DNA from: Iocasia fonsfrigidae
GTDB lineage: Bacteria; Bacillota; Halanaerobiia; Halanaerobiales; DTU029
NCBI RefSeq assembly: GCF_017751145.1
Contig: NZ_CP046640.1
Span: 3,142,137 to 3,206,136 of the forward strand
Direction of reading: 5' to 3'
Length of the DNA: 64,000 nt
Position numbers and translations under genes: made by a program. The notes beneath the pieces were generated by a model. The model worked only from the letters and a program-made list of their open reading frames with translations, had not been told where the DNA came from and did not search any database. This document shows, one piece after another, positions 1-64,000 of this stretch. Each line of letters begins with the position of its first letter. The stretch's first letter is position 1.

Positions 1-1346
1 AAAGAAGTTAATAAAGACTCTAAATTATCTGCTTTCTGCACATTAGCAAGTACCCGGGCTGTATTTAAAATATTTGATAGAAAATGTGGATTAATTTGAG
101 CCTGTAATGCCTTAAATTCAGCGTCCCTTTTCTGCTTTTCTTTGAACTTAATATCCTGCAGAAGATTTTGAATCTCTTTTACCATAACATCAAAATTACT
201 GGCCACCTCTGCAATTTCGTCCCTATTATTATCTGCAATACTAACTGTTAAGTTTCCTTTTTTGACCTCATCCATAGCCCTTATTAATCGCCGTAAAGGG
301 TTTGATATACTATCTGTAAAAAGAATAGATAATAGTGCAGCCAGAACAAAACAGACCAGTCCTAAAATTATAATCTTCCTACCGATTCTGCCTGATTCCA
401 TATTTAAGTATTTATATGGTATAGTACTTACCAGATACCAGGGGGCGTGTTTAATTGGAGAGTAGGCTATTAACTGTCTACTACCATCTATTGTCATATT
501 AAAGGTATTATCTTCAAGATTTTCTTCACTTACCTTAATATTCTCAACAAGCCCTACTGATTTATATAGTTCATTAATCGGGATAGTAGGACTCCTACTG
601 GAGACTACCTTACCATTTGAATCCATAACAAAAATCTCTGCCCCATCACCAATATCTATATTACTATATATCTTAGAAAAGAAACTTTCATTAGTTCTAA
701 TCATGATAACACCAATTATATCACCCTGATAAAGGCTTTTAATCGCCCTTCCTACAATTATACCATAAGGGTCTTTAACAACCCTGTCTACCATATGTTT
801 TTCATCTCTACTATCTATACCCCGCCAGACAGGTGCACCATCCCTATCCCTTATTTCACTTAAATATTCTACTAGATATTCATCTTTAAACTTCAATTTA
901 AAACCGGTATCACCATAGGCCAAAATCTGTTTATTATCATTGGTATAAATTAAAACATCGGAAACATCATGCAAAAAAGAAAATTTCTTGACCAGGGTAT
1001 TGTTTATATTATATTCAGCATTATGCATCTCCCATTCAGTCATCTTATTATAATTTAGTAAAACATCCTGCACCCTATCTGAAAAACCTATCTCAATAGT
1101 ATCATACTCCAGTCTATCTAATTCAACCATAATATTTCTGGAGACCTGATTTACTACCTGAGTAGAATAGGTATTTATCTTATTATAAATAGCCTCACTT
1201 GATTCCTGATATGAGAATATACTGGTCACTAACATCGGTAAGAGTGATAGGAGCAAAAATAAAATTATCAAACGATAGTGTATTTTTATACCTCTAATTT
1301 TATTGTAGAAAAGCTCTAAAAACCTTTTAAAAAACGCAAGTCTCAT
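1..1346 (-). CDS. YesM-type sensor histidine kinase, N-terminal 448 residues (3' end outside window)
   Basis: A reading frame runs from ATG at 1346 without a stop to the window edge. The first transmembrane segment lies near residues 22-45 (LIILFLLLSLLPMLVTSIF). An extracytoplasmic Cache-like sensor of about 270 residues, a second membrane segment and a HAMP region (DSISNPLRRLIRAMDE) follow. The frame then enters the His_kinase family (PF06580) phospho-acceptor motif LQAQINPHFLSNIL, and the ATPase domain is cut off. This family usually pairs with a YesN/AraC-type response regulator and controls sugar uptake genes. The partner would lie left of the window. The sensor part resembles that of the chemoreceptor at 29698-31752 in order and wording. 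The Shine-Dalgarno sequence is weak (GGGG about 9 nt upstream). Confidence 0.85.
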   Translation of the reverse strand, partial: MRLAFFKRFLELFYNKIRGIKIHYRLIILFLLLSLLPMLVTSIFSYQESSEAIYNKINTYSTQVVNQVSRNIMVELDRLEYDTIEIGFSDRVQDVLLNYNKMTEWEMHNAEYNINNTLVKKFSFLHDVSDVLIYTNDNKQILAYGDTGFKLKFKDEYLVEYLSEIRDRDGAPVWRGIDSRDEKHMVDRVVKDPYGIIVGRAIKSLYQGDIIGVIMIRTNESFFSKIYSNIDIGDGAEIFVMDSNGKVVSSRSPTIPINELYKSVGLVENIKVSEENLEDNTFNMTIDGSRQLIAYSPIKHAPWYLVSTIPYKYLNMESGRIGRKIIILGLVCFVLAALLSILFTDSISNPLRRLIRAMDEVKKGNLTVSIADNNRDEIAEVASNFDVMVKEIQNLLQDIKFKEKQKRDAEFKALQAQINPHFLSNILNTARVLANVQKADNLESLLTS

Positions 1347-1445
1347 ATATATGCCCCATTTATAATATTTTATATTAAATTATACCATAAAACCCTAAAA
1401 AACAACTACAAAAGAGTAATAATATATAATTAAAGTTAAACATAC

Positions 1446-1483
1446 AAAAAGAGAATCCTGCAAAAGATAAGGAATCTCTTTTT
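1446..1483 (-). terminator. intrinsic terminator after the beta-glucan operon
   Basis: Arms 1446-1458 and 1471-1483 pair over 13 bp with one mismatch around a 12-nt loop, and a T run follows on the minus strand. The sequence is almost the same as the terminator at 14648-14684, which suggests the two ends share ancestry (see the relic at 1491-1530). Confidence 0.7.
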
Positions 1484-1490
1484 GTTAGGC

Positions 1491-1530
1491 ATTACATTTA
1501 GAACTAGCTGGAAGTTTAACTGCCGTATTA
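1491..1530 (-). pseudogene. deleted relic of a DUF6171-like gene
   Basis: About 40 bp match the two ends of the intact gene at 14691-14951 but not its middle. On the minus strand it reads NTAVKLPA followed at once by SSK, which joins the intact protein's NTTVKLPAG segment (near residue 15) to its final PAGSKW. In the intact gene both junction points carry the 8-bp repeat CCAGCTGG, at 14896-14903 and 14704-14711, 192 bp apart. The relic retains one copy as CCAGCTAG. The simplest reading is loss of 192 bp by recombination between the short direct repeats, followed by decay of the 5' part. The terminator next to it is also shared with the intact copy. Confidence 0.65.
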
Positions 1531-1598
1531 AAATAACCCTAATAATAGAATAAAACCCTGGTTATATCTAGATTTTACCTCTAATTGTTATTTGAATA

Positions 1599-4559
1599 TT
1601 ATTTGAACACTATCTTTATCTTATGAACTTTATTATCTTGATATAATGGTATAGTGTTATTAACCCACTTATTACCATCAACTAAGATTTCCGCTTCATC
1701 ATCTTTCAACCTATATAAGCCGACAGGTTTTGCTATAGTTATTTCATATTCCGCCTTTTCCACTTTAAGATTATACGCTAAATGAGTTTCATCCATTCTC
1801 ATTATCGGATTAATATCTATTCCAGTCGGGGTAAAATCTATTCCTAATGAGGAAAAAAGTGATAAAGTCAGCCAACTTGCTGTACCGCTCAAAACTGGCC
1901 CTATATTTTCACCAGTATCACTATTATTATATTGTGTACAAAAACGAGGGTTGCCTGCAATTTTAAAAGGACTTTTCAACGTTTTATAAGGAAGCACTAA
2001 ATCTATCATCCAATATGCATTTTTAACAAGCAGTGCAGCTAAATCCCTGTCTTCAATTTCTTTTGCAGCTTTAATCATAGCTGATGTTGCCATCATACAA
2101 GCATGTTTAAATATCCCACCATTTTCACGATCACCTGGAAAGTATTCTCCAATAGCTGCATCCTCTGCAATCTTTTTTAAATCAATAGGGGTAATAAGCT
2201 TATAGCCATAGGGTGTTTTTAAATATCTATCTATAACATCTAACATGGTCCTTATTTGATCTTCATCAGCACAATCAGAAAGCACTGACCAGGTGAATGA
2301 ATTAAGAAAATAAGTCCCATCAATATCAGGATCAGCAGACAATCCATCACCTTTTGCACCAAGGTATTCGAATTCTTCTTCAAATCTATTAAATAATACC
2401 CTGGCAAAAAAATTGCTCTTCCATGCATGTTGCTGAACATTCTTATTTAATTCATTTGAAATATTCCTTAACTGATCTTCATATTCCAGGTCACCCTTCT
2501 TTGAAGCAAGAATACAGGTGTTATCTACTGCAACTTTTAAGAGAAAAGCATTCATGACACTCTCAGTATATTTACTTTCAAATGGTTTTTCACCTATCTC
2601 AAAACTATCTGCTAACTGTTCTTTATATTGTTTTTCCTTAGTAATACCATCTAAAAAATCACTATCTAACTTCAAACAATCATTCCAGTCAGCATTATCC
2701 AGTAAAGGCATGCCATGTTTACCTACCGAGATTCTGGAGGAATATCTTATAATACTCTTCATGGTTTCATAAATACTCCTTTTCCTTACTGGTTCTGTTC
2801 CGGCAATCTCCACTTCCTGATTAAGTATTGCTATATCTCCAGACAGGCTAACATACCTGTAAACCGCCTGAACCAACCACAAAGCATCATCTGACCATTT
2901 ACCAGGTTCTTTACCCTCCCAATAAAAATTGTGATAGGCATAGCCCAGTTCAAATACCTTAGCACACCATTCAATTATTAATTGTTTTACGAAAGTACTT
3001 TTACCCATGCCGATAAAATAATACATTGATGCAAATATATCCTGTATTTCCCTGAATCCTATTTCACGATACCCTTTCTGGGTTTGAGCAAAAGACCTTG
3101 ATACAAAAGTCTGATACAAGACCTGAAAAGGAAGGTTTTTGTTCACATAGGTGTTAAAGTGTTTTTCTGAAGTCTTTAACTCAATAAATCCCCGATACCT
3201 GTTGTAAAAATCTTTTTGTTTTTCCAGTACATTATCGAGCTCTTCTGGTTTACAGAACTTATCTATTAGATTATCAATTTTATTGTTAAAGACCTTACTA
3301 TCTAAATCAGCTTCTTCTTTAGTGGACATTAACCCGGTGAAATTGTTTACTATACCCTCTCCTTCAGCAGACAAATCTATATCTGCACCTAAAGCAAAAA
3401 ATCCTGGCCCCTTTCTAGTGGACTGGTTACTTAAATATAATAAGCCTTCTGGGTTTTCTAATGTACCGTTACCAACAAATTGATTATAATCTGCACAATA
3501 ACTTTTTGGAAAATATGTTTTATTTCCATCATGTACCAGCATTGTATTAAATCTTATATCACTTTTTACATATTCAGGATAATAATCTGGACTGATAGTA
3601 ACTATTGAGCCTTCATCTGTTTTTAATATTTTGGATTGCATAATTATATTACTATATAATATATCCTCAAACAAGGCATGAGGTGCTGCCGAACCAAACA
3701 TCCCTGTATATATCAATTTAATATTTCTGCATCTATTAGTTTTATTTTTTATCTTTATTTGCTGTACTTCTGTAGCAATCGGCATACCTTCCAGCTGAGG
3801 TAATATAAATATTTTTCTTTCAATCTCTAAACCACATTTTGTTTTATATTTTATAATAGTATTGTTTTGTGAATGTATGCAGAAGGCTGATTTTATATTA
3901 TCATCATCTGGGGATGCTGAATAAAATATCTTTTTACTGTCTTCCACTAAGTAAAACTGTCGATTAGCTGGAAAACCATTCTCTTCCTGACGCATATCCC
4001 ATCTCGTTGCTAGCACCTGAGTAGCTGCATGAGAACGAAAGCTTCCCCGGCCCAGGCTATCTACAACACTTTTAGGTGTAGTCTGTAATGGATATTTATA
4101 ATCCATCCTATTTCCAAGTAATAAATTTATATTAAAGTGAGGCCCTGGAGCCGGAGTACTTATATCAACTATATGTTCTCCACCTTCATTTATTTTCCCT
4201 GCCCATTTACACACATTGGAAAGACTTGATTTTATTAAAATCCTTATCTTTTCCGGAATATTAATTTGACTAACTTCCTTTTCTCTTATATAAATAACAG
4301 GTTGTTTATTATTAACAATTAAGAGTGAAGATTCTTTACCTTTCATTAGCAAATTAATGTATTGATTAATCTTTTTATCATTTAAAAGTTTTAAAACCAC
4401 TGGTGCCTTGATAGGTAGGTTAGAAACTCCTATAACCTGTTGGTGAGTTGTATTTAAAAAAACACTATCAGTATTCCCAGTAATAAAATTGTTAAACTTC
4501 TTTATTAAAACCTCTTCTGCAGATATTAGTTCACTGCGAGCCGTTATTTCTTGATACAT
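1599..4559 (-). CDS. cellodextrin phosphorylase, GH94
   Basis: The product has 986 residues. It phosphorolyses cellodextrins from the non-reducing end to glucose 1-phosphate and a shortened chain in the cytoplasm, which saves ATP relative to hydrolysis. Length and many conserved blocks match the Clostridium thermocellum cellodextrin phosphorylase type as I recall it (984 residues): QTTPKSVVDSLGRGSFRSHA, QEENGFPANRQFYL, QKGYREIGFREIQD, ADWNDCLKLD with the general-acid Asp, and GDRENGGIFKHA. No signal peptide is present. It is the last gene of the beta-glucan operon, behind GH16 and GH1, with AAAGGAG 8 nt before the ATG. A preference for beta-1,3 or mixed-linkage oligosaccharides cannot be excluded, because the neighbour is a laminarinase-type enzyme. 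Confidence 0.88.
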   Translation of the reverse strand: MYQEITARSELISAEEVLIKKFNNFITGNTDSVFLNTTHQQVIGVSNLPIKAPVVLKLLNDKKINQYINLLMKGKESSLLIVNNKQPVIYIREKEVSQINIPEKIRILIKSSLSNVCKWAGKINEGGEHIVDISTPAPGPHFNINLLLGNRMDYKYPLQTTPKSVVDSLGRGSFRSHAATQVLATRWDMRQEENGFPANRQFYLVEDSKKIFYSASPDDDNIKSAFCIHSQNNTIIKYKTKCGLEIERKIFILPQLEGMPIATEVQQIKIKNKTNRCRNIKLIYTGMFGSAAPHALFEDILYSNIIMQSKILKTDEGSIVTISPDYYPEYVKSDIRFNTMLVHDGNKTYFPKSYCADYNQFVGNGTLENPEGLLYLSNQSTRKGPGFFALGADIDLSAEGEGIVNNFTGLMSTKEEADLDSKVFNNKIDNLIDKFCKPEELDNVLEKQKDFYNRYRGFIELKTSEKHFNTYVNKNLPFQVLYQTFVSRSFAQTQKGYREIGFREIQDIFASMYYFIGMGKSTFVKQLIIEWCAKVFELGYAYHNFYWEGKEPGKWSDDALWLVQAVYRYVSLSGDIAILNQEVEIAGTEPVRKRSIYETMKSIIRYSSRISVGKHGMPLLDNADWNDCLKLDSDFLDGITKEKQYKEQLADSFEIGEKPFESKYTESVMNAFLLKVAVDNTCILASKKGDLEYEDQLRNISNELNKNVQQHAWKSNFFARVLFNRFEEEFEYLGAKGDGLSADPDIDGTYFLNSFTWSVLSDCADEDQIRTMLDVIDRYLKTPYGYKLITPIDLKKIAEDAAIGEYFPGDRENGGIFKHACMMATSAMIKAAKEIEDRDLAALLVKNAYWMIDLVLPYKTLKSPFKIAGNPRFCTQYNNSDTGENIGPVLSGTASWLTLSLFSSLGIDFTPTGIDINPIMRMDETHLAYNLKVEKAEYEITIAKPVGLYRLKDDEAEILVDGNKWVNNTIPLYQDNKVHKIKIVFK

Positions 4560-4713
4560 ATATAAACTCCTTTATTAAAATTATATTTCCAGCAATTAAT
4601 CCTCACATCTTTTTTATTATCTAAGATATTAATCTCTGTATCAACTCTATCTGTTTAAAATGTAAATCTATTCGACAATCTAGATCATATTATCTCATGA
4701 TAGGCCGATTATA

Positions 4714-6138
4714 TTAATACATTTCCTCATATTCTGAATCCCATTTTTCATCGTCAATAGTCCGAGGATCTGTATCTTGATAATATCTAACATAGTCGAC
4801 TTTCATTGTTTGAGGAAATGGTGTTGTCTCATCTGGATAACCAGGCCAGGAACCGCCGACTGCCAGATTAAGTAGCATATAAAAATCATGATCAAATACC
4901 CAATCTGCCTCTCCTGCTTCATGTTTATTTACTACATGGTATAAAACATCATCTACATAGAATTCTAATTCATCTTCATCCCATTCTAAGATAAAATCAT
5001 GATATTTATCAGAGAACTTTTCACCTAACGGTAACTCATATTTATGACCTATTCCTGGGCCTGCACTAACAGGGCCATGTGATGTTCCATGTATAATATT
5101 TGGTTCATGACCAAGATATTCCATAATATCAATTTCTCCACAGGCAGGCCAGATAGCAGTATCCTCATTACTCCCTAACAACCAGATGGCTGGCCATATT
5201 CCCTGTCCTCCCTCTGGTAATTTAGCTCTTACTTCAATCCTACCATATTTAAAGGTATATTTATCTTTTGTGTTCAGCCTTGCAGATGTATAATGTAGTC
5301 TTTTGCCCATATCTATTCGAGTTTCTTCTCTTGCTTCTATAACTAACTTACCATTTTCTATATAAGCATTATCCTCAGTATAGTATTCTGCTTCTTCATT
5401 ACCCCAGGCATCAGGTGATCCATCCTGATTCCAATCAGGACCATTGCCTAATTGAAAATTCCAGATATCAGTATTTATTTCAGAACTATTAAATTCTTCA
5501 CTCCAAACTAGTTCCCAGTTCTCAACTTTATCTTCATCTGCTTCTGTTTTTGTACCTTCTGCAACCATTTCAACCTGTCCAGTTTCTTTTAATACTATAT
5601 TATCGATCCAATAATTACCTTCATTGAGAAGCCATATCTCGAATCGAGTATTTTCATCTGTTTTTTGACCCATCACAAATTCAACTTGATATGTTTTCAT
5701 CTCTGTAGATAATGTTTTGTTATCCTGTATATAAGCAGTCCAACTCCTACGGGCATCTGCCCCCAACTTGATTACTATACCATTATTGCTATCTGACCTG
5801 GCATCAAAAGTAATTTGATATTTCTTACCTCTTTCTAAATTAACAGGTCCTTGCATTAATTGTATAGAATGTTCTTGTTGACCAGCATCAGTTACTTCTG
5901 CTTTAAATGCTCCATTTTCTAAATAACCCTTTACTATGCCACCAGAATTTGTATGTAAAACCCAGCTACCTTTAGTATCAACAAAGCCTTCTTCATCAGG
6001 CTGATTTAAAGAAAGTTCTTTAGTAAAGTCACCATTTCCAATAATATTGAGCATATCATTAGCCTGAGCAAATACTAAACCAGAAAAAACCATAAGACTA
6101 GATAATAAAATAATCGCTAATTTAATTCCTTTTTTCAT
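4714..6138 (-). CDS. secreted CBM-GH16 endo-beta-1,3(4)-glucanase (laminarinase type)
   Basis: The product has 474 residues from the ATG at 6138. The GTG nine bases upstream is rejected because the Shine-Dalgarno AAAGGAG abuts it. A signal peptide ends near FAQA at residue 26. A carbohydrate-binding domain of CBM4/9 type spans about residues 30-190. The GH16 domain spans about 207-458, with catalytic motif GEIDIMEYLG: Glu335 nucleophile, Asp337 and Glu340 acid/base. The extra Met between Asp and the second Glu is the EXDXXE form of laminarinases rather than the EXDXE form of lichenases. The enzyme would cut laminarin or mixed-linkage glucan outside the cell and feed the Opp-type importer. A repeated 61-bp element lies about 34 nt before the start. 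Confidence 0.9.
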   Translation of the reverse strand: MKKGIKLAIILLSSLMVFSGLVFAQANDMLNIIGNGDFTKELSLNQPDEEGFVDTKGSWVLHTNSGGIVKGYLENGAFKAEVTDAGQQEHSIQLMQGPVNLERGKKYQITFDARSDSNNGIVIKLGADARRSWTAYIQDNKTLSTEMKTYQVEFVMGQKTDENTRFEIWLLNEGNYWIDNIVLKETGQVEMVAEGTKTEADEDKVENWELVWSEEFNSSEINTDIWNFQLGNGPDWNQDGSPDAWGNEEAEYYTEDNAYIENGKLVIEAREETRIDMGKRLHYTSARLNTKDKYTFKYGRIEVRAKLPEGGQGIWPAIWLLGSNEDTAIWPACGEIDIMEYLGHEPNIIHGTSHGPVSAGPGIGHKYELPLGEKFSDKYHDFILEWDEDELEFYVDDVLYHVVNKHEAGEADWVFDHDFYMLLNLAVGGSWPGYPDETTPFPQTMKVDYVRYYQDTDPRTIDDEKWDSEYEEMY

Positions 6139-6171
6139 TTTTCCCACTCCTTTAGTAAATTTAAACTAAAC

Positions 6172-6232
6172 AAACAATGTCAACCACCTACTAGATAGAA
6201 CTATACTTTTATAATCACCTCCCCATGAAACT
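6172..6232 (-). repeat. 5'-UTR repeat, copy A
   Basis: This 61-bp stretch matches 13243-13304 at about 57 of 62 positions. It sits in the gap between the GH1 and GH16 genes, just before the GH16 start. The other copy sits just before the binding-protein start. Read on the minus strand, each copy holds a strong GGGGAGGTGAT Shine-Dalgarno-like segment that has no suitable ATG after it. Its role is unknown: ribosome standby, RNA processing or transcript stability are all possible. Confidence 0.75.
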
Positions 6233-6257
6233 ATAATATTTAAGTAAGGGAAAATTT

Positions 6258-7610
6258 CTACAAGTCTTTCAACCCATTTTGAGCAATAAGTTCTTGATAC
6301 CATCTAGCACTATCTTTTAAGATTCTCCGCTGCTTATTTTCATAATCTATATATATTATTCCAAAACGTTTGCTATAACCATAGGCCCATTCAAAATTAT
6401 CCATTAATGACCAGAGATAATAACCCTTTAAAGGCACTCCATCTCTAATTGCTTTATGGGCAGCCTTGATATGTTTTTCTAAATATTTAATACGATTTTT
6501 ATCATATACTTTACCGTCTTCGGTAAGTTGATCATCAAAAGCAGCACCATTTTCTGTAATATAGAGTGGTTTTGAGGTGTAATCCCTATTTAATCTTTTT
6601 AAGAGGTCATATAAGCCCTCAGGGTAAATTTCCCAGTCCATGGCAGTATACTCTGATTTCTGTGGGGCAAGTTGTTTATACTTAAAAAAACTGTCTTCAT
6701 CATAGCTAACCACTGCCCTTGAATAGTAATTGATACCAAGAAAATCTATCTCCTGACTAATAATATCCATGTCTTTATCTTCAATCTCAATTTTATTTAA
6801 TTCTTCCTGGTAGAGATTCATTAAAATCTCAGGGTACTTCCCTTTAAAAATTGGATCCAAAAACCAGCGGTTATTAAAAGCATCACAATAATTCCGGGCC
6901 AATCTATCACTCTCACTATCTGAGGCTGCATAAACATGATTTAAATCCAGGGTAATACCTATCTCCCCATTAAGTCCGCTCTCTCTAAAACCCTTAACAG
7001 CCATACCATGTGAAAGCAGGAGATTATGGGCAACTTGTATTGCCTTACCCAGGTCCTGATAACCCGGTGCATGTTCAGCAAGGAAATTTCCTGAAAAAGC
7101 TACTACAAAGGGTTCATTATGGGGAACCCAGCGGGGAACAAAATCCCCCAGTTCCCTGTACATTAACTGAACATATTCATTAAAATATTTGACTGTATCC
7201 CTGTTTTCCCAGCCACCTTTTTCCTGTAATTTTTGCGGTAAGTCCCAGTGGTAAAGGGTTACAAGTGGTTTTATTTCTACCTCCAGCAAAGCATCTAACA
7301 GGCGTTTATAAAAATCGAGACCCTTTTGCTCAACCCTTCCTTTCCCATCTGGTAAGATACGCGGCCAGGCAATAGAAAAACGGTAGCTGTTAAGCCCCAG
7401 TTCCTTCATAAGTACTACATCTTCCCGATAGCGGTGATAATGGTCACAGGCTACATCACCTGTATCATTATTTACTATATTCCCTCTACTATGGGTAAAC
7501 CTATCCCAGATAGATTCCCCCTTGCCGTCTTCCTGATAAGCCCCTTCAATCTGATAAGAAGCAGTTGCAGCCCCCCATGCAAAATCCTCTGGAAAAATGA
7601 ATTCTGTCAT
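6258..7610 (-). CDS. bglA: GH1 beta-glucosidase
   Basis: The product has 450 residues, the normal GH1 length, and no signal peptide, so it acts in the cytoplasm on imported beta-glucosides. The N-terminal signature FAWGAATASYQIEGAY, the YHWDLPQKLQ block, acid/base Glu166 in WVPHNEPF and nucleophile Glu353 in YITENGAA are all present. The usual TxNEP threonine is replaced (PHNEP), which is a mild departure. It is the sixth gene of the operon. Together with the GH94 phosphorylase it offers both hydrolysis and phosphorolysis of the oligosaccharides. Confidence 0.93.
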   Translation of the reverse strand: MTEFIFPEDFAWGAATASYQIEGAYQEDGKGESIWDRFTHSRGNIVNNDTGDVACDHYHRYREDVVLMKELGLNSYRFSIAWPRILPDGKGRVEQKGLDFYKRLLDALLEVEIKPLVTLYHWDLPQKLQEKGGWENRDTVKYFNEYVQLMYRELGDFVPRWVPHNEPFVVAFSGNFLAEHAPGYQDLGKAIQVAHNLLLSHGMAVKGFRESGLNGEIGITLDLNHVYAASDSESDRLARNYCDAFNNRWFLDPIFKGKYPEILMNLYQEELNKIEIEDKDMDIISQEIDFLGINYYSRAVVSYDEDSFFKYKQLAPQKSEYTAMDWEIYPEGLYDLLKRLNRDYTSKPLYITENGAAFDDQLTEDGKVYDKNRIKYLEKHIKAAHKAIRDGVPLKGYYLWSLMDNFEWAYGYSKRFGIIYIDYENKQRRILKDSARWYQELIAQNGLKDL

Positions 7611-7653
7611 TAATAATTCCCCCTTAATCTAGATGTTTTTGTTATATTTTAAC

Positions 7654-8577
7654 TTATTTATTACTAAAAAGCACGCTGTGACCTTTTTCTATCTCTACAA
7701 AACCCTTTCCTGCATTATCTTTATAGAAGTCCTCAACATCATCTATAATTTTCTCTGGTAAAAATTCTTTAGTAGCATCCCATCTATTTCCTATTTCCGG
7801 GACAGATTCAAATAACATCTGGGTATATGGGTGTACAGGGTTTTCATAAATCTTTTTGGTATTTCCCCGTTCAACCAGTCTGCCTTTATACATGATTAGT
7901 GATTCATCACTAATATAATAACCTAAATTCAAATCATGGGTAATAAAAATAACAGACATACCATTTTTCTTGCATAACTCAAGCAGCAAATTTAAAACAC
8001 CAATACGTGTTGAAGCATCTAACATACTTATTAATTCATCAGCAATTAAAAGATCTACATCCATCAATAAAGCCCTTGCTATAAGCAATCTCTGTAATTG
8101 GCCACCACTAAGCTGGTGCGGGAATTTACCCAGTATCCTATCTGGATTAAGGTTAACATCATTTAATACTTGATTTATTCTTTTTTCTTGATTTGATTTA
8201 TCATAAGCAAAGGAATTATAAAGCATATCAAAGACCCTATCAATACGATATAAGGGATTAAAGGTTGCAAAAGGGTCCTGAAAAATTCCCTGTACTTTCT
8301 TATAATATTCTTTCAGCTCTTTCTTATCATCAATTCCAGCAATATCCCTATCTTTATAATAGATATGTCCATCTGAAGGTTTGAGTAACTTTAAAATCAT
8401 CTTGCCTATTGTTGTCTTCCCACTACCACTTTCTCCAATTAATGATAAAACTGTTCCTGGTTTAATATCAAAGGACACATCTTTAACTGCCACTGTATAT
8501 TCTACTTTAAAGATCCCACTCTTAAATACCTTAGTTAAATTTTTGATTGACATAATATATTTATCATTCTCAGCCAT
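7654..8577 (-). CDS. Opp-family ABC importer ATPase (OppF-like)
   Basis: The product has 307 residues from the ATG at 8577, which overlaps the stop of the upstream ATPase by 8 bp (ATGGCTGA). Earlier in-frame starts would run far into that gene. Walker A is GESGSGKTTIGK, the signature is LSGGQLQRLLIARAL, and the Walker B region is DLLIADELISML. The C-terminal oligo_HPY region is shorter than in the partner and lacks its Cys cluster. It forms the second ATPase of the importer encoded by 7654-13215. Here the importer most likely carries beta-gluco-oligosaccharides rather than peptides, judged from the operon. Confidence 0.88.
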   Translation of the reverse strand: MAENDKYIMSIKNLTKVFKSGIFKVEYTVAVKDVSFDIKPGTVLSLIGESGSGKTTIGKMILKLLKPSDGHIYYKDRDIAGIDDKKELKEYYKKVQGIFQDPFATFNPLYRIDRVFDMLYNSFAYDKSNQEKRINQVLNDVNLNPDRILGKFPHQLSGGQLQRLLIARALLMDVDLLIADELISMLDASTRIGVLNLLLELCKKNGMSVIFITHDLNLGYYISDESLIMYKGRLVERGNTKKIYENPVHPYTQMLFESVPEIGNRWDATKEFLPEKIIDDVEDFYKDNAGKGFVEIEKGHSVLFSNK

Positions 8578-9556
8578 TATGATCACTTCCCAATTCCTTC
8601 CATCTCCAACACGATACATAATGTCCTTCAGCCACTTTTTCCCTGACAGGTGTTTTTTCACACTGTTCTACAGCATAGGGACACCTGTATCTAAATCTAC
8701 ACCCTTCTCCAATATTTAATAAATAGGGTGGAGTGCCTTTGATACCAGAGAGTTTTTTATCCCTGTACTGTATCCCTACCTGTGGTAGTGAAGCAATTAA
8801 GGCCCTGGTATAAGGGTGTCTTGCCTTGTTGACTATTTCATCAGTCGGACCAAGCTCAGTAAAATGACCGGCATACATAATCATAAGTCTCTCTGCTATC
8901 TGATATAATATTGACAGGTCATGGGTAATAAAAATGGCAGAACCAATAATCCCTTTATCACGTAGATTAGCCAGCATAGTGGCTACAAAGCGCTGGGAAC
9001 TAACATCAAGGGCTGAAGTAATCTCATCAGCAATTATTAATTCAGGGTCAAGAATTGTCGAGACAACCATAATAACCCTTTGTTTCATCCCACCTGACAG
9101 CTCTATAGAATATCTATTTAATACAGATGGGGTTAAATTAACCAGCTCAAGTCTTTCTTCCACCTTGTCAAAGAACTTACGACCTGTACTAATTCCGTGT
9201 TCCTGCACCAGATCTCTTATCAGGGTTTTAATCTTCTTGGTTGGGCTAAAGGCATCAAGGGCATATTGTGGTATTAATGATATATTCCTTAAGCGCATTT
9301 TTTGAAATTCTGCTTGATTCATTCCCATTATATTTTTTCCAAGCAATCTTACATCACCTGAAATATAATGTAAAGGGGGTTTCCGGGAAATTAGAGTACT
9401 GGCCAGGGTACTTTTCCCACAGCCTGATTCACCTGCCAAACCCAGTATTTCACCCTTTCTAATGTTTAGGCTTATATCGTCCACAGCCTTAACCTCACCC
9501 TTTAAAACCTTATAATATGCCTTTAGGTTCTTTATCTCTAATATATTTTTACTCAT
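8570..9556 (-). CDS. Opp-family ABC importer ATPase (OppD-like)
   Basis: The product has 328 residues. Walker A is GESGCGKSTLAS, the signature is ELSGGMKQRVIM, and the Walker B region is ELIIADEITSALD. The C-terminus has the oligo_HPY segment with the Cys pattern CRFRYRCPYAVEQC seen in DppD/OppD proteins. It is coupled to the next ATPase by overlap and follows the permease gene by only 4 bp. Opp-type transporters with sugar ligands are known in Thermotogales and archaea. The glycosidases in this operon support the same use here. Confidence 0.88.
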   Translation of the reverse strand: MSKNILEIKNLKAYYKVLKGEVKAVDDISLNIRKGEILGLAGESGCGKSTLASTLISRKPPLHYISGDVRLLGKNIMGMNQAEFQKMRLRNISLIPQYALDAFSPTKKIKTLIRDLVQEHGISTGRKFFDKVEERLELVNLTPSVLNRYSIELSGGMKQRVIMVVSTILDPELIIADEITSALDVSSQRFVATMLANLRDKGIIGSAIFITHDLSILYQIAERLMIMYAGHFTELGPTDEIVNKARHPYTRALIASLPQVGIQYRDKKLSGIKGTPPYLLNIGEGCRFRYRCPYAVEQCEKTPVREKVAEGHYVSCWRWKELGSDHNG

Positions 9557-9560
9557 CGGC

Positions 9561-10424
9561 TTACATCTCCCTCAAGCGCGGATTAAATGCTGCATCAAGT
9601 CCTGTATTAACAAAGTATAGGGCAGTAATCATAATAGTTAATATTAGACCAGGAATAATAGCCCACCACCACATTCCTAATTGAATAGCATTCCAGTTAA
9701 CTGCATTTTGCATGACAAGACCGAGTGAAACCCCCTTAGTTGGACCGAGACCCAGAAATTCTAGTTGGACTGTTGCCAGCATAGTTCCATTAAATTGCTG
9801 GATATAAGCCATAAATACATATGAAAACATATTAGAAGCAATATCTTCCCTTAGAATTTTGGAGACTTTCAGGGAAGAAATCCTGGATAGATTAACATAT
9901 TCCTGATTTCTAAGTGACAGGGTCTGTGACCTGACAGCCCTTGCCAGCCAGGGCCAGGCTGTTGCTGCAACAATAACAGACATTACCAGTGTGCCCCTTA
10001 CCTCCAGAAATGCAGAGATTACAATTAATAAGGCCAGTTGCGGAATAACAATAAAAATATTAGTAAACATCATCAAAAACTCATCAAATAGTCGCCCACC
10101 GTAATAACCAGCGAGAAAACCTATGATACAACCTATCAAGGTAGCCATTGTACCAGCTACAAAACCAACCATTAGTGTTGAACGGAGCCCATAAACAGTC
10201 CGGGTAAACACATCTTTCCCCATAATAGTTGTTCCAAAGAAATGCTCTCCTGAAGGGGGAAGATAAGCCTCACCTGCATATTCCTCATAGTCATAAGATG
10301 ATATCATTGGACCAAAGATAGCCAGTAAAATTATTAGCAGAAATATTGTTAAACCAAATACTACTTTTTTATTGGTAATTGCATAATATAGATTTTCATG
10401 TTCTTGCCAGAAATTTGATATCAT
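9561..10424 (-). CDS. Opp-family ABC importer permease (OppC-like)
   Basis: The product has 287 residues. It has the N-terminal OppC_N segment (VVFGLTIFLLIILLAIFGPMI), then a long external loop with FFGTTIMGKDVFTRTVYG, typical of DppC/OppC, and then five or so membrane helices. The coupling loop lies near SRISSLKVSKILREDI. It starts 3 bp after the upstream permease stop and has a clear GGGGAGGTG ribosome-binding site. It pairs with 10428-11417 to form the membrane pore for beta-glucan fragments (substrate inferred). Confidence 0.88.
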   Translation of the reverse strand: MISNFWQEHENLYYAITNKKVVFGLTIFLLIILLAIFGPMISSYDYEEYAGEAYLPPSGEHFFGTTIMGKDVFTRTVYGLRSTLMVGFVAGTMATLIGCIIGFLAGYYGGRLFDEFLMMFTNIFIVIPQLALLIVISAFLEVRGTLVMSVIVAATAWPWLARAVRSQTLSLRNQEYVNLSRISSLKVSKILREDIASNMFSYVFMAYIQQFNGTMLATVQLEFLGLGPTKGVSLGLVMQNAVNWNAIQLGMWWWAIIPGLILTIMITALYFVNTGLDAAFNPRLREM

Positions 10425-10427
10425 TAA

Positions 10428-11417
10428 TTACACCTCCCCAGAAAATGAAAGCCTTACCCGCGGATCAATAAACATATAGATAATATCTACCAGAAAATTG
10501 GCAGCTAGAGCCATGATAACCACGGCCAGAAATATACCCTGTAATAGGAAATAATCCTGATTTACCACAGAGCTCAACATCATTCTTCCCAATCCCGGGT
10601 AATTAAAAACAGTCTCAACAGTAATAGCGCCACCTATCAGCTGGGCTATTCTTAAAGCCAGTCCTGTCACCTGTGGTAAAACACCGTTTCTAAAACCGTA
10701 GCTCCTGATTAATCTATCAGATGCACCAAGGGACTCCATATACCTGGAATAATTTGAACTCCTTTCATAAATAATCATATTCCTCATACCAATTGCCCAA
10801 CCACCAAGTTGAACAAGAAACATAGAAAAAAACGGCATAAACCAGTGTCTGATATAATCAAGTATAAAAGACCAGTTTAAACCAGGGTTCATTGATACAC
10901 CATAGGCCCCACTGATCGGCAGCCAGCCCAGCTGTACCCCGAGGAAAAATGCTAAAACCCCGGCCAGCCAGAAATAAGGGGACGAACTTAAGAAATAGAA
11001 AACTGGCATCATAATATTATCTGCCCTTTTACTTACACCAGATAAGGCACCAAGTCTATTACCAACAATCCAGCTTAAGATGATAGCAGGTATCAATAAT
11101 ATCAAATCATATATTATTGCCGTACTAATTATAGCAGTAACCGGTTTGGGAAATTGCATAATACTTATCCCAAAATCCCCGGTAAAAATAGACTTCCAGT
11201 AATTTAAATACTGAACTGGCAGGGGGTCATCTAAATTAAATAATAAAGTTAACTGTTCCTCTATTATCTCTCTACCACCTTCCATTACTGAAAAACGGGA
11301 CATCAGAGATTGGATAGGGTCTCCAGGCATCATCCGGGGAATAACGAAATTAATTGTTACAGCAAGGACAAAGGTTATGAGATATATTATAATCTTTTTG
11401 CTAAGATATTTGCCCAT
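10428..11417 (-). CDS. Opp-family ABC importer permease (OppB-like)
   Basis: The product has 329 residues. The first helix (IIIYLITFVLAVTINFVIPRMMPGDP) is the standard OppB/DppB start. The MESLGASDRLIRSYGFRNGVLP coupling region and the C-terminal NQDYFLLQGIFLAVVIMALAANFLVDIIYMFIDPR block follow. It is the first gene after the binding protein. The 124-bp gap between them contains a stem-loop (11442-11474) that probably lowers expression of this and later genes relative to the binding protein. Confidence 0.88.
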   Translation of the reverse strand: MGKYLSKKIIIYLITFVLAVTINFVIPRMMPGDPIQSLMSRFSVMEGGREIIEEQLTLLFNLDDPLPVQYLNYWKSIFTGDFGISIMQFPKPVTAIISTAIIYDLILLIPAIILSWIVGNRLGALSGVSKRADNIMMPVFYFLSSSPYFWLAGVLAFFLGVQLGWLPISGAYGVSMNPGLNWSFILDYIRHWFMPFFSMFLVQLGGWAIGMRNMIIYERSSNYSRYMESLGASDRLIRSYGFRNGVLPQVTGLALRIAQLIGGAITVETVFNYPGLGRMMLSSVVNQDYFLLQGIFLAVVIMALAANFLVDIIYMFIDPRVRLSFSGEV

Positions 11418-11441
11418 TTTTTGGAAAACTCCTTTCTATAG

Positions 11442-11474
11442 AACAGGTCCGACAATTTTATCGACGGACCTGTT
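11442..11474 (-). other. stem-loop between binding-protein and permease genes
   Basis: A perfect 10-bp stem (11442-11451 with 11465-11474) encloses a 13-nt loop. No long T run follows, so a 3'-end protector or partial terminator is more likely than a full stop. It is one of four such hairpins directly after binding-protein genes in this window. Confidence 0.7.
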
Positions 11475-11541
11475 GAATCTAATTTTTTATCGAAAACTAT
11501 GTTTTTTTATTATAAACAACTTTAAAGACCGACCAAACTAT

Positions 11542-13215
11542 TTACTTAACTGGTTCCAGTCCGATTAAGACATCAATCATACCCAGTTGATAGGCATTAT
11601 CCCAGGTTACAGGAACACCATAGGGATTGTCTTCAGAGGGCCAATTAGTCCAGTTTGCATTTGTATACTGGGCCCATAAACCATTATGCCATAATGGAAT
11701 AGTCGGCATTTCAACTAAGAGGGTTTTCTCAATTTCAGCTGCTATTTTCATCTTTTCTGTCTCATCATTTGTCATATTAAATTCATCAATTAAGGCAAAC
11801 AGTTCTGGATTATCATAGGCTCCCCAGTTTCCATTAGCAATACGTTCACCATAAATACCATCATTGGCAACACCATTCCAGTAATCAAAGGGAGTAGATG
11901 TCAGGGTTGTCTGCTGGTTACCGATCATCAAATCAAAATTCCTGGTAAACCTATTGTTATCATATAATGATGTATCAGGGAAAACAGCTTGGATATTTAC
12001 ACCTACTGCTGCAGCATTATTGGAAACAACTTTAACCGCTTCCATCCAATCAGTCCACCCACTGGGAACCATGACCTCCAATTCAATTGGCTCACCATTT
12101 GGCTGATCTCTCCAGCCGTCACCATCACTATCTACATAACCGGCTTTATCAAGTAGGGCTACTGCTTTAGATGGGTCAAAATAGAATCCATATTCATCTA
12201 CAACACCTTGATCAAGGTAAGCTAACCAACCTTGACCAAATAAACCGGTAGGGTTAGCTGCTTTAACAAGCCCCCCATATACCTTATCAACAATAGTATG
12301 CTTATTCATGGCAAAGGCCAGCGCCCTTCTAAAGGCAGAATCATCCATTGGTTTTCTGGTAGTATTCATGTATAGATTGGCAGTATTCCAGGAAAGCATA
12401 TATGGCTCTTTTTCATACCAGGTTTTGAGTCCAGCAACCCCTTTAATCTTTTCCACACCTGGAATAAAGTTATTACTCAGGTCTATTTCACCTTTCATTA
12501 ACATACCAAGTGTTATATTATTACTTACATTTACCAGGTCAACAATATATTTAGGTTTGGGGGTTCCAAACACCTCATTACCCCACCAATTGTCATTCCT
12601 TTCCCAGACCATTCTATCCTGTCCAGCAGTATAATATAAGTAAGGTCCTGTACCAACAGGATTAGCATTGGTTCTAGGTATTAATTTATCAGCTGGAACC
12701 TTACTCCAGATATGCTCTGGTATAATATACCTCTGATATAATTCTTTATCCCATTCTGCATAATGTGGTTCATCAAAAGTAAATCTAACTGTGTAGTTGT
12801 CTTCTGCTTCTACTGAGCCCAGCCAGTTCCACACAGGGGAATAATATACGGCATTATCTCTAGCAAGTTCATAGGTGAAAACAAGGTCATCGGCATCAAA
12901 GGCTTCACCATCAGTCCACTTAATACCCCTTCTTAAGTTAACTACATATTCATTGTCTGAAACCCATTCCCCACTCTCTGCCAGCCACGGTCTATACTCA
13001 TTAGTCAATGGATTATAGGAAAATAAGGTCTCATAGACAAGACCACCAGTCCCCATCTGCCTATTGGGAATCAAAATATTCCAGGTAGAAGGAGGACCCC
13101 AGGCAGCCCCTGTAATTACCAGGGTTTCACTACGGTCTAACTCTACAGCTAATGAAACTACACTAAACAAGACAATAAACATAAAAACCAGAACAACTCT
13201 ACAAAAACCCTTCAT
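11542..13215 (-). CDS. family 5 periplasmic solute-binding protein of the beta-glucan importer
   Basis: The product has 557 residues from the ATG at 13215, set by AAAGGGGTG upstream and by the signal peptide MKGFCRVVLVFMFIVLFSVV ending near SLAVE. The frame stays open about 119 codons further upstream, but this runs into the promoter and operators and is not coding. Family 5 (OppA/DppA) features include WVSDNEYVVNLRRGIKWTDG, the EPHYAEWDK region and NPVGTGPY. No lipobox cysteine is present, so it is probably a soluble periplasmic protein in a diderm cell. It is the first gene of the operon and sits next to two LacI-type operators. The ligand is inferred to be laminari- or cello-oligosaccharides. 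Confidence 0.88.
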   Translation of the reverse strand: MKGFCRVVLVFMFIVLFSVVSLAVELDRSETLVITGAAWGPPSTWNILIPNRQMGTGGLVYETLFSYNPLTNEYRPWLAESGEWVSDNEYVVNLRRGIKWTDGEAFDADDLVFTYELARDNAVYYSPVWNWLGSVEAEDNYTVRFTFDEPHYAEWDKELYQRYIIPEHIWSKVPADKLIPRTNANPVGTGPYLYYTAGQDRMVWERNDNWWGNEVFGTPKPKYIVDLVNVSNNITLGMLMKGEIDLSNNFIPGVEKIKGVAGLKTWYEKEPYMLSWNTANLYMNTTRKPMDDSAFRRALAFAMNKHTIVDKVYGGLVKAANPTGLFGQGWLAYLDQGVVDEYGFYFDPSKAVALLDKAGYVDSDGDGWRDQPNGEPIELEVMVPSGWTDWMEAVKVVSNNAAAVGVNIQAVFPDTSLYDNNRFTRNFDLMIGNQQTTLTSTPFDYWNGVANDGIYGERIANGNWGAYDNPELFALIDEFNMTNDETEKMKIAAEIEKTLLVEMPTIPLWHNGLWAQYTNANWTNWPSEDNPYGVPVTWDNAYQLGMIDVLIGLEPVK

Positions 13216-13242
13216 TAAAACACCCCTTTTGTTTGATTTTAG

Positions 13243-13304
13243 AAACAATTTCAACCCACCTACTAGATAGAAATATACTTTTATAATCACCTCCCCATAA
13301 AACT
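13243..13304 (-). repeat. 5'-UTR repeat, copy B
   Basis: This 62-bp element is the counterpart of 6172-6232, with about five differences including one inserted C. It lies 28 nt before the binding-protein start, between that start and the operators, so it is part of the operon leader RNA. Confidence 0.75.
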
Positions 13305-13356
13305 CTTGGCTGTCTGAATAAAGATAACAATTCGAAAAATCAAAATAGGATATTTC

Positions 13357-13376
13357 ATAATATGTACGCGTGTACA
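13357..13376 (-). promoter_or_regulatory. operator O1 (13363-13376) next to a likely -10 box of the beta-glucan operon
   Basis: TGTACGCGTGTACA is a LacI-type near-palindrome with a central CG: TGTAC and GTACA arms around four bases. On the minus strand it is followed directly by TATTAT (13357-13362), the best -10 candidate. No good -35 is visible, so the promoter call is weaker than the operator call. Confidence 0.75.
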
Positions 13377-13426
13377 TGTAAAGAAAACAGAACTTATTGG
13401 GAATCTTTAATATAAAAAGCATTGTA

Positions 13427-13440
13427 TGTACGCGTGTACA
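13427..13440 (-). promoter_or_regulatory. operator O2 of the beta-glucan operon
   Basis: This is an exact second copy of TGTACGCGTGTACA, 64 bp from O1, which is close to six helical turns. The spacing suits two LacI-family dimers acting on one promoter, by looping or side-by-side binding. It ends 16 bp before the stop of the regulator gene. Confidence 0.78.
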
Positions 13441-13456
13441 TTTATTAAGCAAAAAA

Positions 13457-14521
<1,065 letters not shown>

Positions 14522-14525
14522 TTAT

Positions 14526-14553
14526 ATTATATCACTAATTATAAATTATTCAA
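14526..14553 (-). promoter_or_regulatory. sigma-A promoter of the LacI gene
   Basis: On the minus strand TTGAAT (14548-14553) and TATAAT (14526-14531) are 16 bp apart. A second TATAAT overlaps at 14521-14526. The operator O3 starts a few bases further on. Confidence 0.65.
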
Positions 14554-14647
14554 GTCCTTTTCAAAAAACTTGCCCTTTTTATAAAATTCTTATATTAATT
14601 TTTAAGGAAATCAAGATCTATTTTAAATAAATTAAATTTAGACATAG

Positions 14648-14684
14648 AAAAAGAGAATCCTGCAAAATATAGGAATCTCTTTTT
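14648..14684 (-). terminator. intrinsic terminator after the arabinofuranosidase operon
   Basis: Arms 14648-14660 and 14672-14684 pair over 13 bp with one mismatch, and a T run follows on the minus strand. It lies 6 bp after the DUF6171-like gene and is nearly identical to the terminator at 1446-1483. Confidence 0.72.
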
Positions 14685-14690
14685 GTAAAA

Positions 14691-14951
14691 TTACCATTTA
14701 GAACCAGCTGGTCTAAAGCAATGCACATTATTATCAGCAGCTGCTATATATATTAAGAAACCACTATAACGGCATGTGGTCTTAGCAATAAGGGCAGAAC
14801 ACTTTTCACATAGTTCAATTCTCTCTTGATAAACATGTTTGGGGACTAATTCTTTTTCAAATTTAGAGTTATTCTGCAAAAGGTCATATATATCCCCAGC
14901 TGGAAGTTTAACTGTCGTATTACAGCCTTTACAATACCTATTTACTGACAT
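14691..14951 (-). CDS. small Cys-rich DUF6171-like protein
   Basis: The product has 86 residues with paired cysteines: YCKGC near residue 7, LCEKCSAL near 48, TTCRYSG near 58 and a final HCFRPAGSKW. This looks like a small zinc-ribbon-like protein. I match it to DUF6171 from memory of the Cys pattern, with moderate certainty, and I know no function for it. It is the last gene of the GH51 operon, 42 bp after a permease, with a strong AAGGGGGAG ribosome-binding site. A degraded copy ends the beta-glucan operon as well (1491-1530), so association with sugar operons may be recurrent. Confidence 0.6.
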   Translation of the reverse strand: MSVNRYCKGCNTTVKLPAGDIYDLLQNNSKFEKELVPKHVYQERIELCEKCSALIAKTTCRYSGFLIYIAAADNNVHCFRPAGSKW

Positions 14952-14993
14952 AACATATATTCTCCCCCTTATTCCAGTGTTAATATTCGTTCT

Positions 14994-15812
14994 CTACCGA
15001 GTACTATATAACTGTGGTTTAAAATATTTCTGTAATGAAATAAACAGTATTAGCAGAGGCAGAATCGTAAAGAAACTGGCGGTAAGAGTCAGATTATAAA
15101 CCGGGAAACCCTGTGAATCAGTAATTGTTGTTATCCCTAGTATCAAAGGCATTTTTGCCCTACTATTAACTACAACCAAAGGGAGGAAAAAATTATTCCA
15201 GGTAGTAACAAAATGCAGTAAGAACAGGGTGATAAACCCGGGAATAACATTAGGAAGCCCTATTTTAAAGAATATAAGTATATCATTAGCCCCATCTATT
15301 TGGGCTGCACTAAATACCTCTTCTGGAACCTGATTCCAATAAGATATCATTAAATAGACACTAAAAACATTAACAAAAGATGGCAGGAGAACTGCCAGTC
15401 TTGTATTAATTAAAGCCAGGTCTTTAAATAACATAAAAAGGGGTAAAATAATTGCATAGACCGGAACCATTGAAAAACCTAAAATTACAATGAAGATAAT
15501 CTTTTTCCCATAAAAATCATACCTACGGAAAGCATATCCTACCAGACAGGCAATAAATATTGCAATAAAAGCACCAAGACTAGCATACAAAAATGAATTA
15601 CCCAGCCACTTAAAAAAGACACCATCCTCATAAGTAAAGACAGTTTTAATATTTTCCACAAAATGACTAGGATTACCGGGAAGCAAGGACTTCTGAAACA
15701 GCTGGCTAACATTTTTTGTTGTACTCATAATTAACCAGTAAAAAGGGAAAATAAAATAAATTGATAAGACTACTAAAATAAGTTTAATAAGTAAATTTTT
15801 ATTTTTTTTCAC
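14994..15812 (-). CDS. carbohydrate ABC permease, MalG type
   Basis: The product has 272 residues with six predicted helices, starting at a GTG behind AGAGGGGGT. The EAA-type coupling loop is FSAAQIDGANDILIFFKIGLPNVIPG. The N-terminal helix LILVVLSIYFIFPFYWLIMS and the C-terminal LFISLQKYFKPQ are typical of the CUT1 MalG side. It works with 15856-16740 and the binding protein 16841-18148. No ATPase gene lies in this operon, so a shared MsmX/UgpC-type ATPase from elsewhere must energise it. Confidence 0.88.
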   Translation of the reverse strand: MKKNKNLLIKLILVVLSIYFIFPFYWLIMSTTKNVSQLFQKSLLPGNPSHFVENIKTVFTYEDGVFFKWLGNSFLYASLGAFIAIFIACLVGYAFRRYDFYGKKIIFIVILGFSMVPVYAIILPLFMLFKDLALINTRLAVLLPSFVNVFSVYLMISYWNQVPEEVFSAAQIDGANDILIFFKIGLPNVIPGFITLFLLHFVTTWNNFFLPLVVVNSRAKMPLILGITTITDSQGFPVYNLTLTASFFTILPLLILFISLQKYFKPQLYSTR

Positions 15813-15855
15813 TATAATACCCCCTCTATAATACTATCAGCTTTTACTACAATTT

Positions 15856-16740
15856 TTATTTCAACATTTGTTTTGCTGCACGTCTTAAAAAATACAGAGA
15901 AATCATAAAGGTTATAAGAGCCAAAATTAATCCCATCGCCGCAGCATATGTGAATCTCCCCTGCTGAAATGCAGAGGTATATATGTAAATTGCCGGAGTA
16001 TAATTTTGAGGCAAGATTATAAGGGCTCCTGTTACTCTGCCTATCATCCAGGGTTCTCTGAAAATTAGTATTGCTCCAATAGCATTAAATATGAATAGAG
16101 TAATGATAACATCCTTCAAAAGTGGAATTTTTATCTTAAAAGCTATCTGCCAGAAAGTAGCCCCATCCAATTGCGCCGCTTCAGAAAACTCTTTGGGAAT
16201 TGAAAGCAGAGAAGAATAAATAATAAAGGCAGTATATCCTGTAAAAGCCCATAATATTATAACAAGCAATATTGCGGGTAAGTTTTGCCTGGTCAAAATC
16301 TTAAGACCCGATTGCCCAAACAAATCCAGTATTGAACGAAATGGAGACATGGAATCAGAAAATATATATGACCAGACTATACCAGATACTATACCGGGTA
16401 TGGTGTAGGGGAGATAATAAATAAATCTATAAATAGCTCCCCCCTGTTTACGCATTCTTTCGTATAAAATAGCAAGAATGATTGCTATAAAAATCATCAA
16501 AGGGACCTGAATTAATAAAAGAAAAGATGGTATCTTAAAAGACTCCCAGAACTTCGGATCCTGAAATATTCTCATATAGTTTTGTAAGCCTACATACCAC
16601 ATCCTTGCTCCTCTCTGACCATAAAGGGAAAGCTTAGCCCCTAAAAATATTGGGTAAATTACCATAGCAATAAAGAGAATCAAAAATGGGGCAAGAAAGA
16701 GATATGCTTTAATTGAAGACATCCATTTTTTTCTGTCCAT
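15856..16740 (-). CDS. carbohydrate ABC permease, MalF type
   Basis: The product has 294 residues with six predicted helices. The first is AYLFLAPFLILFIAMVIYPIFLG, followed by the LYGQRGARMWYVGLQNYMRIFQDP loop that is usual in UgpA/LacF-like permeases. The coupling loop is EAAQLDGATFWQIAFKIKIPLLKD. It is the partner of 14994-15812. The 100-bp gap to the binding-protein gene contains a strong hairpin. The substrate is inferred to be arabino-oligosaccharides, from the linked GH51. Confidence 0.88.
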   Translation of the reverse strand: MDRKKWMSSIKAYLFLAPFLILFIAMVIYPIFLGAKLSLYGQRGARMWYVGLQNYMRIFQDPKFWESFKIPSFLLLIQVPLMIFIAIILAILYERMRKQGGAIYRFIYYLPYTIPGIVSGIVWSYIFSDSMSPFRSILDLFGQSGLKILTRQNLPAILLVIILWAFTGYTAFIIYSSLLSIPKEFSEAAQLDGATFWQIAFKIKIPLLKDVIITLFIFNAIGAILIFREPWMIGRVTGALIILPQNYTPAIYIYTSAFQQGRFTYAAAMGLILALITFMISLYFLRRAAKQMLK

Positions 16741-16800
16741 TTGTTACACCTCCAGTTTTTTTCATCTCTAATAAATAATTCTATTTTTCATTGAAATATT

Positions 16801-16836
16801 AAAAAAAGGAGCGGGGGAATTATCCCCCCTTTTTTT
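16801..16836 (-). terminator. terminator-like hairpin between binding-protein and permease genes
   Basis: On the minus strand a stem made of GGGGGA/TCCCCC with a 4-nt loop and flanking GG/CC is followed by seven T residues. This is a good intrinsic terminator placed inside the operon, directly after the binding-protein stop. Partial read-through would give excess binding protein over permeases. Confidence 0.72.
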
Positions 16837-16840
16837 CTTA

Positions 16841-18148
16841 TTAAGGTAGCTCTCCAACAACTATATTAGAATAACCAAATTCATCCATAGTATCAATTAC
16901 TTCTTTTTCCCACATAGGAAGTATATCACTGAATTTATCAATCTTACCATCTGCATAATTCTGAAGGAGAAGGCTTAAACTCTCATCAACATTTGACATA
17001 ATAGGTAGGGCAACAAAGGTACTATTAATTAACTGATGTGAGCCCCATAAAACCTCACCAATATTTTGACCACCAAAAAATTCATCAGGCCCAGCAACTT
17101 TATCTATTACCTCTTCAAACCTCTTAGAAACCATAACCGGCAAATTACTATAATCATGTAAGCACTTAAGTGAATCCGGGTGAGAATTCAACCAGTTAAC
17201 AAATATTGCTGCTGCCTCAGGATTTTTTGAATGTGCAGTTACATAAAATCCAGAGCCTCCGACCATACCATTATGTGGTTTATCTGGATTCCACTGAGGT
17301 GGAATAGTAACCCTCCATTGACCTTCAGAATCAGCGGCATTATATCTCAGCCATTCAGCAAACCAACAACCCATTTCAACTACAGCAGTTGTCCCTTCAT
17401 TTAAAGTATTGTACCAATCTGGATTCCAATACATCTGCATATCTATTATACCTTCATCAAACCATTCACCCCAGGTTTCAAAAACCTCTTCAGCTACAGG
17501 ATTGGTAAAGTTAATATACCAGTCACCATCATGAAAATCAAAAAGTTTTCCACCTGCTTCCCATACCTGACCAATCCACCACATAGCGTAGCCAAGAGGT
17601 GGTCTTGCGAAATTCAATTCTGGAGCTACTTCTTCAAGCTTTTTGGCCTGTTCTATGTATTCTTCCCTGGTAGTTGGAACAGTCAGACCATATTTATCAA
17701 AGACGTCTTTTCTATAAAACATGGCCATTGCTCCACTATCCTGTGGTGTTCCATATATTTCTCCATCCATGGCACACCAACCCAAAGCAGCTTCACCATA
17801 AAGCTCAATAAATGTTTCCTCATCCAGCCATTCATTTATTGCTTGAAATGCTCCAAGATCCATATATTGAGGGGCATATGAATATTCTATCATCAATACA
17901 TCTGGCAGCCCGTCTCCAGCTGATAAGGCAGTCTGGACTTTATCATAGTGAGTATCAAAATTTTCCCATTCCACTTTAATATTAGGGTATATCTTTTCAA
18001 ATTCATCAATGGAATAATTCTCATTACTGGTCCAAGCCCACATGCTTATTGTTGTTGGCTCACCAGTATATTCAGGATAATAATCAGCAGCTAGTACATT
18101 AAAACTGAGTAAAAGCAACATCAAACTTAATACTAGAATCTTTTTCAT
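16841..18148 (-). CDS. family 1 sugar-binding protein
   Basis: The product has 435 residues from the ATG at 18148, chosen for AAGGAGG upstream and for the signal peptide MKKILVLSLMLLLLSFNVLA. An in-frame start 13 codons earlier is not needed. Family 1 features are TISMWAWTSNE, DVLMIEYSYAPQYMDLGAF, GTPQDSGAMAMFYRKDVFDKYG and WIGQVWEAGG. No lipobox cysteine is present. It follows abfA and precedes two permeases. The ligand is probably arabinan- or arabinoxylan-derived oligosaccharide, inferred from the operon. Confidence 0.88.
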   Translation of the reverse strand: MKKILVLSLMLLLLSFNVLAADYYPEYTGEPTTISMWAWTSNENYSIDEFEKIYPNIKVEWENFDTHYDKVQTALSAGDGLPDVLMIEYSYAPQYMDLGAFQAINEWLDEETFIELYGEAALGWCAMDGEIYGTPQDSGAMAMFYRKDVFDKYGLTVPTTREEYIEQAKKLEEVAPELNFARPPLGYAMWWIGQVWEAGGKLFDFHDGDWYINFTNPVAEEVFETWGEWFDEGIIDMQMYWNPDWYNTLNEGTTAVVEMGCWFAEWLRYNAADSEGQWRVTIPPQWNPDKPHNGMVGGSGFYVTAHSKNPEAAAIFVNWLNSHPDSLKCLHDYSNLPVMVSKRFEEVIDKVAGPDEFFGGQNIGEVLWGSHQLINSTFVALPIMSNVDESLSLLLQNYADGKIDKFSDILPMWEKEVIDTMDEFGYSNIVVGELP

Positions 18149-18261
18149 CTTAAAATTTTCCTCCTTAATAAAATTCAAGACTTTCATTTAACAATTTATT
18201 CTTTAAAATATATTATTTTTTGAACATTTTCACCTCCTAAAGTCTCAAATAAAACTAGCTG

Positions 18262-19746
18262 CTATCCTTTTATAGTTAAACGAACAACAGAACTGGAAGG
18301 AAGATTAACTTGAAAACCATCCTTTGTTAAATTATAATCATCAAATTGTTGTGGTTTTACTCTATTTTTATCTTCAAAAGTATTATGGGCATTTAATTTA
18401 TCAGAAGTCAATACCCTGCCCTTAAGATCAGATATAGCCAATTCTGTACTGTTACATACACATTCTAATTTAATGTTTTTATCATCTTTTAGATTACATA
18501 AAGTAATATTAATATTACCTTCCCTGTCTACTGAAGTAGATCCATTGACCGCAGGTATGCTTTCATCTTCCATCTGATAATCTTCACTAACTAAGTTGAA
18601 ATCTAACAATTGAGCATCCTGATGGACTTTGTACATTTCAAAAACATGATAAGTTGGAGTAAGTAATATTTCTTCTCCACGTGTTAAAACCATTGCTTGA
18701 AGAACATTTATTGTCTGAGCAATATTAGCCATCTGAACACGGTCACAGTGATTATTATAGATATTTAAATTAATACCAGCAATCAGGGCATCTCTTAATG
18801 AATTTTGTTGATACAAAAAGCCTGGATTTGTATTTGGTTCCACATTATACCAGGCACCCCATTCATCAACTATTAAACCTACTTTTTTATCCGGGTCATA
18901 TTTATCCATAATAGTGCTATGTTTTTCAATAAGTTCCTCCATATAAAGGGCTTTCTTTAATGTATTAAACCACTCTTTTTTATCAAAATCAGTAGCAGAA
19001 CCCTTATTTTCCCAGTCTCCAGGAACAGTATAATAATGCAGACTTAAACCATCCATATATTTACCAGCTCTACTCATTAGTATTTCCATCCACTCATAAT
19101 CATCTGTATTAGGGCCACAGGCAATTTTGTAAATTTTATTATCACCATAATTGCGTACATAAGTCTGGTAACGCCTATATAAATCAGCATAGTATTCGGG
19201 CCGCATATTTCCCCCACAACCCCAATTTTCATTACCTACACCAAAATACCTTAATTTCCAAGGTTTATCTCTCCCATTTTCTTGACGCCAGTTTGTCATA
19301 GGAGATTCTCCAGCAAATGTCATATATTCAACCCACTGCTGCATCTCATAAACCGTACCACTGCCTACATTACCACAGATATATGGTTCAGCATTTAACT
19401 GCTCACATAAATCCAAAAACTCATGTGTGCCAAAATGGTTATTTTCCGTTACCCCACCCCAGTGGGTATTGACTATTTTAGCACGTTTTTCCCGGGGCCC
19501 TACACCATCTTTCCAGTGATACTCATCAGCAAAACAACCCCCAGGCCAGCGAAGAACTGGGATATCTATCTCCTTTAGAGCTTCTACTACATCATTCCTG
19601 ATACCACGAGTATTAGGAATATCAGAATCCTCACCAACCCAGATACCCTCATAAATACACCTACCTAAATGTTCAGCAAAATGCCCATAAATATTCCTAT
19701 TGATTTTACCTTTCTTAATGTCTGCATTTAGTATTAACTTGTTCAT
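18262..19746 (-). CDS. abfA: GH51 alpha-L-arabinofuranosidase
   Basis: The product has 494 residues, the usual intracellular GH51 length, without signal peptide. Acid/base Glu173 sits in [12 protein letters not shown] and nucleophile Glu295 in VDEWGAWYN. The [19 protein letters not shown] block is also diagnostic. It releases terminal alpha-L-arabinofuranose from imported arabino-oligosaccharides. It heads an operon with a binding protein, two permeases and the DUF6171-like gene. A promoter lies at 19866-19893, with an operator upstream at 19975-19988 matching that of the neighbouring LacI. Confidence 0.94.
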
Positions 19747-19865
19747 TTCATCACCACTTTTTTTATTTTTAATAATTGATCACTACTTAGATTCCTCAAA
19801 ATAAAAACATTTTTGATTAATTTTCACTGTTGCCTCATAAACTGATTTTCCACTATACTGACAAT

Positions 19866-19893
19866 ATTATAGACAACAAAGAGGTTGGCTCAA
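19866..19893 (-). promoter_or_regulatory. sigma-A promoter of the abfA operon
   Basis: On the minus strand TTGAGC (19888-19893) and TATAAT (19866-19871) are separated by 16 bp. This is the only clear -35/-10 pair in the 250-bp gap before abfA. Confidence 0.55.
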
Positions 19894-19974
19894 TATATAA
19901 TAATATCTGAAAAATAAAATTACATAAAACATTTGAAAAATTTAAAACACTATCCGACTAAATTAGACTTTATT

Positions 19975-19988
19975 TCTAAGCGTTTAGA
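19975..19988 (-). promoter_or_regulatory. LacI-type operator upstream of abfA
   Basis: TCTAAGCGTTTAGA is a palindrome broken at one base pair. It differs by one base from the perfect palindrome at 21050-21063 on the other side of the regulator gene 20001-20999. It lies 12 bp after that gene's stop and about 80 bp upstream of the abfA -35. Confidence 0.72.
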
Positions 19989-20000
19989 AAAAACCACAAT

Positions 20001-20999
20001 TTAAGAAGTATTTCTTACTATTAATTCTGGAGAAATTTTAATATGTACAGGAGCTGTGGTATCTCTATTAATTCTCTTAAAGAGTATATCCATCGCCAGG
20101 TCGGCCATCCTGGATTTAGGAATACTCATGGTTGTTAGTTTGGGAAAGGTAAATGATGCCACACTATCATCAAACCCAACCAAAGCAATATCCCCAGGTA
20201 TTTTCTTTCCTATTTGGCGTAAGCCGTCTATTATAACAGAACCCATGAGATCATTATAAACAAAAAGGGCATCTATCTCAGGGTTTTGGCTAATCATTTT
20301 CTGGACAATAGCTATTACTTCCTCATATCTAAAGGATTTACAAAATTTTATAAAATCTTCTTGATAATTTAGCCCGGCTTCTACTAAAGCCTGCCGATAA
20401 CCCTTTAGCCTTTCATTAGTAGTCTGACTGTTATTTATACCAATAAAACCTATGTTTCGATATCCCTTTTCTACCAAATGCCGCACAGCCAGTCGACCAC
20501 CCTCCATATCATCAGGTATAATGGTATCAATTTTCTTACTGGTTCTAGCACCTGCCATCCCTACTATTGGAATATTTTCATCCTGCAAATGGTCTATAAA
20601 GTTTACTTCTTCTATTTCCCAGGTCAGGGAAGTTATTACCCCTGCTACCCTATTTTCAATTAATGATTCAAGATAATACCTGGCTCGATCAACTTTGCCT
20701 TCTGTATTACATAGATAAACCCCATAGCCCTTTTTGAAGGCTAGATCTTCAACTGCTTTAGCCAGCTGTGGGAAAAATTCATTAGTAATCGAAGGTACTA
20801 TATAAGCTAAAACAAGAGTTTCTTTTCGTGAAAGGGCCTGGGCAATCCGATTAGGACGATAATTAAGTTCACCAATGGCCTTTTCAACCTTCCTGGTCAA
20901 TTTATCACTTACTTTTACTCCTGAGTCTTTATTTATTACAGCTGAGACAGTAGCAATCGAAACATTCGCAAGTTTCGCAACATCTTTTATTGTAGCCAA
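20001..20999 (-). CDS. LacI-family regulator of the arabinan operons
   Basis: The product has 332 residues starting at the TTG at 20999, because AAGGTGA lies five bases before it. A further TTG seven codons upstream overlaps that ribosome-binding site. The helix-turn-helix ATIKDVAKLANVSIATVSAVINKD is canonical, and the hinge AIGELNYRPNRIAQALS follows. Two 14-bp palindromic sites flank the gene, which suggests control of itself and of abfA. It may also be cotranscribed with the GH43 operon ahead of it, with an AT-rich hairpin between them. Confidence 0.87.
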   Translation of the reverse strand: MATIKDVAKLANVSIATVSAVINKDSGVKVSDKLTRKVEKAIGELNYRPNRIAQALSRKETLVLAYIVPSITNEFFPQLAKAVEDLAFKKGYGVYLCNTEGKVDRARYYLESLIENRVAGVITSLTWEIEEVNFIDHLQDENIPIVGMAGARTSKKIDTIIPDDMEGGRLAVRHLVEKGYRNIGFIGINNSQTTNERLKGYRQALVEAGLNYQEDFIKFCKSFRYEEVIAIVQKMISQNPEIDALFVYNDLMGSVIIDGLRQIGKKIPGDIALVGFDDSVASFTFPKLTTMSIPKSRMADLAMDILFKRINRDTTAPVHIKISPELIVRNTS

Positions 21000-21049
21000 T
21001 TTTATCACCTTATTTAGCAACTTTTGTATTAAAATAGGTAATCCAAATT

Positions 21050-21063
21050 TCTAAACGTTTAGA
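21050..21063 (-). promoter_or_regulatory. perfect palindromic operator upstream of the LacI gene
   Basis: TCTAAACGTTTAGA is a perfect 14-bp palindrome with the central CG typical of LacI-family sites. It lies about 50 bp upstream of the TTG start at 20999, where autoregulation is expected. Confidence 0.75.
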
Positions 21064-21151
21064 TTTATTATGGTATTATTATAATATATATGCAATTATC
21101 TGTCAACTATTCGTTAACAAATTATTGAAGTGTTTTGAATTTATTGTTATA

Positions 21152-21194
21152 GTATTAAAATATAGTAGTTGATTATACTACTATATTTTAATAC
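21152..21194 (-). other. AT-rich perfect hairpin between GH43 and LacI genes
   Basis: Arms 21152-21168 and 21178-21194 pair perfectly over 17 bp with a 9-nt loop. It follows the GH43 stop by 22 bp but lacks a T run, so it may be an mRNA 3'-end or a weak terminator. It could also act as a bidirectional structure. Confidence 0.6.
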
Positions 21195-21216
21195 ATAAAA
21201 CACAATTAAACTTAAT

Positions 21217-22491
21217 TTATTTTACTATCACTCTGGCGCTGGCCTTTAATGAAGTCTTAAGCTGATAGCCCGGGTATGCGAAATTAGGTGTCCCATCACT
21301 GTTCCAATATAGTCTCTGAACTCGGGCATGCCGATTGGGATCATAGAGGGGGTTTCCTTCAATCTCTTTATATGGTCGGGCATGGTAAACTAAAAGATCG
21401 GTCTTTCCATCCTCTGCAACTGTAAATGAATTATGCCCAGGGCCATATTGTTCAGTTTCTTTATTACTGGTAAACACAGGATAGGGTGTTTTTTCCCAGG
21501 AAACAGGATCAAGCAGATCACTATCATCATCTGCGGTAAGTAATCCCATACAGTAATTATGGTCTGTAGCACTGGCAGAATAGGCAATAAATATCCGACC
21601 ATTCCTTTTTATTACCGCAGGACCTTCATTGACATTAAACCCTATCCTTTCCCAATCATAAATCGGTTCAGCGATTAATACCTGATTCCCCTCTATAGTC
21701 CAGGGGTTTTTTAATCTATCTATATATATATTTGAAACCATATCATTATCAGTTTTCTGAGCCCATACAATATATCGCTCTCCCTTATGTTCAAAGGTTG
21801 TAGCGTCAAGAGAAAAACTTTTAAAGTTAGTATTCAATTTACCTTTTTCTTCCCAGTTTCCAGTCAATGGATTTTCATCCTTGCATTCCAATATATAGGG
21901 TCGGATAGCCCAGATATCTTCTTCCTGCCCGGCAGCAAAATAAATATACCAATTCCCATCTATATAATGAATCTCCGGTGCCCAGATATGTTTGCTCATC
22001 TCTCCAGTAGGGTGTTTTATCCAGAGCACTTTCTCTGGAGCAGTGCTCAATCCTTCAATAGTTTTTGCCCTTCTAAGTACAATCCGATCATATTCAGGTA
22101 CAGAAGCAGTAAAGTAGTAATAGCCATCTGTATGTTTATAAATATAAGGGTCAGCCCGCTGCTCAATAAGGGGGGAAGGGTATTTAAGGGGTTTCACCCT
22201 ACCAGAAACAGTAAATTCCCCCTTTTTATTATATGCACCAGGATCCATGTCCTCCCAAACTACTGCCAGATTATCTGTTTGACCATTACTATATTCAACC
22301 TCTACCTCTGCTGGCAGTTCAGGCCTTACTCCCACTACTGTACTCAACTCAACCTCTTCAATTTTGCTAATCGTAATAACCTTATCATCTACTGCTAAAA
22401 CCCTATTTGACAATAATATAATCAAACTCACCAAGGTAAAAAATACTACACTATTAATCATTAGCCAACTCTCACTCCTTTTATTATTCAT
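21217..22491 (-). CDS. exported GH43 arabinan-active enzyme (arabinofuranosidase or arabinanase)
   Basis: The product has 424 residues. A signal peptide or anchor helix (residues 12-33) ends near VLAVDD. A Big_4-type Ig-like domain spans about 42-100 (RPELPAEVEVEYSNGQTDN). The GH43 five-blade propeller follows, with base Asp114 in EQRADPYIY, pKa-modulating Asp229 in SLDATTF and acid Glu289 in NVNEGPAV. The exact specificity within GH43 cannot be read from motifs alone. The arabinofuranosidase next door favours arabinan or arabinoxylan. It is the last gene of the operon with permeases 22525-24315 and binding protein 24406-25674. Confidence 0.85.
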   Translation of the reverse strand: MNNKRSESWLMINSVVFFTLVSLIILLSNRVLAVDDKVITISKIEEVELSTVVGVRPELPAEVEVEYSNGQTDNLAVVWEDMDPGAYNKKGEFTVSGRVKPLKYPSPLIEQRADPYIYKHTDGYYYFTASVPEYDRIVLRRAKTIEGLSTAPEKVLWIKHPTGEMSKHIWAPEIHYIDGNWYIYFAAGQEEDIWAIRPYILECKDENPLTGNWEEKGKLNTNFKSFSLDATTFEHKGERYIVWAQKTDNDMVSNIYIDRLKNPWTIEGNQVLIAEPIYDWERIGFNVNEGPAVIKRNGRIFIAYSASATDHNYCMGLLTADDDSDLLDPVSWEKTPYPVFTSNKETEQYGPGHNSFTVAEDGKTDLLVYHARPYKEIEGNPLYDPNRHARVQRLYWNSDGTPNFAYPGYQLKTSLKASARVIVK

Positions 22492-22524
22492 AAAATACCA
22501 GCTCCTATTTTTAAAAACTAACTG

Positions 22525-23400
22525 TCAACCCTTTACTCCACCTACAGTTAAACCTGAAATAAAAGATTTCTGATTAAATAAAAAGATAATAATAATTGGA
22601 ACTACTGAGGCAACAGCCCCCGAAAAAAGCATATCATAACTATTACCATAAGGGGTTATTAACGAAGCCAGCCCAATCGGCAGAGTAAAATTTGTATTTG
22701 TCCTAAGTACTATCAAAGGCCAGACAAAGGCATTCCAGCTGAACATAGCCTGTAATATAACCATAGCACCAAAAGCAGGTTTCATCAAAGGCATCATTAT
22801 TCTAAAGAAGATACCAAATTCTGAGCAACCATCGATTCTACCAGCATCAAGTAATTCTCTAGGAAGCCCTATAGCAAATTGCCGGAAGAAAAATATTGCT
22901 ACAGGTGAGACAACAAAGGGTAAAATAACCCCAGCATAGGTATCAATTATATGAAGTAATACCGATAATTTATAGAGCGGTAAAATCAATATTTCAATCG
23001 GTACCATCAGTAAAACCAGTACAAGTACAAAGATTAAGTTTTTACCTTTAAATTCATACATTGCCAGGCCATAACCAACCAGTGCACAAAGGAAAACAGA
23101 TATCACGGTATGGAGCCCTGTAATTATAACACTGTTTTTATACCAATCTAAATAAATACCATTACTCTCTTTGAATAAGATAAAGTAATTCCTAAAAGAC
23201 ATAACATCCAATTCTATCTTTGTATTGATACCATTTTTAATTATCTCAGCCCCTGGTTTAAAGGAAGAGACCAGCATAAAAAAGAAAGGTAAAAGCGCAA
23301 ATAAGGCCATTAATATTAAAACAAACAGGTATACCATCGAGGTGGTATTAATCACCTTTTCCCCCACTGAAGTATTTATACTCTCTTTTAATTTTGACAT
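22525..23400 (-). CDS. carbohydrate ABC permease, MalG type
   Basis: The product has 291 residues with six predicted helices. The coupling loop is LDAGRIDGCSEFGIFFRIMMPLMKPA, and the C-terminus NQKSFISGLTVGGVKG is the usual CUT1 MalG ending. It starts 3 bp after the partner permease stop. The substrate is inferred from GH43 immediately downstream, the product of which would be released outside the cell and taken up here. No ATPase gene is in the operon. Confidence 0.88.
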   Translation of the reverse strand: MSKLKESINTSVGEKVINTTSMVYLFVLILMALFALLPFFFMLVSSFKPGAEIIKNGINTKIELDVMSFRNYFILFKESNGIYLDWYKNSVIITGLHTVISVFLCALVGYGLAMYEFKGKNLIFVLVLVLLMVPIEILILPLYKLSVLLHIIDTYAGVILPFVVSPVAIFFFRQFAIGLPRELLDAGRIDGCSEFGIFFRIMMPLMKPAFGAMVILQAMFSWNAFVWPLIVLRTNTNFTLPIGLASLITPYGNSYDMLFSGAVASVVPIIIIFLFNQKSFISGLTVGGVKG

Positions 23401-23403
23401 TAG

Positions 23404-24315
23404 CTATTCACCCTCTTTCTTAAATAAGCCAAAGAATTTTAATTGAATAAGGTTTATTATCAAAACTATCAATAAAAGTGTTATCCCAATAGCAGAGGCA
23501 TAACCCATTTCAAAATTATTAAAACCAACCTGATAGATATAAGAAACAATAGTCATACCAATATCACCAGGTGTAGCAGTCTGCCAGTAGGCATAGCTCT
23601 CAGCAAACATCTTATAACCACCAAAAACACTAATGGTTAAGACATAGATTATCACTGGTTTGAGATTCGGTATAGTTATATGACGAAATTTATCCCATCT
23701 ATTAGCACCATCTATAGCAGCTGCTTCATAGATCTCATCAGGTATCCCCTGAAGACCAGATAGAAAATAGATTATATTAACCCCTAACCAGCGCCAGGTA
23801 CATAGTATAACCAGACCAATCATCGCTGGGGTAGAGTTCTGCAGCCAGACAATAGGTTCTATACCAAAAAGGCCTACTAAAGAATTCATTAAAGTCTGTG
23901 GATTTTCTCCAAAGGAATAACGAAAAAACATACCTGCTACAATTACAGACGTAAGTGCCGGCATAAATAAAGATGAACGAAAAAAATTTTTAAATCTGGT
24001 ATGTTTACTATTTAATAAAACTGCCAGTACAAGTGGTAAAGGAATTAATATTAATATAGTCCAGAAAGTATAACTCGTGCTTGTCATCAAAGCACTCAAA
24101 TAATGCTTGTTAAGTAGTTTCTCATAATTAGCTAATCCCACATAACTAACTTCACCAAAGCCGATCTCCTGAAAACTCATAATTATAGTTGATATCATGG
24201 GATATAAATAAAACAATAAAAAGGCAATAATAAATGGTGAGACAAATAGATATGGTACAAATTTTGGTGAATTTAAGAATGTATTTGTTAAGCTCCACTT
24301 TCTTCTAGCTTTCAT
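23404..24315 (-). CDS. carbohydrate ABC permease, MalF type
   Basis: The product has 303 residues with six predicted helices. It has the N-terminal segment FVPYLFVSPFIIAFLLFYLYP, the VSYVGLANYEKLLNKHY loop and the coupling loop YEAAAIDGANRWDKFRHITIPNLKP. The end (LIQLKFFGLFKKEGE) is typical. It has a GGAAGGTGAT ribosome-binding site and lies 90 bp after the binding-protein gene, with a hairpin in between. Confidence 0.88.
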   Translation of the reverse strand: MKARRKWSLTNTFLNSPKFVPYLFVSPFIIAFLLFYLYPMISTIIMSFQEIGFGEVSYVGLANYEKLLNKHYLSALMTSTSYTFWTILILIPLPLVLAVLLNSKHTRFKNFFRSSLFMPALTSVIVAGMFFRYSFGENPQTLMNSLVGLFGIEPIVWLQNSTPAMIGLVILCTWRWLGVNIIYFLSGLQGIPDEIYEAAAIDGANRWDKFRHITIPNLKPVIIYVLTISVFGGYKMFAESYAYWQTATPGDIGMTIVSYIYQVGFNNFEMGYASAIGITLLLIVLIINLIQLKFFGLFKKEGE

Positions 24316-24341
24316 AATCTATCACCTTCCTCTTAAAGTTT

Positions 24342-24384
24342 AAAAGATTCAACTGTTAATATTACTATAACAGCTGAATCTTTT
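24342..24384 (-). other. stem-loop between binding-protein and permease genes
   Basis: Arms 24342-24357 and 24369-24384 pair over 16 bp with one mismatch and an 11-nt loop. It probably protects the upstream message or weakens read-through, giving more binding protein than permease. Confidence 0.7.
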
Positions 24385-24405
24385 ATTATTTTAGCATAGA
24401 GGTCT

Positions 24406-25674
24406 TTATTTTAATTCTTCAGCTGCTTCTTTAAGGACTTCTTCAGGAGTCATGCTCTGTTCTTTTAAGGCTTTAAAAGATACATTTTTCTTAAGAAGGT
24501 CTATAGCCTTTGGATATTTTTCTGTAATAACTGTTGGATTTATCTCCTCTTTAATCTCAAGTAAAATATCAAAAATACCTTTACCAAAATAATCTGTGTA
24601 ATCATTATCAGCTTTCATTTCTGGGGAATCCCAGACATCCCATCTTACAGGGTCAAAACCCAGTACTGTCCACAATTTTTTAGAGGCTTCTTTAGATAAC
24701 TTGGCCTCTCCCAGGAAATTCACAGCTAAGTCTTTATGTTTACTTTGTATGGTAACAACCGTACCTGTACCACCCATACCAGCAGATCTATTACCGCCTT
24801 CTTCCCAGGCCGGCAGTGGTCTGATAATCATCTTGCCTTTAAGATCAGGCATATACTGAACAAAACGCCCCATATACCAGATAGGCATCATCAGGGAAGC
24901 TGCCCCACCATTGTTCATAAAGGCCCAATATTCTTCTGAATGATGAAATCCACCAGGGGCAGGTATGGCTATTTCATGTTTATAGATCATATCTTTTAAG
25001 AATTGTAGAACCTTAATATTTGTCTCATTATCCAAAATAACCTCACCATCTGGTGCAAAGATATCAGAACCAGCCTGGCTAATTAAAGGATAATAAGACC
25101 AGTGTTCAGTAACTTCGATAGTGGTCATGGGTTTACCAGTTGCTGCCTTAACCTTCTTACCAGCCTCAACATAATCATCCCAGGTTACTATCTCATCTAC
25201 ATCAACACCAGCTGCGTCCAGATACTCTTTGTTGTAATACATAACTTCAGCACCAACATGAAAGGGCATGCCATAGTATTTACCACCTTTAGAATAGTTG
25301 TCAAACCTGGCCTTAATAGTTTTATCCAACACTGGTTCTACTACATCATTTAAAGGAACTAACTGAGGTGTTTTGCCTTTTAAATAATTAGCAAATTTAC
25401 TAATTTCAATATCTGACAAATCTGGAGCTCCAACACCTGATTGAAGTGCAATCAGGAGTTTGTTATGCATCTGATCATATGGATAAACAGAAGTCTCTAA
25501 GACTATTTGATTATCTGGATTTTTCTCATTCCAGACCTCTACTGCATCATCCATAAACTCCTTATGCAGTTCCTGATAAGTCCAGTAAGTAAGTCTCGTC
25601 TCTTTAGCTAAGCCAGAAACAGCCATCACTGTCAACATAGCTATTACTAATAACAACACAAAAACCTTTTTCAT
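24406..25674 (-). CDS. family 1 sugar-binding protein
   Basis: The product has 422 residues from the ATG at 25674, behind AGGAGG and with signal peptide MKKVFVLLLVIAMLTVMAVSGLA. The open frame 20 codons further upstream is not coding. Family 1 features are RLTYWTYQELHKEFMDDAVEVWNEKN-type start, APDLSDIEISKFANYLKG and YYGMPFHVGAEVMYYNKEYLD. No lipobox cysteine is present. It is the first gene of the GH43 operon. A TATAAT box lies about 25 bp upstream of its ribosome-binding site, but the -35 is poor. Confidence 0.88.
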   Translation of the reverse strand: MKKVFVLLLVIAMLTVMAVSGLAKETRLTYWTYQELHKEFMDDAVEVWNEKNPDNQIVLETSVYPYDQMHNKLLIALQSGVGAPDLSDIEISKFANYLKGKTPQLVPLNDVVEPVLDKTIKARFDNYSKGGKYYGMPFHVGAEVMYYNKEYLDAAGVDVDEIVTWDDYVEAGKKVKAATGKPMTTIEVTEHWSYYPLISQAGSDIFAPDGEVILDNETNIKVLQFLKDMIYKHEIAIPAPGGFHHSEEYWAFMNNGGAASLMMPIWYMGRFVQYMPDLKGKMIIRPLPAWEEGGNRSAGMGGTGTVVTIQSKHKDLAVNFLGEAKLSKEASKKLWTVLGFDPVRWDVWDSPEMKADNDYTDYFGKGIFDILLEIKEEINPTVITEKYPKAIDLLKKNVSFKALKEQSMTPEEVLKEAAEELK

Positions 25675-25807
25675 TAAATCTCCTCCTAGTTTAAATTCTA
25701 TACTAATTATATGATAAAGGAATTTTACTTTCACTCAACATTTTTTACCACCAACTATAATATTTTTAACTTTCTAAATAAAAATAAAAATCGTATAACT
25801 ATGCATT

Positions 25808-25840
25808 AAAAGATAGGGCCCATCACAGGCCCTATCTTTT
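25808..25840 (-). terminator. intrinsic terminator after the ECF gene
   Basis: A perfect 13-bp stem (25808-25820 with 25828-25840) with a GGGCC core and 7-nt loop ends in a TTTT run on the minus strand. It closes the guaA-yerC-ECF unit. Confidence 0.88.
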
Positions 25841-25854
25841 CACTAATAATTTAA

Positions 25855-26403
25855 TTATTTGTTTAGATTTTTTTCTGCCGACTGATTCTTGTCCTGATAC
25901 ATCATAACAGCCTTTCCTACCAGACTAACCAGAATAGCAGCTACTACTGCCTCTGGAACACCATGTACCAGAGCAACTGATAATGCTGCTTCATATGGTA
26001 GATAACCCCTAAAAACAGCCAGACCAAGAACTAATACCGTATTAGTCACGGTTCCTACAAGCCCGGCTACAATGAGGCCAACGCTAGTGTTTTTCTCACG
26101 GAAACCCAGATAGGCAAAATAAGCAGTAATACCAATTAATAAGCGTGGTAAAATAGCTATTATTGGATCAGCAAAGAGAACACTTGTTGCCCTAAAAAAA
26201 CTTGACATACCAAAAATCAAACCAATAAGCAGACCTACCACAGGTCCTTCTAATACACCACCAAGTATTGCTGGTATATGCATGATAGTTACTGCTCCTG
26301 CCGGAGTTGGCACAGGAATCAATCCAAGGCCTGATAATCCAAGTATTATGGAAACAGCCCCCAACATTCCAGCAACTACAATCTTGCGCGTAGTCAACCT
26401 CAC
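25855..26403 (-). CDS. ECF-type vitamin or cofactor transporter, S component
   Basis: The product has 182 residues with about six hydrophobic helices. The start is taken as the GTG at 26403, because GGGAGGTGA lies 8 nt before it. A GTG three codons upstream overlaps that site. The N-terminal RLTTRKIVVAGMLGAVSIIL, PVPTPAGAVTIMHIPAILGGVLEGP and a later GLIFGMSSFFRA segment fit the ECF_trnsprt (PF12822) group of substrate-binding S components. The substrate is not evident. Shared EcfA/EcfT subunits must be elsewhere. It follows a YerC-like gene and guaA, which may hint at a nucleobase or amino-acid-related substrate, but this is weak. Confidence 0.8.
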   Translation of the reverse strand: MRLTTRKIVVAGMLGAVSIILGLSGLGLIPVPTPAGAVTIMHIPAILGGVLEGPVVGLLIGLIFGMSSFFRATSVLFADPIIAILPRLLIGITAYFAYLGFREKNTSVGLIVAGLVGTVTNTVLVLGLAVFRGYLPYEAALSVALVHGVPEAVVAAILVSLVGKAVMMYQDKNQSAEKNLNK

Positions 26404-26424
26404 ATTTCTCACCTCCCAGTCATT

Positions 26425-26444
26425 TAGATCCAGGGGTGGATCTA
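26425..26444 (-). promoter_or_regulatory. short inverted repeat before the ECF gene
   Basis: TAGATCCA and TGGATCTA flank GGGG, a perfect 8-bp inverted repeat between the YerC-like stop and the ECF ribosome-binding site. It could be an operator or an RNA hairpin close to the Shine-Dalgarno sequence. Confidence 0.45.
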
Positions 26445-26474
26445 ATATATAGTTTTATTTATGAGAAGACCGGT

Positions 26475-26774
26475 TTATTCTTCCTCCAGATATCCCATCC
26501 TATCAAGGATGAGACTATAACCATCAGCCCCATAATACAGGCATCTTTTTACCCTACTAATGGTGGCTGTGCTGACACCGGTCTTATCAACTATTTCTTC
26601 ATAGGTTGCACCAGTTCTCAACATTTTAGCAACCTCAAACCTCTGTCCAAGGGATTTGACTTCACTTACAGTGGCAATATCCTCAAAGAATCTATAACAC
26701 TCTTCCCTGTTATTCAGCTGTAAAATTGCATCAAAGAGTTGATCAGTAAATTCACCTTTAAGGCTCCTGCTCAT
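26475..26774 (-). CDS. YerC/YecD-type TrpR-superfamily regulator
   Basis: The product has 99 residues and is all helical. The DNA-binding helix-turn-helix reads GATYEEIVDKTGVSTATISRVKRCLYYG, the hallmark of YerC/YecD relatives of TrpR. The N-terminal part LFDAILQLNNREECYRFFEDI forms the dimer core. The true ligand and targets of this family are poorly known. It lies 20 bp after guaA and before an ECF transporter gene. It shares a superfamily with TrpR and the window has a trp operon 6 kb away. However, the trp leader here looks TRAP-type, so a link is not shown. Confidence 0.88.
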   Translation of the reverse strand: MSRSLKGEFTDQLFDAILQLNNREECYRFFEDIATVSEVKSLGQRFEVAKMLRTGATYEEIVDKTGVSTATISRVKRCLYYGADGYSLILDRMGYLEEE

Positions 26775-26794
26775 TTAAATCCTCTCCTTTAAAA

Positions 26795-28330
26795 TCACTC
26801 CCACTCAATAGTTCCTGGAGGTTTTGAGGTTATATCATAAACAACCCGGTTAATTGATTTAACTTCATTGACTATTCTGTTAGCAATACGTTCCATTAAT
26901 TCGTAAGGGAGTCTGGCCCAATCTGCTGTCATGGCATCATCACTGGTAACTGCCCTAAAAACTATGGGATAACCATATGTCCTTTCATCACCCATAACAC
27001 CAACACTCCTTATTTCAGGTAGAACAGCAAAGGACTGCCAGATTTCTTTATATAAACCAGCTTCTTTAATCTCTTCCTGAATAATAGCATCAGCTTCCCG
27101 CAGTATCTCCAATTTCTCTTCTTCAACAGTACCAATAATCCTGATGGCCAGCCCGGGACCAGGAAAAGGCTGACGCCAGACTATATCATCTGGTAAACCG
27201 AGAACCTCACCTATTTTCCTGACTTCATCCTTAAATAAGTCGCGGAGAGGCTCTATTAATTCAAACTCAATATCTTCAGGGAGACCACCTACGTTATGAT
27301 GGCTTTTTATAGTTGCAGCCGAATCACTACCACCACTTTCGATAACATCAGAATAGAGTGTGCCCTGAACAAGATACCTGGCATCCCCCAGTTTAGCAGC
27401 CTCTTCTTCAAAAACCCTGATAAATTCACTACCAATAATCTTCCTTTTTTCCTCCGGTTCCTTTACTCCAGCCAGTTTTTTCAAGAACCTCTCTCTAGCA
27501 TCCACATAAACCAAACTCATATTAAATTCTTCAGCAAAGGTCCTTTTAACCTGTTCGGCTTCACCTTTGCGTAGTAATCCATGGTCAACAAAAATGCAGG
27601 TCAGCTGGTCACCAATCGCTTTGTGGACCATAGCAGAGGCAACCGCTGAATCAACACCACCAGAAAGGCCGGAGATAACCCTATCACTGCCGACCTTTGC
27701 TTTTATAGTCCTTAACTCTTCATTAATAAAATCTGCCATGTTCCAGTCACCACTTACTCCACAGACCCTGAATAAAAAGTTATGTAAAATTTCCTTACCG
27801 TATATAGTATGTACAACCTCAGGGTGGAACTGCACACCATAAAGACCCTTTTCATAATTACTCATCGCTGCCACCGGGGTTACCTCTGTCCTGGCAGCTA
27901 TTACAAAACCATCTGGAACCTCTTTAACATGGTCACCATGGCTCATCCAGACCTGACTATCCTCAATATCTTCATAAATCCCTTGATTATCAATTATATT
28001 TAACCTGGCTTTACCATATTCACCATACTCTGCCTTTTCAACAACACCCCCGGCAAGTAATTTAGCCATTAACTGCATACCATAACAAATGCCAAGAATA
28101 GGTATTCCCAGTTCAAAAATCTCCTTATCTATTTTTGGAGCATCTTCCAGGGTAACACTCTTTGGCCCCCCAGAAAATATTATCCCTTCAGGATTTAATT
28201 CCTTAATTTTTGCAATATCTACATCATAGGGTAAGATAGTTGAATATACCTTTGCCTCCCTGACACGGCGGGCAATTAGTTGACTATACTGACCCCCAAA
28301 ATCCAGTATTAGTATTTGTTCCTGCTGCAT
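26795..28330 (-). CDS. guaA: GMP synthase (glutamine-hydrolysing)
   Basis: The product has 511 residues, the usual full length, and amidates XMP to GMP with glutamine and ATP. The glutamine amidotransferase domain (about 1-190) has the Cys nucleophile in [11 protein letters not shown] and the His-Glu pair in VQFHPEV. The ATP-pyrophosphatase domain has the P-loop [13 protein letters not shown]. The C-terminal dimerisation domain ends in [10 protein letters not shown] strong promoter is upstream, and no purine riboswitch was recognised in the 150-bp leader. Confidence 0.97.
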
Positions 28331-28372
28331 AGCTCTCTCCTTTCAGAACCATTACTTACTTTAGTTGATTAA

Positions 28373-28401
28373 AGTATAACTATTTTCTTAAATAATGTCA
28401 A
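28373..28401 (-). promoter_or_regulatory. sigma-A promoter of guaA
   Basis: TTGACA (28396-28401) and TATACT (28373-28378) are 17 bp apart on the minus strand, about 40 bp before the start codon. Confidence 0.8.
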
Positions 28402-28439
28402 GTTTTATCCTGATAATGGTATCACTTTGTAAAAGAAAA

Positions 28440-28469
28440 ACCAGATAAAAGATATACCCTTTATCTGGT
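28440..28469 (-). terminator. intrinsic terminator after asd
   Basis: A 10-bp stem ACCAGATAAA/TTTATCTGGT is followed on the minus strand by TTTTTCTTTT. It ends 14 bp after the asd stop. Confidence 0.82.
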
Positions 28470-28483
28470 ATTATTGATTGTAT

Positions 28484-29572
28484 TTATTTAATATATTCTT
28501 TAGCTGTTAACAGTTCAGCCATAAGAATAGCACCACCGGCCGCTCCTCTTACTGTATTATGAGAGAGGCCTACAAACCTATAATCAAAGACATTACATTT
28601 CCTTAACCTACCAACAGTGACTGCCATACCTTTACCTTCATCACGGTCTTTCCTGGGTTGAGGTCTATCTGCTTCATGTCTTACTACAATAGCCTGTTCA
28701 GGGGCAGTAGGCAGCTCTAATTCCTGGGGTACGGAACTAAACTCTTCCCAAATCTTAGTTATCTCACTTATTTCTGGTTTTTCCCCTTTGAATTTCAAAC
28801 TCACACAGGCAGTATGCCCATCTATAACCGACACCCTGTTACAATGAGCTGATATTTTTATTGATTCATCATAGACAAATTTACCATTCTTAATATCCCC
28901 CAATATCTTCTGTGGTTCAATTTCAGATTTCTCTTCTTCACCATTAATAAAAGGTACTACATTGTCAAGCATATCAAGGGCAGATGGTCCTGGATAACCT
29001 GCACCTGACAGGGCCTGTAGGGTTGTCACAATCATTTCATCTACCCGATAACCCTTTTCCATCAAGGCATAGACAGGTGTAACATAGCTCTGCACACTAC
29101 AATTTGGTTTAACAGCCAGCAGACCCTTATCCCAACCGTAATGTTTGCGCTGTTGTGGAATAATCTCAGCATGGGCTGCATTTACCTCTGGTATTAACAT
29201 AGGTACATCTGCTGTATGACGGTGGGCAGAATTATTTGAGACAACTGCAAACCCCTGATCAGCATAAGCCATTTCCAGTTTCTTAATCTCTTCTTTAGGA
29301 AGATTCACAGCGGAAAACAATAACGAACATTTCCCTTTAGCAGCTGATATATCAGCTGCATTACCAACAATTAACCCCTTTACATTGTCTGGTATCGGGG
29401 TAATCATCTGCCATCTCCCTTCAACTGCCTCCACATAGGTCTTTCCGGCAGAACGGGGAGAAGCAGCTACATAACTTACCTCATACCAGGGGTGGTCAGC
29501 CAGTAACCTCAAATAATTCTGCCCAACCATTCCGGTAGCCCCCATTACCCCTACTTTAATCTTCTTCTCCAT
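28484..29572 (-). CDS. asd: aspartate-semialdehyde dehydrogenase
   Basis: The product has 362 residues. It reduces aspartyl phosphate to aspartate semialdehyde for lysine, threonine and methionine synthesis. The Rossmann motif VGVMGATGMVGQNYLRLL opens the protein, and the catalytic Cys lies in KPNCSVQSYVTPVYAL. SNNSAHRHTADVPMLIPEVN and the C-terminal GLSHNTVRGAAGGAILMAEL place it in the archaeal/yeast-like class rather than the enterobacterial class. It is monocistronic, with its own promoter and terminator. Confidence 0.93.
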   Translation of the reverse strand: MEKKIKVGVMGATGMVGQNYLRLLADHPWYEVSYVAASPRSAGKTYVEAVEGRWQMITPIPDNVKGLIVGNAADISAAKGKCSLLFSAVNLPKEEIKKLEMAYADQGFAVVSNNSAHRHTADVPMLIPEVNAAHAEIIPQQRKHYGWDKGLLAVKPNCSVQSYVTPVYALMEKGYRVDEMIVTTLQALSGAGYPGPSALDMLDNVVPFINGEEEKSEIEPQKILGDIKNGKFVYDESIKISAHCNRVSVIDGHTACVSLKFKGEKPEISEITKIWEEFSSVPQELELPTAPEQAIVVRHEADRPQPRKDRDEGKGMAVTVGRLRKCNVFDYRFVGLSHNTVRGAAGGAILMAELLTAKEYIK

Positions 29573-29642
29573 ATTTTTATCACCTCAAATATAGTAAATT
29601 GATAATTTTCAGCTAAACAAAGCTTACAGTTATTAATACAAA

Positions 29643-29671
29643 ATTATAACATGATAAAGCGAAAAATACAA
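29643..29671 (-). promoter_or_regulatory. sigma-A promoter of asd
   Basis: TTGTAT (29666-29671) and TATAAT (29643-29648) lie 17 bp apart on the minus strand. Confidence 0.68.
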
Positions 29672-29697
29672 TGAAGTGAAGATTATTTTATCTAATC

Positions 29698-31752
29698 TTA
29701 AATTATAAATCTATCTAAATTTTTATTTAACTCAACTACCGTATTTTTTAATTCACTAGCAAGATTAGCTAACTGATCTGCTGAAGAAACCTGTTCTTCA
29801 CTGGCAGCAGTCACTTCTTCAGTAGAAGCAGCTGCCTCCTGGGCAATAGAGGCTATACCAACTATCTCATCAACCACTTTATCTTTATAATCATCTATTT
29901 CTGTAATGGCTTCATTGACCCTGTTAACTTCTTCTGTTATTGTTTCCAGTGAAGCAATAATTCCTTTGAAGGCCTGTTCTGTCTCATGTACAGACCTGTT
30001 CTGTTCTTCAAATATTACATTTGCCTTTTCTACCTCTTCAACAGTATTCTGTGATTCAGTAAGTATTTTATTAACTATATCACCAATAGTCTGAGTTGCC
30101 TCACTGGTCTGTTCAGCCAGAGTCTTTATCTCTTCAGCCACAACCCCAAACCCCTTACCAGCATCACCAGCACGGGCTGCTTCTATAGAGGCATTTAAGG
30201 AAAGAAGACTGGTCTGTTCACTTATCCCACTGATAATATCCACAATTTTACTGATTTCTAAAGCCTTATTATTTAAGTTATTTATATCCTCTTTAATTCT
30301 GCTGGACATTTCAGCAGTTGTATTGCTTTTCTCATTTAGAGTATTTACTGTTTCTCCAGCATTTTTACTGGTAATTTTTATTTCCCTGGCAGCATTAAAA
30401 ACCAATTTAATATTTTCATTAACATCAGCAATACGTTTAGCCAGCAGTTCCATTACCTCTGTAGTAGACTGAACATCATCAGCCTGGCTTTGCGCCCCTA
30501 TAGAAATACTCTCCACTGATTCAGATACCTGTTGTGCTGCAGAATATGATTGCCTGGAGACTTCACTTATTACACCTGTATCTTTTAAAACCATATCACT
30601 GGTCTTATGGGTAGAATTTATTAATTCCCTGATATTTTTAGTCATTTTATTAAAACTACTGGCCAGCCTGGCTATCTCATTCTTCCCTTTTAAACCATAA
30701 CTAACCGTCAGCTCTCCTCTCTCTACCCTGCTCATCAAACTCATTATCTCCTGTAGTGGATTAGATATACCCAGTGAAATAATTAAACCCAGTAATACAG
30801 CAATAAAAATGCATACAATTCCAATTAAAATGGTCTTCTTACCAACCTGATAAATTTCACCCATTAATGATTTTACAGGGATATTACTGGCAAGTATCCA
30901 ACCATTATCAAGATCTGCAAAGGTTGTTATTTGATTACCAATAGTAATATAATTACTATTTTCATCCAAATCTATTGTCCCCTTAAATCTCCTGCCCTTT
31001 AGTTCATCATTTATAGCTGTAATAATCGTCTTATCTTCTGCAAATAACTGAACAGCAGCTCCTTCACCAAATTGAGCAGTAGTAATAATATCAGTTAAAA
31101 GATCACTTTCTATAATATACCCTAATACACCGATTGCTCTACTAGATTGTAAATTGGTCAGTCTCCTCATTAGATAGATATTTTCATAATCATCCCTGTA
31201 TCCAATTACCCAGCAGGGGCGTCCAGCAGCTTCATTTACCTCTTGATAAAGGGCACTATCTATAAATTCCTTGCCGAACATCCCTTCAATCTCTACCCTG
31301 CTGGTATTGGAATATATATGTCTCCCGTTTTCCCTGAATATAACAATACCTTCTAGGTCATTATTAGAAAAAGTAATAGAATTAAGCTTTTCTGTAAGCT
31401 TATTATTGGCCTGCATTTCCAAGAAACCATTTTCAAACTCTCTGGTAGATAGTATTTCATTCAATTCACGGTCACTAATAATCATCATTGTTGACCTTTC
31501 TAATTCTGCCAGCTTATTAGCTATCTTATCTGCCACCTGTTTAACAATCTCCTTAGAATAAAAACCAACTTTTTCTTCGATGGCAGCCCTTGAACCCTGA
31601 TATGTAAAATATCCAATTATAGAAAGCGGCACAATACCTATTAATAAAAAAGAAACTATCAGGAGTGTCTTTACCCTTATCCTGGTAAAGACTATTTTTT
31701 TACCTATTTTACCTTCTTTACCCCTCTTATAAATTTTTTTTAGATCAATCAT
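29698..31752 (-). CDS. methyl-accepting chemotaxis protein with Cache sensor
   Basis: The product has 684 residues from the ATG at 31752, which has GGAGGG upstream. A TTG seven codons earlier is less likely. A membrane helix near residues 25-45 is followed by an extracellular Cache-type domain of about 250 residues, a second helix, HAMP ([21 protein letters not shown]) and a long cytoplasmic coiled-coil. The conserved hairpin tip reads [24 protein letters not shown]-like, then [18 protein letters not shown]. The C-terminal [18 protein letters not shown] carries likely methylation sites. The attractant is unknown. The order of the sensor segment resembles that of the histidine kinase at 1-1346. 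Confidence 0.93.
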
Positions 31753-31825
31753 AAAATCCCTCCAATCATACAAAACCTGTTCATTTTTTTGATAAAAATA
31801 ACACCTTTACTATAATATTCATCAA

Positions 31826-31854
31826 ATTATAATAAAAACCTTTTTTATTGTCAA
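31826..31854 (-). promoter_or_regulatory. consensus sigma-A promoter of the chemoreceptor gene
   Basis: TTGACA (31849-31854) and TATAAT (31826-31831) with a 17-bp spacer match the consensus exactly. This is sigma-A-like rather than the SigD/FliA type often found at chemotaxis genes. Confidence 0.78.
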
Positions 31855-31889
31855 AAAAATATAAAGATTCAGTTTATCACGAAAATAAT

Positions 31890-31917
31890 AAAAACCCTGC
31901 AATTCAACAGGGTTTAA
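31890..31917 (-). terminator. intrinsic terminator after the aminotransferase gene
   Basis: AAACCCTG (31892-31899) pairs with CAGGGTTT (31908-31915) around an 8-nt loop, and TTTTTATTATTTT follows on the minus strand. It lies 6 bp after the stop. Confidence 0.82.
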
Positions 31918-31922
31918 AAATA

Positions 31923-32996
31923 CTATTTTAATGATAGTATATCATTTATTGTCACTAACAAACCTCTAATATCAGCCAGGGTCCAATCCCCCATATGGCC
32001 TATTCTAAAGGCCTTACCTTTTAAATCACCATAACCATTAGCAATCCTCATGTGATATTTATTGACAAGTTCCTTATTTAAATCCGGAATAGATATGTCC
32101 CTGGTATTTAAGATACAGGTAACTGTCTGCGACCAGTAGCCTTTTTCTGGATAGATATCAAAGTATTCCAGGGCCCATTCCTGAACATAATGAGCCATCT
32201 CCCGATGCCTCTTAAACCTATTTTCTATTCCTTCTATATCAATAATATCTTTTAACTGTCTACGCAAGGCAAATAAATGCGGTATTGCTGGGGTTGACAA
32301 TGTTTGACTCCTCTGATGATATTTATACATGTTTAATAGATTAAAGTAATAACTCCTTTTCTCTACCTCTTCCGCCCTGGCCAGTAGTCTATCACTTACT
32401 GAGGCCACAGCTAAACCCGCTGGTAGGGCAAAGGCCTTCTGTAAACCTGCTAGACACATATCAATACCCCATTCATCAACCCTGATTTCTGTACCGGCCA
32501 TAGCTGAAACAGAGTCAACCAGGAAAAGAACATCGTCATACTGCTTAATAACTTCCCCAACCTCTTTAAGGGGATTCATCATACCTGTAGAAGTCTCATT
32601 AAAGACCATAGTAACCGCGTCATATTTCCCACTAGACAGTTTTTCATCTACCAGTTCTGGTTTAATGGCTTTATTCCATTCGACATCTACCCTATCACAG
32701 GGAACACCATTTTGTTGGGCAATCTGATACCAGCGCTGACTAAAAGCACCATTAACTAGACACAAACAGCGTTTTTTAACACCATTTGTGACAGCCGCTT
32801 CCATTGCCCCGGTTGATGAAGATGTAAAAAGGAATACGGGATTTTCAGTAAACAACAGTTTCTTAAGATAAATTTGAAGCTCATCATATAACTTTCTAAA
32901 CTCCTCTGTCCGGTGATGGATCTGTGGACTAGCAAGCTCGTTTAATAATTCAGCCCTTACCTCCGTTGGCCCAGGTGTAAACAATTTATCATGCAT
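31923..32996 (-). CDS. class V pyridoxal-phosphate aminotransferase (alanine-glyoxylate / serine-pyruvate type)
   Basis: The product has 357 residues. The N-terminal LFTPGPTEVRAELL and HHRTEEFR segments are typical of the AGXT/PucG/serine-glyoxylate group. The PLP-binding Lys is in CLAGLQKAFALPAG, and the cofactor Asp is in LFLVDSVSAMAGTEI. The amino donor and acceptor cannot be fixed from sequence. Proteins of this group often serve serine or glycine metabolism. The gene has its own promoter and terminator and lies just after trpA. Confidence 0.85.
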   Translation of the reverse strand: MHDKLFTPGPTEVRAELLNELASPQIHHRTEEFRKLYDELQIYLKKLLFTENPVFLFTSSSTGAMEAAVTNGVKKRCLCLVNGAFSQRWYQIAQQNGVPCDRVDVEWNKAIKPELVDEKLSSGKYDAVTMVFNETSTGMMNPLKEVGEVIKQYDDVLFLVDSVSAMAGTEIRVDEWGIDMCLAGLQKAFALPAGLAVASVSDRLLARAEEVEKRSYYFNLLNMYKYHQRSQTLSTPAIPHLFALRRQLKDIIDIEGIENRFKRHREMAHYVQEWALEYFDIYPEKGYWSQTVTCILNTRDISIPDLNKELVNKYHMRIANGYGDLKGKAFRIGHMGDWTLADIRGLLVTINDILSLK

Positions 32997-33070
32997 TTAT
33001 ATACCCCCCATTATTGGCTGCTTTCTGCTTTGTTAAGCAAAATTATCCTTTATGTATTGTTATGCTAATA

Positions 33071-33099
33071 ATTATAACAATAAGACTGCGATTTGTCTA
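33071..33099 (-). promoter_or_regulatory. sigma-A promoter of the aminotransferase gene
   Basis: TAGACA (33094-33099) and TATAAT (33071-33076) are 17 bp apart on the minus strand. They lie within 45 bp of the trpA stop, and no terminator separates the two units. Confidence 0.65.
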
Positions 33100-33112
33100 C
33101 TTGATAATTATC

Positions 33113-33910
33113 TTATACCTTACTCAAATACCTGATAAACTTACCAATAGTTTCAACAAACTCATCTTCTCTCTCCGGGAGCAACTTCAGGTTTTCTTCA
33201 ATCTTATTGACTATAGCACTGCCGACAATAGCTCCATCAGCATAACTATGAACTTGTTTAACATGTTCAGGCTTAGAAATGCCAAAGCCAACAGCTACCG
33301 GGACATCCCTTAGTCCTTTTATCAAACTAACCTGTTCTTCAATTTCACTGGATAACTCTTCCCTGGTTCCTGTAACACCACTCCGGGAGACTGCATAGAT
33401 AAAACCACTGGCATTTTCAACAATCTCCTTAATCCTATCCTCAGTAGTATTAGGAGATACTAACATTATTATATCTAAATTATTTCTAGCCTTTCTTAGT
33501 TCATGGTCAGAACCAAGGGGGAGGTCGGGTATAATTACCCCATCTATCCCTGAATCTTCACAATCCTGAACAAATGATTTAACACCATAGCGGTAAACAC
33601 TATTATAATAGCCCATTAAAACAAGGGGAAGTTGACTTTTTTCCCTGATGTTTTTTACTAGCTTGAAAATAGACTGTAAATTAGTTTTATGGACCAGACT
33701 CCTTTGGGCAGCCTTTTGTATAGTAGGACCATCAGCCAAAGAAGAACCATATGGTATCCCCAGCTCAATTATACCAGCACCGTTTTTCTCAGCAGCCAGA
33801 ACCAGTTCCTCAGTAATCCCAAGATCAGGGTCCCCTGCCATCAAAAAAGGAATAAAGGCTTTTTCCCCATCTACTTTTATAGCTTTAAAATATGCCTCAA
33901 TTCTACTCAT
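33113..33910 (-). CDS. trpA: tryptophan synthase alpha chain
   Basis: The product has 265 residues. It cleaves indole-3-glycerol phosphate to indole and glyceraldehyde 3-phosphate. The catalytic residues Glu49 (IIELGIPYG) and Asp60 (SLADGP) fall at the classical positions. The usual PFSDP segment before LADGP is PYGSS here. Phosphate-binding regions near GFGIS and DGAIVGSAIV are present. TrpA is nearly inactive without the beta chain in well-studied species, yet trpB is not in this operon: trpF ends 26 bp upstream. The partner must be encoded elsewhere, unless indole is handled differently. Confidence 0.93.
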   Translation of the reverse strand: MSRIEAYFKAIKVDGEKAFIPFLMAGDPDLGITEELVLAAEKNGAGIIELGIPYGSSLADGPTIQKAAQRSLVHKTNLQSIFKLVKNIREKSQLPLVLMGYYNSVYRYGVKSFVQDCEDSGIDGVIIPDLPLGSDHELRKARNNLDIIMLVSPNTTEDRIKEIVENASGFIYAVSRSGVTGTREELSSEIEEQVSLIKGLRDVPVAVGFGISKPEHVKQVHSYADGAIVGSAIVNKIEENLKLLPEREDEFVETIGKFIRYLSKV

Positions 33911-33936
33911 TTATCTAATCACCTATCTCTTCCTCT

Positions 33937-34545
33937 TTATCTATCTTTTGCTTTTTCAATAAATCTCTTCATCTTCAACTTATCTTTAATTCCGGGGCTT
34001 TTTTCAATTCCACTACTGACATCAACTGCAAATGGCCGAGTGAGATGAATAGCCTTCTGGACATTCTCTTCATTTAAACCACCGGCAATAATAATCTTTC
34101 CGTATTCTGCCGCCTTAGCTGCCAGCTGCCAGTCAAAAGTCTTACCGGTCCCACCTGCTCTATCTGGGTGAAAGCTATCCAGGAGATACACAGCCGTCTG
34201 ATAGCAGCCAAGACCTACCAGGGATTTTTCATCTCTAACCCGGAAGGCCTTAATAACCGGCAGCCTGAATTCCTGACAGTATTCTGGTGATTCACTACCA
34301 TGAAACTGTAAATAATTAATACCAGTCTCTTTAATTATTTCCTTGACAAAATCATAGGGGTGATTTAAAAACACCCCTACTTTTCCAATACTATCAGGTA
34401 TTTCAGCTATAATCCTGGCTGCCTGCTCCACACTAACCCGGCGGGGACTGTCAGCAAAGATAAATCCCAGAAAATCGGCACCATATTTAACTGCCTGAAG
34501 GGCATCAGCAATCCTGGTAATACCGCAGACCTTTATCCTGGTCAT
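33937..34545 (-). CDS. trpF: phosphoribosylanthranilate isomerase
   Basis: The product has 202 residues, a single TIM barrel. The catalytic Cys lies in RIKVCGITRIADA and the Asp in LLDSFHPDRAGGTGKTFDW. FAVDVSSGIEKSPGIKD near the end binds phosphate. The start ATG overlaps the trpC stop (ATGA), which indicates translational coupling. It carries out the third step of the tryptophan pathway in the cytoplasm. Confidence 0.95.
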   Translation of the reverse strand: MTRIKVCGITRIADALQAVKYGADFLGFIFADSPRRVSVEQAARIIAEIPDSIGKVGVFLNHPYDFVKEIIKETGINYLQFHGSESPEYCQEFRLPVIKAFRVRDEKSLVGLGCYQTAVYLLDSFHPDRAGGTGKTFDWQLAAKAAEYGKIIIAGGLNEENVQKAIHLTRPFAVDVSSGIEKSPGIKDKLKMKRFIEKAKDR

Positions 34546-35312
34546 CCTATCAACTCTTTTACTTTATCCCCAGGACTGGTACTTGTCATTAAGGCCTCCC
34601 CGATTAAAACAGCATCAACCTTTTTCTCTAACAAATCTATATCTGTTCGGTTTTTAATACCACTTTCACTCACTACCACTCTATCCTGAGGGATATATTT
34701 AAGCAGGTCGAGTGTTGTTGCCAGTTTAACTTTAAATGTCCTGAGGTCCCGATTATTTATCCCTATAATATCTGCCCCGGCTGATAAGGCCTGTTCTAGT
34801 TCATCCCTATCATGCACCTCTACCAGGGCGTCCATCCTCAGTTCCTTAGTCAGAGCAATATACCTTTGCAATTTTTCTGCTGTTAAGACAGCAGTAATCA
34901 ATAGAACAGCATCAGCCCCGTACAATCTGGCCTGATAAATTTGATAGGAATCAATTATAAAGTCTTTTCTTAAGACCGGTAAAGAGCCAGCTGCCTTAAC
35001 CTCTTTTAAATATTCCAATCTACCCTGAAAAAATTTCTCATCTGTTAAAACCGATATTGCCCTGACCGGTGAATTATTATACTGCTGAGCAATATCTACT
35101 GGATTAAAATCCCTCCTGATTACACCTCTGGAGGGAGAGGCCTTTTTAATTTCGGCAATTATTGAAATACCCGGCCTCTTTAGAGCAGACTTGAAGGAAT
35201 AGCTTGCCATCTCTAACTCGCTGAGCTTTTCCTTTAACACCCCAGGGTCGAGCTGCTTTTTTTGTTCACAGACCTCTAAATTCTTATGTTCTATAATTTT
35301 ATCAAGTATCAT
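34542..35312 (-). CDS. trpC: indole-3-glycerol-phosphate synthase
   Basis: The product has 256 residues. IIAEIKKASPSRGVI carries the catalytic Lys, LPVLRKDFIIDSYQIYQARLYGADAVLLI is the core strand region, and GINNRDLRTFKV and VVSESGIKNRTDI complete the family pattern. The start ATG overlaps the trpD stop (TAATG), again implying coupling. It is a separate gene, not fused to trpF as in enteric bacteria. Confidence 0.96.
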   Translation of the reverse strand: MILDKIIEHKNLEVCEQKKQLDPGVLKEKLSELEMASYSFKSALKRPGISIIAEIKKASPSRGVIRRDFNPVDIAQQYNNSPVRAISVLTDEKFFQGRLEYLKEVKAAGSLPVLRKDFIIDSYQIYQARLYGADAVLLITAVLTAEKLQRYIALTKELRMDALVEVHDRDELEQALSAGADIIGINNRDLRTFKVKLATTLDLLKYIPQDRVVVSESGIKNRTDIDLLEKKVDAVLIGEALMTSTSPGDKVKELIG

Positions 35313-36337
35313 TATATAGCCACCCCTGCAAGTTGAGCTGACAGCTCCTGAAGTTGATTTAATTTCTTTAAGGCTGCCCCACTATCAATTGCCTCGGCAG
35401 CTAAATTTAATGCATCTTTAAAATTATCAACTTTTTCAGCAATAACTAAGGCAGCTGCTGAATTCAATAAAACAATATCCCTTTTTTTGTCTTGGTGGCC
35501 ATGTAGAATATCCCTGGCTATCCTGGCATTTTCATCAGGAGAACCACCAGCCAATTCCTCAATTGCAGCAGTTTCTAAGCCCAGTTCCAGTGGATCAAGA
35601 TAATATGTCTGAATCTTTCCATCAGTAAGTTGGCTGACCCTGGTTTTACCAGTAGTTGTTATTTCATCCATACCACCTATTCCATGTACAACCAGGGCCG
35701 CCTTAACCCCCAGGTTTTTCAGTACATAGGCCACAGGTTCTGTTAAATCAGGGTCATACACACCAAGCAGTTGTAGTTCTGCTCCAGCAGGGTTGGTTAA
35801 AGGCCCCAGGACATTAAAAATAGTCCTGATCCCTATCTCCCGGCGGGGTTTTACGGCATATTTCATAGCCTGATGAAAAACAGGAGCAAATAAAAATCCA
35901 ATTCCTATCTCATCGATACACCTACCTACCTGACTGGGTTCCAGGTTAATATTTACCCCGAGTTTTTCCAGGAGATCTGCACTGCCACAGGTACTGGATA
36001 CTGAACGATTCCCGTGTTTGGCAACCGACAGACCAGCCCCGGCCAGGACAAAGGCAGTTACTGTAGAAATATTAAAGGTATTTAAACTGTCACCACCTGT
36101 ACCGCAGACATCTATCAAACCCCTGCTTGCTACTGGTATTCCGGCTGCTTTTTTCCTCATAACTATAGCTGCACCGGTTATTTCTTCAATTGTCTCTCCC
36201 TTTATTCTTAAAGCAGTAATATAGGAAGCTATCTGAGCTGGTGTAGCTTTTCCTTCCATAATATCAGACATAACTGAGATACTTTCCTCTAAAGTCAGAT
36301 TATCTCCATTAATCACCTTATTAATCACTTCTCTCAA
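35312..36337 (-). CDS. trpD: anthranilate phosphoribosyltransferase
   Basis: The product has 341 residues. The PRPP-binding motif VCGTGGDSLNTFNIST and the KHGNRSVSSTCGSADLLEKLG block are diagnostic. The start is TTG at 36337, with AAGGAG about 10 nt before it. A GTG three codons on is an alternative. The region across this ribosome-binding site contains (G/U)AG triplets every 5 nt, so translation may be controlled together with the leader. Confidence 0.95.
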   Translation of the reverse strand: MREVINKVINGDNLTLEESISVMSDIMEGKATPAQIASYITALRIKGETIEEITGAAIVMRKKAAGIPVASRGLIDVCGTGGDSLNTFNISTVTAFVLAGAGLSVAKHGNRSVSSTCGSADLLEKLGVNINLEPSQVGRCIDEIGIGFLFAPVFHQAMKYAVKPRREIGIRTIFNVLGPLTNPAGAELQLLGVYDPDLTEPVAYVLKNLGVKAALVVHGIGGMDEITTTGKTRVSQLTDGKIQTYYLDPLELGLETAAIEELAGGSPDENARIARDILHGHQDKKRDIVLLNSAAALVIAEKVDNFKDALNLAAEAIDSGAALKKLNQLQELSAQLAGVAI

Positions 36338-36360
36338 CTCTTCTCATCTCCTTCTAGCTA
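36331..36360 (-). promoter_or_regulatory. candidate TRAP-type triplet run over the trpD start
   Basis: Minus-strand (G/U)AG triplets begin at 36360, 36356, 36350, 36345, 36340 and 36335 (descending). The last four are spaced exactly 5 nt. They cover the trpG stop, the trpD Shine-Dalgarno and the start codon. In Bacillus subtilis TRAP also binds such a site over trpG. A purine-rich ribosome-binding site could produce part of this pattern by chance. Confidence 0.35.
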
Positions 36361-36930
36361 ATTTACTTGCAGGAAATTCTGCATAATCTTCTCTCCTACA
36401 GAGGTCATAATCGATTCAGGGTGAAATTGCAGGCCATATAACAGGGCAGCATTATCTTCAATCCCCATAATCAAACCATCTTCTGTGCTGGCTGTAATCT
36501 CAAACCTATCAGGTAGGCTATCCTGCTTGATAATTAATGAATGATAACGTGCTGCCTCAAAATCACCAAGGTCTTTAAGAATACCTTTTCCAGTATTGAT
36601 TATTCTAGAGGTTTTACCATGACATAAGAATGGAGCCTTTTCTATTTCTGCCCCCAGAGCGGCAGCAATTGTTTGATGGCCCAAACAGATGCCGAGAATA
36701 GGTATCTTCCCTGAGAACACCTCAACCATCTTTAATGATATACCAGCTGATTCAGGTCTCCCCGGTCCAGGGGAAATAACAATCTTTTCCGGCTCTAAGG
36801 ATTCTATCTCCTCCAAACTTATTTTATCATTGCGTTTAACAAGAATATCATCCCTGAATTCCCCTATTAGTTGAACCAGATTATAGGTAAAAGAATCGTA
36901 ATTATCAATAATTAAGATAATATCCGACAC
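36358..36930 (-). CDS. trpG: anthranilate synthase component II (glutamine amidotransferase)
   Basis: The product has 190 residues. NYDSFTYNLVQLIGE opens the domain, the nucleophile Cys lies in ILGICLGHQTIAAALG, and the His-Glu pair is in GLQFHPESIMT. It supplies ammonia to TrpE and may also serve 4-aminobenzoate synthesis. The start is put at the GTG at 36930, overlapping trpE by 19 bp. The Shine-Dalgarno AAAGGGG is very close to this codon, so the start is not certain. Confidence 0.93.
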   Translation of the reverse strand: MSDIILIIDNYDSFTYNLVQLIGEFRDDILVKRNDKISLEEIESLEPEKIVISPGPGRPESAGISLKMVEVFSGKIPILGICLGHQTIAAALGAEIEKAPFLCHGKTSRIINTGKGILKDLGDFEAARYHSLIIKQDSLPDRFEITASTEDGLIMGIEDNAALLYGLQFHPESIMTSVGEKIMQNFLQVN

Positions 36931-38399
36931 CCCCTTTCTGCCAGTTCAATTGCTTTAATTAAGGCCTGGGCTTTATTAATAGTCTCCTGGTATTCTGCCT
37001 CAGGGTTAGAATCAGCTACAATACCGCCCCCAGCCTGGATAAAGGCCTTGCCACCTTTAATAACCATCGTCCTGATAGCAATACAACTGTCTAAATTACC
37101 TGAATAACCAAAATAGGCAATAGTTCCAGCATAGGGGCCACGGTTGGTCTTTTCCAGTTGATCAATTATCTCCATAGCCCTTATCTTGGGGGCACCGGAA
37201 ACTGTTCCAGCAGGAAAACAGGCCTCCAGGGCTGAGTAAATATCCTCCCCCTCTTTTAATTCACCCTGCAGGTCAGATACCATATGCATTACATGTGAAT
37301 AATACTCCACATCCATTAGTCTAGCTGCTTTCACAGAACCATAACGGCTTACTTTGCCAATATCATTCCTACCCAGGTCTACTAGCATAATATGTTCTGC
37401 CCTTTCCTTCTCATCTGCCAGAAGATCAAGGGATAACCTTTCATCTTCAGCAGAGTCACAACCCCTTTTTCTGGTACCAGCTATCGGTCTATTTTCGATC
37501 TTGTCATCCTTTACCCTGACCAGCAACTCTGGTGATGAACCTACTATCTGAAATTCAGCAAAATCAAAATAATACATATATGGGGAGGGGTTTATTCTCC
37601 TTAACTGCCGATAAATATTAAATGACGGTACCTTTACCGGAATTTCAAACCGCTGTGAGAGAACAACTTGGAAGATATCTCCTTCTTCAATATATTCCTT
37701 AGCCCTATAAACACTGTTTATATAATCATCTTTGCTGATATTTGATTTGATATTTTTCCCGATTTTTCTATTAATATCAGGTTCCTTATCTGTTTCAAAT
37801 AATCTAGTCATATTTAATTTCTTACTTATATCTTCTATCTTGTTAACAGCCTCTTGATAATCTTCTTTCCCTCTATCTACTTTAATATTACTAACTATCT
37901 TAATACTGTGATATAAATGATCAAAAACTAAAACTGTATCAGAAATCATAAACATCATCTCAGGCATTTTCTGGTCATCTATAGCCTGTTGTGGTACCTC
38001 TTCAAAATACTTAATACAGTTATAACCTAGATAACCCACTGCCCCTCCATAAAAAGGTGGCAATCCACTTGTCTCTACTACTTTATAATCTGCCAAAATC
38101 TCCTTGAGGCTGAGTAGAGGGTTATCCGTCTGATAGTTTTCAATTATATTACCCTGACCATCCCTGATAATTAACTGCTGGTCTTTACAGGAAACGAGAG
38201 CATGACAGTTTAAACCCAAAAAGGAATACCTGCCAAATTCCCCGTGTTCAACACTTTCCAATAGATAGGAAGATTCCTCCTTTAGTTTTAGATAGGCAGT
38301 TATCGGTGTTTCTGTATCAGCCACTATTTCCTTATAAAGCGGAATTAAGTTACCCTTTCCCTGTAAGTCCATAAACTCTTCAAAAGACAGATTATACAT
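36912..38399 (-). CDS. trpE: anthranilate synthase component I
   Basis: The product has 495 residues. The tryptophan feedback motif LLES followed ten residues later by Ser (SSYLLESVEHGEFGRYS) is intact, so the enzyme should be inhibited by tryptophan. The chorismate-binding domain has QVVLSQRFEIP, AGTRKRG, HIMLVDLGRNDIGKVS, FPAGTVSGAPKIRAMEII and QAGGGIVADSNPE. It is the first gene of the trp operon and lies behind a leader with candidate TRAP sites and a terminator. Confidence 0.96.
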   Translation of the reverse strand: MYNLSFEEFMDLQGKGNLIPLYKEIVADTETPITAYLKLKEESSYLLESVEHGEFGRYSFLGLNCHALVSCKDQQLIIRDGQGNIIENYQTDNPLLSLKEILADYKVVETSGLPPFYGGAVGYLGYNCIKYFEEVPQQAIDDQKMPEMMFMISDTVLVFDHLYHSIKIVSNIKVDRGKEDYQEAVNKIEDISKKLNMTRLFETDKEPDINRKIGKNIKSNISKDDYINSVYRAKEYIEEGDIFQVVLSQRFEIPVKVPSFNIYRQLRRINPSPYMYYFDFAEFQIVGSSPELLVRVKDDKIENRPIAGTRKRGCDSAEDERLSLDLLADEKERAEHIMLVDLGRNDIGKVSRYGSVKAARLMDVEYYSHVMHMVSDLQGELKEGEDIYSALEACFPAGTVSGAPKIRAMEIIDQLEKTNRGPYAGTIAYFGYSGNLDSCIAIRTMVIKGGKAFIQAGGGIVADSNPEAEYQETINKAQALIKAIELAERGCRILS

Positions 38400-38460
38400 A
38401 GGCTCACCCCTTATAATATTTGTTTGACTTATCCAGAGTCTACTATTGACAACAACAAAA

Positions 38461-38491
38461 AAGGCCCTTAGACCATGAGTCTAAAGACCTT
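38461..38491 (-). terminator. trp leader attenuator (intrinsic terminator before trpE)
   Basis: Arms 38461-38473 and 38479-38491 pair over 13 bp, including two G-U pairs in RNA, with a 5-nt loop. TTTTTTGTTGTTG follows on the minus strand. A full terminator 60 bp before the trpE start and after the promoter means attenuation. The hairpin sequence is nearly repeated at 45407-45437. Confidence 0.82.
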
Positions 38492-38538
38492 AATATCCAT
38501 AGAATAAGCATAGAAATAACTGTAAACAGGGGATACCC

Positions 38539-38622
38539 CTCTCAACTCAACTCTGCTATACTCTACTATTAAACCCTCTTCAACTCAACTCATCTAAGCT
38601 AATACTAACTCTATCTATACTA
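38539..38622 (-). promoter_or_regulatory. candidate TRAP-binding array in the trp leader
   Basis: The minus strand holds about 15 GAG or TAG triplets in 84 nt. In plus-strand terms they start at 38541, 38546, 38551, 38556, 38561, 38566, 38576, 38584, 38589, 38594, 38599, 38605, 38609 (or 38611), 38615 and 38620. Six in a row and then four more follow an exact 5-nt period, i.e. two-base spacers, as in Bacillus TRAP targets. The array sits between promoter and attenuator. The 5' triplets (38602-38622) could pair with 38491-38513 next to the terminator, a possible competing structure. No Trp-rich leader peptide and no T-box was seen. Confidence 0.65.
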
Positions 38623-38646
38623 TTATACATTTTTATATTGTATATT

Positions 38647-38675
38647 ATGATATACTTTTTTTAATCTATTGTCAA
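38647..38675 (-). promoter_or_regulatory. sigma-A promoter of the trp operon
   Basis: TTGACA (38670-38675) and TATCAT (38647-38652) with a 17-bp spacer on the minus strand. The predicted leader RNA is about 240 nt long. Confidence 0.8.
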
Positions 38676-38727
38676 GAAATTTATGCTGAAAACTTTTTAT
38701 AATCTGCTATACCTTCCCTATTCTTAA

Positions 38728-40689
38728 TTAATTCATCTTGTTTAGCCAGACCAACATTTCACCTGCTTGCCTGTTATTCCAGGAAAAATAAGGAACAGCA
38801 GTAATTTCAATCGGTTTATACCGCAGATTTTCAGTAGAATATAATCTACCAGACCAGGTAGATTCATCTAGTTTTATTGCCTGCCCCTTTATCATAGTTA
38901 CTCCGCCCAGCAGATCACTCCTGTATACTGCTTTCAATTCTGTACTATCAGGCAGATAAATGGCCGGCAGATTACTTCCATTATCTACTTCTTCCAGACA
39001 ATAAACAACAGGTCCTCTTTGAATAGCTACTTTTCCTATATTTTCACGCACCTGTGGGTTGGCAGATACCCTTTCAACAGGCATATTTAAACTTAGTTCT
39101 ACTGTATCTCTAGCAGTCCAGCTGCGGTTTAAATAAACATAACCATTATCTATTAATTCTGTAATGTTTATTTTTTCCCCATTAACCTTTAACTGGGCTT
39201 TTTTACACCAGGAAGGAATCCTTAAAGCCAGAACAAAGTCGGGTTTTTTAGCCTTTAATATAGTAAGCTTTACATTCCCATCCCAGGGATAATTTGTCTC
39301 ATGTTTTAAACTAATTTCATTATTATTTAATTCAAGGTCTACTGTACTATCAACATACAGGTTTACAAATACACTGTTTTGCTTATAAGAATATATATAC
39401 TGCCCTATTGAAGCCAGTAAACGTGCAATATTTGGAGGACAGCAAGCACATCCAAACCACTTCTGCCGGACTGGTTTAACATGTTTATGATCATATCTTT
39501 GCTGACAGACCTCAGGCCTTACTTCCAAGGGGTTAACATAGAAGAACTTCTGCCCATCTTCAGATATCCCACTTAAGACTCCATTATAAAGGGCCCTCTC
39601 CATTATATCTATATATTCTGCTGCTGGATCAAGGTGAAACATTCTCTGGGCAAAAAACACAAGAGAAATAGCAGCACAGGTTTCAGTATAAGCGGTATCA
39701 TTTGGCAGGTCATAATCAAAAGTAAAAGACTCTAAATGTCCACTGGAGCCGACTCCCCCTGTAATATACATCTGCTTTTTAGTGACATTATTCCAGAGTC
39801 TCTTACATGCTTCAAGTAGTTGTTTATCCCCTGTCTCCTTTGCCACATCTGCCATACCACAATACATATACATAGCTCTTACTGCATGCCCTACAGCAGT
39901 AGCCTGCTCCCTCACAGGTTTATGTGCCTGATAATATTCCCCATTTGCTATTTTCCTAAAATCCTTCCAATGACTGGTTTTCCCCCTCTTTTCCCACTCT
40001 ATATCAAAATAACTAGGCTCCTGACCCCGTTCATCAATAAAATAATTAGCTAGTTCTTTATATTTGCTATCTCCAGTTATATTATATAATTTTATTAAAG
40101 CCAGTTCAATCTCCTGATGTCCAGGATATCCCTTTATTTTATCATCCTCTCTTCCAAATTTACTATCAATAAGATCAGTAAAACGAATCATAACATCAAG
40201 AAGTTTTCTTTTGCCTGTTGCCTGGTAATAAGCTACTGCTGCCTCTATCATGTGCCCGGCACAATATAATTCATGGCATTCAGCCAGATTAGTCCATTTA
40301 TGATCAGGTTCTTTGATTGTATAATATGTATTTAAGTACCCATCAGGCTGTTGGGCCTTTTCTATCAAATCAATTACACTATCAGCCAGGTTTTCCAGTT
40401 CTTCATCATGGTTGGTAGTTAACTGATAAGCCACTGCTTCCAGCCATTTTGCCACATCACTATCCTGAAAAACCATCCCAAGAAACTCAGCTTCTGTTTC
40501 TCCAGCTGCTATTCTAAAGTTTTTAATAGCATTACTGGGGTCTGCATCGGCTATCTCATTATTTAATGCCTTCCACTGATAAGGAATCACTTCCTTTCTA
40601 ACCAGTTCATTTTTTTTAGCTAATAAACCACATTCAATTTTTACATCTTTTAGTAATACCGCTTTTAAATAAGACTTATTTCCCGACAT
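38728..40689 (-). CDS. GH127 beta-L-arabinofuranosidase
   Basis: The product has 653 residues and no signal peptide. Residues match the zinc-thiolate site of HypBA1 from Bifidobacterium longum: Glu336 and Cys338 in AYTETCAAI, then Cys416-Cys417 in WFGCACCPPNIARL. These positions are almost the same as the reference Glu338, Cys340, Cys417 and Cys418. Such enzymes release L-arabinose from beta-1,2-linked arabinofuranosides, as on hydroxyproline-rich plant glycoproteins. It ends an operon with a dedicated importer and an AraR-type regulator. No GH121 partner is visible here. Confidence 0.92.
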   Translation of the reverse strand: MSGNKSYLKAVLLKDVKIECGLLAKKNELVRKEVIPYQWKALNNEIADADPSNAIKNFRIAAGETEAEFLGMVFQDSDVAKWLEAVAYQLTTNHDEELENLADSVIDLIEKAQQPDGYLNTYYTIKEPDHKWTNLAECHELYCAGHMIEAAVAYYQATGKRKLLDVMIRFTDLIDSKFGREDDKIKGYPGHQEIELALIKLYNITGDSKYKELANYFIDERGQEPSYFDIEWEKRGKTSHWKDFRKIANGEYYQAHKPVREQATAVGHAVRAMYMYCGMADVAKETGDKQLLEACKRLWNNVTKKQMYITGGVGSSGHLESFTFDYDLPNDTAYTETCAAISLVFFAQRMFHLDPAAEYIDIMERALYNGVLSGISEDGQKFFYVNPLEVRPEVCQQRYDHKHVKPVRQKWFGCACCPPNIARLLASIGQYIYSYKQNSVFVNLYVDSTVDLELNNNEISLKHETNYPWDGNVKLTILKAKKPDFVLALRIPSWCKKAQLKVNGEKINITELIDNGYVYLNRSWTARDTVELSLNMPVERVSANPQVRENIGKVAIQRGPVVYCLEEVDNGSNLPAIYLPDSTELKAVYRSDLLGGVTMIKGQAIKLDESTWSGRLYSTENLRYKPIEITAVPYFSWNNRQAGEMLVWLNKMN

Positions 40690-40807
40690 CTTTATTACCT
40701 CCTGTTATCTTAATTAATAGCAAATTAATTTTTAAAAAAACACACTCAATTACAAAATGGAAAGTCCAACTTTTAATTCTTTGACTGGATAAGTAAAATG
40801 GTCAATT

Positions 40808-41635
40808 CTAACCCTTCAGACCAGACAGTGTAACACCTCGCACAAAATATTCCTGAGCTAAAAAGAAAGCTATCAATATAGGCAATAAACTTACTACAGT
40901 AGCAGCCATTAAAACCGGCCAGTTAGTAGAATACAGACCTTGCATAGATGATAAACCAAGCGGTAAAGTCATTTTAGATATAGAATTAATAAATACAAGT
41001 GGACGGACAAAATCATTCCAACTACCCATAAGTGTGAATATTCCCAAAGTTGCAAGAGCTGGTTTTGATAACGGAAGGAAAATACGAAAATATATACCAA
41101 AAGGTGTACATCCATCAATTCTAGCTGCATCTTCAAGATCTTTAGGAATTGTAAGAAAAAATTGCCGCATTAAAAATGTACCAAAAGCAGAAACCAAATT
41201 AGGTATAATCAAAGATAAGTGGCTATCAACCCAACTAAATTCGCGCATTAGAAGAAATGTTGGTACCAGAAGAACATGAAAAGGTACTATTAGTGTCGCT
41301 AAATAAAGTGCAAATAAAGTATCTTTAAAAGGAAACCTAAGTCTAGCAAAAGCGAAACCTGCCATTGAACTGGTAAAGAGCTGAGCTAAAACTACTAATA
41401 CTGAAATTTTTAAACTATTGAAAAAGAATGTTCCAAAAGGAAAACGATCTGATACCCTTAAATAATTTTGCCAAACAATTTTTTCTCCCAAAAAACTAGG
41501 AGGAAATATAAAAACTTCATTCAGTGTTTTTAAAGAAGTACTAATCATCCAGACAAATGGCAAAATCATTGTTAGACCACCAAGAGTAAGTATAATATAA
41601 AGTATAATACGTAAATATTGCTTTCTTTTCTCCAT
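40808..41635 (-). CDS. carbohydrate ABC permease, MalG type
   Basis: The product has 275 residues from the ATG at 41635, with AAAGGAGG upstream. An in-frame earlier start would overlap the partner gene and is not needed. The coupling loop is LEDAARIDGCTPFGIYFRIFLPLSKPA and the C-terminal end is AQEYFVRGVTLSGLKG. It works with 41650-42534 to import a small sugar or glycoside that GH127 then cleaves. It relies on a shared ATPase, since none is encoded here. Confidence 0.88.
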   Translation of the reverse strand: MEKRKQYLRIILYIILTLGGLTMILPFVWMISTSLKTLNEVFIFPPSFLGEKIVWQNYLRVSDRFPFGTFFFNSLKISVLVVLAQLFTSSMAGFAFARLRFPFKDTLFALYLATLIVPFHVLLVPTFLLMREFSWVDSHLSLIIPNLVSAFGTFLMRQFFLTIPKDLEDAARIDGCTPFGIYFRIFLPLSKPALATLGIFTLMGSWNDFVRPLVFINSISKMTLPLGLSSMQGLYSTNWPVLMAATVVSLLPILIAFFLAQEYFVRGVTLSGLKG

Positions 41636-41649
41636 TAAATATACCTCCT

Positions 41650-42534
41650 TTAATAAACAACCCATTTATTGGAACGTTTAAGTTGAATAAGAGTAACTAT
41701 AAAAACCAAAAAAAATAGAACATAGGCAATAGAACTGGCATAACCCATTCTATAATATTGAAAAGCATTTTGATAAAGATAATGCACCAGAACAGAAGTT
41801 GAGCGTGCAGGCCCCCCCTGAGTCATTATATATATTTGATCAAAAACCTGGAATGAATTAATAACAGACATTACAATTACAAAAAAAGTTGTTGGTGATA
41901 ATAAAGGTATAGTTATATTCCTAAATTTAGAAAACCAATTAGCTCCATCAATTTCTGCTGCTTCATAATATGTTTCAGAAATTCCCTGTAATCCCGCTAG
42001 AAACAACAGCATATTAAAACCCAAACATTTCCAAATACTTGTAATCATAACAGCTGGCATTGCCCAAATAGTGCTACTTAACCAGCTAGGACCATTAATT
42101 CCTATTAAACTCAATAAGTAATTTAATAAACCAAACTGCGGATTATAAATCCACTGCCAGACCATTGCAACTGCAACCATTGATGAAATTACAGGCAAAA
42201 AATATACTGACCTAAATATCTTTAAACCTCTAATTTTTTGGTTTAACGCAATTGCTAAAAAAAGAGAAATCATAATCCCCACTGGTACTGTTACCACAGT
42301 AAAATAAATAGTATTCCAAAGCACTTTCCAGAAAACACTATCTGTCATAAGTTCTTTATAATTTCCAAGGCCAATCCAGTCCATTTCCCCTAGTAGATCC
42401 CATTCCAAAAAACTTATTCCAAACGAAGCAAGAACCGGCAGTAAAATAAAAATAATAAAACCTAATAAATTGGGTAATAAAAATATTGAGGCCCAAAATA
42501 AATCACTATATTTGATTCTTTCTAAGCATATCAC
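41650..42534 (-). CDS. carbohydrate ABC permease, MalF type
   Basis: The product has 294 residues, starting at a GTG behind GGGAGGA. It has the helix LFWASIFLLPNLLGFIIFILLP, the LGEMDWIGLGNYKELMTD loop and the coupling loop YEAAEIDGANWFSKFRNITIPLLSP. The FQVFDQIYIMTQGGPARST segment is very typical of LacF/UgpA-like permeases. A perfect hairpin lies in the gap after the binding-protein gene. Confidence 0.88.
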   Translation of the reverse strand: MICLERIKYSDLFWASIFLLPNLLGFIIFILLPVLASFGISFLEWDLLGEMDWIGLGNYKELMTDSVFWKVLWNTIYFTVVTVPVGIMISLFLAIALNQKIRGLKIFRSVYFLPVISSMVAVAMVWQWIYNPQFGLLNYLLSLIGINGPSWLSSTIWAMPAVMITSIWKCLGFNMLLFLAGLQGISETYYEAAEIDGANWFSKFRNITIPLLSPTTFFVIVMSVINSFQVFDQIYIMTQGGPARSTSVLVHYLYQNAFQYYRMGYASSIAYVLFFLVFIVTLIQLKRSNKWVVY

Positions 42535-42552
42535 AGTATTTCCTCCCTTTTT

Positions 42553-42580
42553 TAATCCCCAGGGTTTCCCCTGGGGATTA
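42553..42580 (-). other. GC-rich stem-loop between binding-protein and permease genes
   Basis: A perfect 12-bp stem TAATCCCCAGGG with its complement closes a 4-nt loop. No T run follows in the sense direction, so it is more likely a 3'-end protector or processing site than a full terminator. Confidence 0.75.
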
Positions 42581-42601
42581 TTAGAATAGATTTTATTTTA
42601 A

Positions 42602-43873
42602 CTAGTTTTTAAGTAAAGGATTAACTCTTTCTACAATAGTTTCAGTAACTACTTCTACAGGTTGATCAGCAAACCATATTTTTTCTAATTCTTCCATAGT
42701 TAAAATATCCCATACTTTTCTGGGAACCTTAACATTAGGCTCTAATCTAGCATTTAAAATATAAGGTACTAAGTCCCTAAAGTTTTCTGGATGAACACCA
42801 GGAGTAAACCATTCTTCTATACCTTCCTCAGTATACATATCTTTTCTATTTGGCATCCAGAGACCAGATTTAACTAGATCTAATTGATATTCTGTAGAAG
42901 ATAAGAACTTAGTAAATTTCCAGGCAATATCTTTATGTTTGGATCCTGTCCAAACACAATGCAGATGTGCCTGACCACATGTAATAGTATTTTCCAGCTT
43001 AGGTAATACAGCCATACCTACTGGGAAATCCATTGTAGCCAGTTCCTGTAAAGCCCAGGTACCATCAACAACCATTGCGACTCTGCCAGTCTGTAACATC
43101 TGAGCAGTGTTCATACCAGACTGTTCCAAGAAATTTCCTTCTGGAGCAACACTATGTATTTTTCGTAAATCAACTATCTTTTGTATAGCTTCCTGAGCTT
43201 TTGGTTGATTTACAAGAACTTCTGTATAGTCTTCATTAAAGACCTCTCCACCATTAGAAAAAACTGTGGTATACCAGAATTTTTGGAAACCAAAAACACC
43301 ATACTGTTGAGTTCTTCCGCCTTCTTTTATAGTTAATTTTTTAGCAACATCTACAAATTCATTCCAGGTCCATGCTTCTTCAGGGTCAGCAGGTGGATAT
43401 GGTACACCAGCTTTATCAAAAAGATCTTTGTTATAATATAAAACAGGTGAAACGGTACAACTACTTACACCATAAATACGACCATCAATTAACATCTTAT
43501 CCTGAGCAAGTAGGATAAAAGAATCAATACCAATCTCGTCTTCAACTAAATCAGTAAGATCTAACAGTTCTCCTCTTGCAGCAACATCACGATAAGTATT
43601 TGACTCCAAGAAAAATACATCAGGTGCTGTACCCCCAGCCATCATAGTCAAAAGTTTAGATATATACTGTTCCTGAGCAACAGGAGTATATTCAACTTTC
43701 ACCCCTTGATTTCTTTCCTCAAATACTTTAATACCATTTAATATAGACTGTGTCTCGAGAGGACTTGCCTCCCATCCCATAAACCTTATTGTAACCTCTT
43801 CTGCCATTACCATAACACTAAATAACAATAGACTAAATATTAATACAAATATGAATATTAAATTTTTTCTCAT
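42602..43873 (-). CDS. family 1 sugar-binding protein
   Basis: The product has 423 residues. The signal peptide MRKNLIFIFVLIFSLLLFSV ends at VMAEE without a lipobox Cys. Typical CUT1 binding-protein segments are TIRFMGWEASPLE, VKVEYTPVAQEQYISKLLTMMAGGTAPDVFF, GVSSCTVSPVLYYNKDLFDKAG and PPADPEEAWTWNEFV. It heads the transporter genes of the GH127 operon, 95 bp after the regulator gene. No separate promoter is obvious in that gap. The ligand is inferred to be an arabinofuranoside. Confidence 0.88.
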   Translation of the reverse strand: MRKNLIFIFVLIFSLLLFSVMVMAEEVTIRFMGWEASPLETQSILNGIKVFEERNQGVKVEYTPVAQEQYISKLLTMMAGGTAPDVFFLESNTYRDVAARGELLDLTDLVEDEIGIDSFILLAQDKMLIDGRIYGVSSCTVSPVLYYNKDLFDKAGVPYPPADPEEAWTWNEFVDVAKKLTIKEGGRTQQYGVFGFQKFWYTTVFSNGGEVFNEDYTEVLVNQPKAQEAIQKIVDLRKIHSVAPEGNFLEQSGMNTAQMLQTGRVAMVVDGTWALQELATMDFPVGMAVLPKLENTITCGQAHLHCVWTGSKHKDIAWKFTKFLSSTEYQLDLVKSGLWMPNRKDMYTEEGIEEWFTPGVHPENFRDLVPYILNARLEPNVKVPRKVWDILTMEELEKIWFADQPVEVVTETIVERVNPLLKN

Positions 43874-43968
43874 TTTAACTCCCCCCTATTTAATTAAAAA
43901 ACCAAACCCAAAGTATACACAATATCTTACTCTATTAAATTCCACCTCCCTTTATAGTCACCATTTAG

Positions 43969-45081
43969 CTACAACTTTTTGACAGAATCCCTTACTTGTA
44001 AATCTGTTGAAATAGATATTTTACGATAATAATCCCTATTGTTATTTAACTGCTCAAAGATTAACTCTGTTGCCACTTCACCCATCCTAAACTTCCTTAC
44101 TTTCATAGTAGTTAGAGAAGGTTTAATTTGACTAGCCATATCTATATCATCAAAACCAATAACAGATATATCATCTGGTACTAAAAGACCTGAATCCTTT
44201 ATAGCATTAATTGCACCTATAGCCAATAAGTCTGATACAGCAAAAATTGCTGTCGGTCTATCCTTTAATTCAAGAAGATTTCCGGCCGCCTTATAACCAT
44301 CTTCTAATCTCCATCCATATGAAATTATTTTTGAGTCATCAATTTTTATCCCTTCTTTATTAAGAGCCTCTAAATACCCATATTTGCGATATTTTGCTGA
44401 AAAACTAGTTGAAGCACCTCCAATAAATCCAATCTTCCTATGACCTAACTTAACTAAATAATCTATAACATCATAAGCACCTATAAAATTATTAATCTCA
44501 ACAATATTAACTTTACTGCTGATCACAGATGGATTTATTAGTACTAGAGGTATATCTATTTCTAATAATATGTTTAGTAGTTTTTTACTATGTAGTTCTC
44601 CACAGATAATTCCATCTGCTTTCTTTATAATTTCGTCAATTATATCTTCATCTAAACTATTTTCATATAAATATTTGACAATACAATGATACTTTTTTTC
44701 GGTAACAGTTTTATCAATACCAGCCATTATTTTAGGATAGAATATATCATCACAAATTGTTGAGTCACTTACTTTCGGATCATGATGACTACATCGCAAA
44801 AAAATAATGTTACCGGTATTCTTTTTGCTTATTATCTTATGCTTATTTGTATTATTGTATTTTATATATGTACCCTTCCCAGGGCGCTTTATTAAAAAAT
44901 TTTCCTCTACAAGTTCATCAATAGCCCTTCGAATTGTAGTACGACTCACATCATATATACTGCATAATTCCCGTTCTGATGGTATCCTGCCGTCAGATTC
45001 ATATTTATCAGCAGCAATTTTATCTTTTATTTTATTTTTAATATCTTTATAAAAGAAATCTGATTCATTCCTAATTTCCAT
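43969..45081 (-). CDS. AraR-type GntR/LacI hybrid transcriptional regulator
   Basis: The product has 370 residues from the ATG at 45081, behind AAGGGTGA. Two slightly earlier ATG or TTG-like starts lie within the ribosome-binding site. The N-terminal winged helix is of GntR type ([43 protein letters not shown]). The rest is a LacI/GalR sugar-binding core ([43 protein letters not shown]). This architecture is that of AraR, the arabinose-responsive repressor of Bacillus, which fits the GH127 product. A perfect palindrome overlaps its transcription start. Confidence 0.88.
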
Positions 45082-45124
45082 AAACATCACCCTTTTTATC
45101 AACAATTCATATCATTTTTCTAAG

Positions 45125-45144
45125 TAACCGGTAATTACCGGTTA
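45125..45144 (-). promoter_or_regulatory. palindromic operator of the AraR-type gene
   Basis: A perfect 20-bp palindrome, TA-ACCGGTAATTACCGGT-TA, lies directly after the -10 box and about 44 bp before the start codon. Its position at the transcription start implies autorepression. The site differs from the Bacillus AraR box, so the regulator probably has its own specificity. Confidence 0.85.
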
Positions 45145-45154
45145 TTCTGTTTTT

Positions 45155-45183
45155 ATTTTAACATTTTAAATAAATATTGTCAA
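45155..45183 (-). promoter_or_regulatory. sigma-A promoter of the AraR-GH127 operon
   Basis: TTGACA (45178-45183) and TAAAAT (45155-45160) with a 17-bp spacer on the minus strand. It probably serves the regulator and the downstream transporter and GH127 genes. Confidence 0.78.
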
Positions 45184-45406
45184 CAATAAATTTTATTTTC
45201 TAGCTATTTTAAATGTTCTGGCTGTTTTTTGTATTAACAAAGGTATTCCTTTAAAAAACCGAAGAACTATTTGCCGGTTTATAAGAAAATTAATAAATTT
45301 TTCTATAATTCTTTTATAGATAATTAAAAAATAGTTTGATTTTCATTCACACAGATTAATATCCCTTACAATTATTCTATAAATAATATAGGACTTAAAT
45401 ATACAA
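45184..45406. other. AT-rich intergenic stretch
   Basis: No gene was found. An imperfect repeat of the operator half site (AACCG at 45257-45261 and CCGGTT at 45284-45289) lies here with spacing about 5 bp wider than in the operator at 45125-45144. It may be a weak second site or nothing. Confidence 0.35.
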
Positions 45407-45437
45407 AAGGCCTTCAGACTATGAGTCTAAAGGCCTT
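45407..45437 (-). terminator. hairpin nearly identical to the trp attenuator
   Basis: Arms 45407-45419 and 45425-45437 pair over 13 bp with one G-U pair and share the loop and most stem bases with 38461-38491. TTTTG follows on the minus strand. It lies about 110 bp beyond the first terminator of the rbs-type operon, so it could be a back-up terminator or part of a dispersed hairpin family. Confidence 0.6.
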
Positions 45438-45520
45438 AAAATAACCTTCTATTTGTCATTATTAAAATTTTTAATCTAAATATACCGACTACCCAATCTA
45501 TCAGCAGCTACAATTATTTT

Positions 45521-45550
45521 AAAAAAATTCCACCTTAAGTAAGGTGAAGT
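45521..45550 (-). terminator. intrinsic terminator after the rbs-type operon
   Basis: CACCTT (45531-45536) and AAGGTG (45541-45546) with a 4-nt loop, extended by a bulged AA/TT. Seven T residues follow on the minus strand. It lies 12 bp after the cupin gene. Confidence 0.78.
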
Positions 45551-45562
45551 TTTCTCTTGAAA

Positions 45563-46774
45563 CTATTTACATGGTTCTTTAGGCATATCTGGATGATTAG
45601 GACCAAAGTGTTTTAAAATTACCATTGGTTCATGTGAGCTCTCATTACTAATCATAATACCTTCTTTAGCCTTCTTTTCACTAACAAAATACTCATCAGC
45701 ACTAATCTGGCCATACCTAAGCATAATAGCTGCTTCAGCATCGTAAACCCCAAACTTTCCATGCCCTTGGATTATTACACAACCAAAAGCAACCTTATCC
45801 TTAACTAGTACTGTCTGTTTGGGTTGAATAGTTAATTCCTTAGCCCCAATATATTCGTTAGCATAAGAAATCCATTTCTCAATAAACTGTTTATTTGAAT
45901 GGTCACAAACAACTGGAGGCCTAAAATATTTTTTCTTATAATTGATTCTAACATTTTCTTCCCAATCCATCAAACTCATGATATAATCAATATCTCTTTG
46001 CTTATCTTCAGGACAGTTTTCCACTAAAAACTCATAATCATAAACATCACCAGCAGTTATATTTTCAAAAACTGAATTAACATCACTATTCCACTGGGGC
46101 TCATATGTTAAAAGTGACCCAGGGGCATGCAATACTCCAGGTGGTGTATACCAGCCTGTTCCAAGTTGTAAACGGTAAGCCCTGGAAAGTTCTGTTATTC
46201 TGATATCACGTTCCTCATAATCTAATAATCTTGCTTTTACTTCATCAATACTAACATCAGGAGCAAAACCAAAATAGGAAACAGGGAAATTACCTAGATA
46301 ATTATTTAATTGATATGGAAAATAATATGCCTCTGGTTTGCCAAGGGCCCCAACCCTACTAGCAGCAGTGTCATCAAGATGCAGGTGATGAAAAAGGGGA
46401 GTTTCAAAATCAAAAAACTTTGCAAACATGGGCCAGGTACCATATTCTTTCATTAATTCCTCACCAATCAAATCTTTACCAAGTTCTTCAACAGCATCTT
46501 TAAACAAAAATTTATCTTTGACATCATCAGTAGGAGCCACATAACTTAATCCTTCATCTTCAGCTGCCAATTCACCATTAATAGCAGGTGTTATCGAGGA
46601 AAACCAGCGTTCTTTGATAGCACCACGGGAAATACCTAATGAAAAATAATCATCAGGATGAAGGCACAACCTCTTACCTGGACGACCAAATCTACGTGGG
46701 ATAAAATTTGGTATTAATCGTAATATCCCTTCTCCTTTTTCAAAAGTTTCATTAATCAAATTAGTTTTACTCAT
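45563..46774 (-). CDS. cupin-fold protein, possible sugar isomerase, unknown substrate
   Basis: The product has 403 residues from the ATG at 46774, behind AGGAGG and clear of the upstream stop. The cluster FDFETPLFHHLHLDDTAA could bind metal as in cupin-type phosphomannose isomerases, and TGWYTPPGVLHAPGSLLTYEPQ looks like a second cupin strand pair. The C-terminal half contains another cupin-like segment (LVKDKVAFGCVIIQGHGKFGVYDAEA). I do not recognise a characterised relative. With the epimerase-like partner and ribose-type importer, the natural guess is an isomerase for an imported aldose. That is inference. Confidence 0.6.
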   Translation of the reverse strand: MSKTNLINETFEKGEGILRLIPNFIPRRFGRPGKRLCLHPDDYFSLGISRGAIKERWFSSITPAINGELAAEDEGLSYVAPTDDVKDKFLFKDAVEELGKDLIGEELMKEYGTWPMFAKFFDFETPLFHHLHLDDTAASRVGALGKPEAYYFPYQLNNYLGNFPVSYFGFAPDVSIDEVKARLLDYEERDIRITELSRAYRLQLGTGWYTPPGVLHAPGSLLTYEPQWNSDVNSVFENITAGDVYDYEFLVENCPEDKQRDIDYIMSLMDWEENVRINYKKKYFRPPVVCDHSNKQFIEKWISYANEYIGAKELTIQPKQTVLVKDKVAFGCVIIQGHGKFGVYDAEAAIMLRYGQISADEYFVSEKKAKEGIMISNESSHEPMVILKHFGPNHPDMPKEPCK

Positions 46775-46784
46775 ATAAATCCTC

Positions 46785-47888
46785 CTAAATTTCATTATAA
46801 TTGCCTTTTATATCTTGGATTTCTCTAATTACTCCTTCAATCTCTTTTTGTGAAGATAGTACTCCTAATTCTAAATGATAATGTCTCTTTTCACCAGGTT
46901 GAAGAAACTTAAGACTACCATCTTTCCTAGCCTTATCCCTGCCTCCTACCCAGGCATTGGCTGGCTCTATTCCCATAACATAATGACCCTGTCCAGTCAT
47001 TTTCCATTGTACAAGATTAGGTAATTCTTTTTTTGAATATGCAATATATAAACCTAAACCTTCTCCATTATTAAATTTGTGGTTAATTAATGCTACTTTG
47101 GTTGAACCACCAATTAATGATGATATTTCATGATAATATACTTTTTCTTCAAAACCAGCAATAGGTGCAGCTACTTTATGATAATCCCTTTGCCCTTTAG
47201 CAGATTCTTCATCCCGGGGCATATAAGAAATAGTTGGTGACAGAAATTCACTTTCTTTATCTAAAAGGGGAAATCCCATATTAAAATGATAAAGAATCAT
47301 ATGTTCAGTCTTTTCAAAACCCAGATTTTCAACAGTATCTTCTATAAAAATTTTACTTTCACCTAACTTAACGGATATTCTCCTTGTTAAGATAAGGTTT
47401 TCACCAAAAACTGTTGTTTCACGTATTTTCCCCTGAACCCATACCCAGTAATCATCACCATCCCACTTACTATCAACCCATACATTATCAGCTGGAATAT
47501 AAGATACCCGTCCATGTAAGCCAAGTTTTTCACCATTATCTTCACAGGGAGCCCCCATATATGAAAGACCACAGGTGGTTAACAATCCTCCATAAAACCC
47601 CCTGAACCAACCCTGGCCTGCTGGTTCGTAATATGTTGAAGCCACTTCTTTTGTACTGGAAATCCAGGCCAGGGAATTCCCCTTAAAGTCCGCATTTCCA
47701 ATACCCATACCCCTACCAGAAAGAACCACAAAAGATAAACCTGAACCATTATTTACTAATACTGCATCAACACCTGCCTGCTTACCACCAGATAATTTAA
47801 CTGGTTTAGCATAACATAATTGGGAAATATCACCTACGCATTCTAAGATCTCTTTTCTAGTATATTGCTTTCCATATAATTCTACCAT
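46785..47888 (-). CDS. DUF4432-type aldose 1-epimerase-like protein
   Basis: The product has 367 residues from the ATG at 47888, with GGGGGTGGG upstream. An earlier start nine codons upstream lacks a site. A galactose-mutarotase-like beta-sandwich is suggested by the segments LHGRVSYIPADNVWV, LILTRRISVKLGESKIFIEDTVENLG and MILYHFNMGFPLLD, and by ESNAWVGGRDK-like WKMTGQGHYVMGIEPANAWVGGRDKA. The LHGR motif corresponds to the conserved His of mutarotases. The sugar is unknown. It is located between the importer genes and the cupin gene and is probably cotranscribed with both. Confidence 0.72.
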   Translation of the reverse strand: MVELYGKQYTRKEILECVGDISQLCYAKPVKLSGGKQAGVDAVLVNNGSGLSFVVLSGRGMGIGNADFKGNSLAWISSTKEVASTYYEPAGQGWFRGFYGGLLTTCGLSYMGAPCEDNGEKLGLHGRVSYIPADNVWVDSKWDGDDYWVWVQGKIRETTVFGENLILTRRISVKLGESKIFIEDTVENLGFEKTEHMILYHFNMGFPLLDKESEFLSPTISYMPRDEESAKGQRDYHKVAAPIAGFEEKVYYHEISSLIGGSTKVALINHKFNNGEGLGLYIAYSKKELPNLVQWKMTGQGHYVMGIEPANAWVGGRDKARKDGSLKFLQPGEKRHYHLELGVLSSQKEIEGVIREIQDIKGNYNEI

Positions 47889-47969
47889 AACCCACCCCCA
47901 TTCCAACAAAATCACTTAAATCTACATTTTATTTAATATTTTATTAGCTGCTCAATTGATTAAAATTTA

Positions 47970-48000
47970 AGAGAGGAGGATTAAACCCCTCCCCCCTCCA
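47970..48000 (-). other. imperfect C/G-rich hairpin after the binding-protein gene
   Basis: GAGAGGAGG and a run of CCCCTCCCCCCTCC can pair around an AT-rich loop, 28 bp after the binding-protein stop. Several registers are possible, so the exact structure is uncertain. Confidence 0.4.
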
Positions 48001-48027
48001 GATAAATCATTAAGTTAAAAAGTCAAT

Positions 48028-48933
48028 TTATTCTACATTATCTCTGGTAATGAGTCTAACTGGTACATAGGTAACTTCTGGCAGTTCTTCTCCATTTAAG
48101 AAATTCACAGCTGCCTCTACACCCATTTCTCCCATTTTGTATGGCTGCTGAGCAACAGTACCAAAGAGTTTTCCTTCCTTAATAGACTCCAATGCATCTC
48201 CAGTTCCATCAAAACCAACAATTTTAACCTTATCTTCTAGTCTTGCTGCTCTTACTGCCTCATAAGCGCCAAGAGCCATTTCATCGTTTTCAGAAAAAAC
48301 TACATCTATTTCTGGATGGGCCTGTAACATATTCTGCATAACTGTCATACCCATAGCACGTTGAGAATCAGCTGGTTGTTTGGCAACAATACTGATCCCC
48401 TTCTCGTTCATTACTTCTGTAAAACCTTCACCCCTTAAGGCCGGAATTTTATAACCTAACTGACATTGGATATGGGCAGCTTCTCCCTCTTCTTCAATTA
48501 AATCTGCAAGGTATTCACCAGCTATCCTGCCACCCTCAAGATTATCAGAGACAATAAATGTTTCGATCTCACCAGCATCAACACCAATATCTAAAACAAA
48601 AACAGGAATACCTGCTCTATTAGCAGCTTCAACCGAACTTACTGCTGCACCTGGATCCCAGGGAGATAATAATATGGCATCAACCTTTTTCTGAATTAAA
48701 TCTTCAACATTAGATAATTCCCTACTCGAATCAGTTCTTGCATCCAATACTACAACATCAATACCAAGTTCATCGGCTTTATCCTTAACACCATCAGCAA
48801 CTGTTACCCAATATTGATTACCTAAATCCTGAACTGCATATCCAAAAACTAATTCTTCAGCCATAGAAACTACAGACATTGAAAAAATTAGAGTCATTAG
48901 CATTACAGAAACAACAAATAATTTTTTGCCCAC
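48028..48933 (-). CDS. ribose-type periplasmic sugar-binding protein (RbsB-like)
   Basis: The product has 301 residues from a GTG behind AAAGGAGG. The signal peptide ends at SMAEE without lipobox. Type I binding-protein features are YAVQDLGNQYWVTVADGVKDKADELGIDVVVLDAR, QKKVDAILLSPWDPGA, GIPVFVLDIG, FSENDEMALGAYEAVRAA and IVGFDGTGDALESIKEG. The last of these is the standard hinge segment of RbsB. It binds an unidentified monosaccharide and delivers it to 49059-51525. Confidence 0.88.
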   Translation of the reverse strand: MGKKLFVVSVMLMTLIFSMSVVSMAEELVFGYAVQDLGNQYWVTVADGVKDKADELGIDVVVLDARTDSSRELSNVEDLIQKKVDAILLSPWDPGAAVSSVEAANRAGIPVFVLDIGVDAGEIETFIVSDNLEGGRIAGEYLADLIEEEGEAAHIQCQLGYKIPALRGEGFTEVMNEKGISIVAKQPADSQRAMGMTVMQNMLQAHPEIDVVFSENDEMALGAYEAVRAARLEDKVKIVGFDGTGDALESIKEGKLFGTVAQQPYKMGEMGVEAAVNFLNGEELPEVTYVPVRLITRDNVE

Positions 48934-49058
48934 TTTGTATTCCTCCTTTGATTTTGTACTACAATTTATAATATTACAAGCTTTTCTTTTATGAAATCAC
49001 CTCCTTATTATATTAGCAGCCTTATGTTATTTTAGTTCTATAAAGAACTGCTATTTAA

Positions 49059-50024
49059 TTAAATAGTAGCTGTTTTTTTAGAGCGCTGGTCAATTAAAAC
49101 AGCTACTACTATCACAACACCAAGTACTACACCCTGCCAGAATGCATCAACATTCAACAGGTTCAACCCATTTCTTATGACCCCCATTATTAAAGCCCCA
49201 ATTAATGTTCCAAATACTGTTCCTTTACCCCCTGACAAACTGGTCCCACCTATTACAACCGCTGCTATAGCATCAAGTTCATAACCATCTCCTGCCAGTG
49301 GATGACCAGAATTAATTCTACCAATAAACATAATTGCTGCAAAGCCACTTAATAAACCTGAAATAGCATAAACCATTATTTTATACTTATTTGTTTTAAT
49401 ACCAGATAGTTTAGTAGCAACCTCATTACTTCCAATTGCATAAACATAACGGCCAAATGGTGTCTTTTTTAATACATAAGCTGCTATTAAAAAAATAATA
49501 ATTGCTTCTATAACTGGAAAAGGAATATCCCCAATATAACCTGAACCAATATAGCGAAAACCATCTGGAAAACCACTAATTGGTCTACCACGTGTATATA
49601 TAAAAGCAATTCCTCTAGCTACCGACATCATACCCAGAGTAGTAACAAAAGCAGGAACCTTACCTATACTAATAACAACCCCGTTAACTAAACCAAGAAA
49701 AGCACCCAACAATACCCCTGTTAAGACTGCGAGTAAAGGGTTCCCGGTAGATTTTAATACTGCTGCCGTCATTACTCCACATAAGCCCAGAATAGACCCA
49801 ACAGATAAATCTATTCCACCAGTTAAAATAACAAAAGTTGAACCAGCTGCTATAACAGAAATAACTGCAACCTGTACTAACACATTGAGAATATTAGTTA
49901 CTGATAAAAAAGCAGGTGATATAATTGCTAAAATAGTACATAAAACAATTAACCCAATTAAAGAACTTAATTCTCTAAAAATATTACTGTTTATTTTGGG
50001 ATTTTTTGCATTAATTTCCTCCAT
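49059..50024 (-). CDS. ribose-type ABC permease (RbsC-like)
   Basis: The product has 321 residues with about 8-10 helices. SVTNILNVLVQVAVISVIAAGSTFVILTGGIDLSVGSI is the hallmark N-terminal stretch of RbsC/XylH permeases, and IGGTSLSGGKGTVFGTLIGALIMGVIRNGLNLL is the conserved coupling region. It starts 1 bp after the ATPase stop and has an AAGGGGG ribosome-binding site. Confidence 0.92.
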   Translation of the reverse strand: MEEINAKNPKINSNIFRELSSLIGLIVLCTILAIISPAFLSVTNILNVLVQVAVISVIAAGSTFVILTGGIDLSVGSILGLCGVMTAAVLKSTGNPLLAVLTGVLLGAFLGLVNGVVISIGKVPAFVTTLGMMSVARGIAFIYTRGRPISGFPDGFRYIGSGYIGDIPFPVIEAIIIFLIAAYVLKKTPFGRYVYAIGSNEVATKLSGIKTNKYKIMVYAISGLLSGFAAIMFIGRINSGHPLAGDGYELDAIAAVVIGGTSLSGGKGTVFGTLIGALIMGVIRNGLNLLNVDAFWQGVVLGVVIVVAVLIDQRSKKTATI

Positions 50025-50025
50025 T

Positions 50026-51525
50026 TTAATTATCCCCCTTTTCTGAAGCCCCTGTTGCGGCTAACATTATCTTTTCTGATGTTGCTTGTTTTCTAGTAAA
50101 TTCAGCAGTTTTTTTACCTCTACACATAACCATAATTCTATCACTTATTCCCAACAACTCCGGCAATTCAGATGAAACCATAATTATCCCAATTCCCCTG
50201 GCAGCCAGCTCCCCAATTATTTTGTATATCTCTGCTTTTGCTCCTACATCAATGCCACGTGTTGGTTCATCCAGGATTAATATTTTAGGGTTAACAGCAA
50301 GCCATTTAGCCAATACAACCTTTTGTTGATTACCACCACTCAGATTTTCTACTAATTGATTAATTGAAGGGGTCTTCACCTGTAATTTTTCAACCAAATG
50401 AACAGCGGCCTTATTTTCTTTAATGGTATCTACTTTTATTGTGCCAGCAAATTCCTTCAGTGATGCTAGTGTTACATTATCTTTAACACTAAATTTTAAT
50501 ACTAATCCCTGCTCTCCTCTATCCTCAGGAATAAGTGCTAAACCATTTTTGACTGCTTCATAGGGATGGGTTATTTTTACTGGTCTATTATCAATAAGAA
50601 TCTCTCCACTGTTAACTGCTAAAACACCAAAAATAGCATTAACCAATTCTGATCGTCCAGCACCAACTAATCCACCAATACCTAAAATTTCACCTGCCTT
50701 TAGTTTAAAAGAAATATCTGAGATGCGATTTTTTACAGTTAGATTACGAACCTCCAATATTGTCTGGCCAATTTCAGTTTCTACCTTGGGGAACATCTCT
50801 GACATCTCACGGCCAACCATTTTCTCTACTAAAGACTGTTCATTTAGTTCCGATATATCCCAACTACCGACATATTCCCCATCACGTAAAACTGTTGCTT
50901 TATCTGCAATACTAAAAATCTCATCCATATGATGACTTATAAAAATAATTGATACCCCTGCTGACTTTAACTTCTTCATTATCTTAAAGAGTATCTCCGT
51001 CTCCCCTGGACTCAATGATGAAGTCGGTTCATCCATTACCAGTATTGATGAGTTTAAAGAAAGGGTTTTGGCTATCTCTACTAGTTGCCGGTCTGCGACA
51101 GACAAATTACCCACAAGGTCGTCTGGCTTAACCCCTGTTTCTAACTGGCTTAAATAATGCTGTGCATTTTTATTTAGTTCATTATATTGAATTTTACCTT
51201 TACTTAAAGGAAACCTACCTAAAAACATATTTTCCGCTACTGTCAGGTGTGGTATCAGGTTTAATTCCTGATAAATCATACCTATTCCTAAACTTTGAGC
51301 AGTTAGAGTGTCAGTAATTTCAACCTCTTTTTCATGAACTGAAATTTTACCAAAGTTCTTTTGATATACCCCGGCTAAAATTTTCATTAAAGTACTTTTT
51401 CCTGCTCCATTTTCACCAACAACTGCATGAATCTCACCCTTTTCAACCATCAAATTAACCTCGTTTAATGCTAAAACACCAGGGAATTCTTTAGTTATAT
51501 TTTTCATTTCCAGTGCTATAGACAT
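50026..51525 (-). CDS. ribose-type ABC ATPase with two nucleotide-binding domains (RbsA-like)
   Basis: The product has 499 residues, the normal length for RbsA/MglA/XylG. The first domain has Walker A GENGAGKSTLMK and signature LSVADRQLVEIAK. The second domain has the degenerate P-loop GLVGAGRSELVNAIFG and signature LSGGNQQKVVLAKWL. The degenerate second P-loop is usual in this family. It is the first transporter gene after the LacI regulator, 21 bp downstream. Confidence 0.93.
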   Translation of the reverse strand: MSIALEMKNITKEFPGVLALNEVNLMVEKGEIHAVVGENGAGKSTLMKILAGVYQKNFGKISVHEKEVEITDTLTAQSLGIGMIYQELNLIPHLTVAENMFLGRFPLSKGKIQYNELNKNAQHYLSQLETGVKPDDLVGNLSVADRQLVEIAKTLSLNSSILVMDEPTSSLSPGETEILFKIMKKLKSAGVSIIFISHHMDEIFSIADKATVLRDGEYVGSWDISELNEQSLVEKMVGREMSEMFPKVETEIGQTILEVRNLTVKNRISDISFKLKAGEILGIGGLVGAGRSELVNAIFGVLAVNSGEILIDNRPVKITHPYEAVKNGLALIPEDRGEQGLVLKFSVKDNVTLASLKEFAGTIKVDTIKENKAAVHLVEKLQVKTPSINQLVENLSGGNQQKVVLAKWLAVNPKILILDEPTRGIDVGAKAEIYKIIGELAARGIGIIMVSSELPELLGISDRIMVMCRGKKTAEFTRKQATSEKIMLAATGASEKGDN

Positions 51526-51546
51526 TTTTTAACCCCCTTTAATACT

Positions 51547-52560
51547 TTATCTACAGACTTTTGTTGAATCCCTTTCTATTAATTTAGGTTTAACAATCAT
51601 TTTATTTGAATCCACCTGTTCATTATTTATATATTTTAACAGCATATTAACCCCATCAGATATCATTTTATCAATTGGCTGAGATAATGTTGTTAAAGCT
51701 GGTTCAGTCATTGATGAAAATTCTATATTATCATAACCTAGCAATGAGATATCATCAGGTATTGTTAAACCATTTGCTTTCAAAACAGATAAGATTCTAA
51801 GGGCTTTAAAATCATTAGATGCAAAGATAGCCGTTGGGGGATTACTAGAATCAAATAGTTGAATAATAGCATCTAGAAACTCCCCTGATCTCCAAACTTC
51901 CTCAGTATGACTAAGTATATATTCTTTCCTAATTTTTATATTGGCATTTTGTAATGCCTGTTTATATCCTTGACGTCGCAAACGTTCAGCCTGGGTAAAG
52001 TCTGATGTAGCAAAAGCAATATTTTTATGGCCAAGTTCCAATAAATATTCTGTAGCCAACATACCACCATAATAATTATCCAAAGTTATTGAAGGAATAT
52101 CATAACCTTGAATATCTCGATCAATCAAAACGATAGGAATATTTTTTCTAGACTTAAAATTAATGATATTGGTCAGGTCTTCCTCTCCACCAATAGAAAG
52201 GATTCCATCAATATTTCTGTCCAAAAGAACCTGTAGGTAGGTTTTTTCTCTAATATCATCATTATCAGTGTTGCAAATTACCACTGTATAATTTTCCTGT
52301 TGAAACTTTCTTTCTGCATGCCAGCATGCTTGTGAATAATAAGGGTTTCTTATATCAGGTACTATTAAGCCAATGGTATTTGTCTGTTTAGTAGCTAAAC
52401 TGCGGGCTACCTGGTTTGGACGATAATCTAAATTATTAACAGCATTAAGCACTACTTCTTTAGTTTCCTGAGAGACTGGACCACTCTTGTTTAATACCCT
52501 TGAAACAGTACTTTTAGATACATTAGCAAATTTAGCAACATCAGCAATCGTAATCTTCAT
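51547..52560 (-). CDS. LacI-family regulator of the rbs-type operon
   Basis: The product has 337 residues. The helix-turn-helix is ITIADVAKFANVSKSTVSRVLNKSG, and the hinge LDYRPNQVARSLATKQTNTIGL is canonical. The core has NPYYSQACWHAERKFQQENY and DDISLLGYDNIEFSSM. It is the first gene of the operon and presumably responds to the imported sugar. Two related sites upstream (52597-52608 and 52673-52685) are candidate operators. Confidence 0.88.
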   Translation of the reverse strand: MKITIADVAKFANVSKSTVSRVLNKSGPVSQETKEVVLNAVNNLDYRPNQVARSLATKQTNTIGLIVPDIRNPYYSQACWHAERKFQQENYTVVICNTDNDDIREKTYLQVLLDRNIDGILSIGGEEDLTNIINFKSRKNIPIVLIDRDIQGYDIPSITLDNYYGGMLATEYLLELGHKNIAFATSDFTQAERLRRQGYKQALQNANIKIRKEYILSHTEEVWRSGEFLDAIIQLFDSSNPPTAIFASNDFKALRILSVLKANGLTIPDDISLLGYDNIEFSSMTEPALTTLSQPIDKMISDGVNMLLKYINNEQVDSNKMIVKPKLIERDSTKVCR

Positions 52561-52596
52561 CTTTCAACTCCTTTTTGCCTTAATGTAAGAAGAGCT

Positions 52597-52608
52597 AAAA
52601 ACGTTCCC
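52597..52608 (-). promoter_or_regulatory. candidate operator of the rbs-type operon, site 1
   Basis: On the minus strand GGGAACGTTTTT has an AACGTT core with central CG. It lies about 37 bp before the LacI start codon. A similar site, GGAACCGTTTTT, lies at 52673-52685. The second differs by one extra C, so the case is modest. Confidence 0.4.
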
Positions 52609-52672
52609 AATTCATTTTATTGGATAATATCCTTGATATATCAACAACTATATCATTTATTATAATTTTTAT

Positions 52673-52685
52673 AAAAACGGTTCCA
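52673..52685 (-). promoter_or_regulatory. candidate operator of the rbs-type operon, site 2
   Basis: TGGAACCGTTTTT on the minus strand resembles site 1 at 52597-52608. The promoter between the two sites could not be fixed, because the best -35/-10 pair has a 19-bp spacer. Confidence 0.35.
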
Positions 52686-52833
52686 CTACTATACTAATTA
52701 TTCTCTATAATATTTTAAATTCCTTCTTTTTTTTAAAATTTATTATTAATCACTCCTTATTCAGTACTAGCATAAAATAAAAATATTGATTTAACCAGCA
52801 GCGGAATTTAAAATTGGAAAGGGGGTTAAATTT

Positions 52834-53013
52834 GTGGAAAGGGAATGTCCTGAAGATACTATACCTTACATCATTAAAGCTGGAGATACACTCTATCAAC
52901 TGGCCCAGGAATATGATACTACCGTTGATGCCATCTTACAGATAAACCCTGAGTTGGAGCCTAAGAATCTTCAGATTGGAGAAAAAATATGTCTACCTAC
53001 CTTAAGACATTAA
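52834..53013 (+). CDS. small single-LysM-domain protein
   Basis: The frame encodes 59 residues from GTG at 52834, with GGAAAGGGGG 8 nt upstream. The whole protein is one LysM domain (YIIKAGDTLYQLAQEYDTTV, then ILQINPELEPKNLQIGEKICLP), with a short CPEDT lead-in and no signal peptide. LysM binds N-acetylglucosamine polymers such as peptidoglycan. In Firmicutes similar short proteins are often linked to spores or the cell envelope. It is the only gene on the plus strand in this window and shares a bidirectional terminator with groEL. Confidence 0.8.
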   Translation: MERECPEDTIPYIIKAGDTLYQLAQEYDTTVDAILQINPELEPKNLQIGEKICLPTLRH

Positions 53014-53025
53014 ACATTTTAAATC

Positions 53026-53067
53026 AAAAAAAGCTGTTTACAGTAGATTACTGTAAACAGCTTTTTT
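53026..53067. terminator. bidirectional intrinsic terminator between the LysM gene and groEL
   Basis: A perfect long stem (A-run, GCTGTTTACAG and its complement, T-run) with the 7-nt loop TAGATTA. A run of A residues on one side and T residues on the other makes it work for both converging genes. Confidence 0.92.
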
Positions 53068-53096
53068 CTATCAATATTAAACTGAATAGGAAGCTT

Positions 53097-54758
<1,662 letters not shown>

Positions 54759-54785
54759 CTATCCCTCCTCATTTAATTTAAACAA

Positions 54786-55055
54786 TTATTCAATTACAGC
54801 TAACACATCGTCAACCTTTATAATTATATACTCAACATCATCAATATTTACTTTGGTACCAGCATATTTATCAAAGACAACCTGGTCACCAGTCTTAATA
54901 TCACAATCTTCACAGCCTTTACCAACAGCAATAACTTCCCCTTGCTGAGGTTTTTCTCCTTTGGCAGTATCAGGAAGGACTATACCACTCTTAGTCTTTT
55001 CCTCCTCTTCGACATACTGAACAACAACTCTGTCATTTAAAGGTTTAATTGCCAT
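54786..55055 (-). CDS. groS: co-chaperonin GroES
   Basis: The product has 89 residues from the ATG at 55055, which has AAAGGGGG upstream. A TTG one codon earlier is not needed. [37 protein letters not shown] carries the mobile loop, and [14 protein letters not shown] is the conserved roof region. It is the first gene of the operon and is controlled by CIRCE. Confidence 0.97.
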
Positions 55056-55089
55056 CAATATACCCCCTTTTAGATTTTAATATGTATTG

Positions 55090-55116
55090 TTAGCACTCAT
55101 CAAAAGCGAGTGCTAA
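55090..55116. promoter_or_regulatory. CIRCE operator (HrcA binding site)
   Basis: TTAGCACTC and GAGTGCTAA flank a 9-bp spacer, exactly the consensus. It lies about 35 bp before groES, between the promoter and the start, so HrcA should repress the operon without heat shock. The hrcA gene is not in this window. Confidence 0.97.
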
Positions 55117-55130
55117 TAGCCACAGTTAAT

Positions 55131-55159
55131 ATAATAACTAAGTATCCAGCTAAAATCAA
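55131..55159 (-). promoter_or_regulatory. sigma-A promoter of groES-groEL
   Basis: TTGATT (55154-55159) and TATTAT (55131-55136) with a 17-bp spacer lie just upstream of CIRCE on the minus strand. Confidence 0.75.
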
Positions 55160-55181
55160 GCCTTAATAATCCTCAATTATG

Positions 55182-55202
55182 ACTTTAATATTCCATTAAA
55201 GT
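55182..55202 (-). other. AT-rich hairpin after the radical SAM gene
   Basis: ACTTTAAT (55182-55189) and ATTAAAGT (55195-55202) pair perfectly over 8 bp with a 5-nt loop. It lies 48 bp after the stop of 55250-56602. It has no T run, so termination is uncertain. Confidence 0.35.
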
Positions 55203-55249
55203 GCATTATCTTTAATTAACTGCTGTATTCAACAAATATTAATTATTTA

Positions 55250-56602
55250 CTAAATTATCTCTATTTCTGTTTCACATTCCTGGGCTATAATTTTATAATT
55301 CTTTCCAATTAAATCATTTCCAAAAATATCAAATATTATACCTGGAACTACTATTAAATCATATTTTTTGTTATTCTTCTTAACAGCCTTAATTATATCA
55401 CCACAAAGCAGGAGACCTGCACAGGCAATTGACCCCCCAAAGAAATTATTGCTGACAGCCATAACATCTACGATGGTTTTTGAATAAATACCCTGCATAT
55501 GCTCAGCTACTTTTTGTAATAAACCCTCCGCAAGTATAGAAGTAAGTAAGAGAATGTCCTTTCCTCTGTAATCTCTGATAACTCGTTCTATACTATTAAT
55601 TGTTTTTAGATCCAGATCATAATCAAAGACAAGACCGGACTTTTCCCCGGCCTCTTTTTTTAAGGGGATTTGCACCAGGCTATTATCTCTGTTTATTACT
55701 ATCAGCGGGTCTTTACGCCTGGTGATCAAATCAAAAGCCTCAACTCTACTTTTGACCTCATCAGCTCCCACTCTCTTGACAATATCATTTTTCTTTAATG
55801 GTACTGCAGCAGCAGGGGAAGCAGGGATAATCCCTTTAATACGACAGGTAAAATCATCAATTTGGGGTGGCTCTAATAAAAGGGGAAAAGCGTAGTATTC
55901 AGCCAGTCTATCAACTAAACTAATTAAAGAATTGTAAATACTATCAATATCAAACTTTAGACTATCAGCTGCATACCTGGTATATCCAGGCAGATAAATA
56001 CGGACGGAGGCTGGTTGATAGCTGGCTAAAAAATCTATTGTTTCCACAAGATACTCCCAGCCCATGAGATGGGGCATGGCCACAATACTCCCGTGAAAGA
56101 TGATATTATATTCTTTAAACAATTCTAAGCCCTCAAATACAATAGCAGGGTTTTTATCACCCATTAAAAAAACCCTTTCATCAGGGTCAGAACAATTCAA
56201 TGATATATTAAGCTCGACAGGTTCATTTTCTTTCAAACATTTAATAACTCTATCTGTTAAATAACTCCCATTAGTCGTTATATTAATCTGTTTGTCAGGG
56301 AATTTGTCCCTGATTAAATAAATAATTTCCAGTATAGCTGGATGTGTAAATGGATCTCCCTCTATGATCTTACTGGCAGACTCCCCGATTACTAATGTTC
56401 CATCAGGGGAAAGGAACTCTAATAATTCTTTAATCAGAGAAATGTCCAGATGACCAAAACGGTAGACCTCAAGACCTATCGGGTTATTGCAGTGACTGCA
56501 AAACCTGCAATTCATATTACAAACAGAGGTTATGGGGAGTATGTTATCATTTTGGACTGTTTTTAATAAAATATACCTCTCTCTAGCAGTTAACTCTTTC
56601 AT
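55250..56602 (-). CDS. radical SAM protein with C-terminal DUF512-like region
   Basis: The product has 450 residues. The radical SAM cluster motif CNMNCRFCSHC (CxxxCxxC) is near residue 28. GESASKIIEGDPFTHPAIL and ITTNGSYLTD are typical barrel strands that bind SAM. The C-terminal part (about 300-450), with DILLLTSILAEGLLQKV and NNFFGGSIACAGLLLCGDI, resembles the DUF512 domain of YWIC-type radical SAM proteins. The CAGLLLCGD segment supports this. The substrate is unknown. It follows tsaD by 8 bp and is probably cotranscribed with the t6A genes. Confidence 0.75.
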   Translation of the reverse strand: MKELTARERYILLKTVQNDNILPITSVCNMNCRFCSHCNNPIGLEVYRFGHLDISLIKELLEFLSPDGTLVIGESASKIIEGDPFTHPAILEIIYLIRDKFPDKQINITTNGSYLTDRVIKCLKENEPVELNISLNCSDPDERVFLMGDKNPAIVFEGLELFKEYNIIFHGSIVAMPHLMGWEYLVETIDFLASYQPASVRIYLPGYTRYAADSLKFDIDSIYNSLISLVDRLAEYYAFPLLLEPPQIDDFTCRIKGIIPASPAAAVPLKKNDIVKRVGADEVKSRVEAFDLITRRKDPLIVINRDNSLVQIPLKKEAGEKSGLVFDYDLDLKTINSIERVIRDYRGKDILLLTSILAEGLLQKVAEHMQGIYSKTIVDVMAVSNNFFGGSIACAGLLLCGDIIKAVKKNNKKYDLIVVPGIIFDIFGNDLIGKNYKIIAQECETEIEII

Positions 56603-56610
56603 TTAAACAC

Positions 56611-57630
56611 CTACTTCAGACTAAGATTAGCTGCTGCACCCAGGCTAAATGGTGCAAAATCACCTTTCTGGTACTGATAATATGCAGCAGCACCAATCAT
56701 GGCCGCATTATCTGTACAGAGCTTCAGTAAGGGGGTATATAAAGGTAAATCTTTCTCAGCAAGAGCCATAGACAACTGCTGACGCAGGGTTTTATTTGCT
56801 GCAACCCCACCAGAGAGGATAACACTTTTTACCTCCCGTTCCTGAACAGCCTTCATAACTTTATTAAGCAGGACATCTATTACGGCCTGCTGAAAACTGG
56901 CAGCTATATCTGGAATATGCAGTTTTTTCCCTTTTTGTTTTTGATTGTGAATATAATTTATAACAGCGGTTTTTAAACCACTGAAACTAAAATCATAGTT
57001 GTCTTCATTAATAAAAGGACGCGGAAAATCAACTGCCACCGGGTCTCCTTCTTTACTAATCTTTTCAACAGCCGGGCCTCCCGGGTATCCTATCTCCAGT
57101 ACCCTGGCAATTTTATCAAAGGCCTCACCAGCGGCATCATCTCTGCTGCGTCCAAGTATTTGATAATCCCCTAATTCCTTAAAATAAAGAAGGTCAGTAT
57201 GACCACCAGAAATAGTCAAACAGACTACTGGGGGCTCTATCTGCGGGTTGGAAATAAAATTGGCATAGATATGTCCGGCAATATGATTAACCCCAATAAA
57301 TGGCTTATGAAGGACATAGGCCAGAGCTTTAGCAGCTGATAGACCTACCAACAAACCACCTACTAGACCAGGACCGTAGGTAGCCGCTACTCCATCTATC
57401 TGATCATAAGTAACCCTGGCAGTCTGCAAAGCCTCTTCAATAACTGGATTAATAAGTTCCAGATGCTTACGGGAAGCAATCTCAGGTACTACTCCACCAT
57501 ATTTCCTGTGTAAATCAATCTGTGAAGCCACAATATTTGACAAAACATCAAGGCCATTTTTCACAACTGCTGCAGCAGTTTCATCACACGACGATTCTAC
57601 TGCCAGTATTAACACATCATTCTCCTTCAT
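56611..57630 (-). CDS. tsaD: tRNA t6A37 threonylcarbamoyltransferase subunit TsaD
   Basis: The product has 339 residues from the ATG at 57630, which has GAAGGAG upstream and overlaps rimI by 14 bp. LAVESSCDETAAAVV starts the ASKHA fold, and the metal-binding histidines are in VNHIAGHIYAN. FAGLKTAVI-like FSFSGLKTAVINYI and LSGGVAANKTLR follow. It transfers the threonylcarbamoyl group to A37 of ANN-decoding tRNAs with TsaB and TsaE, both encoded just upstream. Confidence 0.96.
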   Translation of the reverse strand: MKENDVLILAVESSCDETAAAVVKNGLDVLSNIVASQIDLHRKYGGVVPEIASRKHLELINPVIEEALQTARVTYDQIDGVAATYGPGLVGGLLVGLSAAKALAYVLHKPFIGVNHIAGHIYANFISNPQIEPPVVCLTISGGHTDLLYFKELGDYQILGRSRDDAAGEAFDKIARVLEIGYPGGPAVEKISKEGDPVAVDFPRPFINEDNYDFSFSGLKTAVINYIHNQKQKGKKLHIPDIAASFQQAVIDVLLNKVMKAVQEREVKSVILSGGVAANKTLRQQLSMALAEKDLPLYTPLLKLCTDNAAMIGAAAYYQYQKGDFAPFSLGAAANLSLK

Positions 57631-58075
57631 CAATAATCTCCTTCCACATAATAAGGGCATCTTCATGGTCATTAGTATAATATTTAGGCCTACATCCAAC
57701 AGGGATAAAGCCATATTTTTTGTAGAGGGCTATAGCAGAACTATTACTTACCCTAACCTCCAGTGTTACCCTGAGGCTTCCTTCCTGTTTTGCCCTGACA
57801 ACAAGTCTATTTAACAATTTTCGGGCTATACCCTTCCTCCTATATAAGGGGTCAACTGCTAAATTGGTTATATGTAATTCATCAATAATAACCCAGCCAC
57901 CTATATAGCCAATAACTTTACTGCTATTTAAAGCTACAAAATAATGGGCATAAGGGTTTTCCTTAATCTCCCTGCAGAAAGACCTGAGTGACCATGGGTC
58001 TGGAAAAGAATCCTCCTCTATTCTTAAGACATCATCAAGGTGTGTCTCCTTCATCGAAACTATCTCTATATACAT
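57617..58075 (-). CDS. rimI: ribosomal-protein-alanine N-acetyltransferase RimI
   Basis: The product has 152 residues from the ATG at 58075, because AGGTGA precedes it and overlaps the tsaB stop. A GTG three codons earlier sits inside that site. The GNAT motif A for acetyl-CoA is LAVDPLYRRKGIARKLLNRL. LEVRVSNSSAIALYKKYGFIPVGCRPKYY is the classic RimI C-terminal stretch. In many Firmicutes it is found between tsaB and tsaD, as here. Confidence 0.95.
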   Translation of the reverse strand: MYIEIVSMKETHLDDVLRIEEDSFPDPWSLRSFCREIKENPYAHYFVALNSSKVIGYIGGWVIIDELHITNLAVDPLYRRKGIARKLLNRLVVRAKQEGSLRVTLEVRVSNSSAIALYKKYGFIPVGCRPKYYTNDHEDALIMWKEIIDEGE

Positions 58076-58080
58076 TTCAT

Positions 58081-58794
58081 TCACCTGGATTCTTTTTTAT
58101 ACCAGTTTATTTCCGCCTGAGGCCTTTTAAGGTAGTTGGGTTTGATAGCCAAATAGCCATCATCCAGACCTTTCTTAAGATAATATGCACCGAGTTCAGC
58201 TACCAATCCCCCCTGAGGATAATTCAAAACAAAAGATAGTGGGATTAGTTCCAGTGAAGCATTATTAAATACCTCCTGATACTGTACGAAACCATTACCC
58301 ATTACATATATTTTTTTAGAATCAGCAACTCCCTTTAAACGTTCAATCAGCTCAGTAACAGATAAAGCACTATCCCCCCATATCTTTACCTTTTTAATAT
58401 CCTTATTCCAGCTATCATACATTGCACAGTACACCCGTTCACGTCTAGCATCAAGTAGGGGAAGAATCATACCCTCACAAGCCTGGGCCCCATAGGCCAT
58501 TATATCAAGGGTAGATAAACCTTTCACAGGTAATTTTCTCACCTGGGCAAATGTCTTAATCGTACTTAAACCAATTCTCAGCCCGGTAAAAGAACCCGGG
58601 CCAAGGCCAACCGCCAGACCGGTCAGTTCATCAATAGAATAATTTGTCTCTTTAAATAAATAATCAATATTGGGAATAAGGCGTTCACTATGGCGGTGTA
58701 TCAACTCTATATTTATCTCAGCAAGCAGACCATGTTCTCCTACTAAAGCAATAGCAGCTACCGGACTGCTAGTATCAATCCCTAATACTAACAT
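58081..58794 (-). CDS. tsaB: tRNA t6A37 threonylcarbamoyltransferase subunit TsaB
   Basis: The product has 237 residues from the ATG at 58794, preceded by GAAGGGAT. The six-codon longer form would place the ribosome-binding site inside coding. VLGIDTSSPVAAIALV and AVGLGPGSFTGLRIGLSTIKTFA mark the family, as does LLDARRERVYCAMY. It is an inactive paralogue of TsaD that scaffolds the complex. It overlaps tsaE by 20 bp. Confidence 0.95.
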   Translation of the reverse strand: MLVLGIDTSSPVAAIALVGEHGLLAEINIELIHRHSERLIPNIDYLFKETNYSIDELTGLAVGLGPGSFTGLRIGLSTIKTFAQVRKLPVKGLSTLDIMAYGAQACEGMILPLLDARRERVYCAMYDSWNKDIKKVKIWGDSALSVTELIERLKGVADSKKIYVMGNGFVQYQEVFNNASLELIPLSFVLNYPQGGLVAELGAYYLKKGLDDGYLAIKPNYLKRPQAEINWYKKESR

Positions 58795-59260
58795 TTTTTT
58801 TAATCCCTTCAATTAATTTTTTGCTCCTAACACCCTCTGCTTCAAGGGTAATTTCTCTTGCATCATCTGCTAGTCTATCTATTTTAACATAAATATAATC
58901 AGGAGACAAAAAACCATAGGCCAGCTCCGGCCATTCAATAATAATTATCCCCTTCCTATCCAGGTAATCCTCAAACCCCAGGTCCAGTAGGTCTGTCTCA
59001 TCTTCAAGGCGGTAAAAATCCATATGATACAAAGGAAGTTCACCACTATATTCATTAACCAGGGTATAAGTGGGACTACTGACATCATCAATGATCCCCA
59101 TTCCACTGGCAATCCCCTGTACAAAAACTGTCTTACCTACACCCAGGTCTCCTGATAAAAGAATCACCTGCTCTCTTTCTATTAAGTGACCAATTATTTC
59201 CCCAAGGAAAAAAGTCTCTTTTGCTGTCTTACTCCTAAATTGAAATATTGTCTGCTCCAT
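58775..59260 (-). CDS. tsaE: tRNA t6A37 biosynthesis ATPase TsaE
   Basis: The product has 161 residues from the ATG at 59260, behind GAGGTGA. The P-loop is LLSGDLGVGKTVFVQGIA, followed by SSPTYTLVNEY and the conserved LYHMDFYRLED with EWPE downstream. It cycles the TsaBD complex with ATP. It lies in the tsaE-tsaB-rimI-tsaD order common in Firmicutes. Confidence 0.95.
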   Translation of the reverse strand: MEQTIFQFRSKTAKETFFLGEIIGHLIEREQVILLSGDLGVGKTVFVQGIASGMGIIDDVSSPTYTLVNEYSGELPLYHMDFYRLEDETDLLDLGFEDYLDRKGIIIIEWPELAYGFLSPDYIYVKIDRLADDAREITLEAEGVRSKKLIEGIKKNVSIRD

Positions 59261-59283
59261 ATACTTCACCTCATATTTTCCAC

Positions 59284-59688
59284 TTAAGCTGTCTCCCTTT
59301 TTACTATCATATCCAAAATTTCAGCTGATTTCAATATTACCTTATAGCACTTAATCTCATCATTACGGTAGCTCTCTTTTAAAGGGGCACAATCAATAGA
59401 GCCCATCTCTCTTTCATAAATACTAAAAAACTCCTTACTAAGTTCCTTTATTCTGGAGCTCTCATGAGCCCTTTCTTCAACAAAGAGATTCCCCATTACC
59501 ATCAGAGCAGCTGTTAAAGCACCACATTTATCTTCTATGGCCATGCCCCCACCAAAGGCAGCAGCTAGTTTCAGGGCATTCCTGGACAAACCAAGGTCAT
59601 AGGCCTTATTAGCCCCATATAAAATTGTCTCAGCACAATTAAGGTCTTCTTCCTGACCAAAACCATCTTTAATTAAATCTGTTAACAA
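59284..59688 (-). CDS. C_GCAxxG_C_C family redox-type protein
   Basis: The product has 134 residues from a TTG at 59688, since an in-frame stop lies just upstream. Cysteines are spaced as in the C_GCAxxG_C_C family (PF09719): DLNCAETIL near residue 17, then GGGMAIEDKCGALTAALMVMG, IDCAPL and IKCYKV near the end. The family is thought to bind a metal or redox cofactor, and no firm function is known to me. Neighbouring genes give no further clue. Confidence 0.78.
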   Translation of the reverse strand: MLTDLIKDGFGQEEDLNCAETILYGANKAYDLGLSRNALKLAAAFGGGMAIEDKCGALTAALMVMGNLFVEERAHESSRIKELSKEFFSIYEREMGSIDCAPLKESYRNDEIKCYKVILKSAEILDMIVKRETA

Positions 59689-59764
59689 TCCCCTTCACTC
59701 TCCTCATTTTTTATATTATATCCTTAAAAATCCTCAAATACCCTGTTAAACACAGCTGTTTTAT

Positions 59765-60145
59765 TTAACTTACCAAATAAAACTTACTTAAAACAGTCTT
59801 TGCTGTCTTAAGGTTTTCCTCTTTAATTAAGATATAGTCTGTATTATAGGTAGAGAGGACAAATACACTAATCTCATTTTCTGCCAGTACTGTAGTCAGT
59901 GAAGAAACGATCCCGATAAGATCAAACCCCAGGGGGCCCTCAACTTCAATTGCCGCCCAACCCTTTTCTGACTTTACCCCAACTGGAACAGATTCTTCAG
60001 CAGATACTATTGATAATTCATTCCTGGTTCTAGTTATTGAATAAAAATCACGGCTTTCTAATACCCACTTTGGTATTGGCCGATCTTTATCCACACTACA
60101 AACTGCCAACCTTTTCGGTAAAACTTTTAATGATAATTTTTCCAC
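59765..60145 (-). CDS. ACT-domain protein of the CASTOR/ACT_7 type
   Basis: The product has 126 residues from the GTG at 60145, behind AGGGGGG. The N-terminal part LSLKVLPKRLAVCSVDKD and the C-terminal ACT part WAAIEVEGPLGFDLIGIVSSLTTVLAENEISVFVLSTYNTDYILIKEEN match small bacterial amino-acid-binding ACT proteins. It probably senses an amino acid. Its partner is unknown. Confidence 0.85.
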   Translation of the reverse strand: MEKLSLKVLPKRLAVCSVDKDRPIPKWVLESRDFYSITRTRNELSIVSAEESVPVGVKSEKGWAAIEVEGPLGFDLIGIVSSLTTVLAENEISVFVLSTYNTDYILIKEENLKTAKTVLSKFYLVS

Positions 60146-60175
60146 ATATATTCCCCCCTGTTGATTACATATCAT

Positions 60176-60389
60176 TATTTTCTCTAAAACAAGAAAAAAA
60201 TCCTTCTTTTTTATTATTTAAAGTTCTTTCATAATTACCTTTGTCTTGCATAATTACATGAAAGAGCCACTTAAAACGGAGCACCTAGGGAACTCCCTAT
60301 TTAAACAAACCATACAAGAAAATTAAGGTTGCAGGCTTGAGTATAACCGATTAGGAAAAAGGCCGTTTTTCTGTTTGACCGAAGGGAGT
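60176..60389. other. unexplained 214-bp intergenic stretch
   Basis: No gene was found between the ACT gene and the SIR2-like gene. It is less AT-rich than most gaps here and holds several short inverted repeats: AACTCCC at 60291-60297 is mirrored by GGGAGTT at 60384-60390, and GGAG/CTCC occurs near 60279-60296. An A-run/GGCCG/T-run segment near 60355-60371 may terminate the SIR2 transcript. No known riboswitch or mobile element end was recognised. Confidence 0.4.
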
Positions 60390-61538
60390 TTAAAACAACA
60401 ATTGAGAATAATCCTGCCAGCTAAATGATTCAACTGGTATTGAGATATTATATGCTTTTTTTTGCTTTTCCCAAAGATACCAGTTATCCCTGATTCCTTT
60501 GCGGGCATATTTAATACAATTTACAGTATCTGGTCCAAGCAGAAGGATCTTATGTTTTGCTGTCTCATTCATCCAGTTGATAATCCAGGAATTTATCCCT
60601 TGATCACCAAAACTATAACCAGCTATAATTAAACTATCCACACTGGGGAGCAGGCGGTAAAAACTATAATGAACGTCAACATAGATACTGCGGTGGTATT
60701 CCAATATCTTATTTATCCTACCGGTTAGAATAAGAGGTCTAACCCCAATCTGTTCTATATTAGTCATTTTTTCCTGATTATCCAAGTCCCTGGAACCATA
60801 GAATTCTTTATTACCCTGTTTATACCTGTACCAGTTAACAGAGCCGTGTAGTTTAAGGAGTCTAAGTCTCCCAGAATCATCTATTAAAGACCCCGGCTGC
60901 CAGTGCCTTATCCCACTTTCATCAGCAAAACCATCAACATATGGCAGCTTGTTTTTACTAAAATAATGTTCCAGTACAGTATCATGATTTAGGGTGAAAA
61001 TATTAATTGAACCTACATTAGCATCCTCAATAAGCTCCTTAATAAAGGAAAGATAATCTAAATTAGCAGGTTTATGAGAGAGTAGGTCTGTAACTACATC
61101 AGCAATGTAAGCAACGCTATAACTGGCCAGTTTGGCTATTGTCCAGGAAAAACCTTTTTTAGCAAAATTAAGTTCTTTTTTAACAAGTGGTTTTATTTTT
61201 TCCACAAAAAAAACCACAATCGGGTTTTCATATTCACTGGTAAAATCCTTAATCTGTCTTACTACATAATAGAGATCCTCATAGCTTATATTTGACTTAT
61301 TAAAAAAAACTGTAATTTCTCTTTTTATTATACTTAAAAACCTAATTATATTATTAACACAGCTATCAGGGTTTTTATGTTTTCTAATATAAAAACGACC
61401 CCGGTCTTGATTAAAGCCCTGATCATATATTACTCCCTTTCCTGACATTATCCTTTTTGTTATATCATCAGTTGAAGGCATCCCAGCTGCAGCAGAAGCA
61501 CCCGCCCCCAGAAAAAGAGAAATATTTTGTTTAACCAT
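60390..61538 (-). CDS. stand-alone SIR2-like NAD-binding protein
   Basis: The product has 382 residues. The NAD-binding motif is LFLGAGASAAAGMPSTDDI (residues 8-26). INIFTLNHDTVLE carries Asn184 and Asp186, LLKLHGSVNWYR carries the catalytic-type His231, and IIAGYSFGDQGINSWI (304-319) is the C-terminal sirtuin motif. There is a helical insert at about 55-160. Such SIR2-like domains in bacteria often deplete NAD during phage infection. A lone gene without a known defence partner makes this only a possibility. It may instead be a metabolic or repair NADase. The ribosome-binding site is weak. Confidence 0.78.
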   Translation of the reverse strand: MVKQNISLFLGAGASAAAGMPSTDDITKRIMSGKGVIYDQGFNQDRGRFYIRKHKNPDSCVNNIIRFLSIIKREITVFFNKSNISYEDLYYVVRQIKDFTSEYENPIVVFFVEKIKPLVKKELNFAKKGFSWTIAKLASYSVAYIADVVTDLLSHKPANLDYLSFIKELIEDANVGSINIFTLNHDTVLEHYFSKNKLPYVDGFADESGIRHWQPGSLIDDSGRLRLLKLHGSVNWYRYKQGNKEFYGSRDLDNQEKMTNIEQIGVRPLILTGRINKILEYHRSIYVDVHYSFYRLLPSVDSLIIAGYSFGDQGINSWIINWMNETAKHKILLLGPDTVNCIKYARKGIRDNWYLWEKQKKAYNISIPVESFSWQDYSQLLF

Positions 61539-61685
61539 AATTTTTACCCGCCTTCTAAAATACTTATATTTATTTTATAATTATAGGAAGGTAATTATGT
61601 AAAAAACCACCTATTCAATTATTAAAGAAATAAGCGGTCTATAATTTATTAGTTTTTAAATATGTTTTCTCCACATCTTTAAAGT

Positions 61686-63068
61686 TTACACTAATTCAGC
61701 AGACACATCTTCTCTAGTGACATTTTTTCTTTTTTCTTCTAGATTTTTATACGTCCTTATTAATAAAAACATTGAGACAAGGAAAGTTAAAAAATCAGCC
61801 AGGGGTTGGGCTAAAAATATAGATTTTACTCCTACTAAATAAGAAAGAATAATTAAAGTCGGTATAAAAAAGATACCCTGTCTGGACAATGATAAAAAAC
61901 CCGCTGGAACAGCTTTACCCATTGCCTGATAAAGCATACTGGCAGTTACATTTAAACCAAGTACTGGGAGCATAGTTGAAAAGTATTTTAAGCCAACAGC
62001 AGCAATTTCAATTACTGCTGTATCCTTAGAAAATATACTAATTAACTGTCTGCTAAAAACAATAAAGATAATTGTCATTATCACACAAAATATTGTTGTT
62101 CTTTTAATCGTAATCCGGATAGATTCCAGTAAACGGTCAAACAATATAGCCCCATAATTAAAACCCGCCACCGGTTGAAAGGCCTGTCCAAATCCTAATA
62201 CAACCATTAAGGGTAACGAAAACACCCTGTTTATAATACCAATAGCCGCTACATATATATCATTATAATACCCGGCAGTATTATTCAAAAGGGCCATGGC
62301 TATACTTATTAAAACCTGGCGCATTAGAGTTGGGAGACCCATTTTAATAATTTCAGTAAAAATTTTAACTGAAGGAGAAAAATCCCTTAAATTTATTTCT
62401 AAAATACTCCTGCCGCTGAAATAATAATATAATAATATTATGGTAGATACAGCCTGGGCTAATACTGTTGCCAGAGCAGCCCCGGCAACCCCCATGTTTA
62501 AAACAAAAATAAAAATAGGATCAAGAATAATATTCAAGCCAGCTCCAATAGCCATAGCAAACATACTCATTTTAGCATTCCCCTCGGCCCTGACCATACT
62601 ATTCAAATTCATATTGTTTATTGTAAATATTGTTCCAAGAATAATAATACTACCATATTCCATAGCATATGGTAATATAGTATCAGTTGCACCAAAAACC
62701 TTAACAATAGCTTCTAAAAAAATGTATCCCAGGGCTGCCAGAAATATTCCAAAAACACTGGTCATAATAAATGAGGTAGAAACCACTTTATTAGCCATGT
62801 TTTTCTTATCTTCACCAAGCAATCTGGAGATATAGGATGCTGAACCCATACCAAAGGTCATACCAAAGGCTGATAATAACATAAAAATAGGAAAAACTAC
62901 AGTAACAGCACCAATCGATAATATTCCTAATCTACCGACAAATACCGTATCCACTAAATTATAAACAGCTGTAACTAACATACCAATAATTGCAGGTATG
63001 GACATATTGCTTAGTACTTTAGGTATTGTTTCTTCTGCCATCATTCTGGTCTTTTTATCTTTATACAT
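61686..63068 (-). CDS. MATE-family efflux transporter
   Basis: The product has 460 residues with twelve predicted helices in two halves. The N-terminal MSIPAIIGMLVTAVYNLVDTVFVGRLG is the family hallmark, and MGVAGAALATVLAQAVSTIIL and ALAFNYGA-like VAGFNYGAILFDRLLESI follow. It exports drugs or metabolites with sodium or protons. It lies 31 bp after the TetR gene, has a GGAGG site, and should be induced by the TetR ligand. Confidence 0.93.
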   Translation of the reverse strand: MYKDKKTRMMAEETIPKVLSNMSIPAIIGMLVTAVYNLVDTVFVGRLGILSIGAVTVVFPIFMLLSAFGMTFGMGSASYISRLLGEDKKNMANKVVSTSFIMTSVFGIFLAALGYIFLEAIVKVFGATDTILPYAMEYGSIIILGTIFTINNMNLNSMVRAEGNAKMSMFAMAIGAGLNIILDPIFIFVLNMGVAGAALATVLAQAVSTIILLYYYFSGRSILEINLRDFSPSVKIFTEIIKMGLPTLMRQVLISIAMALLNNTAGYYNDIYVAAIGIINRVFSLPLMVVLGFGQAFQPVAGFNYGAILFDRLLESIRITIKRTTIFCVIMTIIFIVFSRQLISIFSKDTAVIEIAAVGLKYFSTMLPVLGLNVTASMLYQAMGKAVPAGFLSLSRQGIFFIPTLIILSYLVGVKSIFLAQPLADFLTFLVSMFLLIRTYKNLEEKRKNVTREDVSAELV

Positions 63069-63099
63069 TTAAAAACCTCCATAAATTAATTTGATTTAT

Positions 63100-63702
63100 T
63101 TACAATATGTTATTTTCAGTATATGACTGTAGCAGATCAAGGATAAATTGAATGTTTGCTTCTTGATTTTTAGCATAAAATTTAAGGAGAGTTGGTATAG
63201 AGGTCTGAATAATAATAAATAACTTTTTTAATTCCTCTTGATAAAGATCTATACAAACCTCACTATAATCACGTTTAAAATTAATTAAAAATAAATTATA
63301 TACTTTAGTAAAAATAATTTCATTAAACCTTATTTTATCTATTGCATTTTTCTTATCTTTATGTAAATCATTATTTTCATGGATATACCTAAATATTTTT
63401 TTTACAATTACTTTATTTCTACACATTTCTTTATATAAAATTGTAAAAAATGTTTTAAGATATTCTTTTTTTATGTTATTTGTTTCATGAGATAGTTTAT
63501 GATATATCATATCCCAGTTTTCTTCAAAAATTTTTAAAAATAAATCCCATTTAGTAGGAAAATAATTATAAATAGTCCCTACAGCAATCCCAAGTTCATC
63601 AGCAATACTCTTCATACATACATCTTGATATGAATTTTCCTTAAAAAGCTTTAGAGAACTGTCAATAATCTTTCCCCTTAGATTCTTAATTTTTTTAGGC
63701 AT
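63100..63702 (-). CDS. TetR-family repressor of the MATE gene
   Basis: The product has 200 residues from the ATG at 63702, which has GGGGAGTG upstream. An ATG five codons earlier overlaps that site. The helix-turn-helix reads NLRGKIIDSSLKLFKENSYQDVCMKSIADELGIAVGTIYNYFPTKWDLF. The C-terminal ligand-binding part is diverged. It heads the operon and has two operator copies at its promoter. Confidence 0.9.
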   Translation of the reverse strand: MPKKIKNLRGKIIDSSLKLFKENSYQDVCMKSIADELGIAVGTIYNYFPTKWDLFLKIFEENWDMIYHKLSHETNNIKKEYLKTFFTILYKEMCRNKVIVKKIFRYIHENNDLHKDKKNAIDKIRFNEIIFTKVYNLFLINFKRDYSEVCIDLYQEELKKLFIIIQTSIPTLLKFYAKNQEANIQFILDLLQSYTENNIL

Positions 63703-63737
63703 AATCCCACTCCCCATAAATTATGCAATAACATTAT

Positions 63738-63752
63738 ATGAATCCCATTCAT
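63738..63752 (-). promoter_or_regulatory. TetR operator, downstream site
   Basis: ATGAATCCCATTCAT is an interrupted palindrome (ATGAAT-CCC-ATTCAT). It lies about 6 bp after the -10 box, where it would cover the transcription start. Confidence 0.82.
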
Positions 63753-63757
63753 ATAAT

Positions 63758-63786
63758 ATTATAATGAATGGGATTCATAATGTCAA
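63758..63786 (-). promoter_or_regulatory. consensus promoter with operator in the spacer, tetR-MATE operon
   Basis: TTGACA (63781-63786) and TATAAT (63758-63763) are 17 bp apart. The spacer holds the second operator ATGAATGGGATTCAT (63764-63778), the exact reverse complement of the downstream site. Binding there would block RNA polymerase directly. Confidence 0.88.
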
Positions 63787-64000
63787 TAATTATTTTAATT
63801 TCTAATAGCAAAATAAATTTATAAATAAATATAATTAATCATCCTATATTTTCTATAGGATGGCATGGTTTTAGTACCCTGCCTGGTTTTAGTATATAAT
63901 CTATATGCTAGAACCCAGGTGAATGTGCACCTATAAACAATAGATGGACAAGCTACCTACTTAGAACAAAATAATATTTAAAACCTTATGACTCAAATTT
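63787..64000. other. right-end intergenic stretch with hairpin and short tandem repeat
   Basis: No gene was recognised. ATCCTATA (63841-63848) and TATAGGAT (63854-63861) form a perfect 8-bp hairpin. TGGTTTTAGTA occurs twice, at 63866-63876 and 63884-63894, an 18-bp period. GGTG and CACC near 63920-63933 form another small stem. The stretch may be the leader or tail of a gene beyond the window. Confidence 0.4.

Follow-up and report, generated by a model that had tools for sequence, protein, structure and literature searches.

A probable TRAP-controlled attenuator of the trp operon in Iocasia fonsfrigidae and related leaders across the Halanaerobiales

The closest described system to the one considered here is the trp leader of Bacillus subtilis, in which a promoter, an array of 11 (G/U)AG triplets and a weak terminator precede trpE in this order, and in which antiterminator and terminator are mutually exclusive. 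In the same species TRAP also acts on the translation of trpP, and the trpG and trpP sites, where GAG/UAG triplets lie over the ribosome site and start codon, hold nine triplets. All of the experimental work on TRAP that is known to us or that we could find was carried out in Bacillus. The trp leader of Bacillus halodurans carries 19 NAG triplets and its TRAP has 12 subunits (PMC3184956). As regards the weak B. subtilis attenuator, the case has been made that TRAP acts on the polymerase (PMC3913778). In the open-access literature we found no paper describing TRAP in the Halanaerobiales, and the preliminary description of this DNA had likewise pointed to none in this order.

The locus lies on the minus strand of a 64-kb window (the whole stretch of DNA that was analysed) from the single-contig genome of I. 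fonsfrigidae, which comprises 3,926,493 bases. Very probably, this leader attenuates transcription of the trp operon under the control of TRAP; by the features that can be tested in sequence, the system belongs to the TRAP attenuator kind, its antiterminator being predicted. Shared with B. subtilis are the order of promoter, array, terminator and trpE, the RNA-contact residues of MtrB and the triplets at the trpP start; the mutually exclusive antiterminator/terminator pair predicted here would be a further common trait. In contrast to B. subtilis, the triplets are irregular and number 14-15, not 11; the terminator, weak in that species, is strong and canonical here and follows the array at about 50 nt; no protein reaches the cut-off for anti-TRAP; trpG lies within the operon; trpB is unlinked and has its own predicted TRAP-type attenuator; and there is a probable extra TRAP site at the trpD start.

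The trp leader and its candidate regulator

It had been proposed from the letters of the sequence that a promoter, triplets and an intrinsic terminator stand before trpE in this order, and this arrangement is borne out by the following features.

38647-38675, minus strand: promoter, TTGACA at 38675-38670, 17-nt spacer, TATCAT at 38652-38647 (consensus scan, 11/12)
38624-38644, minus strand: small predicted 5' hairpin, 6 bp, A-U only (fold, at all fold lengths)
38541-38622, minus strand: candidate TRAP binding array, 14 (G/U)AG triplets at a minimum spacer of 2 nt, 15 at a minimum of 1 nt
38536-38587, minus strand: predicted 5' strand of the antiterminator, with triplets 38586 to 38541 (fold)
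38546-38522, minus strand: short hairpin between array and terminator (fold)
38476-38532, minus strand: predicted 3' strand of the antiterminator, containing the terminator 5' arm 38491-38478 (fold)
38461-38491, minus strand: intrinsic terminator, 14 pairs, dG -17.6, 5' arm 38491-38478, 3' arm 38474-38461 (fold and scan)
38450-38460, minus strand: U-rich tail of the terminator, TTTTGTTGTTG (sequence)

TTGACA-type promoters occupy the equivalent location in the trpE leaders of relatives. The trp transcript presumably starts near the 5' hairpin, which could conceivably be the counterpart of the B. subtilis 5' stem-loop, a comparison that hinges on the true start site. The array consists of two dense tracts (38622-38584 and 38568-38541) with a lone triplet at 38578 between them; its KAG triplets start at 38622, 38617, 38613/38611, 38607, 38601, 38596, 38591, 38586 and 38578 in the 5' part and at 38568, 38565/38563, 38558, 38553, 38548 and 38543/38541 in the 3' part. 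The original count of about 15 triplets thus stands, but the spacing is less regular than the 5 nt that had been attributed to most of them, and the longest unbroken KAG run in a 5/6-nt register is 6. Twelve linked triplets (those with a neighbour at 5 or 6 nt) fall within 90 nt, with the runner-up site on both strands of the 64 kb reaching 5, and the density of the array has a P of 0.0002 in 5000 dinucleotide shuffles of the segment. A pattern search found five in-register triplets at only 4 loci in the 3.9-Mb genome, across which the reversed control pattern had 0 matches. The tail of the terminator at 38491-38461 reads TTTTGTTGTT, and terminator-like sites in the leader stretch number 1 against 0.0 expected. 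Downstream of the terminator, trpE starts at 38399, and no triplets are present at this start.

The operon runs on the minus strand in the order trpE, trpG, trpD, trpC, trpF, trpA and lacks trpB. Among named TrpE proteins the nearest to that of the window is from Halonatronum (62%). The genes, together with a candidate internal site discussed further below, are as follows.

36912-38399, minus strand: trpE, anthranilate synthase component I, first gene of the operon (TIGR00564, E=7.9e-176, above cut-off)
36358-36930, minus strand: trpG, anthranilate synthase amidotransferase (TIGR00566, E=2e-65, above cut-off)
36333-36360, minus strand: probable second TRAP site of the operon, spanning the ribosome site and the start codon of trpD (five triplets, 5/6 register)
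35312-36337, minus strand: trpD (TIGR01245, E=2e-131, above cut-off)
34542-35312, minus strand: trpC (NF001377, E=7e-104, above cut-off)
33937-34545, minus strand: trpF (NF002298, E=1.9e-71, above cut-off)
33113-33910, minus strand: trpA (TIGR00262, E=1.4e-82)

The genome encodes a canonical MtrB in one gene at about G000:C1:2904532-2904783 (PF02081, E=1.3e-38), and its product matches NCBIfam NF009724, 'trp RNA-binding attenuation protein MtrB', with 136.5 bits against a cut-off of 117. All six of the RNA-contact residues listed for TRAP (F32, E36, K37, D39, K56, R58) are kept in an alignment with solved TRAP chains (residue list from PMC3184956). Anti-TRAP, which had also been named as something to look for, gave no match above the PF15777 cut-off in the genome, the best sub-threshold match lying within a 390-aa frame; anti-TRAP does not, however, define a TRAP attenuator. 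In the alignment with solved TRAPs position 15 of MtrB is Leu, and the residue which we take to be position 72 in B. subtilis numbering is Ser, both of the 11-mer type. The 12-subunit TRAP is marked by Lys15 and Thr72, and the protein therefore differs here from that of B. halodurans (PMC3184956).

Conservation of the leader in the order

The preliminary description, which regarded TRAP as the best explanation, had looked to an mtrB homologue and to the leaders of relatives for a check, and the presence of mtrB and the retention of triplets before trpE throughout the order both lend it support. MtrB is encoded in 32 of the order's 38 genomes and, at the level of the phylum, in 200 of the 398 genomes that were sampled. 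TrpE was found in 26 of the 38 genomes, every one of which has mtrB, and at least 7 triplets lie before or over the trpE start in all but one of them (25/26). A single array with at least 7 triplets precedes trpE in 22 leaders, while G028 and G029 have 4+4 triplets, G005 has 8 over the trpE start, and G006 alone is weak. Position and triplets are kept across families and the linkers vary. The same leader type precedes trpE in Halonatronum saccharophilum, triplet-rich leaders are found before trpE in Thermincola, Paenibacillus and Brevibacillus, and full triplet leaders also occur before trpB and trpD in relatives.

Exactly 11 uninterrupted NAG slots in a 5/6-nt register are present in 11 leaders, some of them from close relatives and not independent cases, and in most of these one slot, the third or fourth, is CAG. 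The 11-slot leaders suggest a ring of eleven sites in this lineage, a hint at an 11-subunit ring there that comes from the RNA alone. The triplets in excess of eleven in the window had been taken to suggest either sliding registers or a different oligomer; the latter is not borne out, because eleven relatives show exactly 11 slots and the window's surplus triplets need no other oligomer. The residues at positions 15 and 72 also point away from it, and in B. halodurans, too, the triplets (19) outnumber the subunits of the classical ring (PMC3184956).

Leaders of family f3 and genus g2 consistently have CAG in the third or fourth slot, inside GAGCCCAG, a stretch that would supply bases for pairing with the terminator arms. 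Triplets over the trpE start region were seen in G005 (L103), G007 (L081) and Halonatronum (L184), and in the latter two they occur in addition to an upstream array with a terminator, a layout which makes two-level control of trpE possible in G007 and Halonatronum.

The predicted switch and its alternatives

It had been suggested that the 5' triplets pair with a segment next to the terminator and that TRAP binding would prevent this. Such a pairing is predicted (38622-38608 with 38505-38491), but it forms alongside the terminator and does not constitute the switch. In the fold, the true competitor of the terminator is the pairing of 38587-38536 with 38532-38476, which takes up the terminator 5' arm and consists of 38587-38567 with 38495-38476, continuous with 38566-38536 with 38532-38499. 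This antiterminator is the minimum-energy fold for transcripts ending at 38485-38466, and a transcript ending at 38478 has a dG of -38.0 when free and of -10.8 with the triplets blocked. Folding with and without blocked triplets, which had been named as a check, predicts a switch, the antiterminator being lost and the probability of the terminator stem rising from 0.63 to 1.0 upon blocking. On emergence of the 3' arm the antiterminator and terminator states are close in energy, which makes a kinetic outcome of the competition likely. At full length the terminator is predicted to be favoured at equilibrium even when TRAP is absent (P 0.63-0.84), so that any effect of the antiterminator must be a kinetic one. 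When the order of the triplet units of the window leader is shuffled, the antiterminator is nearly as stable (P=0.15 for energy, 0.38 for arm pairing), and since unit shuffling nearly equals it, this structure is backed mainly by the leaders as a group: across 22 related leaders the gene-proximal terminator arm shows more pairing with the array than it does in unit-shuffled controls (Wilcoxon P=1e-4, kinship ignored).

The predicted antiterminator/terminator switch would operate as follows. At high tryptophan, the MtrB ring would bind tryptophan and wrap the (G/U)AG triplets of the nascent leader RNA, and the wrapped triplets could not pair around the terminator 5' arm, such that the hairpin 38491-38461 would form and transcription would stop before trpE. 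At low tryptophan, the triplets would pair with 38532-38476 and sequester the terminator 5' arm, leading to readthrough into trpEGDCFA. We infer both the tryptophan-dependent binding of TRAP and the direction of its effect by analogy with Bacillus.

Other explanations differ in how much of this they retain. TRAP may bind the array and itself end transcription, the antiterminator pairing being incidental, which would fit with the finding that TRAP is able to terminate without the attenuator hairpin in B. subtilis (PMC3913778) and with a window antiterminator that is not significantly above unit-shuffled arrays. However, the weak, U-interrupted B. subtilis attenuator (PMC3913778) is unlike the strong, canonical terminator found here (14 pairs, -17.6, U-rich tail), which lies 50 nt past the last triplet, and the gene-proximal terminator arms of relatives pair with the array beyond shuffled expectation. 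We therefore consider direct termination by TRAP unlikely, and strong terminators such as these would provide a clean test bed for deciding if TRAP does no more than remodel the RNA or is itself the agent of termination. It is far less probable still that the leader array governs trpE translation through ribosome-site access in place of termination. Translation of trpP is under TRAP control in B. subtilis and triplets cover the trpE start in G005, G007 and Halonatronum, but the trpE start of the window is free of triplets and a strong terminator separates the gene from the array.

Two further explanations would leave TRAP out altogether, and each has next to nothing in its favour when the evidence is set side by side. 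A tryptophan-codon leader peptide or a T-box could control the terminator, with the triplets being incidental: a frame that begins with ATG, is 22 codons long and includes two Trp codons (38511-38443, minus strand) overlaps the terminator, and T-box leaders (RF00230) are common amino-acid attenuators here, with 15 in the genome. However, this frame lacks a Shine-Dalgarno sequence, contains Trp codons that are not adjacent and is not conserved; the leader of G006 is the sole other one with frames of this type, and these, too, lack a Shine-Dalgarno sequence. No Rfam family matches the window or the leaders at gathering or relaxed thresholds, and neither the trp genes nor any recognisable trpS is preceded by one of the 15 T-boxes, in agreement with the earlier statement that a tryptophan-rich leader peptide and a T-box are lacking, as no credible one was found. 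The array could also be a chance purine-rich stretch or a functionless repeat expansion, given that the segment is AG-rich and its dinucleotide-matched shuffles average 4 linked triplets. Set against this are the P of 0.0002 in the shuffles, the co-occurrence of the array with mtrB, and the conservation of position and triplets across families while the linkers change; conservation in relatives in practice refutes the chance or repeat-expansion reading.

Further candidate targets and tandem terminators

The sequence evidence points to a coherent tryptophan TRAP regulon across a separate, mostly anaerobic order, and in the window genome the unlinked trpB leader, the trpP start and the trpD start are likely further TRAP targets. 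Within the operon, TAG GAG GAG GAG GAG triplets at 36356, 36350, 36345, 36340 and 36335 cover the trpD start, which is the sole one with at least 4 in-register triplets among the window's 392 starts with a ribosome-site motif. Halonatronum, G028 and G029 share the five-triplet feature, and many other genomes have it in less regular form; it is probably an internal TRAP site of the operon, located at trpD and not at trpG, the gene that carries a site in B. subtilis. The only close homologue of trpB is unlinked to the operon (G000:C1:2882581). Its leader (G000:C1:2882159-2882445, L048:2160-2446) has 7+4=11 triplets flanking a hairpin, followed by a terminator, and an antiterminator between array and terminator is predicted (-45.2 free against -19.8 blocked). 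The array starts just after a tRNA-Gly(CCC) gene, which is preceded by a good promoter, and because there is no terminator between tRNA and array, tRNA-Gly(CCC) and the trpB leader may share a promoter and transcript.

Triplets also span the ribosome site and start codon of trpP, which encodes a transporter (PF17099, E=1.6e-45; G000:C1:1762963-1763523, L233:1500-2060). They are kept in mtrB-bearing relatives and missing in G033 and G037, which have trpP and no mtrB, and the trpP starts of these two genomes are the best negative control of the data set. The placement of GAG/UAG triplets over the ribosome site and start codon of trpP and trpD resembles the trpP and trpG sites at which TRAP controls translation in B. 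subtilis, although there are 5 to 8 triplets at the starts here compared to nine in that species.

Several other triplet-bearing sites were observed. There are two DAHP synthase genes (L228:1501-1531, L109), one with a T-box and the other with five triplets, including one mismatch, at the ribosome site (G000:C1:2016922), where their conservation in relatives is too weak for the gene to be counted as a further target. Two paralogous genes at G000:C1:1624703 and 2450793 (L046:2200-2927, L047:5602-6345) have about 6-7 (G/U)AG triplets over the ribosome site and start codon, and each is followed by a tautomerase gene. The one of the two that was scanned has no Pfam match; being a single family, they are possibly extra TRAP targets or a coincidence. 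In G010, a triplet array likewise covers the start of a nadA-like gene for quinolinate synthase (G010:C1:420908, L058). The start of a neurotransmitter-symporter-type transporter in G036 (G036:C72, L074) is triplet-rich in a genus with no detectable mtrB, and because of this example isolated triplet matches may be due to chance. Most f3 (Halanaerobium-like) genomes have two trpB genes, one near trpE and a stand-alone one closer to that of the window genome, and G001 and G031 have a stand-alone trpB with a TRAP-type leader and no trpE match.

Two terminators are present in many leaders, chiefly from family f3 and genus g2, the first soon after the array and the second 30-65 bases before trpE. 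Such tandem terminators between array and trpE are found in G002, G003, G004, G010, G011, G014, G015, G016, G017 and G019 (L082-L102); the single terminator of the window leader is located like the second one. Pairing is predicted between the array and the 5' arm of the second terminator and exceeds permuted controls in G011, G014, G015, G016, G019 and G020, and pairing of the array with the first terminator in two-terminator leaders is no better than shuffled (P=0.78). Blocking the triplets strongly raises formation of the first terminator in G003, G015, G016, G017 and G019. We tentatively offer a joint reading, plausible rather than probable, in which TRAP would be a pure RNA-structure switch acting on strong terminators in this order, with one 11-slot array antiterminating two successive terminators in many members and the CAG slot of most Halanaerobium-like leaders being the price of pairing. 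The window genome would then represent a single-terminator version with layered control, in which trpE and, separately, a trpB located after a tRNA gene are attenuated and trpD and trpP are controlled at the level of translation. As regards the location of the regulator gene in relatives, mtrB lies directly upstream of the trpE leader in G028, G029 and Halonatronum (L005, L007, L184) and directly upstream of trpB in G024 and G025 (L004, L006).
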